64,000 nucleotides of DNA from an uncultured Clostridia bacterium (GTDB taxonomy: Bacteria > Bacillota > Clostridia > Oscillospirales > Ruminococcaceae), in NCBI GenBank assembly GCA_947624675.1, contig CANQLI010000005.1:1-64000 (forward strand). The letters run 5' to 3'. Position numbers and translations under genes: made by a program. The number at the start of each line of letters is the position of its first letter. The stretch's first letter is position 1. This document shows, piece by piece, positions 1 through 64,000 of this stretch. The notes under the pieces are model-generated. The model was not told the origin of the DNA. It saw only the letters and a list, made by a program, of their open reading frames with translations, and did no database searches.

Positions 1-920
<920 letters not shown>

Positions 921-1127
921 TTGTATATTATCCGATACCTCTCAGTATCAGTTAATACCTTATCCTAGATCTAAACTCTAGCTTCTCTCTTTTATTTTCG
1001 TCTGTTTCTTCTCAGACCATTACTTGTTCTTTTTTCTCAAAAGAATCTCTCAAGGGTTTCTCTTGTTCGTCGTATTGTTCAATTTTCAAGGTGCAAGTGC
1101 TCTCGCTCTTTTTTCGAGTGCTTGACT
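921..1127 (-). other. rRNA operon leader
   Basis: This transcribed leader lies between the rRNA promoter and the 16S 5' end. It contains no open frame of interest. It includes the TGAAAATTGAAC-type string (about 1078-1090) that is common in clostridial rRNA leaders and spacers, plus A/G-rich segments that probably pair with sequence beyond 16S for processing. The pairing partner would lie outside the window, so processing is inferred. Confidence 0.6.
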
Positions 1128-1157
1128 ATTATATCATACCTCTTCTTCTCTTGTCAA
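1128..1157 (-). promoter_or_regulatory. rRNA operon sigma-A promoter
   Basis: On the minus strand, TTGACA (1152-1157) and TATAAT (1128-1133) are separated by 18 bases. Both boxes match the consensus exactly. A-tracts just upstream (about 1160-1195) look like an UP element, as expected for a strong rRNA promoter. Confidence 0.88.
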
Positions 1158-1204
1158 GTACTTTTTTTGGTTTTTTTGAAAAAATTTTTTGAAATTGCCT
1201 AAAT

Positions 1205-1232
1205 GAAGAAAAGTGCCGGAAAAACGGCACTT
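1205..1232 (-). terminator. Terminator of the ABC exporter operon
   Basis: An 8-bp stem (1211-1218 with 1225-1232, AAGTGCCG/CGGCACTT) has a 6-base loop and is followed on the minus strand by TTTTC. It sits just downstream of the permease stop and in front of the rRNA promoter. Confidence 0.8.
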
Positions 1233-1254
1233 TAAACATTACTTTTGAAAAGCA

Positions 1255-2493
1255 CTACTGCTTTTTCACTGCGGATTTTATTGCAGTTAGTAAATTTGGC
1301 GCTTTTCCGTACATCAAAATTCCCGTCTTATAAATCTTCGCAGAAAGAAATCCTATTCCAAGTGTTGACAGTATCAGGATAACAACGGATACTATAATTT
1401 CTATCGGCGCAACTTCTCCCATAGTTATCCTTATAAACATAGACATAGGAGATGTCAACGGTATATATGAAGCCGCTATCGATAATGCCGAATCAGTAGC
1501 TCCGCTGTTCATTGAAAACATAGCTATTACAAATGTTATTATAAATATCCACATTACCGGAGAGATGGCGGCATTCAGATCCTCGATCTTTGAAACGAGC
1601 GAGCCTGCCGCTCCGAACAGAAATGCGTACATAAAAAATCCCAGTATAAAAAACAGCAGCATAAACAGAATAATTGAAATCGGCATATTAAATATTGAAT
1701 TTATAACTTCGTTATCCTGCCATTCTCCCTTGTTTATGTTAAACAGCAAAAACGCCGAGCCGAATATGACCGCTATCTGTATCAGTCCCGCGCAGCCTAC
1801 TCCCAAAATTTTTCCGAACATAAGATTTTTTGTCTTCGCACTTGTTATAAGAAGCTCCATTGCACGGGTGCTCTTTTCCTGTGCGACACTTGATGCAACA
1901 AACTGACCGTACAAAATAATTGCGATATACAGAGCAAATACAAAAATATATGTAAACAAAAAAGATTCACTTTGGTTCTTACCTATCTGTACAATATCCG
2001 ACTCTATTTGGGTCGACATTATTTCCTCTGCCTCATCGGGAGAAAGCCCCAGCTCTGTCATTTTTGAATACATAAGCTTCGACTGCATCATTTCATCAAG
2101 CATCTGAGAATTGGCATCGTATAATCCCATATTGTTAACTATATATTTATATGATGTCTCACTTTCAATTAGAACCGCAAAATCACATTCCTCATTTAAA
2201 ACCATTTCTTTTAGCTCGGATTCATCAGCATCTTCAAAAGCTATTTCGTTATCCGGAAACATTTCCCCTAAAACCGAGCTCATATAATTTTGTTCCTCTT
2301 GTGAAACCCCTGAAAAAACCACTGTACTCTTATCATTTTCCGTACTTTCGTCTCCAGAAAACAATCCCTTTATCTGCGGGAAGAAAATGACTCCTGCGAT
2401 AATAATAACTAATGCTACGGTAAGACCTATGTATGCTTTATTTTTCAAATACGATTTGATCTCGAATTTAAACACCGTTAAAAACTGTTTCAT
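1255..2493 (-). CDS. ABC-2 type transporter permease (NatB-like)
   Basis: Integral membrane permease of an ABC-2 exporter, 412 residues. One membrane segment lies near residues 20-40 (IGLTVALVIIIAGVIFF). A large extracytoplasmic domain (about 45-175) follows, then five or six hydrophobic segments from about residue 178 to 395. This is the NatB/YhaP architecture. The conserved stretch after the second segment, around QEKSTRAMELLITS, is typical of the family. The ATPase gene lies 12 bases upstream, so the two form one exporter. AAGGAGGG precedes the ATG. The substrate (sodium, peptide or drug) cannot be told from sequence. Confidence 0.85.
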   Translation of the reverse strand: MKQFLTVFKFEIKSYLKNKAYIGLTVALVIIIAGVIFFPQIKGLFSGDESTENDKSTVVFSGVSQEEQNYMSSVLGEMFPDNEIAFEDADESELKEMVLNEECDFAVLIESETSYKYIVNNMGLYDANSQMLDEMMQSKLMYSKMTELGLSPDEAEEIMSTQIESDIVQIGKNQSESFLFTYIFVFALYIAIILYGQFVASSVAQEKSTRAMELLITSAKTKNLMFGKILGVGCAGLIQIAVIFGSAFLLFNINKGEWQDNEVINSIFNMPISIILFMLLFFILGFFMYAFLFGAAGSLVSKIEDLNAAISPVMWIFIITFVIAMFSMNSGATDSALSIAASYIPLTSPMSMFIRITMGEVAPIEIIVSVVILILSTLGIGFLSAKIYKTGILMYGKAPNLLTAIKSAVKKQ

Positions 2494-2505
2494 ATTAAGC
2501 CCTCC

Positions 2506-3399
2506 TTACCTTATGTTATTACTCGTATACTGAACAAATATATCGCTGAGCGACGGCTCGTAAACCCTGATACTGTCTATATCAAATCCGCCTGTTGACA
2601 GTTCATTTAAAAGCTCATTCTTCTTGTCCTCAGATTCAATGCGCACCTTTACCGTATTTCCGTCAAGCTCGCTTTTCTCCTTTAAATAACGAGATATTTC
2701 CAAAGCATCTTCTGATTCGATAAAAATTAAAGTTCTGTCGTAGCTTCTCTTTATTTCGTCTATATGTCCCGAAAGCACAATCTCCCCGCCGTTTAATATG
2801 GCAATGTTATCGCAAAATTCCTCTATGTAGTTCATCTGGTGTGACGAGAACAAAACTATTTTCCCCTGTGAAATTACCTCTTTTATTACATCCTTTAAAA
2901 GCATTGCATTGACCGGGTCAAGTCCCGAAAACGGCTCATCAAGAACAACGATATCAGGATCGGAGATAAGAGCGGCAACAAGCTGTATCTTCTGTTGATT
3001 TCCCTTTGACAGCGTATCGAGCTTTTTATCCTTATACTCGCTCATAGACATCCTCTTAAGCCACTTATCAGCAGCCTCAATAGAAGCTCTTTTGCTCATT
3101 CCCCTAAGCTGTCCGAAATAAGAAAGCTGTTCTCCTATCACCCTCTTAGGATAAAGTCCCCGCTCCTCGGGAAGATAGCCAAACTTTATCTTGCTCCTGT
3201 CAATAGGCTCATCGTCAAGCAAGACCTCACCGTTATCAGCATCAAACACACCCATAAGTATTCTTATAGAAGTGGTTTTTCCGGCGCCGTTTCTTCCCAA
3301 AATTCCAAAAGCATTTCCGCTTTCAGCCGTAAAGCTTATCCCCTTTAATACCTTATTTTCGCCAAAGCTTTTGTATATGTTCCTAAACTCAAGCTTCAT
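2506..3399 (-). CDS. ABC transporter ATP-binding protein (NatA-like)
   Basis: ATPase subunit of the exporter, 297 residues. The Walker A motif GRNGAGKTT is at residues 35-43. The signature LSKGNQQK is near residue 130, the Walker B/Glu DIVVLDEP near 150 and the switch His in SSHQM near 183. A C-terminal extension of about 80 residues follows, as in NatA/YhaQ-type exporters. Energy from ATP hydrolysis drives the partner permease encoded immediately downstream. The ATG has a GGGAG site. No promoter could be assigned with confidence in the A/T-rich, C-tract-containing spacer upstream (3400-3560). Confidence 0.9.
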   Translation of the reverse strand: MKLEFRNIYKSFGENKVLKGISFTAESGNAFGILGRNGAGKTTSIRILMGVFDADNGEVLLDDEPIDRSKIKFGYLPEERGLYPKRVIGEQLSYFGQLRGMSKRASIEAADKWLKRMSMSEYKDKKLDTLSKGNQQKIQLVAALISDPDIVVLDEPFSGLDPVNAMLLKDVIKEVISQGKIVLFSSHQMNYIEEFCDNIAILNGGEIVLSGHIDEIKRSYDRTLIFIESEDALEISRYLKEKSELDGNTVKVRIESEDKKNELLNELSTGGFDIDSIRVYEPSLSDIFVQYTSNNIR

Positions 3400-3569
3400 T
3401 TATTCTCCCTCATTTCACATTCTGACTAATAAATATATTATACCAAACAAACAGATAAAAGTAAATACATTATATAAATTATACCCCCCCCCGCAAAATT
3501 TTGTCAAGCTCATTTTAAAAAAGTAACGCTAATTTTAACAGTATATAAATATAAAGCTAATAAAAGCAT

Positions 3570-3605
3570 AAAGTTCCCTTTGAAATATCTTCCAAAAGGA
3601 ACTTT
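3570..3605 (-). terminator. Probable terminator of the hsp20 gene
   Basis: Inverted repeat AAAGTTCC (3570-3577) / GGAACTTT (3598-3605) lies just beyond the hsp20 stop. The U-tract on the minus strand is weak (TATGCTTTT), so termination may be inefficient. Confidence 0.5.
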
Positions 3606-3625
3606 TACAAAAAAATCGTATTATG

Positions 3626-4045
3626 CTATCTGATTTCTATTTGTCTTGTCTGAGCTTTTTCACTTGCCTTTTTAGGGAGCATAAGCTTTAACACTCCGTT
3701 ATTATAGCTTGCGTCTATTGCGCTTTCATCAATATTAGAGATGTCAAAGCTTCTGCAGTACGAGCCGTAGCTCCTCTCCCTTCTGATATACTCACCGCTG
3801 GAGTTTTTCTGATCGTTTTCAGATTTTCTCTCTGCGCAAAGGCTAAGCGTACTTCCCTCAACGCTTATTTTTATGTCCTCCTTTTCAAAGCCCGGCATTT
3901 CACACTCAAGCAAATACTTATCGCCCTCATCTCTTATATCTGTGCGGCACTGAGTCACAGGCGAAAAGCTCTTAAAGAAATCCCTTTCAAAATCCCTGAT
4001 CGGATTCCATATCTCGTTTCTTTCAAACGGTGTAATTCCAAACAT
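3626..4045 (-). CDS. Hsp20/alpha-crystallin family small heat shock protein
   Basis: ATP-independent holdase chaperone of the cytoplasm, 139 residues, the usual length for clostridial Hsp20. The alpha-crystallin domain spans about residues 35-130. It includes the family pattern YLLECEMPGFEKEDIKISVE, and the GVLKLMLPKK segment with its conserved G-x-L near 115-122. The short N-terminal arm (MFGITPFERNEIW) is typical. AGGAGG precedes the ATG. I looked upstream for a CIRCE operator (inverted TTAGCACTC) and did not find one, so its heat control is not visible. It is transcribed alone. Confidence 0.92.
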   Translation of the reverse strand: MFGITPFERNEIWNPIRDFERDFFKSFSPVTQCRTDIRDEGDKYLLECEMPGFEKEDIKISVEGSTLSLCAERKSENDQKNSSGEYIRRERSYGSYCRSFDISNIDESAIDASYNNGVLKLMLPKKASEKAQTRQIEIR

Positions 4046-4117
4046 ACAAAGACCTCCTTTTAATTTACTATTATATTTATATTTTTTTTGCTGATTATTC
4101 GTGAAGATCGTTTTTTT

Positions 4118-4155
4118 ACGAAAAAAAGCCGCTGCGAAATTATCGCAGCGGCTTT
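4118..4155 (-). terminator. Terminator of the tRNA operon
   Basis: A perfect 13-bp stem (4125-4137 with 4143-4155, around GCCGCTGCGA) with a 5-base loop runs into T7 on the minus strand. It lies directly after the CCA of the tRNA-Cys gene. Confidence 0.9.
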
Positions 4156-4228
4156 GGAGGCGCCACCCGGATTTGAACCGGGGATCAAGGTGTTGCAGAC
4201 CTACGCCTTACCACTTGGCTATAGCGCC
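4155..4228 (-). tRNA. tRNA-Cys (GCA)
   Basis: Full cloverleaf on the minus strand. The acceptor is GGCGCTA/TGGCGCC, the anticodon loop CTGCAAC gives anticodon GCA, and the T-loop is TTCAAAT. The 3' CCA is encoded. It is the last gene of the five-tRNA operon. Confidence 0.95.
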
Positions 4229-4269
4229 TTAATATTATTTATATGTTAATGTGAAAGATATATTCGTAC

Positions 4270-4345
4270 TGGTGCCTCCGATCGGAATCGAACCAATGAC
4301 ACGGGGATTTTCAGTCCCCTGCTCTACCGACTGAGCTACAGAGGC
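4270..4345 (-). tRNA. tRNA-Phe (GAA)
   Basis: Cloverleaf with acceptor GCCTCTG/CGGAGGC. The anticodon stem GGGGA encloses loop CTGAAAA (anticodon GAA), and the T-loop is TTCGATT. CCA is encoded. Fourth in the operon. Confidence 0.95.
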
Positions 4346-4354
4346 TTATAAAAA

Positions 4355-4430
4355 TGGAGCGGGCAACGAGGCTCGAACTCGCTACCTCCACCTTGGCAAG
4401 GTGGCGCTCTACCGGATGAGCTATGCCCGC
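4355..4430 (-). tRNA. tRNA-Gly (GCC)
   Basis: Cloverleaf starting GCGGGCATAGCTC. Anticodon loop TTGCCAA (anticodon GCC) sits between CCACC and GGTGG, and the T-loop is TTCGAGC. CCA is encoded. Third in the operon. Confidence 0.95.
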
Positions 4431-4439
4431 ACTTATAAT

Positions 4440-4516
4440 TGGCGACCTGGATGGGAGTCGAACCCACGACCTCTAGCGTGACAGGCTAGCGTTCTAACCA
4501 ACTGAACTACCAGGCC
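4440..4516 (-). tRNA. tRNA-Asp (GTC)
   Basis: Cloverleaf starting GGCCTGGTAGTTCAG. Anticodon loop CTGTCAC (anticodon GTC) lies in the stem GCTAG/CTAGC, and the discriminator is G as usual for Asp. CCA is encoded. Second in the operon. Confidence 0.95.
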
Positions 4517-4523
4517 AAAAATA

Positions 4524-4599
4524 TGGTGGGAACAACAGGGCTCGAACCTGTGACCCTCTGCTTGTAAGGCAGATGCTCTCCCAGCTGAGCTATGCTCCC
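4524..4599 (-). tRNA. tRNA-Val (TAC)
   Basis: Cloverleaf starting GGGAGCATAGCTCAG. Anticodon loop CTTACAA (anticodon TAC) lies in stem TCTGC/GCAGA, and the T-loop is TTCGAGC. CCA is encoded. First gene after the promoter. Confidence 0.95.
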
Positions 4600-4630
4600 A
4601 CAATTTCATCACCTTTCAGCGACGAAATTT

Positions 4631-4659
4631 ATTATACACTATTGTTTTCTATTTGTCAA
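4631..4659 (-). promoter_or_regulatory. tRNA operon promoter
   Basis: On the minus strand, TTGACA (4654-4659) and TATAAT (4631-4636) have a 17-base spacer, a perfect sigma-A promoter. The -35 box lies inside the last codons of hslO, so the tRNA operon starts directly from the end of that gene. Confidence 0.88.
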
Positions 4660-5527
4660 GTGATTTTATAATATTTTTTATGTCATCTCTTGAAAAATTA
4701 TATTCCTTGGTACAGAAATGACATTTCACATTGGTATTTTCATCCTCTAAAAGCTCTGAAAGCTGTTCTCTTCCCAGTGAAATAAGCGCTCTCTCGACCC
4801 TCTCCTTAGAGCAATCACACCTATATCCTACCTCAAAATCATCAAGAACATTAGGTTCAAGTCCGTCAAGAGCCATAAGCGAGATCTCTTCGGCGGTCAT
4901 ACCGTCGCAAAGCATTTCTGTCACCGTTTTCATAGAGTTGATGTTCTGTTCTATCCTGTCGGTCGCTTCATCCGGTGCAAACGGCAAAAGCTGAAGCAAA
5001 AAGCCTCCCGCCTTTTTGACAGTAAGATCGGTATCCACCAAAACACCCAGAGCGCATACGGTAGGTATCTGCTCACTTGTCGCAAAGTAGCTAGTTATAT
5101 CCTCAGCTATCTCACCACTTACTATCGGCACCTGTCCGCAATACGGCTCCTTAAGTCCCAAGTCCTTTACCACGCTTAAAACGCCGTCTCTTCCGACCGC
5201 CTTTCCGACATCAAGCTTACCTTTTGCATTAAGCGGTAATTCTACCACAGGATTTTGTACATAGGCTTTTACATTTCCGTAGCTGTCAGCAACCGCTATC
5301 ATATTTCCCGCCGGACCTTTTCCGTTTATTCTCAGCGTTACGGTATCATCCTTGCCCTTAAGTGAAAATCCCATAAGCGACGCGCCCATCGCAAGCCTTC
5401 CGAGAGCCGCTGTAATAACAGCGCTTGACGAATTTATTTTTTCTATTTCCGAAACTATATCTGTGCCGTCTATTGCCGAACATACAACCGACGCGTCACG
5501 GCTTATTGATCTTACAATTCTTCCCAA
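4649..5527 (-). CDS. hslO: Hsp33 redox-regulated chaperone
   Basis: Cytoplasmic holdase switched on by oxidative unfolding, 292 residues, the normal Hsp33 length. The C-terminal zinc switch is complete: CDC near residues 237-239 and CHFC near 269-272, the family's CxC...CxxC pattern. The N-terminal core carries the Hsp33 signature around GRLAMGASLMGFSLKG. The start is TTG, placed 5 bases after GGAG, and that site overlaps the end of the upstream methyltransferase gene. The two are therefore probably translationally coupled. Confidence 0.93.
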   Translation of the reverse strand: MGRIVRSISRDASVVCSAIDGTDIVSEIEKINSSSAVITAALGRLAMGASLMGFSLKGKDDTVTLRINGKGPAGNMIAVADSYGNVKAYVQNPVVELPLNAKGKLDVGKAVGRDGVLSVVKDLGLKEPYCGQVPIVSGEIAEDITSYFATSEQIPTVCALGVLVDTDLTVKKAGGFLLQLLPFAPDEATDRIEQNINSMKTVTEMLCDGMTAEEISLMALDGLEPNVLDDFEVGYRCDCSKERVERALISLGREQLSELLEDENTNVKCHFCTKEYNFSRDDIKNIIKSLDK

Positions 5528-5529
5528 TT

Positions 5530-6252
5530 TTACTCCGCCTTTCCGGCTATAATAAAGTACCTTTCGGTATACTCGTCAATTTCCTCCATATAATAGCCAC
5601 CCGATATGTTTATAATTTCAAAGCCCGTCTGATACAGCATATCTTTTATCTCGTCGATAGAATAATCATACTCGTAAAAAGACTCGCTTGACCTTTCATA
5701 AAGACCGTTTGACTGCGTAAACAGATCTAAAGATATATTAACTCGCCTCTTATCGCCGTCATACTCGTTCTTCCAGACAAGATATGTTTTTTCATCCTCA
5801 AAAACAAATGTATTGTTTGAAAGTATCTCTTTGTGCTTGTACGGTGCGTTTATGTCAAATATAAAAATTCCATCGCTTTTAAGTGCGTCATAAGTGCATC
5901 TGAAAAAGCTTTTTACTGCATCTTTGCTTTCAAGGTGATTAACAGCGTCAAGCGTACAGACCGCCGCGGAAAAACTGTCGCTCAGCGAAAATTCGGTCAT
6001 ATCTCCCTTTATAAATCTAGCGTTACATTTCCCCTCGGCAATACCAAGCATTTTCTCGGAAATATCAAGACCTGTCATCTCAAAGCCCTTGTCACAAAGG
6101 CGCTTTGTAAGCTCACCTGTTCCGCAGGCAATATCAAGCACCCTTCCGCTTATATCAAAAGAGTTAAAGACCGATGAAATAAGAGTTGCGACATCGTCAT
6201 AATCTACCCCGACAAATCGGTCATAGCATTTGTAAAGATGCTCATAGGACAT
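5530..6252 (-). CDS. Class I SAM-dependent methyltransferase
   Basis: 240 residues with a Rossmann methyltransferase fold. Motif I is VLDIACGTGELTKRL (about residues 38-52), an acidic residue in GLDISEKML binds the SAM ribose, and AAVCTLDAVNHL is motif IV/post-I. A small C-terminal subdomain (about 135-225) resembles YqeM/UbiE-like enzymes. The substrate is unknown. It overlaps yerC by one base (TAATG) and is followed by hslO after 2 bases, so yerC, this gene and hslO form one transcription unit. Confidence 0.85.
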   Translation of the reverse strand: MSYEHLYKCYDRFVGVDYDDVATLISSVFNSFDISGRVLDIACGTGELTKRLCDKGFEMTGLDISEKMLGIAEGKCNARFIKGDMTEFSLSDSFSAAVCTLDAVNHLESKDAVKSFFRCTYDALKSDGIFIFDINAPYKHKEILSNNTFVFEDEKTYLVWKNEYDGDKRRVNISLDLFTQSNGLYERSSESFYEYDYSIDEIKDMLYQTGFEIINISGGYYMEEIDEYTERYFIIAGKAE

Positions 6253-6551
6253 TATTTCTTATCCTCTTCGTATAATCTCTTAAACACAACGCTATATCCA
6301 TCGCTTCCGTAATTTATTGACCTGTTTACTCTGCTGATAGTGGCAGTAGACGCTCCCGTCTCCTTGACAATATCGCTGTACACCCTTTTGTCATTTAAAA
6401 GCTTTGCGACCTGAAACCTCTGCGCCAAGGATTTAAGCTCCGGTATCGTACATAGGTCATCGAAAAACTTATAGCACTCTTCCCTTGTTTTAAGGCACAG
6501 AATAGCGTCAAATAAATCGTCCATACTTTTGTCAACAAGCTTGCTGTTCAA
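6252..6551 (-). CDS. YerC/YecD family TrpR-related DNA-binding protein
   Basis: About 99 residues. The Trp-repressor-type helix-turn-helix core is visible as LAQRFQVAKLLNDKRVYSDIVKETGASTATISRVNRS, followed by the family's GSDGY. The first plausible start is GTG at 6560, but it sits directly against the GAGG site. TTG at 6551 has 8 bases of spacing and is preferred. It is the first gene of an operon with the methyltransferase and hslO. The regulated target is unknown. Confidence 0.85.
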   Translation of the reverse strand: MNSKLVDKSMDDLFDAILCLKTREECYKFFDDLCTIPELKSLAQRFQVAKLLNDKRVYSDIVKETGASTATISRVNRSINYGSDGYSVVFKRLYEEDKK

Positions 6552-6583
6552 AATTATCACCTCGGCAGAATATCTTTAAGTAT

Positions 6584-6612
6584 ATTTTAGCACACTAAAT
6601 TGTGAAAGTAAA
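6584..6612 (-). promoter_or_regulatory. Promoter of the yerC-methyltransferase-hslO operon
   Basis: TTTACT (6607-6612) and TAAAAT (6584-6589) have a 17-base spacer on the minus strand. Confidence 0.65.
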
Positions 6613-6649
6613 GAGGTTTTATAAAATTTCATTTAAAATTCTCTGTGAT

Positions 6650-6675
6650 AAAAAAAGAGGGCGAATGACGCCCTC
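6650..6675 (-). terminator. Terminator of the lon-engB operon
   Basis: Perfect 7-bp stem GAGGGCG/CGCCCTC (6657-6663 with 6669-6675) with a 5-base loop, followed by T7 on the minus strand. It lies six bases after the engB stop. Confidence 0.9.
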
Positions 6676-6681
6676 AGAATT

Positions 6682-7293
6682 TTACTGCATATCGCCCGGA
6701 GAAAACTCGTCCCCGGCAACATCCTCAATTATATTCTTTATCACATCAACGCCTTCGCCCGTAGCGGCAGAAAACTCAATGGTTGTAATGTCCTCAAAAT
6801 ATGGTATCTCCGACTTAAACGCCTCAAGTCTTTTTGCACGGTTGGTTTTATTGAGCTTATCAGCCTTTGTAAGAACGACAACGAACGGTATCTCACTTTC
6901 AATCAAAAAGTTTATCATAAGAATGTCATCCTTAGTGGGAGCGTGACGCATATCTATAAGCTGGAATACAAGTCCGAGATGACGCTTTGTGTCACTCAAG
7001 TAGCCCTCGATAAGCTCCGCCCACCTGAGTTTTTCACTCTGAGAGACCTTTGCGTATCCGTACCCGGGAAGGTCTACTATATACAGATTTTCAAAATCAA
7101 AGAAGTTTACTGTAACGGTTTTGCCCGGAGTTGAACTGACCTTAGCAAGACTTTTCCTGTTAAATATCTTGTTTATAAGCGAAGATTTTCCCACATTGGA
7201 ATGACCCGAAAAAGCTATTTCTATGCGCCTTGGCGGAGGTATCTGTGACAGCCTTCCGTATGAAGATAAAAAACTGACATTGTTAAAATTCAT
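6682..7293 (-). CDS. engB: Ribosome biogenesis GTP-binding protein EngB/YsxC
   Basis: GTPase needed for assembly of the 50S ribosomal subunit, about 203 residues. G1 is GHSNVGKSS, G2 lies in TPGKT, G3 is DLPGYG, G4 is TKAD and G5 is FSAATGEG. The ATG at 7293 gives the usual MNFNNV-type N terminus. An earlier in-frame ATG at 7305 starts 3 bases after the lon stop. Neither has a strong ribosome-binding site, so translation is probably coupled to lon. The lon-engB order is conserved in Firmicutes. Confidence 0.93.
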   Translation of the reverse strand: MNFNNVSFLSSYGRLSQIPPPRRIEIAFSGHSNVGKSSLINKIFNRKSLAKVSSTPGKTVTVNFFDFENLYIVDLPGYGYAKVSQSEKLRWAELIEGYLSDTKRHLGLVFQLIDMRHAPTKDDILMINFLIESEIPFVVVLTKADKLNKTNRAKRLEAFKSEIPYFEDITTIEFSAATGEGVDVIKNIIEDVAGDEFSPGDMQ

Positions 7294-7308
7294 CTGTCGC
7301 ACCATAGG

Positions 7309-9729
7309 TCAGACCGTTGCAAAGGTCTTTTCTCTCTGTTTGTTCTCAGGAAATAAATGCACAGTTTCATCGTTTTCACAGTCGGTAACAAGCGCCTCGT
7401 CAAGCACCTCGGATATATTCTTTGCAAATACAAACCTGAGCGACTGCTTGACAGTGTCATCGATCTCCGAAAGATCCGGCTTATTGTCAAAAGGCACAAT
7501 GACTGTTTTTATTCCCGACTTATATGCCGCCATTGTCTTTTCCCTGAGTCCTCCTATCGGCAGGACCTTACCTCTTAATGTTATCTCACCGGTCATTGCG
7601 ACATCGCTTCTTACCGGTATTCCCGACAAAGCCGATATCATAGCGGTGATCATCGTAACACCTGCGCTCGGTCCATCCTTTGGAACTGCTCCCTCGGGTG
7701 CGTGAATATGAATATCCTTAGTTTTGTAAAAGTCCTTATCTATCCCGTATTTTTCACATACGCTTCTCGAATAGCTTATAGCTATTCTTGCGCTCTCTTT
7801 CATAACATCGCCCAGAGAGCCTGTGAGCTGAATATCGCCCTTTCCGTCAAGACAAAGCACCTCAAGAGGCATCATAACTCCGCCTACCGATGTCCACGCT
7901 AAACCGTTTACGACACCTACCTGTGCCTCATTTGAGACAAGGTCGGGAAGATACTTTCTAGTTCCCAAATATTTTTCAATATTAGAAGCGGTAAACGATA
8001 CTCTCTTTGCCGTTCCTTCGACTATCTCTTTAGCTGCTTTTCTGCAAAGCGAGGCGATGCTCCGCTCCAGCTTTCTCACTCCTGCCTCTTTTGTATATCC
8101 GTCTATAAGCTCATATAACACATCACTTGAAAATCTCACCTGTGATGCCTTAAGTCCATTTTGCTTTAACTGCTTTGAAACAAGGTGCTTTCTGGCAATA
8201 TTGAACTTCTCCTCCCTTGTATAAGAAGAAAGCTCGATGACCTCCATTCTGTCAAGCAAAGGCGGCTGAACAGTGTCGAGAGAATTTGCGGTAGTAATAA
8301 ACAACACCTGTGACAGATCAAAAGGCAGCTCAATGTAATGGTCCCTGAAATCTTTATTTTGTTCAGCGTCCAACACCTCAAGCATTGCGGAAGATGGATC
8401 TCCTCTGAAATCATTACTCATCTTATCTATCTCATCAAGAAGTATCACAGGATTTTTTGTGCCCGCCTGTCTGATAGCATTTATTATCCTTCCGGGCATA
8501 GATCCGACATAAGTCTTTCTGTGACCTCTTATATCCGATTCGTCCTTAACTCCTCCTAAAGACACTCTAACATATTTTCTTCCGAGCGCCTCTGCGACCG
8601 ATTTTACGATACTCGTCTTTCCAACACCCGGAGGTCCGAAAAGACAGATTATCTGTCCTTTTATATCAGGAGAAAGTGCGCGGACCGAAAGATTTTCAAG
8701 TATTCTTTCCTTAACTCGCTTCATTCCAAAGTGGTCTCTGTCAAGTATATCTCTTGCTCTTTCAATATCTGTCGTATCCTCCGTAGCAGTATTCCACGGA
8801 AGCTCAAGACATATATCAAGATAACCCCTTATAACCGAAGCTTCCTGTGACGACGCAGGCATCTTTTCAAGCCTTCTTACTTCGCTTATAAGCTTTTCTG
8901 AAACCTCGTCTGTAAGCTTAAGCTCGCTTATTCTTTCATAATAGTTATGTATCTCGTCCTCAATATCTTCATCCTCGCCAAGCTCACGGTGGATAGCTCT
9001 TAGCTGTTCACGGAGAAAATACTCCCTCTGATTCTGATCTATCTGTTCATTAACCTGACGCTGTATGCGGTTTTCGATAGTCAATACCTCAAGCTCGCTC
9101 GATAAGATAAGAACAAGTTCGCTTAGCTTTTCGCCAACTGTTTTAATCTCTAAAAGCCTCTGCTTATCCTCAATAGGCATAGCGATATTAAACATTATGC
9201 CCTCAAGCAGCTCCTTTGGCGTTGCCGAGCCAAGTATAGAAGTGTATATCTCCTTAGGCATTTTCGGAGTGACATCTACATATTCCAAAAACAGCTTTTT
9301 AAGCTCCCTCATAAGTGCTGTCAGTTCCAGATCATTAAGCTTTTCTCTTGAATAATTCGGCAAAGGTCTGACCTCCGCCTCTATGTATCTTTCTCTTGCC
9401 AGAAACATAGATACAAGCTTTGCCTTCTGAATTCCTTCCGCAACAACTCTTGATCTTCCGTCAGGAGTTCTTACTATCTGCTTTATCTCGGCTATAACGC
9501 CAGTCTGATAAAGGTCTTTTATCCTCGGCTCCTCAACCGTTATGTCCTTCTGAGACGTCAAAAAAATTCTTTGACCTCTGTCAAGCGCCTTTTTAAGAGC
9601 GTTTATTGATATAGCTCTTGCACAGTCAAAATGTAAAAGCATTCCCGGAAAAATTACAATATCCCTCATCGCTACGCACGGAAGCGAGATTGTTCTGCTT
9701 ACCCTTGACTTATTTGTTTTCTCGTTCAT
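7309..9729 (-). CDS. lon: ATP-dependent protease Lon
   Basis: Cytoplasmic AAA+ serine protease degrading misfolded and regulatory proteins, about 806 residues. An N-terminal LON substrate domain (about 15-205) is followed by a helical region. The AAA module has Walker A GPPGVGKTS, Walker B VILLDEIDK and sensor SLGGVKDESDIRGHRKTYVG. The C-terminal protease has the catalytic Ser in PKDGPSAG and the Lys in LRGKVLPIGG. The ATG at 9729 is chosen because TAGGTGA (9734-9740) lies about 5 bases upstream. An adjacent ATG at 9732 is too close, and the in-frame ATG at 9759 lacks a site. engB follows in the same operon. Confidence 0.96.
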   Translation of the reverse strand: MNEKTNKSRVSRTISLPCVAMRDIVIFPGMLLHFDCARAISINALKKALDRGQRIFLTSQKDITVEEPRIKDLYQTGVIAEIKQIVRTPDGRSRVVAEGIQKAKLVSMFLARERYIEAEVRPLPNYSREKLNDLELTALMRELKKLFLEYVDVTPKMPKEIYTSILGSATPKELLEGIMFNIAMPIEDKQRLLEIKTVGEKLSELVLILSSELEVLTIENRIQRQVNEQIDQNQREYFLREQLRAIHRELGEDEDIEDEIHNYYERISELKLTDEVSEKLISEVRRLEKMPASSQEASVIRGYLDICLELPWNTATEDTTDIERARDILDRDHFGMKRVKERILENLSVRALSPDIKGQIICLFGPPGVGKTSIVKSVAEALGRKYVRVSLGGVKDESDIRGHRKTYVGSMPGRIINAIRQAGTKNPVILLDEIDKMSNDFRGDPSSAMLEVLDAEQNKDFRDHYIELPFDLSQVLFITTANSLDTVQPPLLDRMEVIELSSYTREEKFNIARKHLVSKQLKQNGLKASQVRFSSDVLYELIDGYTKEAGVRKLERSIASLCRKAAKEIVEGTAKRVSFTASNIEKYLGTRKYLPDLVSNEAQVGVVNGLAWTSVGGVMMPLEVLCLDGKGDIQLTGSLGDVMKESARIAISYSRSVCEKYGIDKDFYKTKDIHIHAPEGAVPKDGPSAGVTMITAMISALSGIPVRSDVAMTGEITLRGKVLPIGGLREKTMAAYKSGIKTVIVPFDNKPDLSEIDDTVKQSLRFVFAKNISEVLDEALVTDCENDETVHLFPENKQREKTFATV

Positions 9730-9778
9730 CATTTCACCTACCGATATATTTAAGCACACATATGCCGTATTGTCTAAT

Positions 9779-9806
9779 AGTATAACACATTTTAAGAAAA
9801 ATGCAA
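9779..9806 (-). promoter_or_regulatory. Promoter of lon-engB
   Basis: TTGCAT (9801-9806) and TATACT (9779-9784) have a 16-base spacer on the minus strand, about 50 bases before the lon start. Confidence 0.65.
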
Positions 9807-9851
9807 CCGCTAATTTATGTTAAATAAATTCCTTCTTAATACATATATTAT

Positions 9852-9887
9852 AAAACAAAAGCACAGAACATATATTTGCTCTGTGCT
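9852..9887 (-). terminator. Terminator of the rpsF-ssb-rpsR operon
   Basis: 8-bp stem AGCACAGA (9860-9867) / TCTGTGCT (9880-9887), followed on the minus strand by TTTGTTTT. Confidence 0.85.
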
Positions 9888-9897
9888 AAGATCATTT

Positions 9898-10134
9898 TTA
9901 TTCTGCTGTATACGGAAGAAGTGCAATATGTCTCGCTCTCTTGATAGCTGATGTGAGCTCTCTCTGATGAGCGGCACAGGTTCCCGTTACACGGCGAGGA
10001 AGTATCTTTCCTCTTTCAGTCATACACTTTCTCAGCTTTGCAACATCTTTATAATCGATCTTTTCAGCTCTGTCAACACAGAACATACAAACCTTTTTAC
10101 GAGGTCTTTTTACCGGTCTTCCGGTTCTTTCCAT
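9898..10134 (-). CDS. rpsR: 30S ribosomal protein S18
   Basis: 78 residues, full length. The N-terminal [10 protein letters not shown] segment is followed by the S18 core around [33 protein letters not shown]. The S18 family is well conserved, so the call is secure. It binds next to S6 on the platform of the small subunit. It is the last gene of the rpsF-ssb-rpsR operon, the classical bacterial order. GAGGG precedes the ATG. Confidence 0.97.
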
Positions 10135-10171
10135 GATATTTCCCTCACTTTCTTAAATCTGATGAAAAATT

Positions 10172-10642
10172 TTAAAACGGTACGCCGTCGTCGCTTAATA
10201 TCTCCTCAAAATCGTTGATATCTCCGATAACCACATTATCGTTTTCGGGCATAGACTGAACATTTCCATTCTGTACAGGAGCTTGTGCCGGCGCAGAATA
10301 TGATGTCTGCGACCCTGACTGTTTAGGCTCCCCCGTAAAGGACACATTGTCGACATAAACCTCTGTCACATAGTGGCGCGAACCGTTCTTATCATCATAA
10401 GTCCGTGTTCTTAACGATCCTTCAACAGCGATCATTCTTCCTTTAGAAAAGTAGTTATTTATAAATTCCGCTCTTTGGTTCCAGGCTACACAGGTAATAA
10501 AATCCGTCTGTCTTTCTTCACCCTGTTTAACATATCCCCTGTCAACGGCAACACTAAAAGTCAACACACTTGAGCCGTTAGGTGTTTGTCTCAGCTCAAG
10601 GTCCTGTGTGATTCTTCCCATCAAAATAACTCTGTTCAACAT
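10172..10642 (-). CDS. ssb: Single-stranded DNA-binding protein
   Basis: 156 residues. The OB-fold occupies about residues 1-105, with MLNRVILMGRIT at the start and typical strands such as TFSVAVDRGY and GSLRTRTY. A flexible Gln/Ser/Pro-rich linker follows. The acidic C-terminal tail DDGVPF is the hub that recruits replication and repair partners. It lies between rpsF and rpsR, as in many Firmicutes. It acts on exposed ssDNA at replication forks. Confidence 0.97.
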   Translation of the reverse strand: MLNRVILMGRITQDLELRQTPNGSSVLTFSVAVDRGYVKQGEERQTDFITCVAWNQRAEFINNYFSKGRMIAVEGSLRTRTYDDKNGSRHYVTEVYVDNVSFTGEPKQSGSQTSYSAPAQAPVQNGNVQSMPENDNVVIGDINDFEEILSDDGVPF

Positions 10643-10745
10643 AACAATTTGTCCTCTCTGATCCGCTTGATTTTCAAGCTAAATTCGCCATGCCCTTAAG
10701 GCAAGATTTTTGATGATCACCTTTTAATACTTTCGTATTGACCGA

Positions 10746-11036
10746 TCACTTAATTGTTACTAAAAATCTCAAAATGCCGTCCTGAATACCGAGAACACGC
10801 TCAAGCTCTGCCGGATAGTCAGGCTTTGATGTGAAGCTCCAGAGTACATAGTACCCCTCGGTTTCATAGTTAATAGCATAAGCGAGCTTTCTCTTGCCCC
10901 ATTCCTCAACAGAAACATTTTCAGCGTTTGCCTCGATCATTCCGTTGAACTTTTCTACAAGACCCTTTATCTCGTCCTCAGCAAGCTTTGTGCTGAATAC
11001 GACCACTGCCTCGTAATTTTCGATGAGCTTTGCCAT
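10746..11036 (-). CDS. rpsF: 30S ribosomal protein S6
   Basis: 96 residues from the chosen start. The family pattern NYEAVVVFS near the N terminus, EWGKRKLAYAINYETEGYYVLWSF in the middle and LGIQDGILRFLVTI near the end identify S6. The ATG at 11036 is chosen because AAGGAGGTG (11045-11053) lies 8 bases upstream. An earlier in-frame start would sit upstream of that site. First gene of the operon with ssb and rpsR. Confidence 0.96.
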   Translation of the reverse strand: MAKLIENYEAVVVFSTKLAEDEIKGLVEKFNGMIEANAENVSVEEWGKRKLAYAINYETEGYYVLWSFTSKPDYPAELERVLGIQDGILRFLVTIK

Positions 11037-11053
11037 TATTAAACACCTCCTTC

Positions 11054-11095
11054 TGGATTTCGCCTGCATTTAATGCAAGCAAGGATAACTCAAAT
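11054..11095 (-). promoter_or_regulatory. rpsF leader hairpin (possible S6:S18 control element)
   Basis: The short leader between the promoter and the rpsF ribosome-binding site can fold GCTTGCA against TGCAGGC (about 11061-11079). Bacteria often regulate this operon through an S6:S18-binding RNA. I cannot see the diagnostic CCG-containing loop clearly, so the role is a guess. Confidence 0.3.
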
Positions 11096-11124
11096 AATAT
11101 ACCACAAATTTTTAAACTTGTCAA
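11096..11124 (-). promoter_or_regulatory. Promoter of rpsF-ssb-rpsR
   Basis: TTGACA (11119-11124) and TATATT (11096-11101) have a 17-base spacer on the minus strand. It begins 3 bases after the stop of the upstream gene. Confidence 0.85.
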
Positions 11125-11127
11125 GTC

Positions 11128-12162
11128 CTACATAATCAAAGTCATTAAAAGAGATACTCCGCTGTTAGCTGCAATATAAGCGAGAAGCGCGTACATCATA
11201 CTGGTTCCGCCTTTTCTCATAAGCAGTTCGTCACGGGTCATATTTTCCATAGGCTCACTCATTATCTGATTTACTTCCTTAGTGACCTTTTTATAGTACC
11301 AGTAATTTGCAAATATCCCGCTTATCAGCCTTGATATTATCGTAATGACTGATATTCCTAAAACGCCGTAAAACATAAGCGGATCGCTCATCTTGTTAGC
11401 AATCGCATTATATATCTGATCATAGCTAGTGATCGTTGACAGATCTATCGAAGACGCAAAAAGCCACGACATAAAGATAGATGTTGCTATTGATATAGTA
11501 AGGTATGTTATCGCCTGTACATACATTTTTCTGAAAAAGAAATAAACATGCGGGAACAAAAGCGCGGGGAAGTTTATTGAGCGTTTTATTCCCTCTTTAG
11601 AAAATCGCAGAAACTTCATAATAAAGTACATAGCGTTTCCTCTTACATATTTATAATACTCCTTTATTCCTATGCCCTCAACTCGTTCAGAGGGGTCTAC
11701 CCCATATGAGCGGCAGAAATAATCAAACGGGTCTGTACTTTGTCCGAACATACCGCCACCGAACGGAGTAGGTCCAAAACCTCCCTGTCCGTAAAAGCCG
11801 CCGCCTCGGTTCTGATAACCGCCGCCGTTATTACCGTATCCGCCGTATCCGGCATTCTGCTGTTCATTATTAAACGGGCGCTCTGTCTCATCCTGCTTAA
11901 GTGCAGCGCCGCAGTGTGAGCAATACTCAAAATCACTCTTATTAAGTCCGCCGCAGCGAGGACATCTTATCTCCTCATCAGCTTCAACATCTGGCGACCA
12001 TATTTTTCCTTCCTCGTGAAGTGAGGTGTTTATACATTTTCCCTCTTTTATATAGCACTCTCTGTGATATGGAGTTCCGCACTCGGGACAAACGACAATA
12101 TCGTCACCGTCTTTAAACTCTTCTCCACAGGAAAAGCACCTTTGACCTTTATAATCCAGCAT
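11128..12162 (-). CDS. Zinc-ribbon/RING-like membrane protein with DUF2628-like domain
   Basis: 344 residues. Two metal-binding modules stand at the N terminus. The first has cysteines and His as CFSCGEEF...CPECGTPYHRECY (about 9-37), like the prokaryotic RING/treble-clef family. The second is a CPRCGG...YCSHCG ribbon (about 65-85). A Gly/Asn/Tyr-rich low-complexity linker (about 100-145) leads to a membrane domain with about four hydrophobic segments (from about 190), whose FPALLFPHVYFFFRKMY start resembles DUF2628. Two GGAGG sites precede the ATG. Function unknown. Nothing indicates ubiquitin-like chemistry. Confidence 0.75.
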   Translation of the reverse strand: MLDYKGQRCFSCGEEFKDGDDIVVCPECGTPYHRECYIKEGKCINTSLHEEGKIWSPDVEADEEIRCPRCGGLNKSDFEYCSHCGAALKQDETERPFNNEQQNAGYGGYGNNGGGYQNRGGGFYGQGGFGPTPFGGGMFGQSTDPFDYFCRSYGVDPSERVEGIGIKEYYKYVRGNAMYFIMKFLRFSKEGIKRSINFPALLFPHVYFFFRKMYVQAITYLTISIATSIFMSWLFASSIDLSTITSYDQIYNAIANKMSDPLMFYGVLGISVITIISRLISGIFANYWYYKKVTKEVNQIMSEPMENMTRDELLMRKGGTSMMYALLAYIAANSGVSLLMTLIM

Positions 12163-12202
12163 TTCTGCCTCCTATGCCTCCTAAAACACATATTGTTATT
12201 TT

Positions 12203-12231
12203 AGTATACCATACAAATTTAAAAAAATAAA
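12203..12231 (-). promoter_or_regulatory. Probable promoter of the zinc-ribbon membrane protein
   Basis: TATACT (12203-12208, with an upstream TATGG extended -10 context) is paired with TTTATT (12226-12231) across 17 bases. The -35 box is weak. Confidence 0.5.
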
Positions 12232-12270
12232 GTGTTTTCACAAAAAAATCACATAGGCTTATAAAAATAC

Positions 12271-12299
12271 TTTACAAATCAAAAAAAAGATTATATAAT
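12271..12299 (+). promoter_or_regulatory. Promoter of prfB
   Basis: TTTACA (12271-12276) and TATAAT (12294-12299) have a 17-base spacer, about 30 bases before the prfB start. Confidence 0.8.
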
Positions 12300-12328
12300 G
12301 TTTTAAGTAAAAAATGGGAGTAGATAAA

Positions 12329-13447
12329 ATGATAATAATAAACGAACTGAAAACAGAGCTTAAAGGATATAAGCCGAGAATCGATGAGCTTTACGAGGTC
12401 TTGGATATTGCAGGCGCAAACGAAGAGATAAAGTCTCTCCAGAATAAGACAAACGAAACGGATTTCTGGAACGACCAGAAAAATTCACAAAAAGTTCTAA
12501 AGCGCATAAGCTCTCTTGAAGGAAAGGTAAAAAAATACCGTTCACTCACCTCAGAATATGATGACATATACGCTCTTTTGGACCTTGCGGAAGAAATGGA
12601 CGACGAGGAATCGGCAAAAGAAGCGAAAGCCTGTCTTGACACTTTAATAAAAGAGCTTGATGAGATAACTCTATCAACACTCCTCACCGGAGAATATGAC
12701 AGGCAAAACGCTATTTTATCATTTCATGCCGGTGCGGGCGGAACAGAGGCTCAGGACTGGACCGAGATGCTTTTGCGAATGTACAATCACTGGGCTGAGT
12801 CTCACGGTTATAAGGTTACGACGCTTGATGTCCTTGACGGAAACGACGCCGGAATAAAGAGTGCAACTATTATGATCGAGGGCGAAAACTGTTACGGATA
12901 TTTAAAAAGCGAGGCTGGAATACACAGGCTCGTGCGTATCTCGCCATTTGACAGTTCAGGCAGCAGACACACATCATTTGCCGCGGTAGATGTAATGCCT
13001 GAGATCGACGATACCATTGAAGTTGACATACGCCCAGAGGATCTTGAAGTTGCGACATACCGGGCGAGCGGAGCGGGAGGACAGCACATAAACAAAACCG
13101 ATTCCGCCGTAAGGATAACGCACAAACCGACCGGTATCGTATGCGCCTGTCAGACGCAGCGCAGCCAGCATCAGAACAAGGACTACGCTATGAAAATGCT
13201 GAAAGCAAAGCTTATAGAGATAAAAGAGCGTGAGCATCTTGAAAAGATCGAAGACATAAAGGGTGTTCACAAGGAAATTGCATGGGGCGCACAGATCAGA
13301 AGCTATGTTTTTATGCCGTATACTCTTGTAAAGGATCACAGAACCGGTTATGAACAGGGAAATGTAAACGCTGTTATGGACGGCGATCTTGACGGCTTTA
13401 TAAACGCATACTTAAAGGCACTGTCACAGGGAGAAATTGAAAAGTAA
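12329..13447 (+). CDS. prfB: Peptide chain release factor 2
   Basis: Recognises UGA and UAA stop codons and releases the nascent chain, about 372 residues. The SPF stop-codon motif is visible in VRISPFDSSGSRHTSF, and the catalytic GGQ in GAGGQHINKTDSAVR. The ATG at 12329 is chosen because GGGAG (12316-12320) lies 8 bases upstream. An in-frame ATG at 12314 overlaps that site. The usual programmed +1 frameshift near codon 25 is absent: the frame is continuous and the position reads GTC TTG GAT rather than CTT TGA C. Transcribed alone. Confidence 0.95.
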   Translation: MIIINELKTELKGYKPRIDELYEVLDIAGANEEIKSLQNKTNETDFWNDQKNSQKVLKRISSLEGKVKKYRSLTSEYDDIYALLDLAEEMDDEESAKEAKACLDTLIKELDEITLSTLLTGEYDRQNAILSFHAGAGGTEAQDWTEMLLRMYNHWAESHGYKVTTLDVLDGNDAGIKSATIMIEGENCYGYLKSEAGIHRLVRISPFDSSGSRHTSFAAVDVMPEIDDTIEVDIRPEDLEVATYRASGAGGQHINKTDSAVRITHKPTGIVCACQTQRSQHQNKDYAMKMLKAKLIEIKEREHLEKIEDIKGVHKEIAWGAQIRSYVFMPYTLVKDHRTGYEQGNVNAVMDGDLDGFINAYLKALSQGEIEK

Positions 13448-13455
13448 AACAAAAT

Positions 13456-13496
13456 GGGAGCAGCTCTTTATTACGAGCGCTCCCGTTATTTTTATC
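13456..13496. terminator. Bidirectional terminator between prfB and the DUF624 gene
   Basis: The stem GGGAGC(A)GCTC / GAGCGCTCCC (13456-13466 with 13475-13484) has a single bulged A. T-rich tails lie on both strands (GTTATTTTT on plus, ATTTTGTTTT on minus), serving convergent genes. Confidence 0.85.
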
Positions 13497-13500
13497 AGAA

Positions 13501-14397
13501 TTATTTTATTATCTTCTTTTTCTTTTCTGCCTTTATAGGCGCTTCCTGACCGCCCTTATCCTCAAACACAGCCTCATCGCCCTTTAGCTTTCCGTAATTG
13601 TCCTCCGGGTTTTCCTCTCCCCGCTGTGCGTAATACGGGTCGATAACATACTCTCTTATAACAGGATAACAGTTAAAGCAGATCAAAAGCCCTAAAAAGC
13701 TTATCGGGAAAAACGGTATCACAAAGAATGAATATGGATACAGCAGCACTATAACCAGTACCAGAATCGCTGCGACCACAAGCGTAAATATACACTTTTT
13801 AAGGCTTACTCCCACAAGCAAGAATGAGTTTTTTATAATGTTTTTTAGTGACAGCGTTGTTGAAACTATAAGAAGATAAATGTAAAAGTGCATCAAAATA
13901 AACATAAGCATACAGCTTAAACATATCAAAAACGGTATATACATTACGGTATTTTGCGACGCCCATTCATTATAGCTTACAACAGATGTTATAAAGCCTG
14001 CCGCAAAAATAAGATCAATTATGCCCATTATAAGAGCCTGTTTATAATTTTTCTTAAAAGCGCCTATAAAATCGCTCCACAAAAATGCATTCCGCTCCTG
14101 TGAATAATTCCTTATTACCTTTATAAAGCCTGCCGTTGCAGGACCGATAGTAAGTATCATAAGAAGCGCCAGCGCACAAACGCCCAATATTTTAAGATTT
14201 TTTGAAATCGTTTCAGAAAAAGCTATCGTCATAGCGGCAAACACCGGAATGAAGAATATAAAATACATCAGATTAAGCGTCATAAGCTTCCAGAATCGCC
14301 TTACATATATTTCAAAAAATCTTGCGACAACGGTTTTCTTTTCGGGGTTTTTCGGAACGCCCGGTCCCGCATTTTCATATCCGCCGAAGAATCCCAT
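13501..14397 (-). CDS. DUF624 family membrane protein (YesL-like)
   Basis: 298 residues, a polytopic membrane protein. After a short Gly-rich N terminus, hydrophobic segments occur near 35-60, 70-95, 118-145, 150-175 and 195-240. The N-terminal segment FFEIYVRRFWKLMTLNLMYFIFFIPV is characteristic of DUF624, whose members often accompany carbohydrate-transport genes. Here it follows the SpoIIM-like gene by 26 bases and no sugar transporter is adjacent. A highly charged C-terminal tail ends in a Lys run. Function unknown. Confidence 0.75.
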   Translation of the reverse strand: MGFFGGYENAGPGVPKNPEKKTVVARFFEIYVRRFWKLMTLNLMYFIFFIPVFAAMTIAFSETISKNLKILGVCALALLMILTIGPATAGFIKVIRNYSQERNAFLWSDFIGAFKKNYKQALIMGIIDLIFAAGFITSVVSYNEWASQNTVMYIPFLICLSCMLMFILMHFYIYLLIVSTTLSLKNIIKNSFLLVGVSLKKCIFTLVVAAILVLVIVLLYPYSFFVIPFFPISFLGLLICFNCYPVIREYVIDPYYAQRGEENPEDNYGKLKGDEAVFEDKGGQEAPIKAEKKKKIIK

Positions 14398-14423
14398 TTT
14401 AACACATCCTTTATTCGTTATAA

Positions 14424-15029
14424 TTATACTATATTATTATAAACCAAACTGCAAATGCTGTCAATAGTTGCCGAAGCGGACAAAATCGCCTCTAAGATCA
14501 AAAACTTCACAAGATATAGCTTTGCATTTTCTGAAACAGTAACTATTTTCTTTTTAAAAATTGCGCCAAAGCACTCAGCGCTCATCCTGTATGCCTCTCT
14601 CGTTCCTATCATTATGGCATAACAGCTTATCACAGCCGACGGCAAAATAAACAAAAGCGCATACAAAACTCCTCTTTGACCAAGGGAACTGTACATCTGC
14701 GCCACACTGCATCCAAGCCCAAGCCCTTTATACACCGGAACAACAAGAATAACCGGAAAAGCCAGAGCGCAAAGACCTCCGAGAAAAAGGATTAGCAGCA
14801 TTACAGTAGAATTAAATAAGGATGAAAGCATAACATCCATATATGAAGAATTTCGCCTGAAGTCGAGAAAGTCAGTGTTTAAACGGCTTAAGCTTCCCGA
14901 AAGCGAATCATTGCTGATTATGTAAACCGCTGTTCCTATTACGACTCCGAGTAATATTAAAAGCATTATCGGAAAAAGAGTTTTAAACCGCTTGTTTGAA
15001 GTTGGTGCACATCTTGAAATTTCCTGCAT
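14424..15029 (-). CDS. Stage II sporulation protein M-like membrane protein
   Basis: 201 residues with about five hydrophobic segments (near 20-40, 75-105, 118-140, 142-160 and 178-198). The arrangement resembles SpoIIM of the DMP (SpoIID-SpoIIM-SpoIIP) machine, which thins septal peptidoglycan at engulfment. The pattern includes a long periplasmic loop with an aromatic-rich stretch and a Gly-containing helix LGLGCSVAQMYSSLG. Length fits. AGGAGG precedes the ATG. It is followed by the DUF624 gene on the same transcript. A more general member of the SpoIIM membrane family is the alternative. Confidence 0.62.
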   Translation of the reverse strand: MQEISRCAPTSNKRFKTLFPIMLLILLGVVIGTAVYIISNDSLSGSLSRLNTDFLDFRRNSSYMDVMLSSLFNSTVMLLILFLGGLCALAFPVILVVPVYKGLGLGCSVAQMYSSLGQRGVLYALLFILPSAVISCYAIMIGTREAYRMSAECFGAIFKKKIVTVSENAKLYLVKFLILEAILSASATIDSICSLVYNNIV

Positions 15030-15091
15030 AAAATAAGTCCTCCTGCATTTTTACTTTTGGTAAATTATATGCAAAAGGACAAGGTTTATTC

Positions 15092-15904
15092 TTATTTTGA
15101 AAGCTCATAAGCTCGCTTAGTACAAGCCTCGCAGCAGCTCTTTACCGTTTCGGAAAGTCCACCCTCGTAAAGCTTTTCAAGCCCTGCAATAGTCGTTCCT
15201 CCCTTAGATGACACCATTTCAATAAGCTCATCTATCGAGTATCCACTGTCTGTTATCATCTTTGCACTGCCGATGAGCGATTGTGCAAAAAGCTTTTTTG
15301 CCGCGTCATTATTGATACCTGCGCTTTCGGCATAGTTTAAAAATGCCTTTGCGTAAAGATAGATAAATGCCGGCGACGAACCATTTATTGCAATTATTTC
15401 CTTCATTTTGTCCTTTGAAATAACTGCGTACTCACCGCTTGAACCAAAAATTTTACATACAAGAGAAAATTCATCATCGCTTACATTTTCTGACCTTGAA
15501 AGTGCGGTAGCTCCCTCTCCTAACAGAAGAGGAGTATTCGGCATAACAAGAATCACCTTAGCCCCGGGCATTGTTTTTGATGATATATACTCATCCGTTA
15601 TTCCGGCACATATTGACACTATAACGCTGTTTTCTGTTATGCTCTCAGCTATTTCAGCTAACACGTCGTCTAATTGCTGAGGCTTTACCGCAAGTACTAC
15701 ATACTTACATTTTTTTGCCAATTCCGCAGCGGAAGCGCATAAGGAAACATTATATTCATCCAGCCTTCCGAGCTTTTGAGGATCTTTGTCATAAGCGAAA
15801 AGAGAAACATTATTTTCAGTACCTTTACAAAGCTCACTCTTAGAAATTCCTTTTATTATAGCAAAGCCCATATTGCCGGCGCCTATAAATCCTATATCTG
15901 TCAT
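15092..15904 (-). CDS. proC: Pyrroline-5-carboxylate reductase
   Basis: Last step of proline synthesis, reducing pyrroline-5-carboxylate with NAD(P)H. About 270 residues, normal length. The Rossmann motif is GFIGAGNMGFAIIKG at the N terminus. The middle has VLAVKPQ and MPNTPLLLGEGA. The C-terminal signature, around SKGGTTIAGLEKLYEGG, binds substrate at the dimer interface. The ATG at 15904 is used because AAAGGA lies 8 bases upstream. A TTG two codons earlier is also in frame. It follows folT by 48 bases with no terminator between. Confidence 0.95.
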   Translation of the reverse strand: MTDIGFIGAGNMGFAIIKGISKSELCKGTENNVSLFAYDKDPQKLGRLDEYNVSLCASAAELAKKCKYVVLAVKPQQLDDVLAEIAESITENSVIVSICAGITDEYISSKTMPGAKVILVMPNTPLLLGEGATALSRSENVSDDEFSLVCKIFGSSGEYAVISKDKMKEIIAINGSSPAFIYLYAKAFLNYAESAGINNDAAKKLFAQSLIGSAKMITDSGYSIDELIEMVSSKGGTTIAGLEKLYEGGLSETVKSCCEACTKRAYELSK

Positions 15905-15952
15905 ATTCAAAATCCTTTCTTAGAAATTATCTTTTTTCTGTGAGGTCGCATT

Positions 15953-16561
15953 TTAAACTGTTGCTTTTTTAAATATCCTCTTATATGCCTGAGAAATTAC
16001 TGGAAGGAAAAACGATACCATAACTATCTCTATCGGAAGCATTACACAGTTTTTAATAAGCCTCGGTGTAAACCATATCCGAAAAGCCGTCCATTCCGAA
16101 GCTGACATAAAGGGAAAATTCCTGTTGGTATAACAATAATAAAGTACCGCCGAATTGAGCACAAGATTACAAAGCAGCACAACTATCACTCTTGATATAA
16201 TACCCGAAATAACAATGGACTTTCCCGTTGTCTTTTTGTAAAGGAATATTCCGTAAATAAGTGCGATTATAATTTTTACTAAAAGAAGCCCGAAGTTATA
16301 ATCTCTGGCCTTATATCCGTCCAAAATATATCCTATTATGTCAACTCCGATATTTGAGATTATACAGACAACAGGACCGTACAGCATTGCGATAGCCATA
16401 ATTCCAATAAATGAAACTGTTATTCTTAGATCTTCGGTGATATTTATCGCCATATTTCTCAGCACTATCGAAAGCGCCATCAAAACGCCGCACACCGTAA
16501 GAGTGCTTACCTTTCTAAGCTCCGCAGCCGAGTCTTTAAACAAATTAAAAAAGCCTTTCAT
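15953..16561 (-). CDS. folT: Folate-specific ECF transporter S component
   Basis: Substrate-binding membrane subunit of an energy-coupling-factor importer for folates, about 202 residues. Five or six hydrophobic segments are visible. The region NITEDLRITVSFIGIMAIAMLYGPVVC is typical of the folate S component. The ATG at 16561 is chosen because AGGAGGT (16568-16574) lies 6 bases upstream. The identification is strengthened by a tetrahydrofolate riboswitch in the leader (16622-16726). The shared ECF module (EcfA1, EcfA2, EcfT) is not in the window, so this is a group II solitary S component. Confidence 0.9.
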   Translation of the reverse strand: MKGFFNLFKDSAAELRKVSTLTVCGVLMALSIVLRNMAINITEDLRITVSFIGIMAIAMLYGPVVCIISNIGVDIIGYILDGYKARDYNFGLLLVKIIIALIYGIFLYKKTTGKSIVISGIISRVIVVLLCNLVLNSAVLYYCYTNRNFPFMSASEWTAFRIWFTPRLIKNCVMLPIEIVMVSFFLPVISQAYKRIFKKATV

Positions 16562-16621
16562 TTTAATACCTCCTAAAAATATGCCTTGTGCATATTGGAG
16601 CAAAATGAAAAGCTTCAGTAT

Positions 16622-16726
16622 GCATTCAGCGGGATGCGAAAACCAAACCGCAAGCAAAAGCTTTTCGTTTAAACAGCAACTCCCCGTCTGTTAACACTTA
16701 ACGCTTGGTTTTCTACTCTGTAATGC
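16622..16726 (-). promoter_or_regulatory. Tetrahydrofolate (THF) riboswitch upstream of folT
   Basis: Minus strand. P1 is GCATT(A)CAG paired with CTGAATGC at the two ends. P2 pairs GAAAACCAA with TTGGTTTTC. The conserved junction strings AGAGTAG, GCGTTAAGTGT, AACGAA, GCGG and GCATCCCG occur in the order known for the THF-I class. A short hairpin (16579-16595, ATATGC/GCATAT) then runs into TTTTT immediately before the folT ribosome-binding site. It may be the expression platform. Known members of this class turn off folate uptake when reduced folate is plentiful. Confidence 0.92.
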
Positions 16727-16737
16727 GATATATTTTT

Positions 16738-17700
16738 TTAATAAGCCGTGTCGTTTAAGATTTTATAAAGCTCGTCCTCAAAGGGCTTCTTCATCGAAAG
16801 AGCTTCTTGTATATCAACATCGTAAACCTTATTATCCTTAAGACCTACTACTCTGTTGCCAATACCCTTTTCCAGCAGTTCAACAGCATGGTATCCCATC
16901 TGCGTTGCAACAACTCTGTCACGGACCGTCGGCGAACCGCCTCTCTGAACATGGCCCAAAATCGTCGCCCTTGATTCAATTCCCGTCTTTTCCTCAATAT
17001 CCTTTGCTATCTGTCCAGCATTTCCTATTCCCTCAGCAACTATCAAAACAGAGTGGGTCTTTCCGCTGGAACGGTTGTCAAGAATATTCTTTATGATTGC
17101 GTCAATGTCAAATCCTTTTTCAACTACAATAGCCGCCTCTGCTCCAACAGCAACAGCGACATTCACCGCTATGTAACCTGCGTTTCTTCCCATAACTTCG
17201 ACAACCGAACATCTGTCATGAGACTGTGTCGTATCCTTAAGCTTATCAACCATCTCCATAGCAGTATTCATTGCGGTATCATACCCGATAGTATACTCTG
17301 TACAGGCGATGTCATTATCTATTGTTCCCGGAAGTCCTATACAAGGTACTCCGTGGGAAGAAAGATCGGCAGCTCCTCGAAACGAGCCGTCCCCGCCTAT
17401 AACAACAATTCCGTCAAGTCCTAACTCCTTACATTTATCTACTGCCTTTTTAACTCCCTCCTGAGTTTTAAACTCAAGACATCTCGCAGTATAGAGAATA
17501 GTTCCTCCTCTTTGGATTATACCCGAAACGCTTCTAGCGTTCATCTCAACAATATCGCCGTTTATAAGTCCGTTATATCCTCTTAATATTCCCAAAACCT
17601 TCATACCCTTTGTAAGAGCCGCTCTTGTGACTGCCCTTACAGCAGCATTCATTCCGGGTGCATCTCCACCGCTTGTCAAAATTCCTATTGTCTTTGACAT
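16738..17700 (-). CDS. pfkA: ATP-dependent 6-phosphofructokinase
   Basis: Phosphorylates fructose 6-phosphate in glycolysis, 320 residues, the canonical bacterial length. The ATP site GILTSGGDAPGMNAAVR is at the N terminus. The catalytic segment is PGTIDNDIACTEYTIGYDTA with the family's TIDND. Allosteric and substrate arginines lie in ILGHVQRGGSPTVRDR. The ATG at 17700 has AGGAGG 8 bases upstream and is preferred to the in-frame start at 17721. The stop lies only 11 bases before the THF riboswitch, so folT could be reached by read-through from pfkA. Confidence 0.97.
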   Translation of the reverse strand: MSKTIGILTSGGDAPGMNAAVRAVTRAALTKGMKVLGILRGYNGLINGDIVEMNARSVSGIIQRGGTILYTARCLEFKTQEGVKKAVDKCKELGLDGIVVIGGDGSFRGAADLSSHGVPCIGLPGTIDNDIACTEYTIGYDTAMNTAMEMVDKLKDTTQSHDRCSVVEVMGRNAGYIAVNVAVAVGAEAAIVVEKGFDIDAIIKNILDNRSSGKTHSVLIVAEGIGNAGQIAKDIEEKTGIESRATILGHVQRGGSPTVRDRVVATQMGYHAVELLEKGIGNRVVGLKDNKVYDVDIQEALSMKKPFEDELYKILNDTAY

Positions 17701-17756
17701 TCTTTCATCCTCCTGATACATTGAAAACTCAAAAAAGGTAATACCCTCTAAATATC

Positions 17757-17784
17757 ATATTAACACATTTTTCTAAAAAGTCAA
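17757..17784 (-). promoter_or_regulatory. Probable promoter of pfkA
   Basis: TTGACT (17779-17784) and TAATAT (17757-17762) have a 16-base spacer on the minus strand. The -10 match is moderate. Confidence 0.55.
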
Positions 17785-17822
17785 TACAAAATCATTTTAT
17801 ACATTGTCTAAAACTTTTGTCG

Positions 17823-19583
17823 TTATTGACTTATACCTGACGAAATATAGACTGTGACCTGCTCATTTTCAACAATGTTCACATCATCACCGGGTTTAAG
17901 AGTTTTATCGCCTGAAACAACTCTTGTTATAAAGCCGTACTCAACAGAATCGCTGTACTCATATTCGTATATATAAGAGATCTTACTTTCATTGAGCATA
18001 GTAAAGTAATCGTTTGATGTGATTCCCTCGTAGCTCGGCAATGAAACCTTTCCGCTTCCGACACTTATCTCAAGCTTAAGAGTTAGTCCTCCTGTAGGAT
18101 TGTACTCAACATCGGCAGGAATGCTCTGACTTACGATAACACCCTCATCATACTCGTCGCTTGTTACATCAACCGTCTCAACATAAAAATCGTTTTCGAT
18201 AGATTCCTTAACTCCCTGATAGCTGAGCCCCACAAGATTAGGCATAATCGCTCCCTGTCCGTAATCCATCTCGCTCGTTGCTTCGGTATCTTCCTCATTA
18301 TCCGTCTGATCGGTCACATCGTGTGATGACGGCTGTGTAGTCGCCTGTGAAGAAGGAGCAATGGTTTCAGTCTGTACTATGGCTGAACTTTCATTATTAG
18401 ATGACTCCGGAGTAAACATACTTGCAAGAAGATAAAGTCCTATCCCCACAATAACAGCCAACACGACTGCTGTTATGATAGTCTTTAAAAGATTAGTCTT
18501 ATTCTCCTCGCCGTCCTCCTCATCTTCCGATTCGTCAAAATTTATCTCCGGACGCTTTTTTACCGGGGGCTTTTCACTCTCCTGCTTAGTGATAAGCTGT
18601 GTTGAGCCCTTTTCATGCTCAACAAGCGTAGGCTGTTCAAAAAGCTTTGTGACAAGCTCGGTTATCGTCTGTATACGCTCTTTATGATCAAGACAAAGTC
18701 CCTGCATTATAACATCAGAGATATGCCTTGGCACATCGGGGTTTATCTGCCACAGCGGTGAAATGTTATCAACATTCTGGCGTCTTGTCGCGCTGGGCGG
18801 AGCAGATAGAGAGAGTATCTTGTAAAGCACGGCACACATACCGTAAACATCTGTGTATGTACCAAGCCAGTCTGTTCCCCGATACTGCTCAGGCGCAGCA
18901 TATCCTGGATTAAGGTCCGCCGTAAGGTCGCCGTCAGCAATCCTCGCAGAAGTTATACTGAAGCCGATGAGCTTTATCTCTCCCTTAGTAGTTAAAAGAG
19001 TATTTTCGGGCGAGATCCCGCCGTGGATTATTCCGGCATTGTGTATAAGCCCGAGAGTTGTGAAAATCGGAGGAAACAGTCTTTTGACCTGTGCCCATGT
19101 AAGCTTGTTTCCCGACTTTAAAAACTTTTTAAGAGTAATACCCTCTATATAAGGAGATACCGCATACATCGTATTATTTGCGGCAAACATATCCGTTGCA
19201 GGAACTATATTTGAGAGATTTCTCATCCTTGAAAGGATCTTGTTAAGCTCAGCAAACTCCGCCATATATGTCTTGTATTTATCAACGCTTTGAGAGGATA
19301 CGATCACCTTATTGCTGCCGCTGTTTCTTGTACAAAGGCTTTCCGGCATATATTCGTGAATCACGACCTTTTCGTCATTCATCATATCATATCCGATATA
19401 AGAAGCTCCCTCGCCATTGTAAGACAGCACCTTTCCGACAAGATACCTGTCGTCAAGCGTGGTTTTTGGCGGAAGATATATCTTTATATAGGGCGAATCA
19501 GAAGAATAGCTGCAATAGTCACAGCTTCCGTCTTCATTAAGCTTATTCATACAGCCCATACAAAGCTCCTTTGAATAATCCAT
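17823..19583 (-). CDS. Zinc-ribbon pseudokinase with PASTA domains
   Basis: About 586 residues. An N-terminal CMGCM...CDYC ribbon (about 8-27) precedes a Ser/Thr-kinase-like domain (about 35-305), then an acidic linker, one membrane helix (LLKTIITAVVLAVIVGIGLY) and two extracellular PASTA modules (PNLVGLSYQGVKESI..., LPSYEGITSNDYF...). The layout recalls PrkC/PknB sensors of muropeptides. However, the kinase motifs are broken: the beta-3 Lys is His (VVIHEYMP), HRD is HGG (IIHGGISPEN), and DFG is GFS (KLIGFS). APE survives as AAPEQY. It is therefore probably a catalytically dead sensor or scaffold. ATG 19583 has GGAGG 5 bases upstream. An in-frame ATG at 19616 lacks one. Confidence 0.85.
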   Translation of the reverse strand: MDYSKELCMGCMNKLNEDGSCDYCSYSSDSPYIKIYLPPKTTLDDRYLVGKVLSYNGEGASYIGYDMMNDEKVVIHEYMPESLCTRNSGSNKVIVSSQSVDKYKTYMAEFAELNKILSRMRNLSNIVPATDMFAANNTMYAVSPYIEGITLKKFLKSGNKLTWAQVKRLFPPIFTTLGLIHNAGIIHGGISPENTLLTTKGEIKLIGFSITSARIADGDLTADLNPGYAAPEQYRGTDWLGTYTDVYGMCAVLYKILSLSAPPSATRRQNVDNISPLWQINPDVPRHISDVIMQGLCLDHKERIQTITELVTKLFEQPTLVEHEKGSTQLITKQESEKPPVKKRPEINFDESEDEEDGEENKTNLLKTIITAVVLAVIVGIGLYLLASMFTPESSNNESSAIVQTETIAPSSQATTQPSSHDVTDQTDNEEDTEATSEMDYGQGAIMPNLVGLSYQGVKESIENDFYVETVDVTSDEYDEGVIVSQSIPADVEYNPTGGLTLKLEISVGSGKVSLPSYEGITSNDYFTMLNESKISYIYEYEYSDSVEYGFITRVVSGDKTLKPGDDVNIVENEQVTVYISSGISQ

Positions 19584-19750
19584 AAAGTCCTCCATTCGAT
19601 CAGGGTCGTTACCCATCTTTGATCACAGCAAATCACAGTATGATCTTATGTGATATAACATCAAAAGATTATAAGCTAAAAGCAAAATCATACCCATCGC
19701 CTGACAGACGAAGGGCGACAAATACCAAAGTATCCACAGTTTTTCTATTA
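19584..19750 (-). other. Long 5' leader of the pseudokinase gene
   Basis: About 165 bases of leader follow the promoter. It contains a GC-rich hairpin CGCC/GGCG (about 19697-19716) flanked by purine-rich strings. It does not match the riboswitch classes I know, including c-di-GMP, c-di-AMP and T-box. Function unknown. Confidence 0.4.
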
Positions 19751-19755
19751 TATGT

Positions 19756-19784
19756 ATTTTATCAACTAAGGCTTATTTAGTCAA
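19756..19784 (-). promoter_or_regulatory. Promoter of the pseudokinase gene
   Basis: TTGACT (19779-19784) and TAAAAT (19756-19761) have a 17-base spacer on the minus strand. Confidence 0.68.
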
Positions 19785-20038
19785 TATTTTCGGGTTAATT
19801 GTAGACTTTTAGCAATAATTTGTTTTATTTCTGTAATAATTAAACACACGGTTTTTGTGAGATATTACATACTTTGATGTTTTGCGACTAAAATGTTAAA
19901 ATTTTACAAATAGCAAAATATGAGGCTTTAGATAACGGACATCTCCCGAAAACAAATTACTTGTGTCTATGTACATATGCCGCCGTTATAAATGCTTATG
20001 CAAAACTTTACCATATGATACATAATTTGTCCTGTATT
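19785..20038. other. Intergenic A/T-rich region with an inverted repeat
   Basis: No open frame of interest lies here. The notable structure is ATAACGG (19932-19938) facing CCGTTAT (19983-19989) across 44 bases. No clear terminator for the gene ending at 20039 is seen. The spacer is otherwise A/T-rich and unexplained. Confidence 0.4.
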
Positions 20039-20785
20039 TTAAAGTCCCGCAGGATACACTGTTTTGACCTTTGAAGAAATATATTCTCCGTCCTTTACCT
20101 CAACGGTAAGAGCTCTTGCCTGTTCATTTTCGGCTGTATCGAGGAAGTAATATTTATATGTGTAAACTTCGGTATCATCTCCCTTATACTCGACGGTATA
20201 AGGATCAATATTGATTTCATTTTCAACTCTTGAAAACTTATCTCCCTTTGAAAACTTGGAAAGCTTTATCTCACCGTCCGTTTCAATTCCCTTGTAGCTT
20301 TCCTCCATAACGGTAAAGTCATAATGAACTACCGACGAGACCTTATCATTATCCGCCATAACGGTTATGAGCCACTTTGGCATAACCACCCCGTCTGCCT
20401 TTACGGTATCTGCTGACTCACATATATAAGAAAACTTGATATAATCGCTTACACCGGAATATGTCGATTTATCCGAAAGGTTAAGATCACTTAGCTTTAA
20501 GACCTCATCGGTAGAATGTCCTATTGTCTTAGACAATATCTGAGCCTTTTGTTCGCTTTCACTTTTTGAAAACTCAATGATCAAAACTGCGATAAGGACT
20601 ATAACTATTATGGCAATAATGCACACTCCTATGATCATTGCCTTTTTATTTTTAGACTTAAACCATATATTCTGTGGATCATTATCCTCTTTTTTTACGC
20701 TGTTAGGCACCACAAGCTCAGCTCCGCAGTTTATGCAGAACTTTTCATCTGATGAATTGTTTGTTTTGCACTTAGGACAAATCAT
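20039..20785 (-). CDS. Zinc-ribbon single-pass membrane protein
   Basis: 248 residues. A CPKC...CINCG zinc ribbon (residues 3-21) opens the protein. A cytoplasmic charged linker leads to a membrane helix (about 50-75, MIIGVCIIAIIVIVLIAVLII). An extracytoplasmic domain of about 170 residues rich in Lys, Asp and Glu follows, which I do not recognise. It starts 18 bases after the topoisomerase A subunit and probably shares that transcript. The same ribbon-plus-helix plan occurs in the pseudokinase encoded just downstream. Function unknown. Confidence 0.7.
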   Translation of the reverse strand: MICPKCKTNNSSDEKFCINCGAELVVPNSVKKEDNDPQNIWFKSKNKKAMIIGVCIIAIIVIVLIAVLIIEFSKSESEQKAQILSKTIGHSTDEVLKLSDLNLSDKSTYSGVSDYIKFSYICESADTVKADGVVMPKWLITVMADNDKVSSVVHYDFTVMEESYKGIETDGEIKLSKFSKGDKFSRVENEINIDPYTVEYKGDDTEVYTYKYYFLDTAENEQARALTVEVKDGEYISSKVKTVYPAGL

Positions 20786-20803
20786 AGCTTAAGCCTCCTT
20801 AAA

Positions 20804-23041
20804 TTAAAATGTAAGCTGATCGGGATCCTCAAGGTCTTTTGCAAACGAGCCTGCGGCAGGAATATTTCTGACCTTGTATTTCCCTAGCTCCTGAGCCTTT
20901 TCCTCATCTATTATGAATGCCTTTTCAAGAAGGTTTTTCCCTTTGAGCGTCAAGGCATTTACTCCTATTGTATCTCTTGTCGCCTTTGGAAGTATCATTC
21001 CTGTATTAAAAATAATCATCCGTTCATTTGTGGATTTAAGCATTAAAAATGTATCTTCTTTAATGTGAAACGCCTCTACAAGCTTTGACTTTGAACCGTA
21101 TGCGTTAGCAAGCTTTTTACGGTTCGTCTTTGTTTTGTAAGCATTAAGGCTTACCTTAGCGACCTTTCCGTTTTCAAAAACGAATATCATATATCCGCTG
21201 TAATCGGTAGTTTCTACCATATACTTACAGTTTTCTCCCTGTTCAAACGAAAGCTTAGCCGCAACAAAGTCGCCCATTGCCGACGCTTTTGTATCCGGAA
21301 AATCATCAGCCTTTGACTTGTAAACGGTAGCGTTATCTGTAAAGAACAAAAGCTCAGCTTTGTTAGACGACTCTATCTCCTGAGTGATAACATCTCCGTC
21401 TTTAAGCTTTTGTGTGTTAGCCATCCTGAGTGACTGAGGTGTTATCTTTTTAAAATATCCGCTTCTCGACATAAAGAAGGTGCATTTATAATCCTCGACC
21501 TCCTGTATATCAACAGTCTCATCCTCGTCGCCGGAAAAATAAAGCTCTGTTTTTCTCGGCTGACCGTATTTTTTAGACACATCGCCAAGCTCTTTTATTA
21601 TAATGCTTTTAACTCTTCTCTCGCTTTCGAGAATAGCCTCCATATCGGCAATATCCGCAACAAGCTCTGAGATCTCTTTTGTGCGCTTTAAAATATACTC
21701 CCTGTTTAAATGGCGAAGCTTTATCTCAGCGACATATTCCGCTTGAATCTCATCTATTGAAAAGCCTATCATAAGATTCGGAACAACCTCTGATTCCTCT
21801 TCCGTCTCCCTTACGATTTTAATAGCTTTATCTATATCTAAGAGTATTTTTTCAAGTCCCTTTAAAAGATGAAGCTTGTCCTTTTTCTTTTTAAGGTCAA
21901 AAGCTACCCGGCGCTTTACACAGTCCTTTCTGAAAGCGATCCACTCATCGAGAATATCGTATACCCCAATTACTCTCGGATAACCGTGTACAAGTATATT
22001 GAAGTTACAAGAAAAAGTGTCCATAAGCGGGGTAGTTTTGTATAGCTTCTGCATAAGCTTATCGGGATCTATCCCACGCTTGAGGTCTATTGCGATTTTA
22101 AGACCGTTTAAGTCGGTTTCGTCACGGATATACTGAATCTCCTTTATCTTGCCGAGCTTTATAAGTGAAATTATCTTTTCAATTATCGCTTCGACAGTTG
22201 TTGTAGGCGGTATCTCGGTGATCTCTATAACATTATCCTTTTTGTCATAAGAGTACCTTGCTCTGATCTTGACCGAGCCCTTTCCCGTTCTGTAAATCTT
22301 TTCAAGCTCCTCTTCGTTATAAAGCATCAAAGCTCCGGTCGAAAAGTCGGGTCCCTTTAGAGTTTCGAGAAGATTATAGGACGGATTTTTCATATACATA
22401 ATCGTTGATTCACAAAGCTCTTTTAGATTGAACGAGCACACATTACTTGCCATAGAAACGCCTATTCCTATGTTTGAGTTTACCAATATCGAAGGGAATG
22501 AAGCAGGAAGCAGGGTAGGCTCTAACATAGTGTTGTCGTAATTCGGCTGAAAATCCACCGTTTCCTTATCAATATCGGAAAACAACTCCGCACATATAGG
22601 CTCAAGCTTTACTTCTGTGTAACGCGAAGCTGCGAAAGCCATATCTCTCGAATAAGATTTTCCGAAGTTACCTTTAGAATCCACATAAGGATGTAAAAGC
22701 GCCCCGTTTCCCCTTGACATTCTCACCATAGTTTCATAGATCGCCTGATCTCCGTGCGGGTTAAGACGCATCGTCTGTCCAACAACATTAGCAGACTTTG
22801 TTCTCGCCCCGCTCAATAGACCCATCTTATACATAGTATACAAAAGCTTTCTATGTGATGGTTTAAAGCCGTCGATCTCCGGAAAGGCTCTTGAAACTAT
22901 CACGCTCATAGCGTATGGCATATAGTTTTTCTCAAGTGTTTCTGTTATTCTTTCCTCAACGACCTCGCCTGCTCCCTCTATAAAAGCATTCTTCATAGGA
23001 TCGGTTTTTATCCTCTCTTGTGTCCTTTTCTTTTTTGGCAT
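20804..23041 (-). CDS. Type IIA topoisomerase subunit A (topoisomerase IV/gyrase-like)
   Basis: DNA breakage-reunion subunit, 745 residues, shorter than a typical GyrA of about 800 or more. The catalytic Tyr sits in FAASRYTEVKL (about residue 130). The quinolone-region segment reads NPHGDQAIYET, with Gln where the Ser of the drug-binding pair usually stands. A coiled-coil region (about 370-480) and a C-terminal DNA-wrapping domain follow, without a clear GyrA box (QRRGGKG). It belongs to a divergent clostridial topoisomerase IV-like group. The B subunit lies 52 bases upstream in the same operon. It probably decatenates or relaxes DNA. Confidence 0.85.
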   Translation of the reverse strand: MPKKKRTQERIKTDPMKNAFIEGAGEVVEERITETLEKNYMPYAMSVIVSRAFPEIDGFKPSHRKLLYTMYKMGLLSGARTKSANVVGQTMRLNPHGDQAIYETMVRMSRGNGALLHPYVDSKGNFGKSYSRDMAFAASRYTEVKLEPICAELFSDIDKETVDFQPNYDNTMLEPTLLPASFPSILVNSNIGIGVSMASNVCSFNLKELCESTIMYMKNPSYNLLETLKGPDFSTGALMLYNEEELEKIYRTGKGSVKIRARYSYDKKDNVIEITEIPPTTTVEAIIEKIISLIKLGKIKEIQYIRDETDLNGLKIAIDLKRGIDPDKLMQKLYKTTPLMDTFSCNFNILVHGYPRVIGVYDILDEWIAFRKDCVKRRVAFDLKKKKDKLHLLKGLEKILLDIDKAIKIVRETEEESEVVPNLMIGFSIDEIQAEYVAEIKLRHLNREYILKRTKEISELVADIADMEAILESERRVKSIIIKELGDVSKKYGQPRKTELYFSGDEDETVDIQEVEDYKCTFFMSRSGYFKKITPQSLRMANTQKLKDGDVITQEIESSNKAELLFFTDNATVYKSKADDFPDTKASAMGDFVAAKLSFEQGENCKYMVETTDYSGYMIFVFENGKVAKVSLNAYKTKTNRKKLANAYGSKSKLVEAFHIKEDTFLMLKSTNERMIIFNTGMILPKATRDTIGVNALTLKGKNLLEKAFIIDEEKAQELGKYKVRNIPAAGSFAKDLEDPDQLTF

Positions 23042-23093
23042 CTGTTTTTCTCCTTAACTGGTGCTTTAAAATTAACATCACATACGATTTTGA

Positions 23094-25076
23094 TTAAGAT
23101 ATATCTGCCATTTCGATGTAGTCGTGACCGTTTACCGAAATAAACTCTTTTCTTCCCTGAAGATCGTTTCCAAGAAGCATTTCAAACATAAATTCCATAT
23201 GCTCCTTTTCCTCGTGCGGAAGCACCTGAATAAGTCGTCTAGTATCGGGATTCATCGTTGTGAGCGACATCATATCCGGCTCGTTTTCACCAAGTCCTTT
23301 CGAGCGCTGTAAAGTGTACTTTGTATCTCCTATCATCTGAAGTATCTGAGACTTTTCGCGTTCGTCATATGCAAAATATGTTTTATCCTTAGTCGTTATC
23401 TCAAAAAGCGGAGATTCCGCAATATAAATATATCCCTTTTCTATAAGTGTCGGTGTCAGCCGATAAAGCATCGCAAGTATCAGCGTCCTTATCTGGAATC
23501 CGTCCTCATCGGCATCGGTACAGATAACTATCTTGTTCCACCTCAAATTGTCAATATTAAACGAAGAAAGCTCCTTGTTCTGTTTCACATTGACCTCGAC
23601 TCCACAGCCAAGTACCTTCAGAAGATCGGTTATTATTTCGCTTTTAAAAATCTTTGAATAGTCCGCCTTAAGACAGTTAAGTATCTTTCCTCTTACCGGG
23701 ATAACCGCCTGAAACTCCGCGTCTCTTGCGAGCTTTACCGAACCAAGCGCAGAATCGCCCTCAACTATATAAAGCTCTCGTCGTGAAACATCCTTAGTGC
23801 GGCAGTCAACAAATTTCTGCACCATATTGGCAAGATCAATTTTTGCGGTCAGCGCCTTTGAAACGCTTACTCTTGTCTGTTCAGCTCTCTCACGGCTTCT
23901 CTTGTTAATGAGTATCTGCTCGCATATTTTTATCGCCTCATCAGGGTTTTCGATAAAATACACTTCTAATGAGCGCTTTAGAAAATCCGTCATACACTCA
24001 TATATAAACTTATTTGTTATGCTTTTTTTAGTCTGATTCTCATAAGATGTCTGAGTCGAAAACGAATTTGAAACCAGCACGAGCGAGTCTTTTACATCAT
24101 CAAATTTAATGCTCTTTTCATTTTTTGTGTACTTGCCGTTTTGCTTTAAATACGAATCTATCTGAGATGTAAACGCCTGTCTTACGGCATTAGCCGGTGA
24201 ACCTCCGTGTTCGAGAAAGCTTGAATTGTGATAATACTCCGCGAAGCTAAAGGACTTTGTAAACACAAACGCCACTCCAAGCTTCACCTTATATTCGTCC
24301 TTATCAGCCCTGTCCTTTCCTTTTCTGTCGGCATAAATCGCCTGTATCGTGGTGATGGCATTATTTCCCGCCACCTCTTTTACATAGTCCTCTATCCCGT
24401 TTTCATATACAAATGTCTGTTCGTCAAAGGTTCCCTTGTGATTCTGACGCCTGAAAACAAATTTCACATTAGGATTAACGACTGCCTGCCGCTTAAGCGT
24501 TTCACAAAAATACTCGTCCTCTATATTTATGTCTGTAAACACCTCGAGATCGGGGCGCCATTTTGTCTTTGTTCCCGTTCTTCTTTTTTGATAAGGCTCC
24601 CTTTTGAGTCCGCCTATATTTTTTCCCTTCTCAAAATGAAGCTCATATCTGTATCCGTCTCTGTAAACCTCAACATCCATATACTCCGAGGCATACTGCG
24701 TAGCGCAAGCGCCGAGACCGTTAAGTCCAAGCGAAAACTCATAATTAGAGCTGTCCTGCTTATACTTTCCTCCGGCATACAGCTCACAGTAGACAAGCTC
24801 CCAGTTATATCTTTTCTGGACCTTATTATAATCCACAGGACAGCCCGCACCGAAGTCCTCTATCTCTATCGAATTATCGTTATATTTAGTCAGAATTATT
24901 TTATCTCCTCTGCCGTCTCTTGCTTCATCTATTGAATTTGACAGTATCTCAAAAACAGAATGCTTACAGCCCTCAAGTCCGTCCGAACCGAAAATAACAC
25001 CGGGTCTGAGTCTTACTCTGTCTGCTCCCTCCAATACCTCGATCGATTCGTTAGTATATGCCTTATTTTCCGCCAT
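23094..25076 (-). CDS. Type IIA topoisomerase subunit B (topoisomerase IV/gyrase-like)
   Basis: ATPase and TOPRIM subunit, about 660 residues. The GHKL ATP site is EILSNSIDEA with downstream DFGAGCPVD. The transducer domain follows. The TOPRIM domain has EGDSALGS and the metal-binding CTDADEDGFQ. The conserved PVRGKILN precedes it. The ATG at 25076 has AAGGAGAG upstream and is preferred to an in-frame start at 25151. The sequence departs from ordinary GyrB/ParE (for example GADRVRLRPGVIFGS). It is therefore labelled by family only. Confidence 0.85.
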   Translation of the reverse strand: MAENKAYTNESIEVLEGADRVRLRPGVIFGSDGLEGCKHSVFEILSNSIDEARDGRGDKIILTKYNDNSIEIEDFGAGCPVDYNKVQKRYNWELVYCELYAGGKYKQDSSNYEFSLGLNGLGACATQYASEYMDVEVYRDGYRYELHFEKGKNIGGLKREPYQKRRTGTKTKWRPDLEVFTDINIEDEYFCETLKRQAVVNPNVKFVFRRQNHKGTFDEQTFVYENGIEDYVKEVAGNNAITTIQAIYADRKGKDRADKDEYKVKLGVAFVFTKSFSFAEYYHNSSFLEHGGSPANAVRQAFTSQIDSYLKQNGKYTKNEKSIKFDDVKDSLVLVSNSFSTQTSYENQTKKSITNKFIYECMTDFLKRSLEVYFIENPDEAIKICEQILINKRSRERAEQTRVSVSKALTAKIDLANMVQKFVDCRTKDVSRRELYIVEGDSALGSVKLARDAEFQAVIPVRGKILNCLKADYSKIFKSEIITDLLKVLGCGVEVNVKQNKELSSFNIDNLRWNKIVICTDADEDGFQIRTLILAMLYRLTPTLIEKGYIYIAESPLFEITTKDKTYFAYDEREKSQILQMIGDTKYTLQRSKGLGENEPDMMSLTTMNPDTRRLIQVLPHEEKEHMEFMFEMLLGNDLQGRKEFISVNGHDYIEMADIS

Positions 25077-25110
25077 ATTGTCTCTCCTTGTCATTTTCAC
25101 ACTATTATAT

Positions 25111-25140
25111 AGTATACCACAAAATATATGGCTTTGTAAA
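25111..25140 (-). promoter_or_regulatory. Promoter of the topoisomerase operon
   Basis: TTTACA (25135-25140) and TATACT (25111-25116, preceded by GTGG) have an 18-base spacer on the minus strand. Confidence 0.65.
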
Positions 25141-25246
25141 CACCGCACCACAATATTTGCAAAAAAAATTGTTATCTTTTTCGGAATACAGGCTTTTCAC
25201 TTTACATATACTTTCATAGAAAATGCTAATACAAGGGAGGACACTT

Positions 25247-26773
25247 ATGGACTTTTTCGTAAACCATGAAAAGATCACAAGTACAAAGGTTTTGCTTGAT
25301 ACGACTTGTGAGCAGTCGGCAGAGTGGGATCTTATTCTGCCCGACTATTATCCTGATATTTTCAGAATACTTAAATGCAGCTTTACACCTGCCGTTACAT
25401 CAAGGAGCATAAACGGGAGCCGGATCTCTTTTGAGCTTACCGTAAACATCAAGATACTTTACTGCTCCGCAGAAAACAAGAAGGTAAACTGCGTTGAACA
25501 AAAACAGGTCTTTACAAAAACACTCGACATAAACGGAGATGTTCAAAATCCTGAGATACATCTTCGTCCGAGAACAGACTACATAAACTGCCGGGTGCAA
25601 AATCAAAGGCGCCTCGACATACGCGGCTGTGTATCGACAAGAGTAAAGGTCATAGGAGAAGAAACAAGCGAGCTTCTGATCGGCGCATCAGGCGGAAAGA
25701 TACAGCTTAAGCGTGAAGAGGTTTCTGTTTTAAAACGGCGAATAAGCTTTTCTAAGCGCATAACGGTATCAGAAGAAATAGAGCTGAGCGAGCAGAAGCC
25801 GGATATGGATTCTATGATCAAGACCTCCTGTGACATTGATATGACCGAATGTAAGGTTATTCCCGATAAGATGGTGGTAAAGGGAGAGGCAAAGGCGTTT
25901 GTCCTTTACAACACATCAGACGACTCCTGTGACAGCTTAAAATTTTCACTTCCGTTTTCAAATATACTGGATATCGACGGTGCGGATGAAAGCTTTAAGG
26001 TCTTTACTCAGATCGAGTCTCCTTTTATTGAGATAATCCCAAAAAGCAATTCTCAGCGTGAATACACCTGTGAGATCTCCTTTACAGTCTGTGTAAACGC
26101 TTATAAGTATGACAACGAATATCTCGTTCTGGATGCTTATTCGACCGCATATGAATGTGAAAACGAAGCTTCACAGTTAAACTGTGAGTTATGTCCCGAG
26201 GATGTGTCTGTGAGATTTGACCTTACCGGAACACTTAAAAGCGATGACGCCCGGCTCAGCGAGGTCATTGACGCTTCGGCTGAATGCTACAATGTCCAGT
26301 ACAGGACCGAAAACAACAACTTATTGGTTTTCGGAAGTATCGACATATCTCTTATGGCGAGAGATCCCGACGGCTGTCCTTTGCTTCTTTCAGACACTCT
26401 TTCATTTGAAAAGCAATTAGATACAAAAGCTGATTGTATATCGTCAATAGACTTAACAGCAAAGATATGTTCGGTAGATTATATGATAAAATCAGATGAC
26501 TGTGCAGAGATAACAGTTTCTGCCGAAATCAACGCAAATGTAAAGAAATGTCTTAAAAGCAGCGTCTTAAAAAACATCAGTCTTAACGAGAACAGTAAAA
26601 AAACCTGTAACCCAAACTGTGCGCTAAAGCTATACAACTGTGAGGAAAACGAGTCCCTTTGGGATGTGGCAAAGCGCTTCAACACCTCTCCGTCAGCTAT
26701 CGCACAGGAAAACGATCTTACACAAAGCGATTCGCTCCCTAAAGCGATGTTACTTATTCCCATAACCGATTAA
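25247..26773 (+). CDS. sipL: SipL-like spore coat morphogenesis protein (DUF3794 repeats plus LysM)
   Basis: 508 residues. Several copies of the SPOCS/DUF3794 fold fill most of the protein (for example around CEQSAEWDLILPDYYPDIFRIL at the start). The C terminus is a LysM-type domain (about 455-505, NCEENESLWDVAKRFNTSPSAIAQENDL). This is the layout of Clostridioides difficile SipL, about 520 residues, whose LysM domain binds SpoIVA to anchor the coat on the forespore. spoIVA follows 13 bases later, which supports the call. ATG 25247 has GGGAGG 7 bases upstream. A CATATA...AATACAA pair ahead could be a sigma-E promoter, but this is weak. Confidence 0.82.
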   Translation: MDFFVNHEKITSTKVLLDTTCEQSAEWDLILPDYYPDIFRILKCSFTPAVTSRSINGSRISFELTVNIKILYCSAENKKVNCVEQKQVFTKTLDINGDVQNPEIHLRPRTDYINCRVQNQRRLDIRGCVSTRVKVIGEETSELLIGASGGKIQLKREEVSVLKRRISFSKRITVSEEIELSEQKPDMDSMIKTSCDIDMTECKVIPDKMVVKGEAKAFVLYNTSDDSCDSLKFSLPFSNILDIDGADESFKVFTQIESPFIEIIPKSNSQREYTCEISFTVCVNAYKYDNEYLVLDAYSTAYECENEASQLNCELCPEDVSVRFDLTGTLKSDDARLSEVIDASAECYNVQYRTENNNLLVFGSIDISLMARDPDGCPLLLSDTLSFEKQLDTKADCISSIDLTAKICSVDYMIKSDDCAEITVSAEINANVKKCLKSSVLKNISLNENSKKTCNPNCALKLYNCEENESLWDVAKRFNTSPSAIAQENDLTQSDSLPKAMLLIPITD

Positions 26774-26786
26774 GGAGGTCTATTAT

Positions 26787-28259
26787 ATGAGTTCGATATA
26801 CTCCGATATTGCTAAACGTTCCGGCGGCAATATCTACATTGGCGTGGTAGGACCGGTAAGGACCGGAAAATCCACCTTTATTCATCGGTTTATGGAAACC
26901 GTTGTAATACCAAACATTAAAAGCGAATTTGCCCGCGAAAGGGCGATAGATGAGCTTCCGCAGTCATCCGGCGGAAAAACAATAATGACAACTGAGCCTA
27001 AGTTTATTCCTGAAGAAGCGGTGGACATATGCCTTGAGGAAAACTCAAAGCTTAGCGTTAAGCTCATCGACTGTGTCGGATATGTGATCCCGTCCGCAGT
27101 CGGATATTTTGAAAATGAAGCTCCACGTATGGTAAAGACTCCATGGTTCGACGATGAGATACCGTTTAATATGGCGGCGGAGATAGGCACTCAAAAGGTC
27201 ATAACCGAACATTCTACGATAGGTCTTGTAATTACTACCGACGGCAGCATAACCGACCTTCCGAGAGATGAATACGAGGTTTGTGAGGAACAGGTAATCA
27301 AAGAGCTTAAAGAATTAAACAAGCCGTTTGTTGTACTTTTAAACTCCGTGTCCCCGGAATCTAAGGAATGTGAGGAGCTTTGCAGAAGCTTAAAGGAAAA
27401 ATACGGGTGCTGCGTTATGCCGGTAAACTGCCTTGAGCTCAGCGAGGACGACATAAAGGCAATTTTATCACAGGTGCTTTACTCATTCCCTATAAAAGAA
27501 ATCAGCTTTAATATGCCGCGCTGGATCTCAAGGCTTGACAAAGGACACTGGCTCAAGGATAACATATTAAGCTGTATCAAAGACTCGGCAAGCGAAATCT
27601 ATGAGATACGCGACATTGAAAAAATGACGGTCTGTATCAGCAAAAACGAATATGTTATATCTGCAAGCGTACAAACACTTGATTTCGGAAGTGGCTCTGC
27701 CATTATAAGTATCAGTCTTGACGAGAGCCTGTTTTATAAGATCATAGCTGAAAAAACCAACCTCAATGTATCAGACGAGTCCGACCTTATGAGTATGATC
27801 CTCGAGCTTACTAAAGCTAAAAGCTCTTTTGAAAAGTTCGAAAGCGCATTGAACCAGGTCGAAGCGACCGGCTACGGAATAGTTATGCCGACGCTTTCAG
27901 AGCTCACTCTTGATGAACCCGAAATAGTAAAACAGAGCGGAAAATACGGCGTTAGACTTAAGGCGAGCGCTCCAACAGTTCATATGATAAAAGCTCAGAT
28001 ATCAACCGAGATAAATCCTATTGTCGGAAGCGAGGAACAGTCTAACGAGCTTGTTTCATATCTTCTCGGCGACCTCTCCGACAATCCCGAAAAGATATGG
28101 GATTCAAATATTTTCGGAAAATCTCTGTATGAGCTTGTAAACGAAGGTCTGAACGCAAAAATCATAAGGCTTGGCGCTGACGCAAGAGAAAAGCTCGGCG
28201 AGGCGGTTGAAAGAATAGTAAACGAAGGCTGTAACGGTCTTATATGCTTTATCCTGTAA
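26787..28259 (+). CDS. spoIVA: Stage IV sporulation protein A, coat basement ATPase
   Basis: Cytoskeletal ATPase that polymerises on the mother-cell face of the outer forespore membrane and carries the spore coat. 490 residues, almost exactly the length of B. subtilis SpoIVA. Walker A is GPVRTGKST (about 21-29). The TRAFAC-like G2/G3 region follows with KLIDCVGYV. The conserved C-terminal end, ERIVNEGCNGLICFIL, matches the family. AGGAGG precedes the ATG. It is co-oriented and adjacent to sipL, so the two partners are made from one mRNA. Expected to be expressed in the mother cell. Confidence 0.97.
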   Translation: MSSIYSDIAKRSGGNIYIGVVGPVRTGKSTFIHRFMETVVIPNIKSEFARERAIDELPQSSGGKTIMTTEPKFIPEEAVDICLEENSKLSVKLIDCVGYVIPSAVGYFENEAPRMVKTPWFDDEIPFNMAAEIGTQKVITEHSTIGLVITTDGSITDLPRDEYEVCEEQVIKELKELNKPFVVLLNSVSPESKECEELCRSLKEKYGCCVMPVNCLELSEDDIKAILSQVLYSFPIKEISFNMPRWISRLDKGHWLKDNILSCIKDSASEIYEIRDIEKMTVCISKNEYVISASVQTLDFGSGSAIISISLDESLFYKIIAEKTNLNVSDESDLMSMILELTKAKSSFEKFESALNQVEATGYGIVMPTLSELTLDEPEIVKQSGKYGVRLKASAPTVHMIKAQISTEINPIVGSEEQSNELVSYLLGDLSDNPEKIWDSNIFGKSLYELVNEGLNAKIIRLGADAREKLGEAVERIVNEGCNGLICFIL

Positions 28260-28537
28260 CCGAGAACTCAGTCGGGAGCAATATCTCCAAATAAAAGCCA
28301 GACTGCCGGCTACTAAATAAACCAGCCTTAAGTAAACTTTGTGTTTTGTATTTTTTCCTCCCTCTACTAATAGCGCAAAATCAGGAAAAAATGTACGCAA
28401 ACGTACATTCTTCATAAAATATCTTATGTTTTGTAACAGAATATTTACAATATTCATAATCTATTCACAAAATAGCAGATGCAGCATCAAAAAAATTTAC
28501 CCCTTATCACCTGAAAAGATGATAAGGAACATATTAC
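28260..28537. other. Intergenic region with two palindromes
   Basis: No gene is seen. AATGTACG-CAAA-CGTACATT (28390-28409) and GAATATT-TAC-AATATTC (28439-28455) are perfect inverted repeats. CCTTATCA (28502-28509) also faces TGATAAGG (28520-28527). They could be operators or weak terminators. None has a good U-tract for spoIVA. Confidence 0.5.
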
Positions 28538-28574
28538 AAAAATACTGACAGACCACAACGATCTGTCAGTGTTT
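28538..28574. terminator. Bidirectional terminator between spoIVA and the pilin-like gene
   Basis: 9-bp stem ACTGACAGA (28544-28552) / TCTGTCAGT (28562-28570). GTTTTTATTT follows on plus and ATTTTTG on minus. Confidence 0.8.
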
Positions 28575-29645
28575 TTATTTCGCTAAATCTGTGCTGTTTC
28601 CCGATTTCAGATCGCTCAATAAGTCTTTTACCGTTTTAACAGCGCTTGGATCTTTAAGAAAATACGCCTCACTGTAATCCTCGCTCCACACACAATTCGC
28701 TTTAAACGCTATGTCTGAACCGTTTTTGAAATTCGCATTTATATTATCAACGCTCAAATAATCGTCAAGCCTTGCGCTTCTCAGTCCGAAAACAACAAAT
28801 CCGCCTTCTCCCATCACTGCCGTATCGTTGCCTTCCGCTTCGTAGATATTATCGCCAAGCCCTCCTGTATATGCGACTATCGGCATATATCCTGCGCTGT
28901 TATATGCCTTATAGAACTTGTTTTTGCATATTTCCTTTTCGTTTATCACAACTGTAAGGCACATACTTAAAGTCAGATTTTTCTTGCTTATTGCGTCTGT
29001 TGTCAGCGCATCAACACATTCCTTTACCGCATTAAACTTACCCGTATCTATTTTGGTGATCTCATAAAGCTTTAAAACCAGATCATCAATATCCTTTCCG
29101 GAATCTTTGTAGCTCCCCTTGATATTTTCATTATTTAAAATGTCCCCTATCATTTCAACAATAGTAACTCTTTCAGAATCGACGGGGTTTTCCTTATAGC
29201 CGCATTCAAAGCTGTTGGTTCCTACATTTCCGTCCTGACATTTTGTTGTTATATCAACCGAGTAGCCCAAAAGCTCACTATCAGGATTTTCTTCTGACTT
29301 AACCTCTTTTATGTTCCAAGAAACATAGACGGTGTTCTTGTCATCACAAAAGTTTTTGAGCTTTAACTCAAATGTTGTCGCAGGTGTACCTTTCACGCTG
29401 TCATCAAATTTTGACACAGCGCTTATTATGTCAGACGAAACTCCTATCGGACTTCCGTATCTCTCTACCGCACAGGTAGTCTGTACTTCAGAAAGCAGAC
29501 TTTCAATAGCAAGCGTACAGTTTTGCGTCTTATTTCTTGTTACATATCCTATTACATTGGGTACAGCAATAACAGCCGCCATAACAGTTATGACGAGCAC
29601 CGCGATAACTTCTACAAGCGTAAAGCCGTTTTTATTATGCTTCAT
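28575..29645 (-). CDS. Type IV pilin-like (prepilin-type) secreted protein
   Basis: 356 residues. The N terminus is a class III prepilin signal: a short basic leader ending in Gly, then FTLVEVIAVLVITVMAAVIAVPNVIGYV with the conserved Glu at +5 and a hydrophobic helix. Prepilin peptidase would cleave before Phe. The long C-terminal domain, with several Cys, is unlike small major pilins and is not recognised. No pilus assembly ATPase, platform protein or peptidase gene is nearby. It follows the PII-like gene by 23 bases on the same strand. Surface or competence-pseudopilin roles are possible but unproven. Confidence 0.75.
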   Translation of the reverse strand: MKHNKNGFTLVEVIAVLVITVMAAVIAVPNVIGYVTRNKTQNCTLAIESLLSEVQTTCAVERYGSPIGVSSDIISAVSKFDDSVKGTPATTFELKLKNFCDDKNTVYVSWNIKEVKSEENPDSELLGYSVDITTKCQDGNVGTNSFECGYKENPVDSERVTIVEMIGDILNNENIKGSYKDSGKDIDDLVLKLYEITKIDTGKFNAVKECVDALTTDAISKKNLTLSMCLTVVINEKEICKNKFYKAYNSAGYMPIVAYTGGLGDNIYEAEGNDTAVMGEGGFVVFGLRSARLDDYLSVDNINANFKNGSDIAFKANCVWSEDYSEAYFLKDPSAVKTVKDLLSDLKSGNSTDLAK

Positions 29646-29668
29646 TCAATATCCCCTCTGTATTCAGG

Positions 29669-30013
29669 TCAATTACCTTTCTTGTTAACTCCGTCAGCAA
29701 AGCTCAATGGTATTCCCATAAGTACACCCGTGTTAGGCATATCAAGATCACCGAATACCTCTGAAACGATTTGCCTTACCGTATTGACCTTATCGTCGTC
29801 AACACCGAAAAGTATCGTTTTTGAGCTTTCATTCTGTGTTTTTACTATCTCTTTAAAAATATCAAACATAGGCATACCGTCAACATTTGCAAGACTTTTT
29901 GCCATACCGGTGCTTTCAAGCACTGTGCCGCCCTTTATTCCTGCAATAGCAAGCCTTTTCATAAGTTCGTCTATAAGATCGTCTTTTTTTGTAAAAAATA
30001 TCAGCAGCTGCAT
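29669..30013 (-). CDS. PII/CutA-like superfamily protein
   Basis: 114 residues. The ferredoxin-like plan of PII-type proteins is visible: strand MQLLIFFTKKDDL, helix DELMKRLAIAGIKGGTVLEST, a T-loop-like segment, then KTILFGVDDDKVNTVRQIV and a closing strand GVLMGIPL. It lacks the GlnB uridylylation Tyr context and is probably a small-molecule sensor of a divergent group. The ATG at 30013 has GGAGG 7 bases upstream. An in-frame start at 30052 overlaps prmA. The gene begins inside the gap after prmA and is probably co-transcribed with it. Confidence 0.62.
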   Translation of the reverse strand: MQLLIFFTKKDDLIDELMKRLAIAGIKGGTVLESTGMAKSLANVDGMPMFDIFKEIVKTQNESSKTILFGVDDDKVNTVRQIVSEVFGDLDMPNTGVLMGIPLSFADGVNKKGN

Positions 30014-30029
30014 ATCCTTCCTCCTTTTC

Positions 30030-31010
30030 TTACCCCAAAACTGTTTTCTCAAACACTGCGGAAATCCAATCCTTACTCTCTCTTAGATCTTTAAGAATAA
30101 ATCCGCAATTTTCTATAACTCCGACTACTTCATCCTTGCGCTGTGAAATAATTCCCGAAACTACTAAAATTCCACCTTGCTTTAAAAATCCTGAAAACAC
30201 ACCGCTCATAGCTATAAGAATATCAGAAACAATATTGGCACAGACAATGTCGTAAGCATTTCCGATTTTATTCCTTAACTCCCCATCGTCAATAACATTA
30301 CCGCAGAATAACCTGAAGCTATCTTCTTTAATACCATTTTTTAAAAGATTATCCTTAGCTATTCTTACAGAATTTTCATCAATATCGACCGCCGTTATCT
30401 CTCCGGCACCCAGCAAAAATCCTGCGATAGACAATATACCGCTTCCGCATCCGAGATCAAGCATTCTGTTTCCTTGTTTTATGTATTTCTCAATGTTTTC
30501 AAGACAAAGCCTTGTTGTATCATGCTGACCGGTTCCAAAGCTTGACGCAGGGTCGATCTCAAGTATTTTTCTGTTTTCACTGTCTTTTGGAGCCTCTTCC
30601 CAAGAGGGCTTTATCAAAAGCCTTTCACCTATTTTAAAAGGTTTAAAATACTGCTTCCAGTTGTTAGCCCAATCGTCCTCTGTTATATCGGAAAGAGTTA
30701 TTTCAAGCCTCCCAAGCTTATTATCACGATCCCTTTTCTTAAGAGCAGAAAGCTCTTCTTTAATCAAAAGCAAAAGCTCCGCTCCCTGTTCGTTCTGCGG
30801 CAGATATACCGTGACGGAGGTTTCACAGTCTTTTAGCCCAAGAATCTCATCGTCAATGTAATCCCAGCTTGCAATTTTATTATCCAGAAGCTCGTCAAGC
30901 ACCTTCGGATCTTTTATCTCAAAGCCCGTAATATTAAGACCGATAAGACTGCCGCATACAATATCCGCGCCTTCAGTCGTTGTATAAATGCAAGCCTCAG
31001 TCCAGTTCAA
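30030..31010 (-). CDS. prmA: Ribosomal protein L11 methyltransferase
   Basis: Trimethylates ribosomal protein L11 using SAM, about 326 residues. An N-terminal substrate-recognition domain (to about 110) includes WANNWKQYFKPFKIGERLLIKPSWE. The SAM domain has PASSFGTGQHDTTRLC, motif I MLDLGCGSGILSIA, an acidic motif II in AVDIDENSV and the motif IV NIVSDIL. TTG at 31010 lies 7 bases after GGAGG and is preferred to GTG at 31016, which abuts it. First gene of a unit with the PII-like and pilin-like genes. Confidence 0.95.
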   Translation of the reverse strand: MNWTEACIYTTTEGADIVCGSLIGLNITGFEIKDPKVLDELLDNKIASWDYIDDEILGLKDCETSVTVYLPQNEQGAELLLLIKEELSALKKRDRDNKLGRLEITLSDITEDDWANNWKQYFKPFKIGERLLIKPSWEEAPKDSENRKILEIDPASSFGTGQHDTTRLCLENIEKYIKQGNRMLDLGCGSGILSIAGFLLGAGEITAVDIDENSVRIAKDNLLKNGIKEDSFRLFCGNVIDDGELRNKIGNAYDIVCANIVSDILIAMSGVFSGFLKQGGILVVSGIISQRKDEVVGVIENCGFILKDLRESKDWISAVFEKTVLG

Positions 31011-31042
31011 CAGCACACCTCCGAAAATTTAATACCTTATAT

Positions 31043-31071
31043 AGTATATCACATTATATAAAAAAAGTAAA
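31043..31071 (-). promoter_or_regulatory. Promoter of the prmA unit
   Basis: TTTACT (31066-31071) and TATACT (31043-31048) have a 17-base spacer on the minus strand. Confidence 0.65.
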
Positions 31072-31351
31072 GTCATTTGTCATAAGCATTTTCGACACGC
31101 TTCTTTAAAAATTTTTTGTTACGCCTTTTACTGTCGTCAAATTTTAAAACATAAAATATTACAGTTTGTAAACTTTTCTATTTTTAACGACAAATAATTT
31201 CAATTTATTTTATGGCACCAAATACCTTTATTAAAGAGAATCTCTCTCAAACTAACATTTTTATAATTGCTCCATCGTTTAATTGTTAAATTTTTGTTAC
31301 ATTATCCATATAAAAGTTACAAATTAGTTACAATTTAATCGTGCTTTTATA
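31072..31351. other. Intergenic A/T-rich region with three phased GTTACA repeats
   Basis: No gene is seen. GTTACA occurs at 31296-31301, 31316-31321 and 31327-31332, spaced 20 and 11 bases apart and lying 20-56 bases before the -35 box of the rsmD promoter. The rest is A/T-rich without recognisable structure. Confidence 0.5.
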
Positions 31352-31380
31352 TAGACAAACAGTTTTTATTGTAGTATAAT
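31352..31380 (+). promoter_or_regulatory. Promoter of rsmD-coaD
   Basis: TAGACA (31352-31357) and TATAAT (31375-31380) have a 17-base spacer. In the leader, TCGTGC (31439-31444) pairs with GCACGA (31452-31457) close to the ribosome-binding site. Confidence 0.75.
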
Positions 31381-31478
31381 AATTCTACGCCCCCTAAGAC
31401 ATAGGGAATGTAAATGATAAAAATGAATGTTTTAAAACTCGTGCGCTTTTTGCACGAACGAAAGGATCGTGTGTAATA

Positions 31479-32030
31479 ATGAGAGTTATTACAGGTTCGG
31501 CAAGAGGCAAAAGATTGAAAACACTTGATGGGCTTGATGTTCGCCCTACCTCCGATAAGGTTAAGGAAGCGATTTTTTCAATAATTCAGTTTGATGTGCC
31601 TTACTCGTCTGTACTCGACCTATTCTCCGGGAGCGGACAGCTCGGCATCGAAGCGCTAAGCCGCGGAGCTTCCCACTGCGTATTTGTGGATAAAAGCAAA
31701 AGCTCCCTGGCTGTGACTAAAGAAAATGTAACTTCGTGCGGATTTCTCCAAAAGTCACGACTGCTTAATATGGACAGTATTGAATATCTTAAAGTCGGAA
31801 AAAAAGGAATAGATATAGCCCTTATTGATCCTCCTTATAACAACGGTCTGGTTTTAGATTGCCTGAATGAGATAGGCAGGATCTTAAATGACGGAGCTAT
31901 CGTTGTATGTGAGCACGAGGCATCATTGACACTTGAGGAGAATATCGGTAGTCTTTATTTGTCAAAGCGATACAACTATGGAAAGACTTCAGTCAGCGTT
32001 TACAGATCAAATAACGACAGTGAGGAATGA
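31479..32030 (+). CDS. rsmD: 16S rRNA (guanine(966)-N(2))-methyltransferase RsmD
   Basis: Methylates G966 of 16S rRNA in the assembling small subunit. 183 residues, the typical length. The N-terminal signature is MRVITGSARGKRLKTL...VRPTSDKVKEAIFSI. The SAM motif is VLDLFSGSGQLGIEALSRGA, and the catalytic motif IV is LIDPPYNNG. coaD follows after 3 bases, a conserved pair in Firmicutes. Confidence 0.96.
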   Translation: MRVITGSARGKRLKTLDGLDVRPTSDKVKEAIFSIIQFDVPYSSVLDLFSGSGQLGIEALSRGASHCVFVDKSKSSLAVTKENVTSCGFLQKSRLLNMDSIEYLKVGKKGIDIALIDPPYNNGLVLDCLNEIGRILNDGAIVVCEHEASLTLEENIGSLYLSKRYNYGKTSVSVYRSNNDSEE

Positions 32031-32033
32031 TTT

Positions 32034-32522
32034 ATGGATAAAATAGCCGTTTGCCCCGGAAGCTTTGACCCTGTTACATACGGGCATATCGACATAATAA
32101 AGCGTGCGTCAAAGCTCTTTGACAAGGTAATTGTTGCGGTATCAGTCAATTCGCAAAAAAATACGATATTTACCGCTGATGAACGGGTGAATATGATAAA
32201 AAAAGTTACAAGCTGCTTTGACAATGTAGAAGTAGATATATGTCAGGGACTTCTCGCAGAATACTGCAAGAAAATCGGAGCATCTGCTATCGTCAAGGGT
32301 CTAAGGGCTGTATCTGACTTTGAATATGAATTTCAGCAGGCTTTGGCAAATAAAACACTCTACCCGAAAGGTGATACTGTTTTTTTAACCACAAGCGCTG
32401 AAAATATGTATTTAAGCTCAAGCGTCGTAAAAGAAATAGCACGCTACGGCGGAGATATTTCAAGTCTCGTACCGAATGAAATTTTAGAAGAAATAGTCGC
32501 AAGGCTAGTTAAGAATATTTAA
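32034..32522 (+). CDS. coaD: Phosphopantetheine adenylyltransferase
   Basis: Penultimate step of coenzyme A synthesis: transfers AMP to 4'-phosphopantetheine. 162 residues, normal length. The nucleotidyltransferase motif TYGHIDII (T/HxGH) lies in CPGSFDPVTYGHIDIIKRA. The second motif is the VKGLRAVSDFEYEFQQALANK block. The third, ISS-type motif appears as YLSSSVVKEIA. It follows rsmD in one operon. Confidence 0.97.
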   Translation: MDKIAVCPGSFDPVTYGHIDIIKRASKLFDKVIVAVSVNSQKNTIFTADERVNMIKKVTSCFDNVEVDICQGLLAEYCKKIGASAIVKGLRAVSDFEYEFQQALANKTLYPKGDTVFLTTSAENMYLSSSVVKEIARYGGDISSLVPNEILEEIVARLVKNI

Positions 32523-32540
32523 AATAAAGGAGTTAGTAAA

Positions 32541-33020
32541 ATGGCTAAGATTGAAGAAGTATTGGATCTAATGGATGAGTTGATCGACAAGGCGTCGAGC
32601 GTTCCTTTTACAAACAAAAAGGTCATCGACATCGAAAAGATGAGGGAGTATATTGACAGTATCAGGTATAACCTTCCTACCGACATCAAAAAAGCTAAGG
32701 AGCTTCAGAACGATAAAGCAATAATAATGACAGAAGCAAACAAAAAAGCTGAGGTCATTGTAAAAAAAGCCGAGGAACGCGCACAGATACTTGTTTCTGA
32801 GGACGAGATAACAAAAGCGGCTCAGATTCAGGCTGCTGACATCTTAAATCAGGCTTATGCAGCTGAAAAGGAAATAAGGATAGCTATGGTCAAAAAGCTT
32901 GAATCAACATTGACCGAAGCGGAAAATGTACTAACAAAGAACCTTACGGATGTAAAACAGACCAAAGAAGCAATCATAGCCGTTGCAGAACCTAAACAGC
33001 CTATACCTCAGGATAAATAA
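32541..33020 (+). CDS. Coiled-coil protein of unknown function downstream of coaD
   Basis: 159 residues, almost entirely charged helix. Residues about 55-145 are a long coiled coil rich in Ala, Lys and Glu (KKAEVIVKKAEERAQILVSEDE and similar), resembling ATP-synthase b/V-type H subunit stalks or DivIVA-like proteins only in composition. There is no membrane segment. AAAGGAG precedes the ATG, 18 bases after coaD. Proteins like this often follow coaD in Clostridia and are annotated simply as ATPase-like. No function is asserted. Confidence 0.7.
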   Translation: MAKIEEVLDLMDELIDKASSVPFTNKKVIDIEKMREYIDSIRYNLPTDIKKAKELQNDKAIIMTEANKKAEVIVKKAEERAQILVSEDEITKAAQIQAADILNQAYAAEKEIRIAMVKKLESTLTEAENVLTKNLTDVKQTKEAIIAVAEPKQPIPQDK

Positions 33021-33034
33021 TACATTATAAACAA

Positions 33035-33121
33035 AAACCGCAGTCATATGAAATGCACCCCTTTATTAGACATTATATCTTGTCTAACTTTTGAGGTGCA
33101 TTTCAATATAGGCTGCGGTTT
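33035..33121. terminator. Large three-tier nested hairpin, bidirectional terminator
   Basis: Three stems are stacked inside one another: AAACCGCAG/CTGCGGTTT (33035-33043 with 33113-33121), GAAATGCACC/GGTGCATTTC (33050-33059 with 33095-33104), and TTAGACA/TGTCTAA (33066-33072 with 33081-33087). T-tracts lie outside on both strands. It separates convergent genes. It is larger than an ordinary terminator. Confidence 0.75.
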
Positions 33122-33129
33122 TTATTTAC

Positions 33130-34560
33130 CTACTTTTTAAGGAATTTCTTTATCTGCTCATTTGCCTTTTTCAGCTCTGCATCAACAAGAGGAGAAAACT
33201 TTTCCCTTGCTTGCGTCCAAGTGTAAAGATTTCCCTGCTGATCTGCTTCAGACGTACTTGCATAAATTCTGTTTGTCAGAGAAACTCCTGCCTCAAATCC
33301 GCTGTTGTCATCTCCCATAAGCGCGGAAACGCCGTATGCAGGCTCAAAAAGCATAACAACATTTTCCGGGTTTGAAACATCCTTCATTAGCTGATAGTCG
33401 TCTTCCGTCCAGTTCGGATTGTCTGCTAGCCACTTATCTCTTGCATTCTGAAGGTAATCAGGGTCTGTCTGAGCCACTCTGTAACACTCAAAGAACGCTC
33501 TTGCCGCATCCTTCTTATCAGAACCCTTTACCCACATAAACGAGTTGATGCTCGCGGTCGTTATAGGCTTTTCACCGTCATAGCTCGGATCTGCCGGGAA
33601 AGGTACTATTCCCCATTCGTCACTGCCCTGTGGTCCTCCTGTGCCGGTTGCCGCCCAGTCGCCCATTGCGTAAAACAGTACATTCTGTTTGAAGGCTTCA
33701 CCTGCGCTGTTGAAGAAGGTACCGCTCAGTACATATCCCTGCTTGCGCCAATCAGAAAGTCTTTCCTCTGCCGCAGCGATTTTAGGATTGTCAATATTTG
33801 ACTTATACGTCATATTATCATCGGTGGTTACAATGGTTTCTCCTGTCTGCTGAACATACTGAGGTGCGTAAAAACCAGTGATACCGTAACGCTCTTCGTC
33901 ACCGCTTGCACCGCTTACATAAGCGCTCATAAGGTCATCCATCGCGTCATAGTCCCATTCACCCGAATCGTAAAGTGTCCTCGGATCATCAAAGCCGTTT
34001 TCATTTATAACCTTTTTATCGTAGAAGATGTAAGATGAAGGATAGTATTCAATAGGAGCAACATAATGCTTTCCATTAAGAGAATACTGCTCCGCTGTTT
34101 CTTTTACACCTTCCCACATCGGTGTGTTAAAATCAATTATGTCGTCAAGCGGCTGATAAAAGCCCTGTATTACCTGGCACGGAAAAGCAAGAGCGCTGTA
34201 AGGAAACAGATCCGGCGCGTCTTTTCCTGATGCTACCGCTGCGCCAAGCTTTGTATACTGGTTGCTGGATGTTACTCTCTGCCACTTGATCTTTCCGCCT
34301 TTTTGTTCAAAAAGGTTAAGTCCGACCGTCTTCTCAGCATTACGTCCGGGGTTCAAGTCGTAGTTAGCCATCCATAAGAGTGTGTTATCTGCTCCCTCAG
34401 GAATACTTTTAACATCGTCTGTCGTAGCTACATCAACTACATCCTTTCTTGACGATTCATCAGAGCTTCCCGAATCATCCGATTTTGAGCCACATCCGGC
34501 AAACGAGAAGGCACAAATTGCTGCAAGTATTGCCGCAAGAGTTCTTTTAAAATTTTTCAT
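33130..34560 (-). CDS. Extracellular solute-binding lipoprotein (array copy 1)
   Basis: About 476 residues. A lipoprotein signal (basic start, AAILAAICAFSFAGC lipobox) is followed by a Ser/Asp-rich linker. The family 1 sugar-type binding-protein fold is recognisable by landmarks shared with the other three copies: TKLGAAVASGKDAPDLF, YQPLDDIIDF, GKHYVAPIEY, SGDEERYGITGFYAPQ, WVKGSDKKDA, FEPAYGVSALMGDD and the C-terminal LKKANEQIKKFLKK. It should be tethered outside the cytoplasmic membrane. ATG 34560 has GGAGG 7 bases upstream. No permease or ATPase gene adjoins. Ligand unknown. Confidence 0.88.
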   Translation of the reverse strand: MKNFKRTLAAILAAICAFSFAGCGSKSDDSGSSDESSRKDVVDVATTDDVKSIPEGADNTLLWMANYDLNPGRNAEKTVGLNLFEQKGGKIKWQRVTSSNQYTKLGAAVASGKDAPDLFPYSALAFPCQVIQGFYQPLDDIIDFNTPMWEGVKETAEQYSLNGKHYVAPIEYYPSSYIFYDKKVINENGFDDPRTLYDSGEWDYDAMDDLMSAYVSGASGDEERYGITGFYAPQYVQQTGETIVTTDDNMTYKSNIDNPKIAAAEERLSDWRKQGYVLSGTFFNSAGEAFKQNVLFYAMGDWAATGTGGPQGSDEWGIVPFPADPSYDGEKPITTASINSFMWVKGSDKKDAARAFFECYRVAQTDPDYLQNARDKWLADNPNWTEDDYQLMKDVSNPENVVMLFEPAYGVSALMGDDNSGFEAGVSLTNRIYASTSEADQQGNLYTWTQAREKFSPLVDAELKKANEQIKKFLKK

Positions 34561-34716
34561 AATCATTCCTCCATTTCAAATAAAGTGAGTAAAATTATTT
34601 ACAAATTTATTCTAAAACATATTATTAATACAATACATAAATATAATATACATCATAAACAGGATTTATTTCAGTGACTAATATGACATTTATTAGCATT
34701 TTTATGACATACATTT

Positions 34717-34746
34717 AAGAATAAAGGACACCGCAGAGCGATGCCC
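34717..34746 (-). terminator. Terminator after binding-protein copy 2
   Basis: 9-bp stem GGACACCGC (34726-34734) / GCGATGCCC (34738-34746), with two G-U pairs and a 3-base loop. TTTATTCTT follows on the minus strand. Confidence 0.7.
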
Positions 34747-34764
34747 TTTTTCACTTAAAATCAA

Positions 34765-36198
34765 TTATTTCTTTTTAAGAAACTTCTGAATAGATTCATT
34801 GAGCGTCTTTAATTCGCCCTCAACCTTCGGCGACCACTTTTCCTTTGCCTGAGTCCATGTGTATGTGTTGCCCTGTTCGTCAGGAGCAGATGTACACTTA
34901 TAGAGCCAGTTAGTAAGACATACACCTGTCATAAATCCGCTGAAGTCGTCTCCCATAAGGCTTGATACACCATATGCAGGATCAAACAGCATAAGATTTT
35001 TTTCAGGATCTGCTGCGTCTCTCATAATCTGATATGCGTCCTCGCCCCAATTAGGATTGTTTTTAAGCCACTTATCCTTCTGGTTCTGGAGATATGTCGG
35101 GTCTGTCTGTGCAACTCTGTAGCACTCATAGAATGTCTTTACAGTATCCTTATTTTCAGAGCCCTTTACCCACATTACAGAATCGTCCGACATTGACGCA
35201 TTTGCAATCGGCTTATCTCCATCATATGTAGGATCTTTCGGGAACGGAACAACTCCCCACTCATCATCGGTACCCGGCGTATGAGTGTCAATGGCTGCCC
35301 ACTCGCCCATACAGTAGAAGAGAATATTCTCCTTGAACGCGCTTGGCGCATCGCCGATCCAGTCAAACTTAATGTATCCCTGCTTCTGCCAGTCAGCTAA
35401 TCTGTCCATCGCGGAAGCGATCTTCGGATCATCAAGATTTGATGTATATGTGATGTTATCGTCAGTCTTTACAATAGTCTGACCCGTCTGTGCAACATAC
35501 TGAGGCGCAAAGAATCCGTTTATTCCGTATCTCTCCTCGTCTCCGCTTGCGCCCTTACAATATTCGCTCATCATATCGTCAAGAGCATCGTAATCCCATG
35601 AGCCTTCATCGTAAAGATCAATAGGATCGTCTAAGCCGCACTCGGTTATTACCTTCTTGTCATAGAACATAAGAGATGTTACCTTATATCCAAACGGCGC
35701 AATATAATGCTTACCATTCAATACAAACTGATCAGCCGTGTCCTTTACTCCTACCCACATTGGCGAATCGAAGTCAATGATGTCGTCAAGCGGCTGATAA
35801 AAGTCCTTTACTACCTGAGACGGAAAAGCCAGAGCAGTGTAGTTAAATAAATCAGGAACATCCTTTCCTGCAGTTACTGCGGCGCCGAGCTTTGTATACT
35901 GATTCTGCGATGTTACTCTCTGGTACTTGATAGAACCGCCCTTGTCCTCAAAAAGCGCAAGTCCAACGGACCTTTCATTAGAACCAACAGGATTCAGATT
36001 TCCGACTCCCATATACAAAAGCTCTTTTTTTGCACCATCCGGAATATCGGTAATATCCTTTGAAGATACAACTTTAATGGTATCCTCTTTCTTTGAAGAA
36101 GACTCATTACCGTTACTGTCACCACTATCACAAGCTGCAAATGAAAATGTCATAGCTACAGCCATACAGCCTGCGAGTAATCTTTTAAGATTTTTCAT
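34765..36198 (-). CDS. Extracellular solute-binding lipoprotein (array copy 2)
   Basis: 477 residues, full length. The lipobox is FSFAAC after a 20-residue hydrophobic signal. It shares with its neighbours the TKLGAAVTAGKDVPDLF, YQPLDDIIDF, GKHYIAPFGY, SGDEERYGINGFFAPQ and FDPAYGVSSLMGDDFSGF blocks. The middle differs (KQGYIKFDWIGDAPSAF, TPGTDDEWG), as expected if ligand specificity has diverged. It has its own promoter and terminator, so it can be expressed independently. GGAGG precedes the ATG. Confidence 0.88.
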   Translation of the reverse strand: MKNLKRLLAGCMAVAMTFSFAACDSGDSNGNESSSKKEDTIKVVSSKDITDIPDGAKKELLYMGVGNLNPVGSNERSVGLALFEDKGGSIKYQRVTSQNQYTKLGAAVTAGKDVPDLFNYTALAFPSQVVKDFYQPLDDIIDFDSPMWVGVKDTADQFVLNGKHYIAPFGYKVTSLMFYDKKVITECGLDDPIDLYDEGSWDYDALDDMMSEYCKGASGDEERYGINGFFAPQYVAQTGQTIVKTDDNITYTSNLDDPKIASAMDRLADWQKQGYIKFDWIGDAPSAFKENILFYCMGEWAAIDTHTPGTDDEWGVVPFPKDPTYDGDKPIANASMSDDSVMWVKGSENKDTVKTFYECYRVAQTDPTYLQNQKDKWLKNNPNWGEDAYQIMRDAADPEKNLMLFDPAYGVSSLMGDDFSGFMTGVCLTNWLYKCTSAPDEQGNTYTWTQAKEKWSPKVEGELKTLNESIQKFLKKK

Positions 36199-36228
36199 TA
36201 TTATCCTCCTTATATTTTAGATAGTTAT

Positions 36229-36257
36229 ATTATAAAACAATTATTAAAAAATGTCAA
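36229..36257 (-). promoter_or_regulatory. Promoter of binding-protein copy 2
   Basis: TTGACA (36252-36257) and TATAAT (36229-36234) have a 17-base spacer on the minus strand, both consensus. Confidence 0.85.
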
Positions 36258-36358
36258 CTAAGTCATAAATGATACAGGCTATTTTTGTGGTTAATGCACA
36301 AATGGCATTCCGATTATTATGCATATTTGCTAAAATAATATTTGCAAAATAACAAAAT

Positions 36359-36392
36359 CAGAAAATGAGGGTACAGAAAACCTGCACCCTCA
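36359..36392 (-). terminator. Terminator after binding-protein copy 3
   Basis: 11-bp stem TGAGGGTACAG (36366-36376) / CTGCACCCTCA (36382-36392), followed by TTTTC on the minus strand. Confidence 0.8.
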
Positions 36393-36408
36393 CAATCACT
36401 TCATAAAC

Positions 36409-37836
36409 TTACTTTTTAAGAAACTTTTGTACTTGTTGGTTGATAGTTTTAAGTTCACCGTCAACGGTAGTCGAATATTTCTCCTTAAGCTGTGTCCATG
36501 TATACTCAACGCCCTGCTCATCCGGCTTTGTACATCCGTTATACAGCCAACCTGTAAGGTTTACACCGCTCATAAATCCACCGAAATCGTCTCCCATAAG
36601 GCTTGACACTCCGTAAGCCGGATCGAATATCATAAGATTTTCGTTAGGATCGGCAACACTTCTGATTATGTCGTAGTCATCCTCTGTCCAGTTTTTATTG
36701 TCCGTGAGCCACTTATCCTTAGTGTTCTGAACATATGTCGGATCGGTTTCTGCAACTCTGTAACACTCGTAAAATGTCTTTACGGCGTCCTTCTTTTCAG
36801 AACCCTTTACCCACATATAAGCGGTCATATCAGCAGTAGTGATAGGCTTTTCACCGGTGTACTTCGGATCGCTCGGGAAAGGAACAACTCCCCACTCTTC
36901 TCCGCTCGCAGGTCCGCTTGTGCCGGTAGCAGCCCATTCGCCCATTCCATAGAACAGACAGTTAGCTTTAAATGCTTCAGCTGCTGATCCGTACCACGAA
37001 GGCTCAACATAACCGTTTTTCTTCCAGCTTGAAAGTCTTTCCTCTGCCTCAGCTATCTGTGGATTATCCATATTATTCTTAAATGTGATATTATCGTCCG
37101 ATGTTACCATCGTCTGTCCTGTCTGCTGAACGATCTGAAGCGCAAAGTAGCCGTTGATTCCGTATCTTGTCTGATCACCCGAGGCACCGGCACACCATTC
37201 ACTCATAAGGTCCTCCATAGCCTGAACGGTCCACTCCCCTTCATCGTACAACGAAACAGGGTCTTCAAATCCGTTATCTACAATGTTTTTCTTATCATAA
37301 AACAGCATTGATGAAGGATTATAGCTGATAGGAGCTACATAATGCTTTCCGGCAAGTGAATACTGGTCGGCTGTTGACGCAACATCGACCCACATAGGAG
37401 AAGTAAAGTCCACTACATCATCTATCGGTTGATAGAAGCCCTGTACTACCTGACACGGGAAAGCAAGCCATTCATACTTGAATATATCAGGTATCTCCTT
37501 TCCAGATGTGACCGCTGCGCCGAGCTTTGTAAACTTGTTATTAGCAGTAACTCTTGTATACTTTATAGAGCCGCCCTTGTCCTCAAAAAGATTAAGACCT
37601 ACCGATTTCTCATTAGAGCCGACAGGATTTAGGTCGTTCACTCCCATAAAGAGAAGCTCCTTTTCAGCTCCCTCGGGAATATCCGCAATATCCTTAGTGG
37701 TAGCGACCTCTATCTTATCCTTTTGCTTGGATGACTCACTGTCTTTTGTTGAATCGTTTGATCCGCCGCATCCTGCAAATGAAAGCGTCATAAGCACCGC
37801 TATGCAGCCTGCAAACAGTTTCTTTAAGTTTTTCAT
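36409..37836 (-). CDS. Extracellular solute-binding lipoprotein (array copy 3)
   Basis: 475 residues. The lipobox is LSFAGC. Landmarks common to the array include TKLGAAVTSGKEIPDIF, YQPIDDVVDF, GKHYVAPISY, YGINGYFALQ, WVKGSEKKDA and FDPAYGVSSLMGDDFGGF. The Trp/Tyr-rich pocket regions (SWKKNGYVEPSWYGSAAEAF) differ from copies 1, 2 and 4. Only 76 bases separate it from copy 4 and no terminator is visible between them, so copies 4 and 3 may share a transcript. GGAGGG precedes the ATG. Confidence 0.88.
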   Translation of the reverse strand: MKNLKKLFAGCIAVLMTLSFAGCGGSNDSTKDSESSKQKDKIEVATTKDIADIPEGAEKELLFMGVNDLNPVGSNEKSVGLNLFEDKGGSIKYTRVTANNKFTKLGAAVTSGKEIPDIFKYEWLAFPCQVVQGFYQPIDDVVDFTSPMWVDVASTADQYSLAGKHYVAPISYNPSSMLFYDKKNIVDNGFEDPVSLYDEGEWTVQAMEDLMSEWCAGASGDQTRYGINGYFALQIVQQTGQTMVTSDDNITFKNNMDNPQIAEAEERLSSWKKNGYVEPSWYGSAAEAFKANCLFYGMGEWAATGTSGPASGEEWGVVPFPSDPKYTGEKPITTADMTAYMWVKGSEKKDAVKTFYECYRVAETDPTYVQNTKDKWLTDNKNWTEDDYDIIRSVADPNENLMIFDPAYGVSSLMGDDFGGFMSGVNLTGWLYNGCTKPDEQGVEYTWTQLKEKYSTTVDGELKTINQQVQKFLKK

Positions 37837-37912
37837 ATTTCCCTCCTAGAATGATTATCAAAAAAGCACAACTAAAGATTTAATGTTTTATATTTATAGT
37901 TGTTATTAACCT

Positions 37913-39337
37913 TTACTTATCGGTTTTAAGAAACTTCTGTATCTGCTTATTTATGGTGGTAAGCTCACCTTCAACAGTAGCTGAGAATTTCTCCTTAGAC
38001 TGTGTCCAGGTATAAGTCTCTCCCTGTTCATCGGCAACAGATGTACTCTTGTAAAGCCAGTTTGCAAGACATACTCCTGACATAAATCCACTGAAGTCAT
38101 CGCCCATAAGACTTGATACACCGTAAGCCGGATCAAATATTAAAAGGTTGTCATCAGGATTTGATATTTCAGCCATCAGATCAAAGTCGTCTTCAGTCCA
38201 TGTCGGGCTGGCAAGCATAGCCTTTTCTCTTCCGTTTTTAGCGTATTTTTCATCAGTCTGTGCAATTCTGTAGCACTCAAAAAATGCTCTTACGGCGTCT
38301 TTCTTTTCAGATCCCTTTACCCACATAAATGTAGTGATCGTTGCGGATGAAATAGGCTTAGTTCCTTCATATGTAGGATCCTTCGGGAACGGTACCATTC
38401 CCCAGTCTCCCTTCTCAGCAGGACCGTTTGTACCCATAGCTGCCCATGTTCCCATCGAGTAAAACAGTACATTCTTCTCAAAAGCTTCTGCTGCGGAGCC
38501 TATCCAGTTAGGTTCAATATAGCCCTCTTTCTTCCAGTTTGCAAGTCTGTCCATTGCAGCGGCGATCTTCGGGCTGTCAAGATTCGACTTATATGTAATA
38601 TTATCGTCAGTAGTAATAAGCGTTTCACCCGTCTGCTGAACATACTGAGGAGCATACCAGCCATTTATTCCGAATCTTTCTTCATCTCCGCTTGCGCCCT
38701 TTACATAATCGCTCATCATATCGTCCAAAGCGTCATAATCCCATTTTCCCTCATAGTAAAGGTCAATAGGATCGTCAAATCCGTTTTCGGTGATCACGCT
38801 CTTATCATAAAACAGCATAGCCGTTAATCCGTATTCAAGCGGAGCCACATAGTGCTTTCCGTTTAAAACAAACTGATCAGCCGTTTCTTTTACTCCGCTC
38901 CAAAGAGGTGCGTTAAAATCAATAATATCGTCAAGCGACTGATAGAAGCCCTGTACTACCTGACAAGGAAAAGCAAGCGTACTGTATGAAAACAGGTCCG
39001 GTGCATCTTTTCCGGCAGTTACTGCAGCTGCAAGCTTTGAATACTGATTGCTTGATGTAACTCTCTGATACTCGATCTTTCCTCCCTTATCTTCAAAAAG
39101 GGTAAGTCCTACCGTTCTGTCATCATTGTTAGTCGGGTTAAGATTGTAAAGTCCCATATATGTAAGGGTACCGTCCTGTCCCTCTGCGATAGGAGCTATA
39201 TCGTTTTCGGTAACGACCTTTACATCCTCTTCTTTTTTTGAAGAAGATTCCTCATTTCCTCCCGAACCGCAGGCAGCAAACGACAGTGTCAAAACAAACG
39301 CAAGCGTTCCTGCCAGCAGCTTTTTCATTTTGTTCAT
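37913..39337 (-). CDS. Extracellular solute-binding lipoprotein (array copy 4)
   Basis: 474 residues. The lipobox LSFAAC follows a signal with Met-Asn-Lys-Met-Lys-Lys. It carries the array's common blocks TKLAAAVTAGKDAPDLF-like (here YSKLAAAV), YQSLDDIIDF, GKHYVAPLEY, SGDEERFGINGWYAPQ and FDPAYGVSSLMGDDFSGF. As the first-transcribed copy it has a long leader with a 10-bp inverted repeat and an extended -10 promoter element. GGAGG precedes the ATG. The ligand is probably a sugar or oligosaccharide by family, not shown by sequence. Confidence 0.88.
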   Translation of the reverse strand: MNKMKKLLAGTLAFVLTLSFAACGSGGNEESSSKKEEDVKVVTENDIAPIAEGQDGTLTYMGLYNLNPTNNDDRTVGLTLFEDKGGKIEYQRVTSSNQYSKLAAAVTAGKDAPDLFSYSTLAFPCQVVQGFYQSLDDIIDFNAPLWSGVKETADQFVLNGKHYVAPLEYGLTAMLFYDKSVITENGFDDPIDLYYEGKWDYDALDDMMSDYVKGASGDEERFGINGWYAPQYVQQTGETLITTDDNITYKSNLDSPKIAAAMDRLANWKKEGYIEPNWIGSAAEAFEKNVLFYSMGTWAAMGTNGPAEKGDWGMVPFPKDPTYEGTKPISSATITTFMWVKGSEKKDAVRAFFECYRIAQTDEKYAKNGREKAMLASPTWTEDDFDLMAEISNPDDNLLIFDPAYGVSSLMGDDFSGFMSGVCLANWLYKSTSVADEQGETYTWTQSKEKFSATVEGELTTINKQIQKFLKTDK

Positions 39338-39374
39338 AAATTGTCCTCCTTAGTAAGTTAAATACCAATCATTT

Positions 39375-39418
39375 AAATTCAACCATTCGTTTATAATGCT
39401 AATCTAACGGTTGAATTT
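39375..39418. repeat. Inverted repeat in the leader of binding-protein copy 4
   Basis: AAATTCAACC (39375-39384) and GGTTGAATTT (39409-39418) form a perfect 10-bp inverted repeat with a 24-base spacer. It lies just downstream of the putative -10 element. It could be an operator or an RNA stem. Confidence 0.6.
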
Positions 39419-39428
39419 TCACACTATA

Positions 39429-39434
39429 ATTATA
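39429..39434 (-). promoter_or_regulatory. Extended -10 element of binding-protein copy 4
   Basis: TATAAT preceded by TATGG on the minus strand is an extended -10. No -35 with standard spacing is evident. Confidence 0.5.
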
Positions 39435-39534
39435 CCATAATAATAAAAGTATTACTATGTGCAAATTCTACTGTTTTGATTGTAAATTTTCAGTAATATT
39501 TAACAAAAGAAATTGTTATAGCTTTTTTTCAGGA

Positions 39535-39563
39535 TTGAATTTAATATAATTGTATGCTATACT
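39535..39563 (+). promoter_or_regulatory. Promoter of rnhA
   Basis: TTGAAT (39535-39540) and TATACT (39558-39563) have a 17-base spacer. Confidence 0.78.
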
Positions 39564-39592
39564 TAAATAAAATTTTTAATGCGGAGAAACAT

Positions 39593-40045
39593 ATGAAGGA
39601 AGTTTTAATGTATACCGATGGCGCCTGCTCCGGAAATCCCGGTCCCGGCGGGTACGGAGTGATTTTAAAATACAAAAATACCACAAAAGAGCTTTCTGGC
39701 GGAGAAGCTCTTACTACTAACAACAGAATGGAGCTTTCCGCCGTTATAGCAGGTCTTTCGGCATTGAAAGAACCTTGTAAAGTAACTGTTTATTCAGATT
39801 CAAAGTATGTTGTCGATGCTATAACTTTAGGCTGGGCTGAAAACTGGAAAAAACGAGGCTGGGTAAAAAGCGACAAAAAGCCTGCTTTAAACCCCGATCT
39901 TTGGGAGCGGCTGTTAACCTTAATTAACACTCACAGCGTAAACTTTATATGGGTCAAGGGACACGCCGGACACCCGGAAAATGAGCGCTGTGACGCATTG
40001 GCGGTAGCTGAGAGTAAAAATTATGCAACGCACAATATTTTATAG
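39593..40045 (+). CDS. rnhA: Ribonuclease HI
   Basis: Cleaves the RNA strand of RNA-DNA hybrids. 150 residues, typical for RNase HI. The catalytic acidic residues appear in [11 protein letters not shown], in the Glu of [11 protein letters not shown], in [11 protein letters not shown], and the closing Asp in NERCDALA. The conserved [12 protein letters not shown] His loop is present. ATG 39593 is 7 bases after GGAG. An in-frame start at 39554 overlaps the promoter's -10 box and is rejected. Confidence 0.95.
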
Positions 40046-40047
40046 GC

Positions 40048-40076
40048 TTGCAAAATATACAAAAAAATCGTATAAT
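40048..40076 (+). promoter_or_regulatory. Promoter of iscS-iscU
   Basis: TTGCAA (40048-40053) and TATAAT (40071-40076) have a 17-base spacer, directly after the rnhA stop. Confidence 0.8.
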
Positions 40077-40111
40077 TAAACTTATAAATCAGCAAAGGAA
40101 ATGATAAGAAA

Positions 40112-41311
40112 ATGGAAAAAAGATTCATATACTGCGACAATGCGGCAACCACCGCTGTCAGCAAAAGAGCGCTTGATGCCGCAATGCCGTATTTCTGCGA
40201 CGAATTCGGTAATGCGTCAAGCATATATATGCACGGTCAGAACGCAGCTAAGGCAATACTTAGATCACGCGAAAAAATAGCCGATATTCTCGGATGCAAG
40301 CCCGGCGAGATATATTTTACATCCGGGGGCTCTGAGGCTGATAACTGGGCTATAAAAGGAGCGGCACTACTCGGTAAGGCTAAAGGTAAAAACCATATAA
40401 TCACCTCGGTCTTTGAGCATCACGCTGTTTTACACACCTGTGAGTTTCTTGAAAAGCAGGGCTTTGAAGTGACCTACATTCCTGTTGACGAAAACGGACT
40501 TGTTGACCCTGAGGACATTAAGGCGGCTATCAAAGACACGACCTGTCTTGTCACTATAATGTTTGCAAATAACGAGATAGGTACGATACAACCGATAGAA
40601 GAAATCGCTCAGATATGCAGAGATAAAAAGGTTTTTTTCCACACTGACGCAGTTCAGGCAATAGGAAATGTCGAAATAAATGTGAAGGATATGGGGATAG
40701 ATATGCTATCCTTATCCGGACACAAGATCCACGCCCCGAAAGGTATTGGCGTACTTTACTGTCGTGCCGGGATCTCGCTTCCCAATCTGATACACGGTGG
40801 CGCTCAGGAGAAAAACAAGCGTGCGGGAACGGAAAATGTTCCTTCTATCGTTGCGCTGTCGGTTGCGCTTGAGGACGCTTGTGCCGATATAAAAGCAAAG
40901 CAGGAAAGACTTACAAAGAAGCGGGACAGACTTATAGACGGAATTTTAAAAATACAGCAGACACGCCTGAACGGTGACAGAGAAAAGCGCCTTTGCTCCA
41001 ATGTCAACATTTCCATAAGAGGTATAGAGGGTGAAAGTCTCCTTTTAATGCTTGATATGTACGGTATTTTAGCTTCGAGCGGTTCAGCCTGCACCTCTGG
41101 AAGTCTTGATCCGTCCCATGTTTTGCTCGCAATAGGGCTTCCGCACGAAATAGCTCACGGCTCGCTTCGACTTTCAATTTCAGACGAAACGACCGACGAG
41201 GATATAGACTATATTCTTGATACAGTTCCAAGGGTAGTTGACCGGCTGCGCTCAATGTCTCCTCTTTGGGAGAGGATATGCAGAGACGAAGGACTTTCGG
41301 GAACAATATAG
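40112..41311 (+). CDS. iscS: Cysteine desulfurase (NifS/IscS family)
   Basis: PLP enzyme that takes sulfur from cysteine for Fe-S cluster assembly, 399 residues. The N terminus is [16 protein letters not shown]. The PLP His appears in [14 protein letters not shown], and the Schiff-base Lys in [14 protein letters not shown]. The sulfur-accepting Cys is in [17 protein letters not shown]. iscU follows after 23 bases, so the pair forms a minimal cluster-assembly operon. No co-encoded IscR lies upstream. An Rrf2 regulator with three Cys sits near 59.3 kb. Confidence 0.94.
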
Positions 41312-41334
41312 ATTTTTTAAGGAGGATTATTTAA

Positions 41335-41769
41335 ATGATTTATTCGGAAAAGGTAATGGATCACTTTGCGAATCCAAGAAATGTCGGAGAAATAGAAAAT
41401 GCAGACGGTATAGGCGAGGTAGGTAATGCGAAGTGCGGCGACATTATGAAGATGTACCTTAAAATAAACAATGGCATTATCGAAGATGTTAAGTTTAAAA
41501 CATTCGGTTGCGGAGCGGCAGTTGCGACATCATCAATGGCAACAGAGCTAATAAAGGGCAAAAGCATTGAGGAAGCCTTGAAGCTCACAAACAAAGCTGT
41601 TATTGAGGCGCTTGACGGACTTCCGCCGGCAAAAATACACTGTTCTGTTCTCGCAGAAGAGGCAATGAAAGCAGCTATTGCCGATTACTATACAAAACAG
41701 GGACTTGATCCTGAGCTGTATGTCGGAAAAGTAAATCACAGCTGTGACAGCTGTGAAGGTTGTCATTAA
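41335..41769 (+). CDS. iscU: Fe-S cluster scaffold IscU/NifU-like
   Basis: Scaffold on which the sulfur from IscS is built into [2Fe-2S]/[4Fe-4S] clusters, 144 residues. The three ligand Cys are seen in GNAKCGD, FKTFGCGAAVATSS and KIHCSVLAEEA, with the family's Asp next to the first. A Cys-rich tail, CDSCEGCH, is added at the C terminus, a feature of many anaerobe NifU-type scaffolds. AAGGAGG precedes the ATG. Confidence 0.94.
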   Translation: MIYSEKVMDHFANPRNVGEIENADGIGEVGNAKCGDIMKMYLKINNGIIEDVKFKTFGCGAAVATSSMATELIKGKSIEEALKLTNKAVIEALDGLPPAKIHCSVLAEEAMKAAIADYYTKQGLDPELYVGKVNHSCDSCEGCH

Positions 41770-41792
41770 ATAAAGACTATCTTATAATGCTG

Positions 41793-41826
41793 AAAGCTCC
41801 TCGATAACAGAGGAGCTTTTCGTTTT
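41793..41826 (+). terminator. Terminator of iscS-iscU
   Basis: 10-bp stem AAAGCTCCTC (41793-41802) / GAGGAGCTTT (41810-41819), followed by TTCGTTTT. Confidence 0.88.
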
Positions 41827-41828
41827 GA

Positions 41829-41858
41829 CAAAAAATCGGAGTGCTGTTAACACCCCGA
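41829..41858 (-). terminator. Terminator of the phosphoglucomutase gene
   Basis: TCGGAGTG (41836-41843) pairs with CACCCCGA (41851-41858), one mismatch. T6 follows on the minus strand. Confidence 0.7.
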
Positions 41859-41893
41859 CACCTATTTTCCAGTATAATATTTAGCTTATTAAA

Positions 41894-43612
41894 TCAAAAT
41901 CCGATCAGCGCGGCAAAATCCTTTGAAATTTTTTCTTCAAGCGCCTCTGCGTCCTCACGCCTGTCGGCGATTGTCGTATAATATGCTTTGATTTTCGGCT
42001 CTGTACCCGACGGGCGTAAAATGACTTTTGCTCCGTGTTCCAATGCAAAAGACAATACATTGCTTTTCGGAAGCGTTATCTCGCTTGTATTGCCGGTAGT
42101 GCAGTCGATCGACTCACTCTTCTGATAATCAGAAAAATTGAGCACCTTAAGTCCTGATATTTCCTTTGGCGGTGAGTTTCTAAGGTCGTCCATTATCTGA
42201 GCCATCTTATCCATTCCGCTTACGCCTTCACAAACAAAGCTCTTTTGGGTATGTACAAAGTTTCCGTACTTAGCGTACAAATTCGCTCTCGCATCTATCA
42301 AAGAGATACCTTTGGTCTTGTAAAATGCGGTCATTTCACATATGAGCATAGAAGCTATTACAGCGTCCTTGTCTCTTACATAAGAGCCTCCGAGGTATCC
42401 GTAGCTTTCTTCAAATCCGAAGATAAATCTATCCTCCTCGCCTTTTTTCTCAAGAAGTCCTATCTGTTCTCCAATGAACTTAAATCCCGTCAGGACCTCG
42501 ATCATTTCGACACCGTATTCATCGGCAATTTTCTTTATAATATCCGTAGTCACTATCGTCTTTATCGTTATCGGATCCTTTGGCATAGTGCCTAGTGCCG
42601 TTCTTTCCTTACAGATGTATTCGAGCAGAAGCGCTCCTACCTCATTTCCCGAGAACAGAACAAACTCACCCTTACCGTCCGGCACAGCAATCCCCATTCT
42701 GTCAGCATCGGGGTCTGAAGCAAGCAAAAGGTCAGGCTTTTCTTTCTTTGAAAGCTCTATACCTAGTGCAAGCGCCTCTTTTATCTCCGGGTTCGGGAAA
42801 GGACAAGTCGGAAAGTTTCCGTCAGGATTTTCCTGTTCAGGAACTACGACAACATCTTTTACGCCAATAAGCTTTAGAATATCCCTTATCGGCTTATTTC
42901 CTGTTCCGTTTAAAGGCGTATACACTACCTTCATACCGCTTTCGGAAACACAGTCTGTATGTATTCCGCATTTCTTTACCGAATTGAGATACCCGTCGTA
43001 TACATCCTTACCTATGTATTCTATCGTGCCGTTTTTTATTCCTTCGTCAAAGTCCATAGTCTTTGCGCCTTTAAACATATCGACCTTCTCAATATTTTCA
43101 AGCACCTTATTTGCGGCGTCAATAGTCATCTGGCATCCATCCGGACCATAAACCTTATATCCGTTGTACTTAGCGGGGTTATGAGATGCAGTTATTACGA
43201 TTCCCGAATCACACCCAAGCGCCCTTACAGCGTAAGAAAGCATAGGAGTTGGCATAAGCTCAGGATATATGTACACTTTTATTCCGTTTGCCGCAAGGCA
43301 GGCTGCCGCCTCCTTTGCAAAAACATCGCTCTTTATCCTTGAGTCATACGCTATTGCAATGCTGGGCTCTTCAAAATCCTGATTACAGTAATCAGCAAGT
43401 CCCTGTGTTGCCTGTCTTACGGTGTAGACATTCATTCTGTTTGTTCCTGCGCCTATTACACCTCTAAGTCCGGCGGTCCCGAACTTTAGAGAAACAGCAA
43501 ATCTATCCTCTATCTCAGCGTCATTCCCCTTTATTTTAATAAGCTCAGGTAAAAGGTCCTTATCATCTACGGCATTTTCACACCACAGGTCATAAAGCTC
43601 GTAAATCGTCAT
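41894..43612 (-). CDS. Phosphoglucomutase/phosphomannomutase
   Basis: Interconverts hexose 1- and 6-phosphates for glycogen, cell-wall precursor or exopolysaccharide supply. 572 residues, the long PgcA-type length. The phosphoserine loop is GIVITASHNPAKYNGYK (about 130-147). The metal-binding DPDADR is near 300, and the sugar loop GFEESYGYLGG near 400. The phosphate-binding RPSGTEPKIK lies near the C terminus. ATG 43612 follows AAAGGA by 10 bases. A TTG at 43621 is in frame. Monocistronic. Confidence 0.93.
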   Translation of the reverse strand: MTIYELYDLWCENAVDDKDLLPELIKIKGNDAEIEDRFAVSLKFGTAGLRGVIGAGTNRMNVYTVRQATQGLADYCNQDFEEPSIAIAYDSRIKSDVFAKEAAACLAANGIKVYIYPELMPTPMLSYAVRALGCDSGIVITASHNPAKYNGYKVYGPDGCQMTIDAANKVLENIEKVDMFKGAKTMDFDEGIKNGTIEYIGKDVYDGYLNSVKKCGIHTDCVSESGMKVVYTPLNGTGNKPIRDILKLIGVKDVVVVPEQENPDGNFPTCPFPNPEIKEALALGIELSKKEKPDLLLASDPDADRMGIAVPDGKGEFVLFSGNEVGALLLEYICKERTALGTMPKDPITIKTIVTTDIIKKIADEYGVEMIEVLTGFKFIGEQIGLLEKKGEEDRFIFGFEESYGYLGGSYVRDKDAVIASMLICEMTAFYKTKGISLIDARANLYAKYGNFVHTQKSFVCEGVSGMDKMAQIMDDLRNSPPKEISGLKVLNFSDYQKSESIDCTTGNTSEITLPKSNVLSFALEHGAKVILRPSGTEPKIKAYYTTIADRREDAEALEEKISKDFAALIGF

Positions 43613-43699
43613 AAATACCAAATCCTTTCAAAATGCAAAGATCCAAATATACTAATTGTATTTTTACTATTATTTATCGTAACAGGTTTTATGATAAAT

Positions 43700-43728
43700 A
43701 TTATACCAGTAATTCTTATTTCTTGCAA
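43700..43728 (-). promoter_or_regulatory. Promoter of the phosphoglucomutase gene
   Basis: TTGCAA (43723-43728) and TATAAT (43700-43705, with an extended -10 TGG) have a 17-base spacer on the minus strand. Confidence 0.8.
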
Positions 43729-43779
43729 GGGATTTTTTATTTTTTTTACTTTGATTACAGATTTTGGCATTATTTGACC

Positions 43780-43821
43780 AATAAATAAATGTCCCTTGAT
43801 ATTAAAAATAACAAGAGACAT
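43780..43821 (-). terminator. Terminator of spoVAD-spoVAE
   Basis: 10-bp stem ATGTCCCTTG (43789-43798) / CAAGAGACAT (43812-43821), with one G-U pair. TTATTTATT follows on the minus strand. Confidence 0.72.
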
Positions 43822-43845
43822 ATATTGACACTTAATACCGATCTA

Positions 43846-44202
43846 TCAGCTTTTGTCACCGCTTTTAAAAATCAGAGCCGCTATCAATGCGAAAACCATT
43901 GCGGCTGTTATACCGGCGGCACAGTTTGACAAAGCTCCCGTGAAAATTCCTACGAACCCGTCTTTGTCAACTGCGTTTTTCACTCCCTCTGACAAAAGGT
44001 ATCCGAATCCTGTCAGCGGAACTGTTGCGCCGCCACCCGCAAAATCTATCAGCGGCTTATACACTCCTACTGCTCCGAGAAAAACTCCTGCCACTACATA
44101 TGAAACAAGTATCCTCGCGGGAGTAAGCTTTGTATAATCAATAAGCACCTGACCTATCGCGCAGAAAACTCCGCCTACTAAAAAAGCATAAATATATTCC
44201 AT
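43846..44202 (-). CDS. spoVAE: Stage V sporulation protein AE
   Basis: Membrane protein of the SpoVA channel that moves dipicolinic acid into the forespore and out at germination. 118 residues, the SpoVAEb length. Three or four hydrophobic segments carry the conserved GQVLIDYTKLTPARILVSYVVAGVFLGAVG and AGGGATVPLTGFGYLLSEG blocks. It starts 3 bases after spoVAD. The third usual member of the minimal set, spoVAC, is not adjacent. Confidence 0.95.
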   Translation of the reverse strand: MEYIYAFLVGGVFCAIGQVLIDYTKLTPARILVSYVVAGVFLGAVGVYKPLIDFAGGGATVPLTGFGYLLSEGVKNAVDKDGFVGIFTGALSNCAAGITAAMVFALIAALIFKSGDKS

Positions 44203-44205
44203 AAG

Positions 44206-45219
44206 CTAACTCCTTTCACTTGATATCCACACTGCGTGAGCCACGCTCGGAATGCTCTCGCCCTGTTGATTAACAGTAGGCGACATAAGCGCACCGGTAG
44301 CGACGAATAAAATATTTTTGATCCTTCCTTCCTTTAACTTAGGAAGGAAATATCCCGTAAGCATACTTGCGGCACATCCGCAGCCCGAACCTCCTGCGTG
44401 CATATCCTGTCCCTTTACATCGTAAATCATAAGCCCGCAGTCCTTGTGTCTCGGCTTTATATTATAGCCTTCATTTGAAAGCAGCTGATATAAAAGCGAG
44501 CTTCCGACAAGTCCTAAGTCCCCCGTTACTACTAAATCAAAATCCTCCGGCTTCTTTTTGGTATCATCAAAAAAAGCCTTTATCGTGTCACAGGCGGCAG
44601 GCGCCATAGCAGCACCCATATTATTTATGTCGGTAACACCGAGGTCAACTATACTTCCTATCGTTGCTCCTCTTACATAAGGGCCCTGACCTGAAGACGA
44701 AACAATTATAGCTCCTGCGGCTGTTGCGGTCCACTGAGCCGTGGGCGTCCTCTGATTTCCATAATCTATTGGAAAGCGATACTGTCTCTCCGCTGTACAA
44801 AAGTGAGATGATGTTGAAGCTATTACATTTTTACCTACCCCGCCGGAAACCAGAAGAGATGAGATCAAAAGTCCCTCTGCCATAGTTGAGCAAGCACCGT
44901 ATATACCTAAAAACGGAATGTTCATATCCCTTGATGAATAGCTTGTTCCCACACATTGATTCAAAAGATCTCCGCCCAACATAAAATCAATGTTTTCCGG
45001 TTTTTTTCCTATTTTTCTAAGAGAAAGCAGTATAGCCTGCTTCTGCATTTCGCTTTCAGCCTTTTCAAAGCTTTCGGTAGTAAAATACGGGTCATCCGAT
45101 ATTTTGTCAAAGCACTCCCTCATAGGGCCCTCGCCCTCTTTTTTTCCGCCTACACAGGCGTAGGATATTACAGACGGCGGCTTATCGTGAGTATAGGTTC
45201 TTCCGCTTAGTCTTGACAA
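44206..45219 (-). CDS. spoVAD: Stage V sporulation protein AD
   Basis: Soluble thiolase-fold protein that binds dipicolinic acid at the SpoVA channel. 337 residues, as in the family. Recognisable blocks include KKEGEGPMRECFD, DFMLGGDLLNQCVGTSYSSRDMNIPFLGIYGACSTMAEGL and YDVKGQDMHAGGSGCGCAASM. The start is TTG with a GGGGTGA site 7 bases upstream, since no suitable ATG is in frame. It is translated together with spoVAE. In other spore-formers these genes are under forespore sigma-G. I could not confirm such a promoter here. Confidence 0.95.
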   Translation of the reverse strand: MSRLSGRTYTHDKPPSVISYACVGGKKEGEGPMRECFDKISDDPYFTTESFEKAESEMQKQAILLSLRKIGKKPENIDFMLGGDLLNQCVGTSYSSRDMNIPFLGIYGACSTMAEGLLISSLLVSGGVGKNVIASTSSHFCTAERQYRFPIDYGNQRTPTAQWTATAAGAIIVSSSGQGPYVRGATIGSIVDLGVTDINNMGAAMAPAACDTIKAFFDDTKKKPEDFDLVVTGDLGLVGSSLLYQLLSNEGYNIKPRHKDCGLMIYDVKGQDMHAGGSGCGCAASMLTGYFLPKLKEGRIKNILFVATGALMSPTVNQQGESIPSVAHAVWISSERS

Positions 45220-45275
45220 TTTTAATCACCCCTTAAAGTTTTAAGGGTATTGTTTCCTAAAACCCGGCGAATATA

Positions 45276-45310
45276 CAAAAAACGGCAGTCATAGTTATTG
45301 ATGACTGCCG
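45276..45310 (-). terminator. Terminator of the 45.3-45.9 kb membrane-protein gene
   Basis: 10-bp stem CGGCAGTCAT (45283-45292) / ATGACTGCCG (45301-45310), followed by T6 on the minus strand. It lies between this gene and spoVAD. Confidence 0.88.
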
Positions 45311-45329
45311 CATAAAATATTAGTATTTC

Positions 45330-45878
45330 TTATTTAAACTGACTGTATAAAGCGTAGAACACAGTGTTAAACCGCTCGGTAACCTCAGGCTCTTCAAACG
45401 ATACAGTAGGCTTCATATCTACTATTATCTTTGAATTTCCGAGATAAGCAATGTCAAAGGTCGCATTTTCTATAAGCACATTTTCAGAATTGAGCTTTTG
45501 AGCTCCCTTTACTCTGCATTCACCGATATAAAACTCTCCCATATCTGTTGAAAGAACATATTTCTTATCGCCTGAAAGACCGTCCTTTGTATAGAGATTC
45601 ATAGACTTATCAGGCTCTATATAGTTGATTTCAACCGACTCATAAAAAAAGCGTTCATACTTAAGATCCATACAAGCCTTATAATATCCGATTAACGGCT
45701 TTACAAGCATTGCCATAATAACCAGATATACAAGAAGTATCAGAACATTCCATATCTTAAAACCGTTTATAATCAAAGCCGCAACTACACAAACTAAAAA
45801 AACGCCGGTAACTATAAGCGCTATTTGCATTGAGTCCTTAAAATATTGGGTTGCGTTTTTGTCAAATTTATCCTTCAT
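45330..45878 (-). CDS. Hypothetical two-helix membrane protein
   Basis: 182 residues. Two adjacent membrane helices (about 17-38 and 43-65) are followed by a soluble domain of about 115 residues with many short strands (for example KYVLSTDMGEFYIGECRV). The topology resembles YcxB-type or PH-like membrane-anchored proteins, but I do not recognise the domain. It has its own promoter and terminator. No functional link to spoVAD downstream is apparent. Confidence 0.6.
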   Translation of the reverse strand: MKDKFDKNATQYFKDSMQIALIVTGVFLVCVVAALIINGFKIWNVLILLVYLVIMAMLVKPLIGYYKACMDLKYERFFYESVEINYIEPDKSMNLYTKDGLSGDKKYVLSTDMGEFYIGECRVKGAQKLNSENVLIENATFDIAYLGNSKIIVDMKPTVSFEEPEVTERFNTVFYALYSQFK

Positions 45879-45908
45879 AACACGATTTCTCCCTTGACAT
45901 TTTTATAG

Positions 45909-45937
45909 AGTATAACATATTTTTTCATTATTTTCAA
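45909..45937 (-). promoter_or_regulatory. Promoter of the 45.3-45.9 kb membrane-protein gene
   Basis: TTGAAA (45932-45937) and TATACT (45909-45914) have a 17-base spacer on the minus strand. Confidence 0.75.
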
Positions 45938-45967
45938 TAAGCACCGGCAATTTTTAAAAAAAAATAC

Positions 45968-45996
45968 TTGCAATCTAAAATATTTTATGATATACT
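45968..45996 (+). promoter_or_regulatory. Promoter of rpmE
   Basis: TTGCAA (45968-45973) and TATACT (45991-45996) have a 17-base spacer. Confidence 0.78.
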
Positions 45997-46019
45997 AAAT
46001 AAGTTAAAAATGATAAATC

Positions 46020-46059
46020 CATAGAACTACTGTCTAGACTGAAATGATGGGCTTCTATG
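46020..46059 (+). promoter_or_regulatory. rpmE leader stem (possible L31 autoregulatory leader)
   Basis: CATAGAA (46020-46026) pairs with TTCTATG (46053-46059), closing a 26-base interior. It lies between the promoter and the rpmE ribosome-binding site. Firmicute L31 genes often carry structured autoregulatory leaders. I cannot confirm the known motif. Confidence 0.4.
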
Positions 46060-46098
46060 TGAGTCATAAATTTTGTGTTTAGAGAGGAGGAGACTAAT

Positions 46099-46299
46099 AT
46101 GAAAAAAGGTATTCATCCGGCATATGAAGAGACTACAATAACCTGTGCCTGCGGTAATGTAATCAAAACCCGTTCGACAAAAAAGGATATTAAGGTCGAG
46201 ATTTGCTCAAAGTGCCATCCATTTTTCACCGGAAAGCAAAAGCTTGTTGACACAGGCGGAAGAGTTGATAGGTTTAAGAAAAGATATAATCTTGACTAA
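46099..46299 (+). CDS. rpmE: 50S ribosomal protein L31 (zinc-binding form)
   Basis: 66 residues. The L31 sequence [19 protein letters not shown]...[28 protein letters not shown] is intact. The CxC and CxxC cysteines mark the zinc-containing C+ paralogue. ATG 46099 is preceded by GGAGGAG. An in-frame GTG at 46075 overlaps the site. It has its own promoter and terminator. Confidence 0.97.
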
Positions 46300-46307
46300 A
46301 CATCTTC

Positions 46308-46337
46308 AGAGCGGATATTTTCCGCTCTTATTTTTTT
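46308..46337 (+). terminator. Terminator of rpmE
   Basis: 8-bp stem AGAGCGGA (46308-46315) / TCCGCTCT (46321-46328), followed by TATTTTTTT. Confidence 0.9.
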
Positions 46338-46360
46338 GATATATGTTATGAGGATAATAT

Positions 46361-46993
46361 ATGAATTATAAGACAGTAAAAGGTGAAGCATCCGGTAGCT
46401 TTGTCGAAAAAAAGAGTGAGTTTATCGGAAATATCGCACCAGTTAAAACAAACGACGAGGCGATAGAGTTTATAAATAAGATAAAATCTCAAAACCGTAA
46501 GGCTAGACACAATGTTTACGCTTATATTTTAAGAGAACAAAACATCACCAGGTACAGCGATGATTCCGAGCCGCAGGGAACAGGCGGTGTCCCTGTGCTT
46601 GAGGTCTTGAAAAAGGAAGGTCTCAGCGATGTATGCGTTGTGGTGACACGGTATTTCGGAGGAATACTTCTCGGCACAGGCGGTCTTACTCGTGCGTATT
46701 CAAAAGGCTGTAAGCTTGCGATAGAAGCCGCAGGAATAATGGATATGTACCTTGCAAGAGAAATAACTGTTTCTCTCGACTATAATATATACGGAAGAAT
46801 AACTTTACTGTTTAACGAGTTTGACGTAAAGCTTATTGCCAGCAATTTTGAAAAGGATATAACACTTAAACTTTTAGTAAAATCCGAAAAGGTAAACGAT
46901 TTTTGTAAAAAGCTTAAAGAGGCTGCTTTTGGAAGTATAAATATTACTGTTGGAAATGAAATTTACGGAAATTTTTCGCAAAGTTATGAATAA
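46361..46993 (+). CDS. YigZ/IMPACT family protein
   Basis: 210 residues. The N-terminal IMPACT domain (about 1-120) shows SSFVEKKSEFIG-like and YSDDSEPQGTGGVPVLEVL blocks plus VVVTRYFGGILLGTGGLTRAYS. The C-terminal YigZ domain (about 135-205) follows. Cytoplasmic. The family is linked to translation control in eukaryotes and its bacterial role is unclear. A GAGG site precedes the ATG. Start and length match family norms. Confidence 0.92.
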   Translation: MNYKTVKGEASGSFVEKKSEFIGNIAPVKTNDEAIEFINKIKSQNRKARHNVYAYILREQNITRYSDDSEPQGTGGVPVLEVLKKEGLSDVCVVVTRYFGGILLGTGGLTRAYSKGCKLAIEAAGIMDMYLAREITVSLDYNIYGRITLLFNEFDVKLIASNFEKDITLKLLVKSEKVNDFCKKLKEAAFGSINITVGNEIYGNFSQSYE

Positions 46994-47077
46994 TTTGTAA
47001 ATTTTTTCGAAAAATAAAGGAGAAACTGCACTAAAGGAAGTATATAATATTTAGAATACTATTTTAGGAGCAGAAAA

Positions 47078-48061
47078 ATGAATCCGAGAGAAATTACCGA
47101 ACAATTTGAATCTTTATACCTTTGTGAATATGCCTGCCTTTCAAAGGACACAAAAGGCAGACAGCATAAACAGGATAAATGCTCTCTCAGAACCGAATTT
47201 CAGCGCGACCGTGACAGAATAATCCACTCAAACTCATTTCGGCGGTTAAAGCATAAGGCTCAGGTTTTTTTATATCCCACCGGTGACCATTACAGAACAA
47301 GACTTACACATACACTTGAGGTAGCACAGATAGCAAGAACTATCGCTCGGGCTTTAAGACTTAACGAAGACCTTACCGAAGCTATTTCGCTCGGACACGA
47401 CCTTGGTCATACTCCCTTCGGTCACGAGGGAGAAAGAGTTTTGGATAAATTGTGTCCAAGCGGCTTTAAACACTATAAACAAAGCCTAAGAGTCGTCGAT
47501 TACATAGACAGGTTGAATCTCACTTATGAGGTGCGTGACGGGATATTAAAGCATACTAATGCAACCGCAGAAACAAAAGAAGGCTGTGTTGTAAGAGCGG
47601 CAGATGTTATAGCGTATATAAATCACGATATTGATGATTCTATTCGTGCGGGTGTATTAACCGAAAATGATCTTCCAAAAGATGTGACCGACATTCTCGG
47701 TCATTCAAAAAGTCAACGCATAACAACGCTTGTAAATTCTATTGTCAGCAACGGCGCTGAAGAAATAAAGATGGATGATGATGTTAAAAGTGCACACGAC
47801 AAGCTTCACGCATATATGTTTGAATATGTATATACTAATCCGAAATGTAAAGGCGAAGAGAAGAAAGTAGGAAAGCTTGTAGGAGAGCTTTACGAATATT
47901 ATGTAAAGGACATAGACAGACTTCCTTCGGAATACAGACAACTGTCCTTGGAATTCGGAAAGGAGATCGCCGTTTGCGATTACATAGCCGGTATGACCGA
48001 CTCCTTTGCAATAAGGACTTTTGAGGATCTGTTTATTCCAAAGGGATGGAACGCACTTTAA
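47078..48061 (+). CDS. Deoxyguanosinetriphosphate triphosphohydrolase-like protein
   Basis: HD-domain dNTP triphosphohydrolase that releases tripolyphosphate from dNTPs. 327 residues, the shorter dgt-like class. The substrate segment is FRRLKHKAQVFLYPTGDHYRTRLTHTLEVAQIA. The HD metal site appears as GHDLGHTPFGHEGE, and the final Asp in VRAADVIAYINHDIDD. It is the first of a co-directional set: dgt-like, lipoprotein, dnaG, rpoD. The dgt-dnaG-rpoD order is common in Clostridia. AGGAG precedes the ATG. Confidence 0.93.
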   Translation: MNPREITEQFESLYLCEYACLSKDTKGRQHKQDKCSLRTEFQRDRDRIIHSNSFRRLKHKAQVFLYPTGDHYRTRLTHTLEVAQIARTIARALRLNEDLTEAISLGHDLGHTPFGHEGERVLDKLCPSGFKHYKQSLRVVDYIDRLNLTYEVRDGILKHTNATAETKEGCVVRAADVIAYINHDIDDSIRAGVLTENDLPKDVTDILGHSKSQRITTLVNSIVSNGAEEIKMDDDVKSAHDKLHAYMFEYVYTNPKCKGEEKKVGKLVGELYEYYVKDIDRLPSEYRQLSLEFGKEIAVCDYIAGMTDSFAIRTFEDLFIPKGWNAL

Positions 48062-48079
48062 AATACAAAGGAGAAAAAT

Positions 48080-48526
48080 ATGAGGAAAATATTAGTACCG
48101 CTTTTGATTTCAGTTTTGATGTGTGTCGGTTTATGCGGCTGTGAAAACAAAAAAGTAGATTCGTTTTTATGCGGAGGAATATGGGAAGCTATTATGCAGT
48201 ATAGCGAGGATGCCGACGCATATTTGTTGGCATATCAGTTTAAAAACGACGGCACATATGTAGTTTATAACAACTTAATAGTTACATCAGCAGGCTATTT
48301 TGAACACGACGGTGATAAACTTAAGCTTATAAGCCCGGATCGTACACAGTCTAATGATCTCACTGTAAAATATGATGAGGAAAGTAAAGTTTTAACACTC
48401 ACCGGTAAAGTTTCAATCAAAGACGATGCCCGTGAGATCTCAATTAAATTCCAGCGTATAGATGAAGCTGACGAAAAATATTACAAGGAAAGTAACACCA
48501 CGAGAATTGAAGTAAAAAAGGAGTAA
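48080..48526 (+). CDS. Hypothetical lipoprotein
   Basis: 148 residues. The signal peptide ends in a lipobox (LCGC), so the protein is anchored outside the membrane. The mature part looks like a small beta-rich domain (GGIWEAIMQYSEDADAYLLAYQFKNDGTYVVYNN...), resembling lipocalin-like lipoproteins that report net change in a strand barrel. It lies in the operon between the dgt-like gene and dnaG, 18 and 35 bases away. Function unknown. Confidence 0.75.
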   Translation: MRKILVPLLISVLMCVGLCGCENKKVDSFLCGGIWEAIMQYSEDADAYLLAYQFKNDGTYVVYNNLIVTSAGYFEHDGDKLKLISPDRTQSNDLTVKYDEESKVLTLTGKVSIKDDAREISIKFQRIDEADEKYYKESNTTRIEVKKE

Positions 48527-48561
48527 CAGACCGTAATATCAAATGAAAGAGAGGCTTAATA

Positions 48562-50316
48562 ATGGCATTTTCACAAGATTTTATCGAGCGTCTTAAGTAC
48601 GCCAATAGAATTGAAGACATTATGAGCGGTTATGTTCAGTTAAAGCGCGCCGGCTCATCGCTCAAGTGCCTTTGCCCCTTTCACTCTGAAAGGACGCCTT
48701 CCTGTACCGTATATCCTGACACCGAAAGCTTTTACTGTTTTGGCTGCGGAGCGGGCGGAGATGTTGTCACATTTATAATGAAGATAGAAAATCTTGACTA
48801 CTATGAGGCTGTAAAATATCTGGCGGAAAGAAGCGGTATCGCAATGCCGGAGGACGAGCATCTCGGAAAGAATGCAGATCAAAAGAAAAAACGGCTATAC
48901 GAAATGAACCGTCAGGCGGCAAAGTTTTTTTACGGAAATCTAAAAACTCCCGAAGGAAAAAAGGGTCTTGAGTATCTTTTAAACAGAGGTCTTAAGCTAG
49001 AGACAATTAAAAAATTCGGCTTAGGTGTAGCGCTTGATAAATGGTCGGCTCTTAAGGATCATCTTCTATCGCTCGGCTTTTATGAAAACGAGCTTGTGAA
49101 CGCATCGCTTCTCGGAAAAAACTCTCAGGGACGCACATATGATTTTTTTAAAAACAGGGTTATGTTTCCCTTTTTCGACCTTAGAGGAAATGTTGTTGCC
49201 TTTGGCGGTCGAAGACTAGACGAAAGCGATTCAAGAAAATACCTAAATTCAAAAGAAACAGATATTTTTAAAAAGAACAAAACACTTTTTGCGTTGAACT
49301 ATGCAAAGGAAAGCGCAATAAAATCAAAACAGCTCTTATTATGTGAAGGAAATCTGGATGTCATTTCAATGCATCAGGCAGGCTTTGACAACGCAGTTGC
49401 CACCTGCGGAACGGCTATAACTTCTGAACACGCTCGAATGATGCTTAGATACTGTGATGAGGTCATAATATGCTATGACTCTGACGAGGCTGGACAAAAA
49501 GCCGCAAAAAAGGCGATAGATACACTTTCTCAGGTAGGTCTTAAGACAAAGGTCATAAAAATGGAAGGCGCTAAAGACCCGGACGAGTATATAAATAAAT
49601 TCGGTCCGGCAAGATTTGAAAAGCTTATAGAAAAATCTCAGGGAGCTATTCTCTATGAGCTTTCTAAGGCGGAAAACGGACTTGACATTTCAAATCCGCT
49701 TGACAGGATAGAATTTTTAAAGGGCTCTTATAAAGTTCTTGAAAAAATATCCGATCCGGTAGAACGCGAAGTTTATATTGATCAGGTGGCAAAAAAAGCC
49801 GAAGTTTCACCAGATGAGGTAAAAAATGTAATAGATCAAAGGATCAAAAAGAAAAAATATGACGAAAAGAAAACCGTCTGGAGAAAGCATTTAAACTCGA
49901 CAGTTACCAGAAGGGACGAGCTAAATCCGTTGGCTGTTAAATACCCGAAAGCCGCTAAAGCTGAGGAAGGACTTATTTCCTATATTTATGCCAACCCTGA
50001 TAAATGCAGTGAGATTTGCGGCGAAATATCAGATAAGGATTTTGTCACCGACCTAAACAGACGAATCTTTTCCTCTATTACCGAAAAAATACTTTCAGGC
50101 GCGGATTTTTCCACTTTTTCGCTTGGCAGCGAATTTTCAACGGATGAGATGGGTAAAATATCTAAGATAATTGCGTCACAGAGAAATATGTCTATCGACC
50201 ATCAGACGGTAAGTGATTATATAAATGTTATTAAAAACACAAGGCTTGAGGGCAGTGAGCCTAATGTTCTTGACGACAACGAGCTTTTGGAATTTATCAA
50301 CAGCTTAAACAACTGA
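48562..50316 (+). CDS. dnaG: DNA primase
   Basis: Synthesises RNA primers at the replication fork. 584 residues, usual length. The CHC2-type zinc ribbon is CLCPFHSERTPSCTV...FYCFGCGAGGDVVTF (about 35-70). The TOPRIM catalytic core has LLLCEGNLDVISMHQAG with the metal-binding DSDEAG. A C-terminal helicase-interacting region (about 440-584) follows. It sits directly before rpoD, the classical macromolecular synthesis arrangement. Confidence 0.97.
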   Translation: MAFSQDFIERLKYANRIEDIMSGYVQLKRAGSSLKCLCPFHSERTPSCTVYPDTESFYCFGCGAGGDVVTFIMKIENLDYYEAVKYLAERSGIAMPEDEHLGKNADQKKKRLYEMNRQAAKFFYGNLKTPEGKKGLEYLLNRGLKLETIKKFGLGVALDKWSALKDHLLSLGFYENELVNASLLGKNSQGRTYDFFKNRVMFPFFDLRGNVVAFGGRRLDESDSRKYLNSKETDIFKKNKTLFALNYAKESAIKSKQLLLCEGNLDVISMHQAGFDNAVATCGTAITSEHARMMLRYCDEVIICYDSDEAGQKAAKKAIDTLSQVGLKTKVIKMEGAKDPDEYINKFGPARFEKLIEKSQGAILYELSKAENGLDISNPLDRIEFLKGSYKVLEKISDPVEREVYIDQVAKKAEVSPDEVKNVIDQRIKKKKYDEKKTVWRKHLNSTVTRRDELNPLAVKYPKAAKAEEGLISYIYANPDKCSEICGEISDKDFVTDLNRRIFSSITEKILSGADFSTFSLGSEFSTDEMGKISKIIASQRNMSIDHQTVSDYINVIKNTRLEGSEPNVLDDNELLEFINSLNN

Positions 50317-50358
50317 ACAATAAAAATGAAGGACAGTATAAAAATTGAGGTGTAAATT

Positions 50359-51462
50359 ATGAACAATGAAAAAAAAGCTATTCTTGACAATCTTTTAGAA
50401 CAGGGAAAATCCACCGGAAAACTTACTACAAAAGAAATAACCGATGCCTTGGAAAAGCTTGATTACGATGTTGAACAGATGGATTCTTTCTATGATGCCT
50501 GTTCATCTAACAACATTGAGATAATAGATGATGTAAGTCCAGATGATTCTATGATACTTTCATCCACAGATGACGACGCTATCGACGACAGTGTTGACAT
50601 TTCCATCTCGACCGAGGGCATCTCTATCGACGACCCTGTAAAGATCTATCTTAAGGAGATAGGACGTGTCCCTCTTTTGACGGCAGAAGAAGAAATTCAG
50701 CTTGCCGAACAGATGTCGGGCAGCAACGAGAGCAAAGCAAGTGAAGCGAGAAAGCGCCTTGCGGAAGCAAATCTGCGTCTTGTTGTATCCATAGCAAAAA
50801 GATATGTCGGACGGGGAATGAGCTTTCTGGATCTCATTCAGGAGGGAAATCTCGGACTTATCAAGGCAGTCGAAAAGTTTGATTACACAAAAGGATTTAA
50901 GTTCTCTACCTACGCCACATGGTGGATAAGACAGGCGATAACAAGAGCTATTGCAGATCAGGCAAGAACGATAAGAATACCTGTTCATATGGTCGAAACA
51001 ATTACAAAGGTAAAAAAGGTTTCTTCACAGCTTTTACACAAGAACGGAAGAGACCCGAGCCCGGAGGATATAGCTAAAGAGCTTAATATGCCGGTTGACA
51101 GAGTAAGAGAGATAATGCGCATCGCACAGGACCCTGTTTCGCTTGAAACACCTATCGGCGAAGAGGAGGACTCTCACCTAGGGGATTTCATTCCCGATGA
51201 GGATGCACCCGCACCGGCAGAGGCCGCATCGCTTGTGCTTTTGAAGGAACAGATAGATCAGGTGCTTTCTACCCTTACAGACAGGGAGGAAAATGTCCTT
51301 AGATTGAGATTCGGACTTGTGGACGGAAGATCAAGAACTCTCGAAGAGGTCGGACAGACTTTTAATGTCACAAGAGAGAGAATAAGACAAATTGAAGCAA
51401 AGGCTTTAAGAAAGCTAAGACACCCCAACCGCAGCAACAAGGTAAAGGATTTTATCGACTGA
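50359..51462 (+). CDS. rpoD: RNA polymerase primary sigma factor (sigma-A/RpoD)
   Basis: 367 residues, similar to B. subtilis SigA. Region 1.1 is near the N terminus. Region 1.2-2 begins [25 protein letters not shown]. The 2.3-2.4 core contains [46 protein letters not shown]. Region 4.2 has the -35 reading helix in [35 protein letters not shown] precedes the ATG. Consensus promoters with 17-base spacers throughout the window match this factor. Confidence 0.98.
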
Positions 51463-51501
51463 TAGCTATCGCTACATATCAGTCAAACGGGATTTTAAAA
51501 G

Positions 51502-52308
51502 ATGCCAAACAACGAAACGAGATATGAAATAATCAGAGAAGCCCCAACAAAAAACGATCCTATACCAAAGAAAAAAAGAGGAAAACGGTTCGTTTTTTGG
51601 TGCATTTTCACCTGTGCGGTATTTATTATTTCCGACATCATTCTTCTTGTTTTTTTCGGAAAACTGTGGTTTGTAAATCCAATGAAAAAAGAATATCACA
51701 TAATGGGTATCAGCGTAAGCTCTAAGCAAGGTAAGATCGCCTGGGATGCTATTTCAATGCAGAATATTGATTTTGCATTTATAAGAGCAACCGAAGGAGT
51801 AAGCCTTGCTGACAATAGATTTAAAGAAAACTTTGACGGAGCTATTTCTTCTCAGATAGATGCCGCTCCTCTTCACGACCTTACCTTTACGGCCAGCGGA
51901 AAGGAACAGGCAAAAGCATTTGTTGAAACTGTCGGCGAGAAAAGGGACAGACAGCTTCCGCCTGTGGTACAGATAAGACTTTACGGAAGGTTTGTTGCCG
52001 TTCCGCCGACAAAGGATGAAGTTCACAGTATCCTCAAGGATTTTTGTGAAGAGATAAAGCTTAGCTACGGCTGTTCTCCTATAATAATGACAGATACCGA
52101 GCTTTATGAAAAATACATCTTCGGAGATTTTTCAGATTCTAAGCTCTGCATACGGTCGATATATTCTAAGCCCGATGAAAATAACCTAAGCTTTATGTTC
52201 TGGCTGTTTAACCCCAAGACAAAGCTTAACGGCTGTGAAAACGATGAATATATCGACAAAATAACGATTTTAAAAACCGAAGAAGAATATTATGATCTGC
52301 TTATTTAA
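51502..52308 (+). CDS. Degenerate GH25-like membrane protein
   Basis: 268 residues. A membrane helix (about 32-58) is followed by a domain that aligns with GH25 lysozymes: GISVSSKQGKIAWDAISMQNIDFAFIRATEG fits the first strand-helix block. The catalytic acids, however, are gone. The first Asp of GIDVS is Ser (GISVS), and the DxE of the strand after LPPV is QIR (VVQIRLYG). The expected AYHFF segment is PLHDLTF. It is therefore probably a carbohydrate-binding or structural protein, not a hydrolase. It directly follows rpoD (39 bases), with a good terminator after it. Confidence 0.72.
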   Translation: MPNNETRYEIIREAPTKNDPIPKKKRGKRFVFWCIFTCAVFIISDIILLVFFGKLWFVNPMKKEYHIMGISVSSKQGKIAWDAISMQNIDFAFIRATEGVSLADNRFKENFDGAISSQIDAAPLHDLTFTASGKEQAKAFVETVGEKRDRQLPPVVQIRLYGRFVAVPPTKDEVHSILKDFCEEIKLSYGCSPIIMTDTELYEKYIFGDFSDSKLCIRSIYSKPDENNLSFMFWLFNPKTKLNGCENDEYIDKITILKTEEEYYDLLI

Positions 52309-52340
52309 GCGGCGGTAAAATTACCACCGCTTATTTTTTT
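52307..52340 (+). terminator. Terminator after the dgt-dnaG-rpoD-GH25 operon
   Basis: 12-bp stem AAGCGGCGGTAA (52307-52318) / TTACCACCGCTT (52321-52332) with one mismatch and a 2-base loop. ATTTTTTT follows. Confidence 0.85.
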
Positions 52341-52428
52341 GTTCTACCCACCTTTTGTTCTAATATAAATATTTAATAAGAGGAAATCTGTTTTTAGTTT
52401 TTGGTGGTGACCTAAAATCAAACTTTTA

Positions 52429-53004
52429 ATGGTTATTCTATGTGCAGTATCGATCGTTGCCTCGGTTATTTCAGGCAAAACATCAGAGTTGTCTTCTTCT
52501 ATGGTAAACGCCTTTGAGGACAGCGTTTATCTGTTTTTATCTCTTTTAGGTGTTATGGCTTTTTGGGGCGGAGTTATGAATATTGCCAAAAAATCGGGAC
52601 TGACCGAGATCATCTCACGAATCATATCCCCCGTTTTAAAGCTGCTCTTTAAAGGCATAAACAAAGCCTCATCGGCATTTTCCGCAATAGCGTTAAACAT
52701 AACCGCAAATCTGCTGGGGCTTGCAAATGCAGCCACTCCTCTCGGTATTGAAGCTATGAAGGAGCTTAAATCGGCTGAAGGCGGAAAGGATATTCCAACT
52801 AAAAACACAGCTTTACTTACTATGTTCAACACTGCATCAATACAAATTATTCCTACGACCATAGCTGCAATAAGAGCGAGGTACGGCAGCAAAAATCCTA
52901 TGGAGATAATCCCCGCAATTTTGCTGACATCACTTTTATCGCTTATAGTAGGAATTTTGGCTGTTAACATTTTTTACGCTAAAAGAAAAGAGAAAAAGCT
53001 ATGA
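52429..53004 (+). CDS. spmA: Spore maturation protein A
   Basis: 191 residues of the SpmA/nucleoside recognition family. It acts with SpmB in spore core dehydration and is a polytopic membrane protein. The landmarks are ALNITANLLGLANAATPLGIEAMKEL and NTASIQIIPTTIAAIRARYGS. The listed ATG leaves the first helix short, and its nearest ribosome-binding site (GGTGGTGA, 52403-52410) is 18 bases away. An ATC at 52417 would have ideal 6-base spacing and add four residues, so the true start may be non-AUG. It overlaps spmB by ATGA. Confidence 0.9.
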   Translation: MVILCAVSIVASVISGKTSELSSSMVNAFEDSVYLFLSLLGVMAFWGGVMNIAKKSGLTEIISRIISPVLKLLFKGINKASSAFSAIALNITANLLGLANAATPLGIEAMKELKSAEGGKDIPTKNTALLTMFNTASIQIIPTTIAAIRARYGSKNPMEIIPAILLTSLLSLIVGILAVNIFYAKRKEKKL

Positions 53005-53516
53005 ATTTCTCCGACCTTATACTTCCTTTGATTTTTCTTTTAATATGCGTCTTCGGTCTAATTAAAAAGGTAGATATATTTTCAGCTTTTTTAGAAGGCG
53101 CTAAGGAAAATATTATGTCTGCTTTTGACATTCTTCCATCGCTGGTACTTCTTATATCTTTGATAGCGATGCTCAAAAGCTCCGGCGCACTTTCTTTTAT
53201 AACAGAGCTGTTATCTCCGCTTGCGAGCGCTGTCGGAGTGGACGAAAACTGTCTCCCTCTTGGGGTGATGCGGCCGTTTTCCGGTTCCGGAGCGCTTGCG
53301 ATATTCAACAGCACCATAAAAGAGTTCGGTCCCGACACCCAGACAGGCAGAATAGCCAGCGTTATGATGGGATCCACCGAAACTACCTTTTACACTATTG
53401 CAGTTTATTTCTCGGCGGCAAAAATAAAGCCGAGCGGAAAAATAATAGCGGCGTGTCTGCTTGCTGACATAGCGAGCATTATAATAAGTTCTAATATAGT
53501 AGGAATTATGTTTTGA
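53001..53516 (+). CDS. spmB: Spore maturation protein B
   Basis: 171 residues. Five or six hydrophobic segments include the conserved LPLGVMRPFSGSGALAI and MMGSTETTFYTIAVYFSA blocks of SpmB. Works with SpmA in late spore maturation. The start overlaps the end of spmA (ATGA). In B. subtilis this pair lies downstream of dacB and is mother-cell expressed. A dacB homologue is not adjacent here. spoVB-like follows after 2 bases. Confidence 0.95.
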   Translation: MNFSDLILPLIFLLICVFGLIKKVDIFSAFLEGAKENIMSAFDILPSLVLLISLIAMLKSSGALSFITELLSPLASAVGVDENCLPLGVMRPFSGSGALAIFNSTIKEFGPDTQTGRIASVMMGSTETTFYTIAVYFSAAKIKPSGKIIAACLLADIASIIISSNIVGIMF

Positions 53517-53518
53517 TT

Positions 53519-55204
53519 ATGAAAAAACAAGGCTTTATTTTAGGTTCGGCTATCCTGATGTTCTCGATGCTTGTAACCAAAATACTCGGACTCGTATACA
53601 AAATACCGCTTACTAATATTCTTGGCGGAGAAGGAATGAGCTATTACTCATCGGCTTACTCTATTTTTATGCCGGTGTTTGCAATATCGGTTTCAGGGCT
53701 TACAACAGCGCTTTCAAAAATAGTTTCAGAAAACCTTAGCTTTAAAAGATACAAAAATGCGCTTAAGATAAAAAGGGTATCTTTGTTTTTCTTTTCAATT
53801 ACGGGTCTTGTATTCACTCTGCTTACACTTTTGATAGGCTATCCTGTGTGCGTTTATCTGCTTGAATCAAAGGAAACATTTTTATCTGTTGCCGCTATCT
53901 CGCCGAGTATATTCTTTGCGAGTGTTATGTCGGTAGAAAGAGGATTTTTTGAAGGCGGGCGAAATATGTTTCCGACCTGTGTTTCAGAGATTATTGAGTC
54001 GATCCTTAAAGTTACTTTCGGTATTGGCGGAGCTTATCTTGCTCTTTTCTTGGCTAATAACGAGTATGAAAAATACGGCACGGTCTTTGGCAACGCCATC
54101 ACCTCTTCAGAACAGCTTATCCCGACAGCATTACCGTATATATCCGCATTTTCTCTTTTCGGCGTAGCGCTGTCTACCGGAGTAGCGACAGTTTATCTTT
54201 TTGCCATATCCAAAAGACGGTCATACAGGATAAGCAGAGATCAGCTTGATATTGACAAGGTTACGGATAAGCGAAGAAATATAATCGGCTTTCTAGTTTC
54301 ACTCGCGATACCTATCGCCCTTTGCAGCGTTATAACAACGATAACCTCTGTTGTCGATACAATTACGATCCAACCGATTCTGAATAGCCTTATAGATAAA
54401 TTCGGAAGATCTCTGACATTTGTAAAAGAGATCAGTAGCGTCGATGTAGATGATATACCGGCGTTTATGTACGGCTCATATACAGGACTTGCGCTTACCG
54501 TGTTTTCACTTGTGCCGTCTCTTACATCAATGCTAGGAAAATCTGCGCTTCCAAACATCTCTCATCACTATGCAAGAGGAAACAAGGAAGCAATAGTACG
54601 CAATTCAAAAAATACTGTGTTCGTCACTTTGGTCATATCAATGCCGGCGGGGCTCGGTATATCGTTTTTTTCAAAGGAAATACTTACAACGCTTTTTAAC
54701 GGAAGGATAGCGGAGATAGAAGCTTCAAGTCAGTCCCTGTCTATACTTGGTATTGCAACGGTTTTTATTTCGCTTACCGTGACCTCATTCTCGCTTCTTC
54801 AAAGCATAGGAAAACAAAAATTACCGATATACATTCTTCTTATTTCACTTCCGGTAAAGCTTATACTGAATATCCTTTTGATAAGGGTTCCCTCTTTAGG
54901 CATTTCCGGAGCGGCAATTTCAACAACAGTATTTTATATTGTTACAGCCGTAGCATCATCCGTATGTTATTTTAAAGCCATCGGAAGCAGACTGGATATT
55001 TTTTCTGATATAATAAAACCCCTTTATGCTTCAGCAAACTGTATAATGGCTGCTTTGATAATAAACGATATATTAACAGATTATCTAAACTACATTATAA
55101 GCTTTCTTCTCACTGTAATAATTTCTGTCATTGTATACATTTTAAGTTTGTCAATATTATTTAAATTCAACAAAAAGACACTTAAATACAGATTTTTGTC
55201 GTAA
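53519..55204 (+). CDS. SpoVB/YabM-like polysaccharide flippase
   Basis: 562 residues, a MOP/MATE-fold lipid flippase with about 14 hydrophobic segments. Landmarks include FILGSAILMFSMLVTKILGLVYKIPLTNILG at the N terminus, ERGFFEGGRNMFPTCVSEIIESILKV and GSYTGLALTVFSLVPSLTSMLGKSALPNISH. Members of this family translocate lipid-linked wall or cortex precursors. Followed by mazG and rqcP, the order of B. subtilis yabM-yabN-yabO. Start is ATG at 53519; a TTG two codons earlier overlaps spmB. Confidence 0.88.
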   Translation: MKKQGFILGSAILMFSMLVTKILGLVYKIPLTNILGGEGMSYYSSAYSIFMPVFAISVSGLTTALSKIVSENLSFKRYKNALKIKRVSLFFFSITGLVFTLLTLLIGYPVCVYLLESKETFLSVAAISPSIFFASVMSVERGFFEGGRNMFPTCVSEIIESILKVTFGIGGAYLALFLANNEYEKYGTVFGNAITSSEQLIPTALPYISAFSLFGVALSTGVATVYLFAISKRRSYRISRDQLDIDKVTDKRRNIIGFLVSLAIPIALCSVITTITSVVDTITIQPILNSLIDKFGRSLTFVKEISSVDVDDIPAFMYGSYTGLALTVFSLVPSLTSMLGKSALPNISHHYARGNKEAIVRNSKNTVFVTLVISMPAGLGISFFSKEILTTLFNGRIAEIEASSQSLSILGIATVFISLTVTSFSLLQSIGKQKLPIYILLISLPVKLILNILLIRVPSLGISGAAISTTVFYIVTAVASSVCYFKAIGSRLDIFSDIIKPLYASANCIMAALIINDILTDYLNYIISFLLTVIISVIVYILSLSILFKFNKKTLKYRFLS

Positions 55205-55209
55205 ATCAC

Positions 55210-55238
55210 TTGAAAATAAAGGATAAATCTGTTATCAT
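55210..55238 (+). promoter_or_regulatory. Promoter of mazG-rqcP
   Basis: TTGAAA (55210-55215) and TATCAT (55233-55238) have a 17-base spacer, just after the flippase stop. Confidence 0.6.
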
Positions 55239-55297
55239 ATTTAGGTATGAGTAATAAGTGCAACAATTGCGCCTTATCCGATTTTCGAGGTAATGAT

Positions 55298-56041
55298 ATG
55301 GTAGAATTTGAATTTAAGGAAAAATACAATGTTGACGACCTTTTAAAAATAATGTCTATACTTAGAGGTGAGGGAGGCTGTCCTTGGGACGCCGTTCAGA
55401 CTCACTCATCTATCAAAATAGACCTTTTGGAAGAAGCTTATGAGGCATATGATGCCATTACACAAAACTCTTCCGAGATGCTTAGAGAAGAGCTTGGTGA
55501 TCTTTTGCTTCAGGTAGTTTTTCATTCAAGGATCGAAGAAGAACTCGGCAGCTTTGATTTTTCTGATGTCGCTGACGAAATATGTAAAAAGCTTATCGTT
55601 CGTCATCCTCATGTTTTTTCTGATACAAAGGTAAAGGACGCTGACGAGGTTTTAAAAAACTGGGACAGCATAAAAAAACAAACGAAGGAACAGAAATCAT
55701 TTAGCGAAACACTTTTAGCTGTTCCTGAAGTATTCCCTTCTCTTATGCGTGCCGCAAAGCTTGGAAAAAGAGCATTTCGCGCAGGAGTTGACGACAGTGA
55801 ACAGGTGCTTTTAACAGCTCTTAAAGATCTTATGTCTGATATTGATAAATCGGATACTAAAGCTCTTAGCGCCGTATTGTTCTACACGGCAAACCTTCTT
55901 CGCATCAAGGGTGTTGACCCTGAAGAAGCGCTTAAGGATTTTAATGACAGCTTTATCCAAAACTTTATAAAGGCAGAGAATAACGATGCGCTAAAAGGGA
56001 AAAATCTTTATACTCTTAGTATGGATAAGCCCTCAGATTAG
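55298..56041 (+). CDS. mazG: Nucleoside triphosphate pyrophosphohydrolase MazG
   Basis: House-cleaning enzyme that hydrolyses NTPs to NMP and pyrophosphate. 247 residues, two MazG repeats. The first has GGCPWDAVQTHSSIKIDLLEEAYEAYDAI with the catalytic EExxE-like helix and downstream EELGDLLLQVVFHS. The ATG at 55298 follows GAGGT by 7 bases. An in-frame ATG at 55247 lacks a site. B. subtilis YabN carries an extra N-terminal methylase domain that is absent here. Ordered before rqcP. Confidence 0.94.
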   Translation: MVEFEFKEKYNVDDLLKIMSILRGEGGCPWDAVQTHSSIKIDLLEEAYEAYDAITQNSSEMLREELGDLLLQVVFHSRIEEELGSFDFSDVADEICKKLIVRHPHVFSDTKVKDADEVLKNWDSIKKQTKEQKSFSETLLAVPEVFPSLMRAAKLGKRAFRAGVDDSEQVLLTALKDLMSDIDKSDTKALSAVLFYTANLLRIKGVDPEEALKDFNDSFIQNFIKAENNDALKGKNLYTLSMDKPSD

Positions 56042-56072
56042 CGCAAGGATGTATAATTTAAAGGAGATACTA

Positions 56073-56315
56073 ATGAGAATAGACAAATATCTAAAAGTTA
56101 CCCGTATCATCAAGCGGCGTACCGTTGCAAATGAGGTTTGTGATGCAGGAAGGATCACTGTCAACGGTAGAGTCGTTAAAGCATCATATGATGTTAAAGA
56201 AGGCGACATAATTGAAATCAATATGGGACAAAATCCACTTAAAATAAGAGTGTTAAATGTTGTGGAATATGTAAAAAAGGAAAATGCCGCCGAAAACTAT
56301 GAGGTAATAAAATAG
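56073..56315 (+). CDS. rqcP: Ribosome quality control protein RqcP (S4 domain)
   Basis: 80 residues, almost entirely one S4 RNA-binding domain: MRIDKYLKVTRIIKRRTVANEVCDAGRITVNGRVVKASYDVKEGDIIEI. In B. subtilis RqcP (YabO) helps RqcH add C-terminal Ala tails to stalled peptides on 50S subunits. The conserved position after mazG supports the name. ATG 56073 has GGAG 7 bases upstream and is preferred to an ATG at 56049. Alternative: Hsp15-like heat shock protein. Confidence 0.92.
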   Translation: MRIDKYLKVTRIIKRRTVANEVCDAGRITVNGRVVKASYDVKEGDIIEINMGQNPLKIRVLNVVEYVKKENAAENYEVIK

Positions 56316-56326
56316 TGATATAAATG

Positions 56327-56353
56327 AAGCCCCGGGATGTTCGCCCGGGGCTT
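56327..56353. terminator. Terminator between rqcP and the repeat lipoprotein
   Basis: Perfect 10-bp GC-rich stem AAGCCCCGGG (56327-56336) / CCCGGGGCTT (56344-56353) with a 7-base loop, between convergent genes. The T-tracts are short on both sides, but stem strength is high. Confidence 0.75.
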
Positions 56354-56368
56354 TACCATTATACTTTA

Positions 56369-58282
56369 TCAGTATTCAGAGACTTCCGCCTCAATCTCCT
56401 CTTTTAAATCATTCATTTTGTCCTTTGGATAAACCTTCTGAGCGTCTGATAAAAACTTATCCATATCGAAATTTACCAGTTCATCGTCATAATATTCCCA
56501 GTAGTCTATTCCGTATTCGTCATTTAGTTTATCAAGATTAGGTGTATCGTTTATATAATAAGTATACTCCTCCTCGATGCTCTCCTTAAGCTTATCCATT
56601 TTTTCCTTTGGATAAACCTTCTGAGCATCCGACAAAAACTTCTCCATATCAAATTCAGTGAAGTCATCGTTATAATAATCGAAGAAATCAATGCCGTAAT
56701 TATCCACAAGGTCATATAGTGGGTCATTGTCATAATCAACTTTCTCATCTTCATCTGACGGATAATCGTACGAATTTGATTCAGGCGAAATCATTTCACT
56801 AAGCTTTTCACCAATATCCACGCCGATAGCATCGGATATTTTATCCTGCCAAGCGCTCAATTTATCATCTGAAAACATTGATAAGATTTCGTCTTCTGTA
56901 AGGCACTCGCTGTCACTCGGGAGCTTTATATCACTTGCGTCAGTCTGCTCATAGTTATACTGATAGCTCAATAAGTTGGTAGTATTATTACCCTGCTCAA
57001 TAAATAATTCTCCGGTCTCATCCTGGCTACGGTCATCTCCCTTGCATTTTGCATCATAAACGACATTTACCAACTGTAAGCCTAAGCCTGCTGAAACAGA
57101 TACTCCCGCTTTGATATCAGCATTAAAAGTGCCAATATCCTTGTTTACCATTTTAAAACCGTCGATCTCAACAGAAATCTCACCTACTGACACCGATGTC
57201 ACACTAAGTCCTTTATTCGGACGCACCCTAAGGTCAATATTCAGTTTATCTCCGTCAGGCACAGCAGTAAGTGATATTTCAGATTTACCTTCATCCTCAT
57301 TATCCGACTTTAAGATAAACATATACCCTTCATCTGTATCGGCTGATACGAAATAGTTTTTATTGTCTATGCCAAGACCGGAAAGCTCCCCGTCATAATA
57401 ATACAATGTGACCTTATCCACATCATTATCAAGGAAAAATTTGCTCTCGTAAGGAGCAAACATATTATTTATGAATTCCTCATAATCAATATCTCCTGAA
57501 ACTACTTTTTTTATATTTTCAGAGCCAAGCAAAGCCTCTTTAGCGGCGTTTACACACTTTTTAGTCACTTCATCGGTCATTTTTATCTTCTTTGTCTCAA
57601 AAACTGCTTCAATTCCGTTTTTCTTAACAGTTTTCTCGCCTGACGCATCAGTATCGGGTAAAGACTTTTCAACGGCAGTTATGACCCCGTCTATATCTGA
57701 TACTATTCCCTTTATATCTATATTTTTTAAAGCATCCTCCACCATATCAGCAGGTATCGCTTTATTGTACATCAAATCTGAGTCTGACAATGAATATGTA
57801 GTGCTTATTACATCCTTAAATCCAGATAAAATGTCACTGATTTCATAATTTTCAACAGGTACCTTTATATACTTATCACTAAGATCATTGATCTTAATAT
57901 ACATATTGCCGTCAGATTGATTAAGCGCCGCAACTGTATCAACATCAACCAGGTCCTTACCGTCATAGTTGATACCCAGTCCGTTTCCGATAACTCCTCC
58001 CTTTACTTTCAATTCATCATTTATTGATATTTCCTTTATATCCTTTCCTATAAGATTGTCAATAAATTCCCCCGGATCGACAGTTATCTGTACCTTGCTT
58101 CCTATTTTTTTATCACCGGCAAGACCTATAGTATTTTTAAGACTTAACGATGTAGATTCTGCTGCATTTATTAAAAGGTCCTTCGCGCTCTCTTTATTTT
58201 CCTTTTCACAGGCACTAAGCATACAAGCTGAAGCGGCAACAGCCACACAGCAGGATAATAATCTCAATAAATATTTTTTCAT
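56369..58282 (-). CDS. Repeat-bearing lipoprotein of unknown function
   Basis: 637 residues. The lipobox is MLSAC after a 20-residue hydrophobic signal. A large soluble domain (about 30-470) alternates strands and acidic loops, resembling clostridial lipoproteins with no known function. The C terminus carries two 61-residue-spaced repeats, each with YGIDxxxYY, FDMxKFLSDAQKVYPKxKM and an acidic helix. ATG 58282 has AAGGAGG upstream. An in-frame start at 58324 is too early. It is monocistronic. Overall composition is strongly acidic. Confidence 0.75.
   Translation of the reverse strand: MKKYLLRLLSCCVAVAASACMLSACEKENKESAKDLLINAAESTSLSLKNTIGLAGDKKIGSKVQITVDPGEFIDNLIGKDIKEISINDELKVKGGVIGNGLGINYDGKDLVDVDTVAALNQSDGNMYIKINDLSDKYIKVPVENYEISDILSGFKDVISTTYSLSDSDLMYNKAIPADMVEDALKNIDIKGIVSDIDGVITAVEKSLPDTDASGEKTVKKNGIEAVFETKKIKMTDEVTKKCVNAAKEALLGSENIKKVVSGDIDYEEFINNMFAPYESKFFLDNDVDKVTLYYYDGELSGLGIDNKNYFVSADTDEGYMFILKSDNEDEGKSEISLTAVPDGDKLNIDLRVRPNKGLSVTSVSVGEISVEIDGFKMVNKDIGTFNADIKAGVSVSAGLGLQLVNVVYDAKCKGDDRSQDETGELFIEQGNNTTNLLSYQYNYEQTDASDIKLPSDSECLTEDEILSMFSDDKLSAWQDKISDAIGVDIGEKLSEMISPESNSYDYPSDEDEKVDYDNDPLYDLVDNYGIDFFDYYNDDFTEFDMEKFLSDAQKVYPKEKMDKLKESIEEEYTYYINDTPNLDKLNDEYGIDYWEYYDDELVNFDMDKFLSDAQKVYPKDKMNDLKEEIEAEVSEY
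56372..56704 (-). repeat. Tandem 183-bp coding repeat at the end of the lipoprotein gene
   Basis: Two copies, 56522-56704 (first, 61 codons) and 56372-56521 (second, 50 codons). They share the protein pattern YGID...FDMxKFLSDAQKVYPK. The DNA is nearly identical across the FLSDAQKVYPK stretch, which suggests recent duplication or gene conversion of that module. Confidence 0.85.
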
Positions 58283-58378
58283 ATAAATGCCTCCTTTGAC
58301 GATTGAAATTATACCACCAATCAATACTTATGTCAACAAAAAATGCGAAACTTTCGCTTCGCACATTAAGATAAATTA

Positions 58379-59191
58379 TCAATTAAACTCAAAACCTGCT
58401 TCCCTTATCCTGTCAATAACATCTCCTAAGATGTTGGCATTCGTTTCAGATACCGAGTGCAGAAGATATATTGCACCTTCGTGTGCGGCATTTATAAGCT
58501 TTTCCGTAGAAGCTGCCTCGTCAGGCTGATTCTCGGTGTCCCAGTCCTCATAAGCGTAGCTCCAAAATACGGATTTATAACCGCAGTTTTTCACTACCGC
58601 CAAGGCCTTTTCTGAGTATTCACCTTTTGGGAAACGGAACAAATTCATCTCATAGTCAAAGGTTTCCTTTATATAGTCGTGAACGTCCATTATCTCTTCC
58701 TTCATATCATCCACAGAAATACCCGGGAATGAAGGGTGATTTGTAGAGTGGTTTGCGACCGTATGACCTTCGTCTATCATTCTCTTTATTAGTTCCGGAT
58801 TTTTCTCGGCGTAATCCTTAAGGACAAAAAATACGGCGCTGACCTTTTTTTCTTTAAGGGTATCCAATATTTTTGCAGTATATCCGTTTTCGTAACCCTG
58901 ATCAAAAGTAAGAGTTATTTTCTTGCTGTCTGGTGAATATGCGTATCCATCAAGCTCTTGGTACTGTTCGTTAAACTGTTTCGCTCCTAGCGGAAGGTTA
59001 TTTTCATCTACCTCTTTCCCCTGTCCGTATCCGCAAAGTGTTTCATCAAGACCATTCAGGTCAATGCTATCAGTTGTTATCTCCTCATTTACCTTACCTA
59101 CTGCGGCAGAGTCACTTTCGGGATTGTTATCGTTCGCCTTACATCCGCAGAAAAGCAGTGCGGGCAGTAGCAACAAAGCAAGCTTTTTCAT
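58379..59191 (-). CDS. pdaA: PdaA-like polysaccharide deacetylase (cortex muramic delta-lactam)
   Basis: 270 residues. A lipoprotein signal (FCGC lipobox) precedes a NodB deacetylase domain. TLTFDQGYENGYT corresponds to the PdaA pattern (TFDNGYENGYT) rather than the usual TFDDG. The metal site is HSTNHPSFPG, the substrate Arg lies in LFRFPKGEYSEKAL, and the end is GAIYLLHSVSETNANIL. This matches B. subtilis PdaA closely along its length. PdaA removes an acetyl group on the way to muramic delta-lactam, the mark that germination lytic enzymes recognise. A forespore promoter was not identified. Confidence 0.88.
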   Translation of the reverse strand: MKKLALLLLPALLFCGCKANDNNPESDSAAVGKVNEEITTDSIDLNGLDETLCGYGQGKEVDENNLPLGAKQFNEQYQELDGYAYSPDSKKITLTFDQGYENGYTAKILDTLKEKKVSAVFFVLKDYAEKNPELIKRMIDEGHTVANHSTNHPSFPGISVDDMKEEIMDVHDYIKETFDYEMNLFRFPKGEYSEKALAVVKNCGYKSVFWSYAYEDWDTENQPDEAASTEKLINAAHEGAIYLLHSVSETNANILGDVIDRIREAGFEFN

Positions 59192-59282
59192 ATAAACATC
59201 TCCTTTTTTAAATATCCTTTGTAATTAAAAATTTTTTATGCTTGGAAAATATTCGCTTAAGTTTTAATTACAAACATAAAAC

Positions 59283-59311
59283 TTGAAAACCTACAAAAAA
59301 TATGTTATTAT
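59283..59311 (+). promoter_or_regulatory. Promoter of the Rrf2 regulator
   Basis: TTGAAA (59283-59288) and TATTAT (59306-59311) have a 17-base spacer. Confidence 0.7.
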
Positions 59312-59339
59312 AGAAATATATAAAAAAAGAGGTGTAAAG

Positions 59340-59777
59340 ATGAAGATTTCAACAAAGGGGCGTTATGCTTTAAGAATGTTAATAGACCTTGCCTCACACA
59401 ATAACGGAGAATTTATTGCTCTTAAAGAAATAGCCGAAAGACAAAACATTTCAAAAAAATACCTTGAACAGATAATACCTGTACTCAGCAAATCTAATAT
59501 CGTCATTACCAACCGCGGATTCAAAGGAGGATACAAACTTGCTAAGGATCCGTCTAAGTACACGATAGGTGAAATCTTAAGGCTTACAGAAGGAAGTCTT
59601 TCTCCTGTTCCCTGTCTTGACTATGATCCTATCGGATGTGAAAGAATAAGGGAGTGCTCAACTATTGAGTTTTGGAAAGGATTAAAAAGCGTTATAGATG
59701 AATATGTGGATTCGGTAACTCTCAAGGACTTGATCGATAAACAAAATGAACGATTAACGAACGATTATATGATTTAA
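59340..59777 (+). CDS. Rrf2 family transcriptional regulator (IscR-like)
   Basis: 145 residues. A winged helix-turn-helix (about 1-65) begins MKISTKGRYALRMLIDLASH and continues IALKEIAERQNISKKYLEQIIPVLSKSNIVITNRGFKGGYKLAK. Three Cys in the dimerisation region (CLDYDPIGCERIREC) match the spacing pattern of Fe-S-sensing IscR. The gene is not next to iscS-iscU (40.1-41.8 kb). ATG 59340 follows AAGAGGTG. An earlier in-frame TTG at 59283 would overlap the promoter. It may sense Fe-S status and act on the Isc genes at a distance. Confidence 0.85.
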   Translation: MKISTKGRYALRMLIDLASHNNGEFIALKEIAERQNISKKYLEQIIPVLSKSNIVITNRGFKGGYKLAKDPSKYTIGEILRLTEGSLSPVPCLDYDPIGCERIRECSTIEFWKGLKSVIDEYVDSVTLKDLIDKQNERLTNDYMI

Positions 59778-59849
59778 ATATTATACTTGAAAAATGTGTA
59801 TTTATGTGTTAAAATTCAATTACTGACAGTTTGGAAAGGAAATGTTAAA

Positions 59850-60695
59850 ATGAAAAAAATCATCAGCGGAAAAGTAAGAGAAGTATACGATCTTGAAAAC
59901 GGACAGCTTGTAATAGTTACCACCGATAGGATCTCGGCATTCGATGTTATACTGCCGACCGAGATACCTGACAAGGGTAAGGTTTTAAACCAGATGTCAC
60001 TTTTTTGGTTCGATTATGTTAAGGACATAATCCCTAATCATATAATCTCAAGCGACTTAAAGGATATGCCGATAGAATTTCAAAAGCCGGAGTACGAAGG
60101 AAGAACTATCCTCGTAAAAAAGCTTAATATGCTGAGCTTTGAATTTATAGTTAGAGGATATATGTTTGGAAGTATGTGGGAGGCTTACAAAAAAGGCGAA
60201 GAGTTCTGCGGACAGAAATTTGACAAGGAATATCAACAGGCGCAGAAGCTTGACGAGCCGATGTTCACCCCGTCTACAAAAGCCAGTGAAGGACACGATA
60301 TATATGTCAGCTTTGACGAAATGGCAAACAGCATCGGAAAAGACCTTGCAGAAAAGGTCAGAGATGTTTCAATAAAACTTTATAACAAGTGCTTTGAATA
60401 TGCAAAGGATCACGGAATCATTTTAGTTGACACTAAATTTGAATTCGGACTTGACGAAAACGGCGTCCTTACAATAGCCGATGAGCTTTTTACCCCAGAT
60501 TCCTCGCGCTTCTGGGATGCGGATGAATACAAGATCGGCACAAGCCCTAAGAGCTTTGACAAACAGTTTGTAAGAGACTGGCTCAAAGAAATGGGGATCG
60601 ACGGAAAGGAAGGTATACAACCTCTGCCAACGGATGTTGTAGAAAACACCAGCCGCATTTACAAAGAAGGACTTAAAAGACTAAAGGGAGAATGA
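59850..60695 (+). CDS. purC: Phosphoribosylaminoimidazole-succinocarboxamide synthase
   Basis: SAICAR synthase of purine synthesis. 281 residues, normal length. The ATP-binding start is ISGKVREVYDL, and TTDRISAFDVILP and NHIISSD follow. The substrate-binding block is EFIVRGYMFGSMWEAYKKG. VDTKFEFGLD lies near the C terminus. ATG 59850 follows GGAAAGGAAAT and is preferred to an in-frame start at 59787. Other pur genes are not adjacent. Confidence 0.95.
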   Translation: MKKIISGKVREVYDLENGQLVIVTTDRISAFDVILPTEIPDKGKVLNQMSLFWFDYVKDIIPNHIISSDLKDMPIEFQKPEYEGRTILVKKLNMLSFEFIVRGYMFGSMWEAYKKGEEFCGQKFDKEYQQAQKLDEPMFTPSTKASEGHDIYVSFDEMANSIGKDLAEKVRDVSIKLYNKCFEYAKDHGIILVDTKFEFGLDENGVLTIADELFTPDSSRFWDADEYKIGTSPKSFDKQFVRDWLKEMGIDGKEGIQPLPTDVVENTSRIYKEGLKRLKGE

Positions 60696-60782
60696 TTTTA
60701 GTAAGCTAATCGCTACGGTAACTCAAAAACTGTTTAGAAAATTAGTACCTAAAATAAGGGAATATACTCTTTGTTATAACAT

Positions 60783-60809
60783 AACCGACAGATAAATAAA
60801 CTGTCGGTT
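60783..60809. terminator. Terminator between purC and the MFS gene
   Basis: 9-bp stem AACCGACAG (60783-60791) / CTGTCGGTT (60801-60809), followed by TTATTTTG on the plus strand. Confidence 0.82.
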
Positions 60810-61982
60810 TTATTTTGCTTTATTTTTTCTAATAAGTGAAATACCTATAACCATAATCAACGGAAACAGAGCCGCCGCAAGAAGCCCGGTTTTAAGATTG
60901 CCTGAGGCATCTCCGACAAATCCCGCAAGAATAGGACCAGATGAACAGCCAGCGTCTCCGGCAAGAGCAAGTATTGCAAACATAGCAGTTCCACCCTGAG
61001 GATACTTTTGTGCCGCGAGGCTGTATGTACCGGGCCACATAATCCCAACAGAAAGACCGCACAATGCACAGCCTATAAGCGAGATTATCGGTAATGGAGC
61101 AAAAACTACGGTTAGATAGCTTATAACACATAAAACTCCGCTTGCAAATATAAAAAATCTAAGATTCATTTTTGTTCCGAATAGCCCGTAAACTGTTCTC
61201 GAAAGTCCCATAAGTACTGCAAATGCACACGGTCCGAGAAGGTCGCCAAGAGTTTTTGACACTCCAAGCACCTCCTCGGCGAAAAGAGATGCCCACTGAC
61301 TCATCGCAAGCTCACTTGCTCCCGCACAAAGCATAAGTATCAGAAACAGCCAGAATACCTTTACCGTAAAAAGCTTTCGCACAGGTGTTGATTTACCGTT
61401 TTCATTTAACTGTCTTATCGGAACTTTTAAAAACAGGAAAGTATTAAACAACGGTATAAGCGCCCATATAAAAGGAAGAAATCTCCACCTTAACACTCCG
61501 AATGTGACAAAAAACAATGTTGAAAGCAGTACCACAAGGACCTGTCCCCAACAGTAAAATGAATGTAAAAGGCTCATAGCTGAAGCCTTTTCATCTCCCG
61601 GGAGCGCCTCAACCACCGGAGATATAACTACCTCGGTAAGACCTCCTCCGACAGAACACACAGCAGAGCATATCAACAGCCCTGCAAACGGTGAAATTAC
61701 AAACGGTAAAGTCCCGTACCCGACAAGACCGGCGACAGCAAATATATGTGCGATCACGCAGGCAGACCTATATCCTATTTTATCGACAAAATTCGCTGAT
61801 GCCACATCTGTAATTATCTGAACCCCGAAGTTCATAGTGATAAGTAAGCTTATCTTGTCAAGTGAGAGTAAAAACTCTCTCTGAAAAGAAACAAACAACA
61901 AAGGCGCAAGATTATTTATTATTGCCTGAGTGATATACCCGATATAAGCGGCGTATTTTGTATGTTTATAGGTCAATGACAT
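60810..61982 (-). CDS. Major facilitator superfamily transporter
   Basis: 390 residues with about 12 hydrophobic segments, the standard MFS plan. A family-type loop between segments 2 and 3 reads NFVDKIGYRSACVI. It resembles fucose/sugar-type permeases in a cytoplasmic loop after segment 6. The substrate is unknown. An imperfect GGAGG site precedes the ATG. Divergent from comEC, each with its own promoter in the 196-base spacer. Confidence 0.88.
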   Translation of the reverse strand: MSLTYKHTKYAAYIGYITQAIINNLAPLLFVSFQREFLLSLDKISLLITMNFGVQIITDVASANFVDKIGYRSACVIAHIFAVAGLVGYGTLPFVISPFAGLLICSAVCSVGGGLTEVVISPVVEALPGDEKASAMSLLHSFYCWGQVLVVLLSTLFFVTFGVLRWRFLPFIWALIPLFNTFLFLKVPIRQLNENGKSTPVRKLFTVKVFWLFLILMLCAGASELAMSQWASLFAEEVLGVSKTLGDLLGPCAFAVLMGLSRTVYGLFGTKMNLRFFIFASGVLCVISYLTVVFAPLPIISLIGCALCGLSVGIMWPGTYSLAAQKYPQGGTAMFAILALAGDAGCSSGPILAGFVGDASGNLKTGLLAAALFPLIMVIGISLIRKNKAK

Positions 61983-62047
61983 AATTCCTCCAATTTTATG
62001 TACTGATTTCTTTTAAAGCTTAGATGAAACATCATAAAGCACCGTAC

Positions 62048-62076
62048 ATTTTATCATACTAAAAATACAATGTCAA
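62048..62076 (-). promoter_or_regulatory. Promoter of the MFS gene
   Basis: TTGACA (62071-62076) and TAAAAT (62048-62053) have a 17-base spacer on the minus strand. Confidence 0.8.
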
Positions 62077-62110
62077 CAATAAAATCTAAAATAAATCAAC
62101 CTACCGGTAA

Positions 62111-62139
62111 TTGAAATCCATCTGATAATATGATATAAT
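62111..62139 (+). promoter_or_regulatory. Promoter of comEC
   Basis: TTGAAA (62111-62116) and TATAAT (62134-62139) have a 17-base spacer, 40 bases before the ATG. Confidence 0.82.
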
Positions 62140-62178
62140 CGTATTGTCTATAATAGGATAAAAAAAGGAGCTGTTACT

Positions 62179-64000
62179 ATGAAGCGCAAGATGGCATATA
62201 TAGGTCTTTCATATGCAGCCGCACTTTTTATCGCTTCTTTTTTGTCGTATTCTGTGTCGTTTTTAATGTCTGCCGTTTTGCTTTTAGCTTCGGCGGCATT
62301 ATTTTTTACGCTGAAAATCAACCGCACAGTCGCTGTGACAATATGTGTAAGTATTTGTATAGGCTTTCTTTCGAGCGCTTTTTACGCTTATTTAATTAAG
62401 GATCCGACCTTAAGCCTTTCAGGAAAAGAGTTGACCGTAGATGGCTATGTAAAAGACTTTTCACATTACTCCTCTGATACTATGCGGATAAGTGTATCCG
62501 GTAAAGCGGACGGCATTCCTTGTGAGGTCAGCTTTTTTACTGATTCCTGCGAACTGGATTATTACGATGCCGTGACTGTAAAAGCCACGCTGAATGAAAT
62601 AGAAAACGATATTGATTTTTCATCAAAGGACTATTATTCATCAAAAGGCATTTATCTTGAAGGTGATAATGTCACCGATATTGAAGTTAGACACACAAAT
62701 TTTTCATTAAGAAGGCTGATACTTAAATACCGTGATTTTCTGTTTGATAAGATAACCGAATTTCTTCCGGGCGATTCGGGAGGATTTTTAGGCGCTATGT
62801 TATGCGGAGATAAATCCTCGCTTTCAGACGATGCGAAACAGTCGCTATACCGCTCGGGGCTTGGACATATTTTCGCTTTGTCAGGAACACATCTTGTGAT
62901 TATTACATCGCTTATATACTCGGTACTTTCTATTTTTCTTGGTAATAAAAAGCTTATAGGTGGGATAACACTTATTTTTATAGCAGCGTTTGTAGTTTTT
63001 GCAGGAGCGAGTGTTTCAGTTTTGCGTGCGGCACTTATGTCTGCGTTGGTGCATTCCGCTTCGCTTTTTAACCGAAAAGCCGACCCGCTTAACTCGCTCG
63101 GCTTAAGCGCATTTATTATCCTGATTTTTTCTCCTTACGCTGTAACAAGCGCTTCATTTATACTTTCCTTTGCGGGAGCTTTCGCAGTTTCGGTCATATC
63201 GCCGATGCTATTGAAGCGTTTTGATAAAACACGCTTTTACAGTCTTCTTTCGGTCGTAATGCCTCCGCTCACAGCAAGTCTTGTAACAATTCCTGTTTCA
63301 TTGTTTTATTTTAATGAGGTTTCCTTGATATCACCATTGACAAATATTCTTCTTATACATATGTCGACCTTTTCTCTTACCGTAACGGCTCTTGCGGCAG
63401 TATTTGGCGGATTCAGTATTATTTCAAATCCGCTTTTGTTTATAGCTTCTATCCCTGTAAAGGCTGTTTTGAAACTATCCTCACTCTTAAGCTCTCTCCC
63501 CTTTTCATATATTGGCACTTCCAGTGTTTTAATCAACCTTGTTGTCATAGCATTATGCTCATCTGTACTTATACTTCTTATAAGGTCTGGCTCACTTTCA
63601 AAAGCCTTGATACGCTCTTACTCCGCCTTTTGTATCGCGCTTTCATTTTCACTGCTTTACAAATTATTTTTCTTAAACGAACTTTCTATATACTATATAG
63701 CTAAAAGCTCCTCACAGGCGGTTATCGCAACAAACGGAAGCTGCTGTGCCGTCTTTGATATAGGCGGAAAAGGAGATTGTGCCGACGCGGTAAATGATAT
63801 TCTAGAAAAGCGTTTAATAGGTTCGGCTGACTTGTTTATGTGTAAAAATCCATCATATATCAAAGCCTGCTATAATGACGCTCTCAGCTCGGATATACTA
63901 TCATATAATCCTATTGAACAAAGCGAGTTAAGTATTCCTCCTCTCGGCATATCAGCCGTTTTTGAAAATAATGTACTTAAAATGTATCACGACGGAAAAA
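62179..64000 (+). CDS. comEC: ComEC/Rec2 DNA internalisation membrane protein (3' end outside window)
   Basis: At least 607 residues, open to the window edge. N-terminal helices (about 10-70) lead to an OB-like extracellular domain (DUF4131 type). The ComEC core follows, with FLGAMLCGDKSSLSDDAKQSLYRSGLGHIFALSGTHLVI and ASVSVLRAALMSALVHSASLFNRKADPLNSLGLSAF. Eight or more helices form the transformation pore. From about residue 510 a beta-lactamase-like domain begins (AVIATNGSCCAVFDIGGKGDCADAV). The HxHxDH metal motif expected next is not seen in the visible part. AAAGGAG precedes the ATG. Confidence 0.9.
   Translation, partial: MKRKMAYIGLSYAAALFIASFLSYSVSFLMSAVLLLASAALFFTLKINRTVAVTICVSICIGFLSSAFYAYLIKDPTLSLSGKELTVDGYVKDFSHYSSDTMRISVSGKADGIPCEVSFFTDSCELDYYDAVTVKATLNEIENDIDFSSKDYYSSKGIYLEGDNVTDIEVRHTNFSLRRLILKYRDFLFDKITEFLPGDSGGFLGAMLCGDKSSLSDDAKQSLYRSGLGHIFALSGTHLVIITSLIYSVLSIFLGNKKLIGGITLIFIAAFVVFAGASVSVLRAALMSALVHSASLFNRKADPLNSLGLSAFIILIFSPYAVTSASFILSFAGAFAVSVISPMLLKRFDKTRFYSLLSVVMPPLTASLVTIPVSLFYFNEVSLISPLTNILLIHMSTFSLTVTALAAVFGGFSIISNPLLFIASIPVKAVLKLSSLLSSLPFSYIGTSSVLINLVVIALCSSVLILLIRSGSLSKALIRSYSAFCIALSFSLLYKLFFLNELSIYYIAKSSSQAVIATNGSCCAVFDIGGKGDCADAVNDILEKRLIGSADLFMCKNPSYIKACYNDALSSDILSYNPIEQSELSIPPLGISAVFENNVLKMYHDGK

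Follow-up and report, generated by a model that had tools for sequence, protein, structure and literature searches.

Gene and domain organization

The window, which is the whole stretch of DNA analysed (64,000 nt of contig CANQLI010000005.1 from an uncultured Clostridia bacterium, assembly GCA_947624675.1), carries a gene for a predicted zinc-ribbon PASTA pseudokinase (Table 1). Its neighbours are pfkA on one side and, on the other, a gene for a zinc-ribbon protein that has a hydrophobic segment; a topoisomerase pair is located upstream. The longest ORF has 597 codons and starts at 19616; the ATG at 19583, Met12 of that frame, is a plausible start codon given the GGAGGA just 5′ of it.

Table 1. 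Positions of the pseudokinase gene and its features in the window
Feature	Position	Strand	Remarks
Whole gene, zinc-ribbon PASTA pseudokinase	17823..19583	(-)	586 codons + stop
Putative N-terminal CxxC-x9-CxxC ribbon, residues 18–38	19503..19565	(-)	Cys19, 22, 32, 35
Pseudokinase domain, ~residues 54–330	18627..19457	(-)	Pfam Pkinase and profile alignment with PpkA
Beta3 Lys position, His87 (VVIHEYMP)	19356..19358	(-)	180 orthologues: R 109, K 45, H 17, other/gap 9
AlphaC Glu position, Leu124	19245..19247	(-)	Glu in 65/65 active relatives, 0/180 orthologues
HRD to HGG, residues 198–200 (Gly200)	19017..19025	(-)	Asp position in 180 orthologues: G 162, A 16, E 1, L 1
DFG to GFS, residues 218–220 (Gly218)	18957..18965	(-)	Asp218 retained in 25/180
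Juxtamembrane Thr peptide KGSTQLITK, residues 336–344	18585..18611	(-)	Counterpart of KGATQTIPI in relatives
Single membrane helix, residues 379–400	18417..18482	(-)	Hydropathy, best 20-residue mean 2.59
First PASTA module	18078..18248	(-)	35.1 bits in whole-genome Pfam scan
Second, weaker PASTA module, ~residues 523–594	17835..18050	(-)	Second Pfam stretch; limits inferred

A Pkinase (PF00069) match covers residues 108–322 of the window protein (74.9 bits against a Pfam gathering score of 31.7), and a PASTA match is divided over two stretches (51.3 bits against 23.2), the first of which alone is reported by the whole-genome Pfam scan at E ≤ 1e-3. The membrane helix is the one hydrophobic segment of the protein. 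Such a helix followed by PASTA modules is the layout of the PASTA Ser/Thr kinases (NF033483), which the window protein shares; its score against NF033483 is 139.8 bits, below the curated NCBIfam cut-off of 450. Among the 53 orthologues scanned with Pfam, all have a Pkinase match at E ≤ 0.01 and all have PASTA.

The four ribbon cysteines are conserved in the alignment of both dead and active relatives. They are present in 15/15 members of the genus and in 123–124 of the 125 other orthologues, the remainder being gaps; of 20 orthologues added later, one exception (L232) lacks the ribbon in its ORF. No zinc-ribbon Pfam model matches the window protein, and it is from the sequence that the putative ribbon is presumed to bind zinc. 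The original prediction, made from the letters alone, had placed a CxxC ribbon upstream of the kinase domain and a single membrane helix with a pair of PASTA modules downstream, an arrangement on which Pfam, alignment and hydropathy agree; the conservation of the ribbon cysteines, which it proposed as a check, is likewise borne out apart from the later exception.

Catalytic residues

Residue equivalences were taken from a profile alignment with PpkA and from an alignment with active relatives, the ‘active’ group of 65 sequences being defined by its HRD Asp. Four of the five canonical catalytic residues (K, E, D, N, D) are gone from the window protein, namely the beta3 Lys, the alphaC Glu, the HRD Asp and the DFG Asp; Asn205 of the catalytic loop is the sole survivor. 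His for the beta3 Lys, HGG for HRD and GFS for DFG had been read from the sequence at the outset, with APE and the overall fold landmarks remaining, and all three motif readings are correct. The loss of the alphaC Glu and a changed glycine loop can be added to them. The loop reads NGEGA in the window protein, with Asn67 in 146/160 and Glu69 in 147/160 orthologues, positions at which the active relatives have Gly (65/65) and Phe (64/65), respectively. The structural residues Glu243 (APE), Asp256 (alphaF), Arg279 and Arg314 are invariant in 160/160 orthologues.

The HRD Asp is present in 0/180 orthologues from 180 genomes. The beta3 Lys is found in 45/180, Asn205 in 73/180 and the DFG Asp in 25/180, and of the canonical five residues 67 orthologues keep none, 83 keep one and 30 keep two, which is the maximum. 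The protein therefore qualifies, at the level of sequence, as a pseudokinase by conserved loss of catalytic residues across its orthologues. The window's genus accounts for most cases of His at beta3 and of Gly in place of the HRD Arg; across the family, the change is that of the HRD Asp to Gly or Ala. A substitute Lys or Asp supplied elsewhere in the fold, which had been named as a finding that would speak against a dead kinase, is not evident. Lys115 was considered as a general replacement for the catalytic Lys and rejected: this position is Lys in 140/140 members of the window's family and in only 2/20 of the sister families, where it is mostly replaced.

With the residues that do persist, some members may still bind nucleotide. 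These residues are also an argument for a non-canonical enzyme, whose fold would bind nucleotide and catalyse a different reaction, for instance AMP transfer, or keep a residual kinase activity, and other bacterial pseudokinases have been modelled with unusually bound ATP, in AlphaFold3 models and not in experiments (PMC12599244). However, the window protein retains Asn205 alone of the five and has Glu69 in its glycine loop, and both the HRD Asp and the alphaC Glu are absent in 180/180 orthologues, so that enzymatic activity of this sort is considered unlikely. AlphaFold models of the window protein, from shallow five-row inputs (window plus four orthologues), have a mean pLDDT of 32.3 at full length and 45.4 for the ribbon and kinase, values too low for either model to be relied on.

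Distribution and selective constraint

The pseudokinase gene is found in 15/15 genomes of the window's genus, in each as an open frame of 585–658 codons with no internal stop. The 180 orthologues come from 180 genomes and 82 genera within three families of one order (160 in f1, 19 in f24 and 1 in f23). They consist of best hits plus 20 lower-scoring or further ones, those 20 likewise without the Asp, and cover 150 of 297 genomes of the window's family, a further 10 genomes from the genus and 20 from other families; the other 147 of the 297 are outside the count, and only well-scoring loci were taken outside the window's family. The counts exclude the PrkC rows L001 and L029, the duplicate rows L002, L028, L055–L058 and L161–L165, and two ORFs that do not encode a kinase of this type. 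Three of the 140 window-family rows (L078, L109 and L116) are partial.

At E ≤ 1e-93 the family profile has matches, not all inspected residue by residue, in 263/297 genomes of the window's family and in 208/221 of the good ones. This cut-off was set just above the best active relative examined in the family (1.8e-92) and is imperfect, as two inspected pseudokinases scored 1.8e-90 and 7.7e-90. In a separate search of these genomes, at E ≤ 1e-20, there are matches in 282/297, some of which may be cross-hits to active kinases, and no match in 15/297 (4/221 good ones). The matches to the family profile suggest that the gene is widespread in the window's family and probably near-universal, with some real or assembly-made absences.

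In five within-genus pairs, dN/dS is 0.017–0.049 for the ribbon and kinase, 0.03–0.116 for the ectodomain and 0.035–0.229 for the juxtamembrane region and helix, and the dead kinase domain is the best-kept part in each pair. When the window gene is compared with those genus members for which synonymous sites are unsaturated, the kinase part has a dN/dS of 0.035–0.153. Judged by these ratios, the pseudokinase is under strong purifying selection; kept in many related genera, it is a working part of the cell. A sequencing error, which the original prediction had named among the findings that would speak against it, or a decaying gene has virtually no probability left: the frames are long and open throughout the genus, the catalytic Asp is absent across 180 genomes, and constraint is strongest in the dead domain, which rules out both error and decay. 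Nothing was found in favour of either, and the dead kinase is real.

The same ratios bear on a decoy role, the titration suggested in the original prediction, in which the PASTA ectodomain would bind muropeptides or lipid II and so leave less ligand for PrkC, with the cytoplasmic part serving mainly as an anchor. The presence of PASTA in every scanned member agrees with such a role. Yet it is the cytoplasmic part that is the most constrained, more so than the ectodomain, and as a mere anchor would not need such constraint, a decoy is regarded as very improbable.

Origin on the kinase tree

A tree of 104 kinase domains was built with the catalytic columns masked, by a quick search without bootstrap and with SH-aLRT support. 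Of the 54 Asp-less sequences, 52 group in a single clade (SH-aLRT 100) that lies within a set of intact ribbon-bearing kinases, which indicates from the sequences a single early loss of the catalytic Asp in the pseudokinase clade. The nearest active sisters of this clade are supported moderately (SH-aLRT 81–89). Near active relatives (L192, L194, L197 and L219) have an intact kinase, four to eight PASTA modules by Pfam and the ribbon Cys in the alignment. Because the nearest active relatives already carry all three parts, the combination of ribbon, kinase and PASTA is probably ancestral, with a single loss of catalysis. Among relatives of solved structure, PpkA is the closest by sequence profile (1.6e-42), ahead of the PrkC-type kinases. 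The original prediction of a dead homologue of a PASTA kinase thus holds as far as ‘dead’ is concerned, but descent as a dead copy of PrkC is rejected, since the tree places the clade among, and derives it from, intact zinc-ribbon ‘KEYxP’ kinases. With living active cousins, some of them in the same genomes, the lineage displays one kinase-to-pseudokinase transition.

The intact ribbon kinases at L194, L192, L197 and L219 stand in tandem with a second such kinase and have PASTA repeats, some with additional Ig-like or RCC1-repeat domains. An FHA hit lies within ~6 kb of intact ribbon kinases at three loci (G077:C18, G029:C99 and G016:C1).

Among 26 relatives outside the order, 24 have HRD and two have HGN. 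The latter are further ribbon kinases, L225:953-2347 (+) and L226:1-1410 (-), the second of which directly adjoins an intact kinase. Since both fall outside the pseudokinase clade they look like separate pseudokinase events, with the limit that the two ORFs are long branches whose placement in the tree is unsure.

Relation to known kinases and pseudokinases

The window protein shares its kinase fold, single membrane helix and C-terminal PASTA modules with the PrkC/PknB PASTA kinases (NF033483) but is without the catalytic Lys, Asp and Asp, has an N-terminal ribbon and belongs to another branch of the kinase tree. Its closest sequences come from its own class, where the intact zinc-ribbon ‘KEYxP / HRDISPDN’ kinases (labelled PpkA-like here) have the ribbon and a KEYxP-type beta3 in common with it. 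All 65 of these kinases retain K, E, N and the DFG Asp, with the HRD Asp present by definition of the group, and they are often found in tandem.

Two published systems are similar in kind. The mycobacterial MviN (MurJ) pseudokinase, ActPs3, is likewise a dead kinase tied to wall synthesis and a PASTA kinase, and is a phosphorylation target of PknB (PMC12599244). It differs in architecture and lineage and has an FHA protein as partner, whereas a search of the window genome for FHA finds none at E ≤ 1e-3; membership of the ActPs3/MviN group by an FHA-domain partner is accordingly not seen in the protein's own genome. In Clostridioides difficile, CD2148 is likewise a membrane kinase-like protein without catalytic residues, several conserved residues being missing; it becomes phosphorylated in vitro only when PrkC is present, and it has an effect on PrkC-dependent phosphorylation and on the phosphorylation of CwlA (PMC9674922, PMC8262956). 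CD2148 has no PASTA, and its likeness to the window protein is drawn from the published description; its authors neither settle nor exclude pseudokinase status (PMC9674922, PMC8262956). By analogy, the window pseudokinase would work like MviN or CD2148.

The DYD pseudokinases are membrane-bound proteins of Firmicutes with a beta3 Arg and no alphaC Glu, as here (PMC12599244). The orthologues of the window protein, in contrast, are without the DYD motif and of a GF[CSA] type, with Phe219 at the motif centre in 138/140 members of the window's family and 18/20 of the sister families, and have lost the HRD Asp. They were therefore not assigned to that group.

Bacterial pseudokinases are mostly without experimental characterization, and the families named in a 2025 review are ActPs1-3, GLW, CP1, DYD and DLHK (PMC12599244). 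In the main text of that review the word ‘zinc’ is absent and ‘PASTA’ occurs once, as part of a reference title, so none of its families is described there as ribbon plus PASTA. The literature searched likewise contains no paper on a ribbon and PASTA pseudokinase family. The published atlas of 42 bacterial kinase families is outside this comparison and may group the clade under a general name. Set apart by published descriptions, this is a new family of bacterial pseudokinases, of an already known kind.

Juxtamembrane threonine peptide

Many members have KGATQTIPI-like peptides between the kinase and the membrane helix. The pattern TQTI.[ILVM] is found within the first 40 residues in 46/137 members of the window's family, against 0.015 expected from shuffles (maximum 1), and in 0/20 members of the sister families and 0/59 active relatives. 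The broader pattern T[IVA]x[hydrophobic], within the first 25 residues, is found in 76/137 window-family members (shuffled mean 9.4, maximum 18), in 19/44 non-redundant members (2.9, maximum 9) and in 10/20 sister-family members (2.5, maximum 7), compared to 4/59 active relatives (2.5, maximum 8). Both patterns were chosen after inspecting the sequences, and the window protein's own KGSTQLITK (STQLI) matches neither.

In mycobacteria, a hydrophobic residue at +3 is enriched around phospho-Thr sites that fall on depletion of PknA; for PknB, nothing significant emerges in the phospho-Thr surroundings, with too few sites (PMC7164672). By analogy with the PknA-dependent sites, phosphorylation of the juxtamembrane Thr by PrkC is plausible.

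PrkC and the gene neighbourhood

Four ORFs of the window genome (2.08 Mb, 49 contigs, 99.99 % complete) match Pkinase: PrkC, a kinase–AAA fusion, the window pseudokinase and a small kinase-like ORF. A true kinase elsewhere in the genome, which the original prediction had supposed, was located by the whole-genome search: PrkC is intact and of the active type, has three PASTA modules with a PP2C gene alongside, and is the sole canonical PASTA kinase there, on a different contig from the pseudokinase gene. IreB, which acts in the PrkC pathway, is also present. PrkC is found in 120/128 genomes of the window's family (96/96 good ones), and in 60/61 of these with an inspected pseudokinase, the exception (G089) being 83 % complete. 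As PrkC is so common in the family, its co-occurrence with the pseudokinase says little.

An FHA match is present in 44/128 genomes of the window's family. Given this and its absence from the window genome, an FHA reader of the MviN–FhaA type cannot be general and was rejected as a general partner.

No constant neighbour is apparent over 125 loci, with flanks of ~8 kb at most and often 3–4 kb or less; the largest shared neighbour group comprises 23 loci. The shared neighbours are metabolic or unrelated, as judged by eye from sequence (Pfam was run on the neighbours of the window gene only), and gene neighbourhood was rejected as a functional clue. Immediately upstream of the window gene, at 20039-20785 (-), lies the gene for the zinc-ribbon protein, in which one hydrophobic segment was recognized by eye; its cluster is found at 16/125 loci, the window included.

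Lack of linkage to prkC, lack of a constant neighbour and strong constraint on the cytoplasmic part would all suit a scaffold independent of PrkC, whose dead kinase and ribbon would bring proteins of division or wall synthesis to sites marked by PASTA. However, the enrichment of the Thr motif over shuffles suggests, without proof, a phosphorylation input, and the precedents are tied to PrkC or PknB. A PrkC-independent scaffold is considered possible but doubtful.

Possible function

The reading favoured here, with middling confidence, is a membrane-anchored pseudokinase receptor, a wall-sensing scaffold, modulator or substrate that would be coupled to PrkC and would not act as an enzyme. The two PASTA modules would face the wall, with the ribbon and dead kinase fold on the cytoplasmic side as a binding platform. 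The PASTA modules may sense peptidoglycan or lipid II. The pseudokinase could dock on PrkC or on PrkC substrates, either by kinase–kinase contact or by way of PrkC phosphorylation of the juxtamembrane Thr, and such docking would steer the output of PrkC on wall growth and division. As the window genome is without FHA, any reader of the phospho-Thr would differ from that of MviN.

A fuller version of the PrkC-coupled receptor is offered only tentatively. Wall state would be read by PASTA, PrkC would phosphorylate the TQTIxI-type peptide, and a non-FHA phospho-Thr reader or PrkC itself would bind; the receptor, vertically kept, probably near-universal in one family and also found in sister families, would have started out as an active ribbon-PASTA kinase and become a docking platform gated by phosphorylation.

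Wall-control pseudokinases are few. A dead PASTA receptor in 82 genera, with a living PrkC in the same cell, represents a natural separation of sensing and scaffolding from phosphotransfer, and the role of a PASTA receptor without catalysis becomes a directly testable question.

Other features of the window and genome

The kinase–AAA ATPase fusion of the window genome (L002:1438-3192 (+), contig C23) has HNE (IIHNEVSIQN) at the HRD position. On contig C2 of the same genome, L007:1378-1971 (+) encodes a protein of 197 aa that looks lipoprotein-like by eye and has two PASTA modules as its only Pfam matches, its gene directly following that for quinolinate phosphoribosyltransferase. Within the window, a protein with Prok-RING_1, zinc-ribbon and DUF2628 matches is encoded at 11128-12162 (-). 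Additionally, four tandem ORFs of 474–478 aa, with a mutual identity of 58–65 %, occupy 33130-39337 (-), and the one that was scanned matches extracellular solute-binding proteins.
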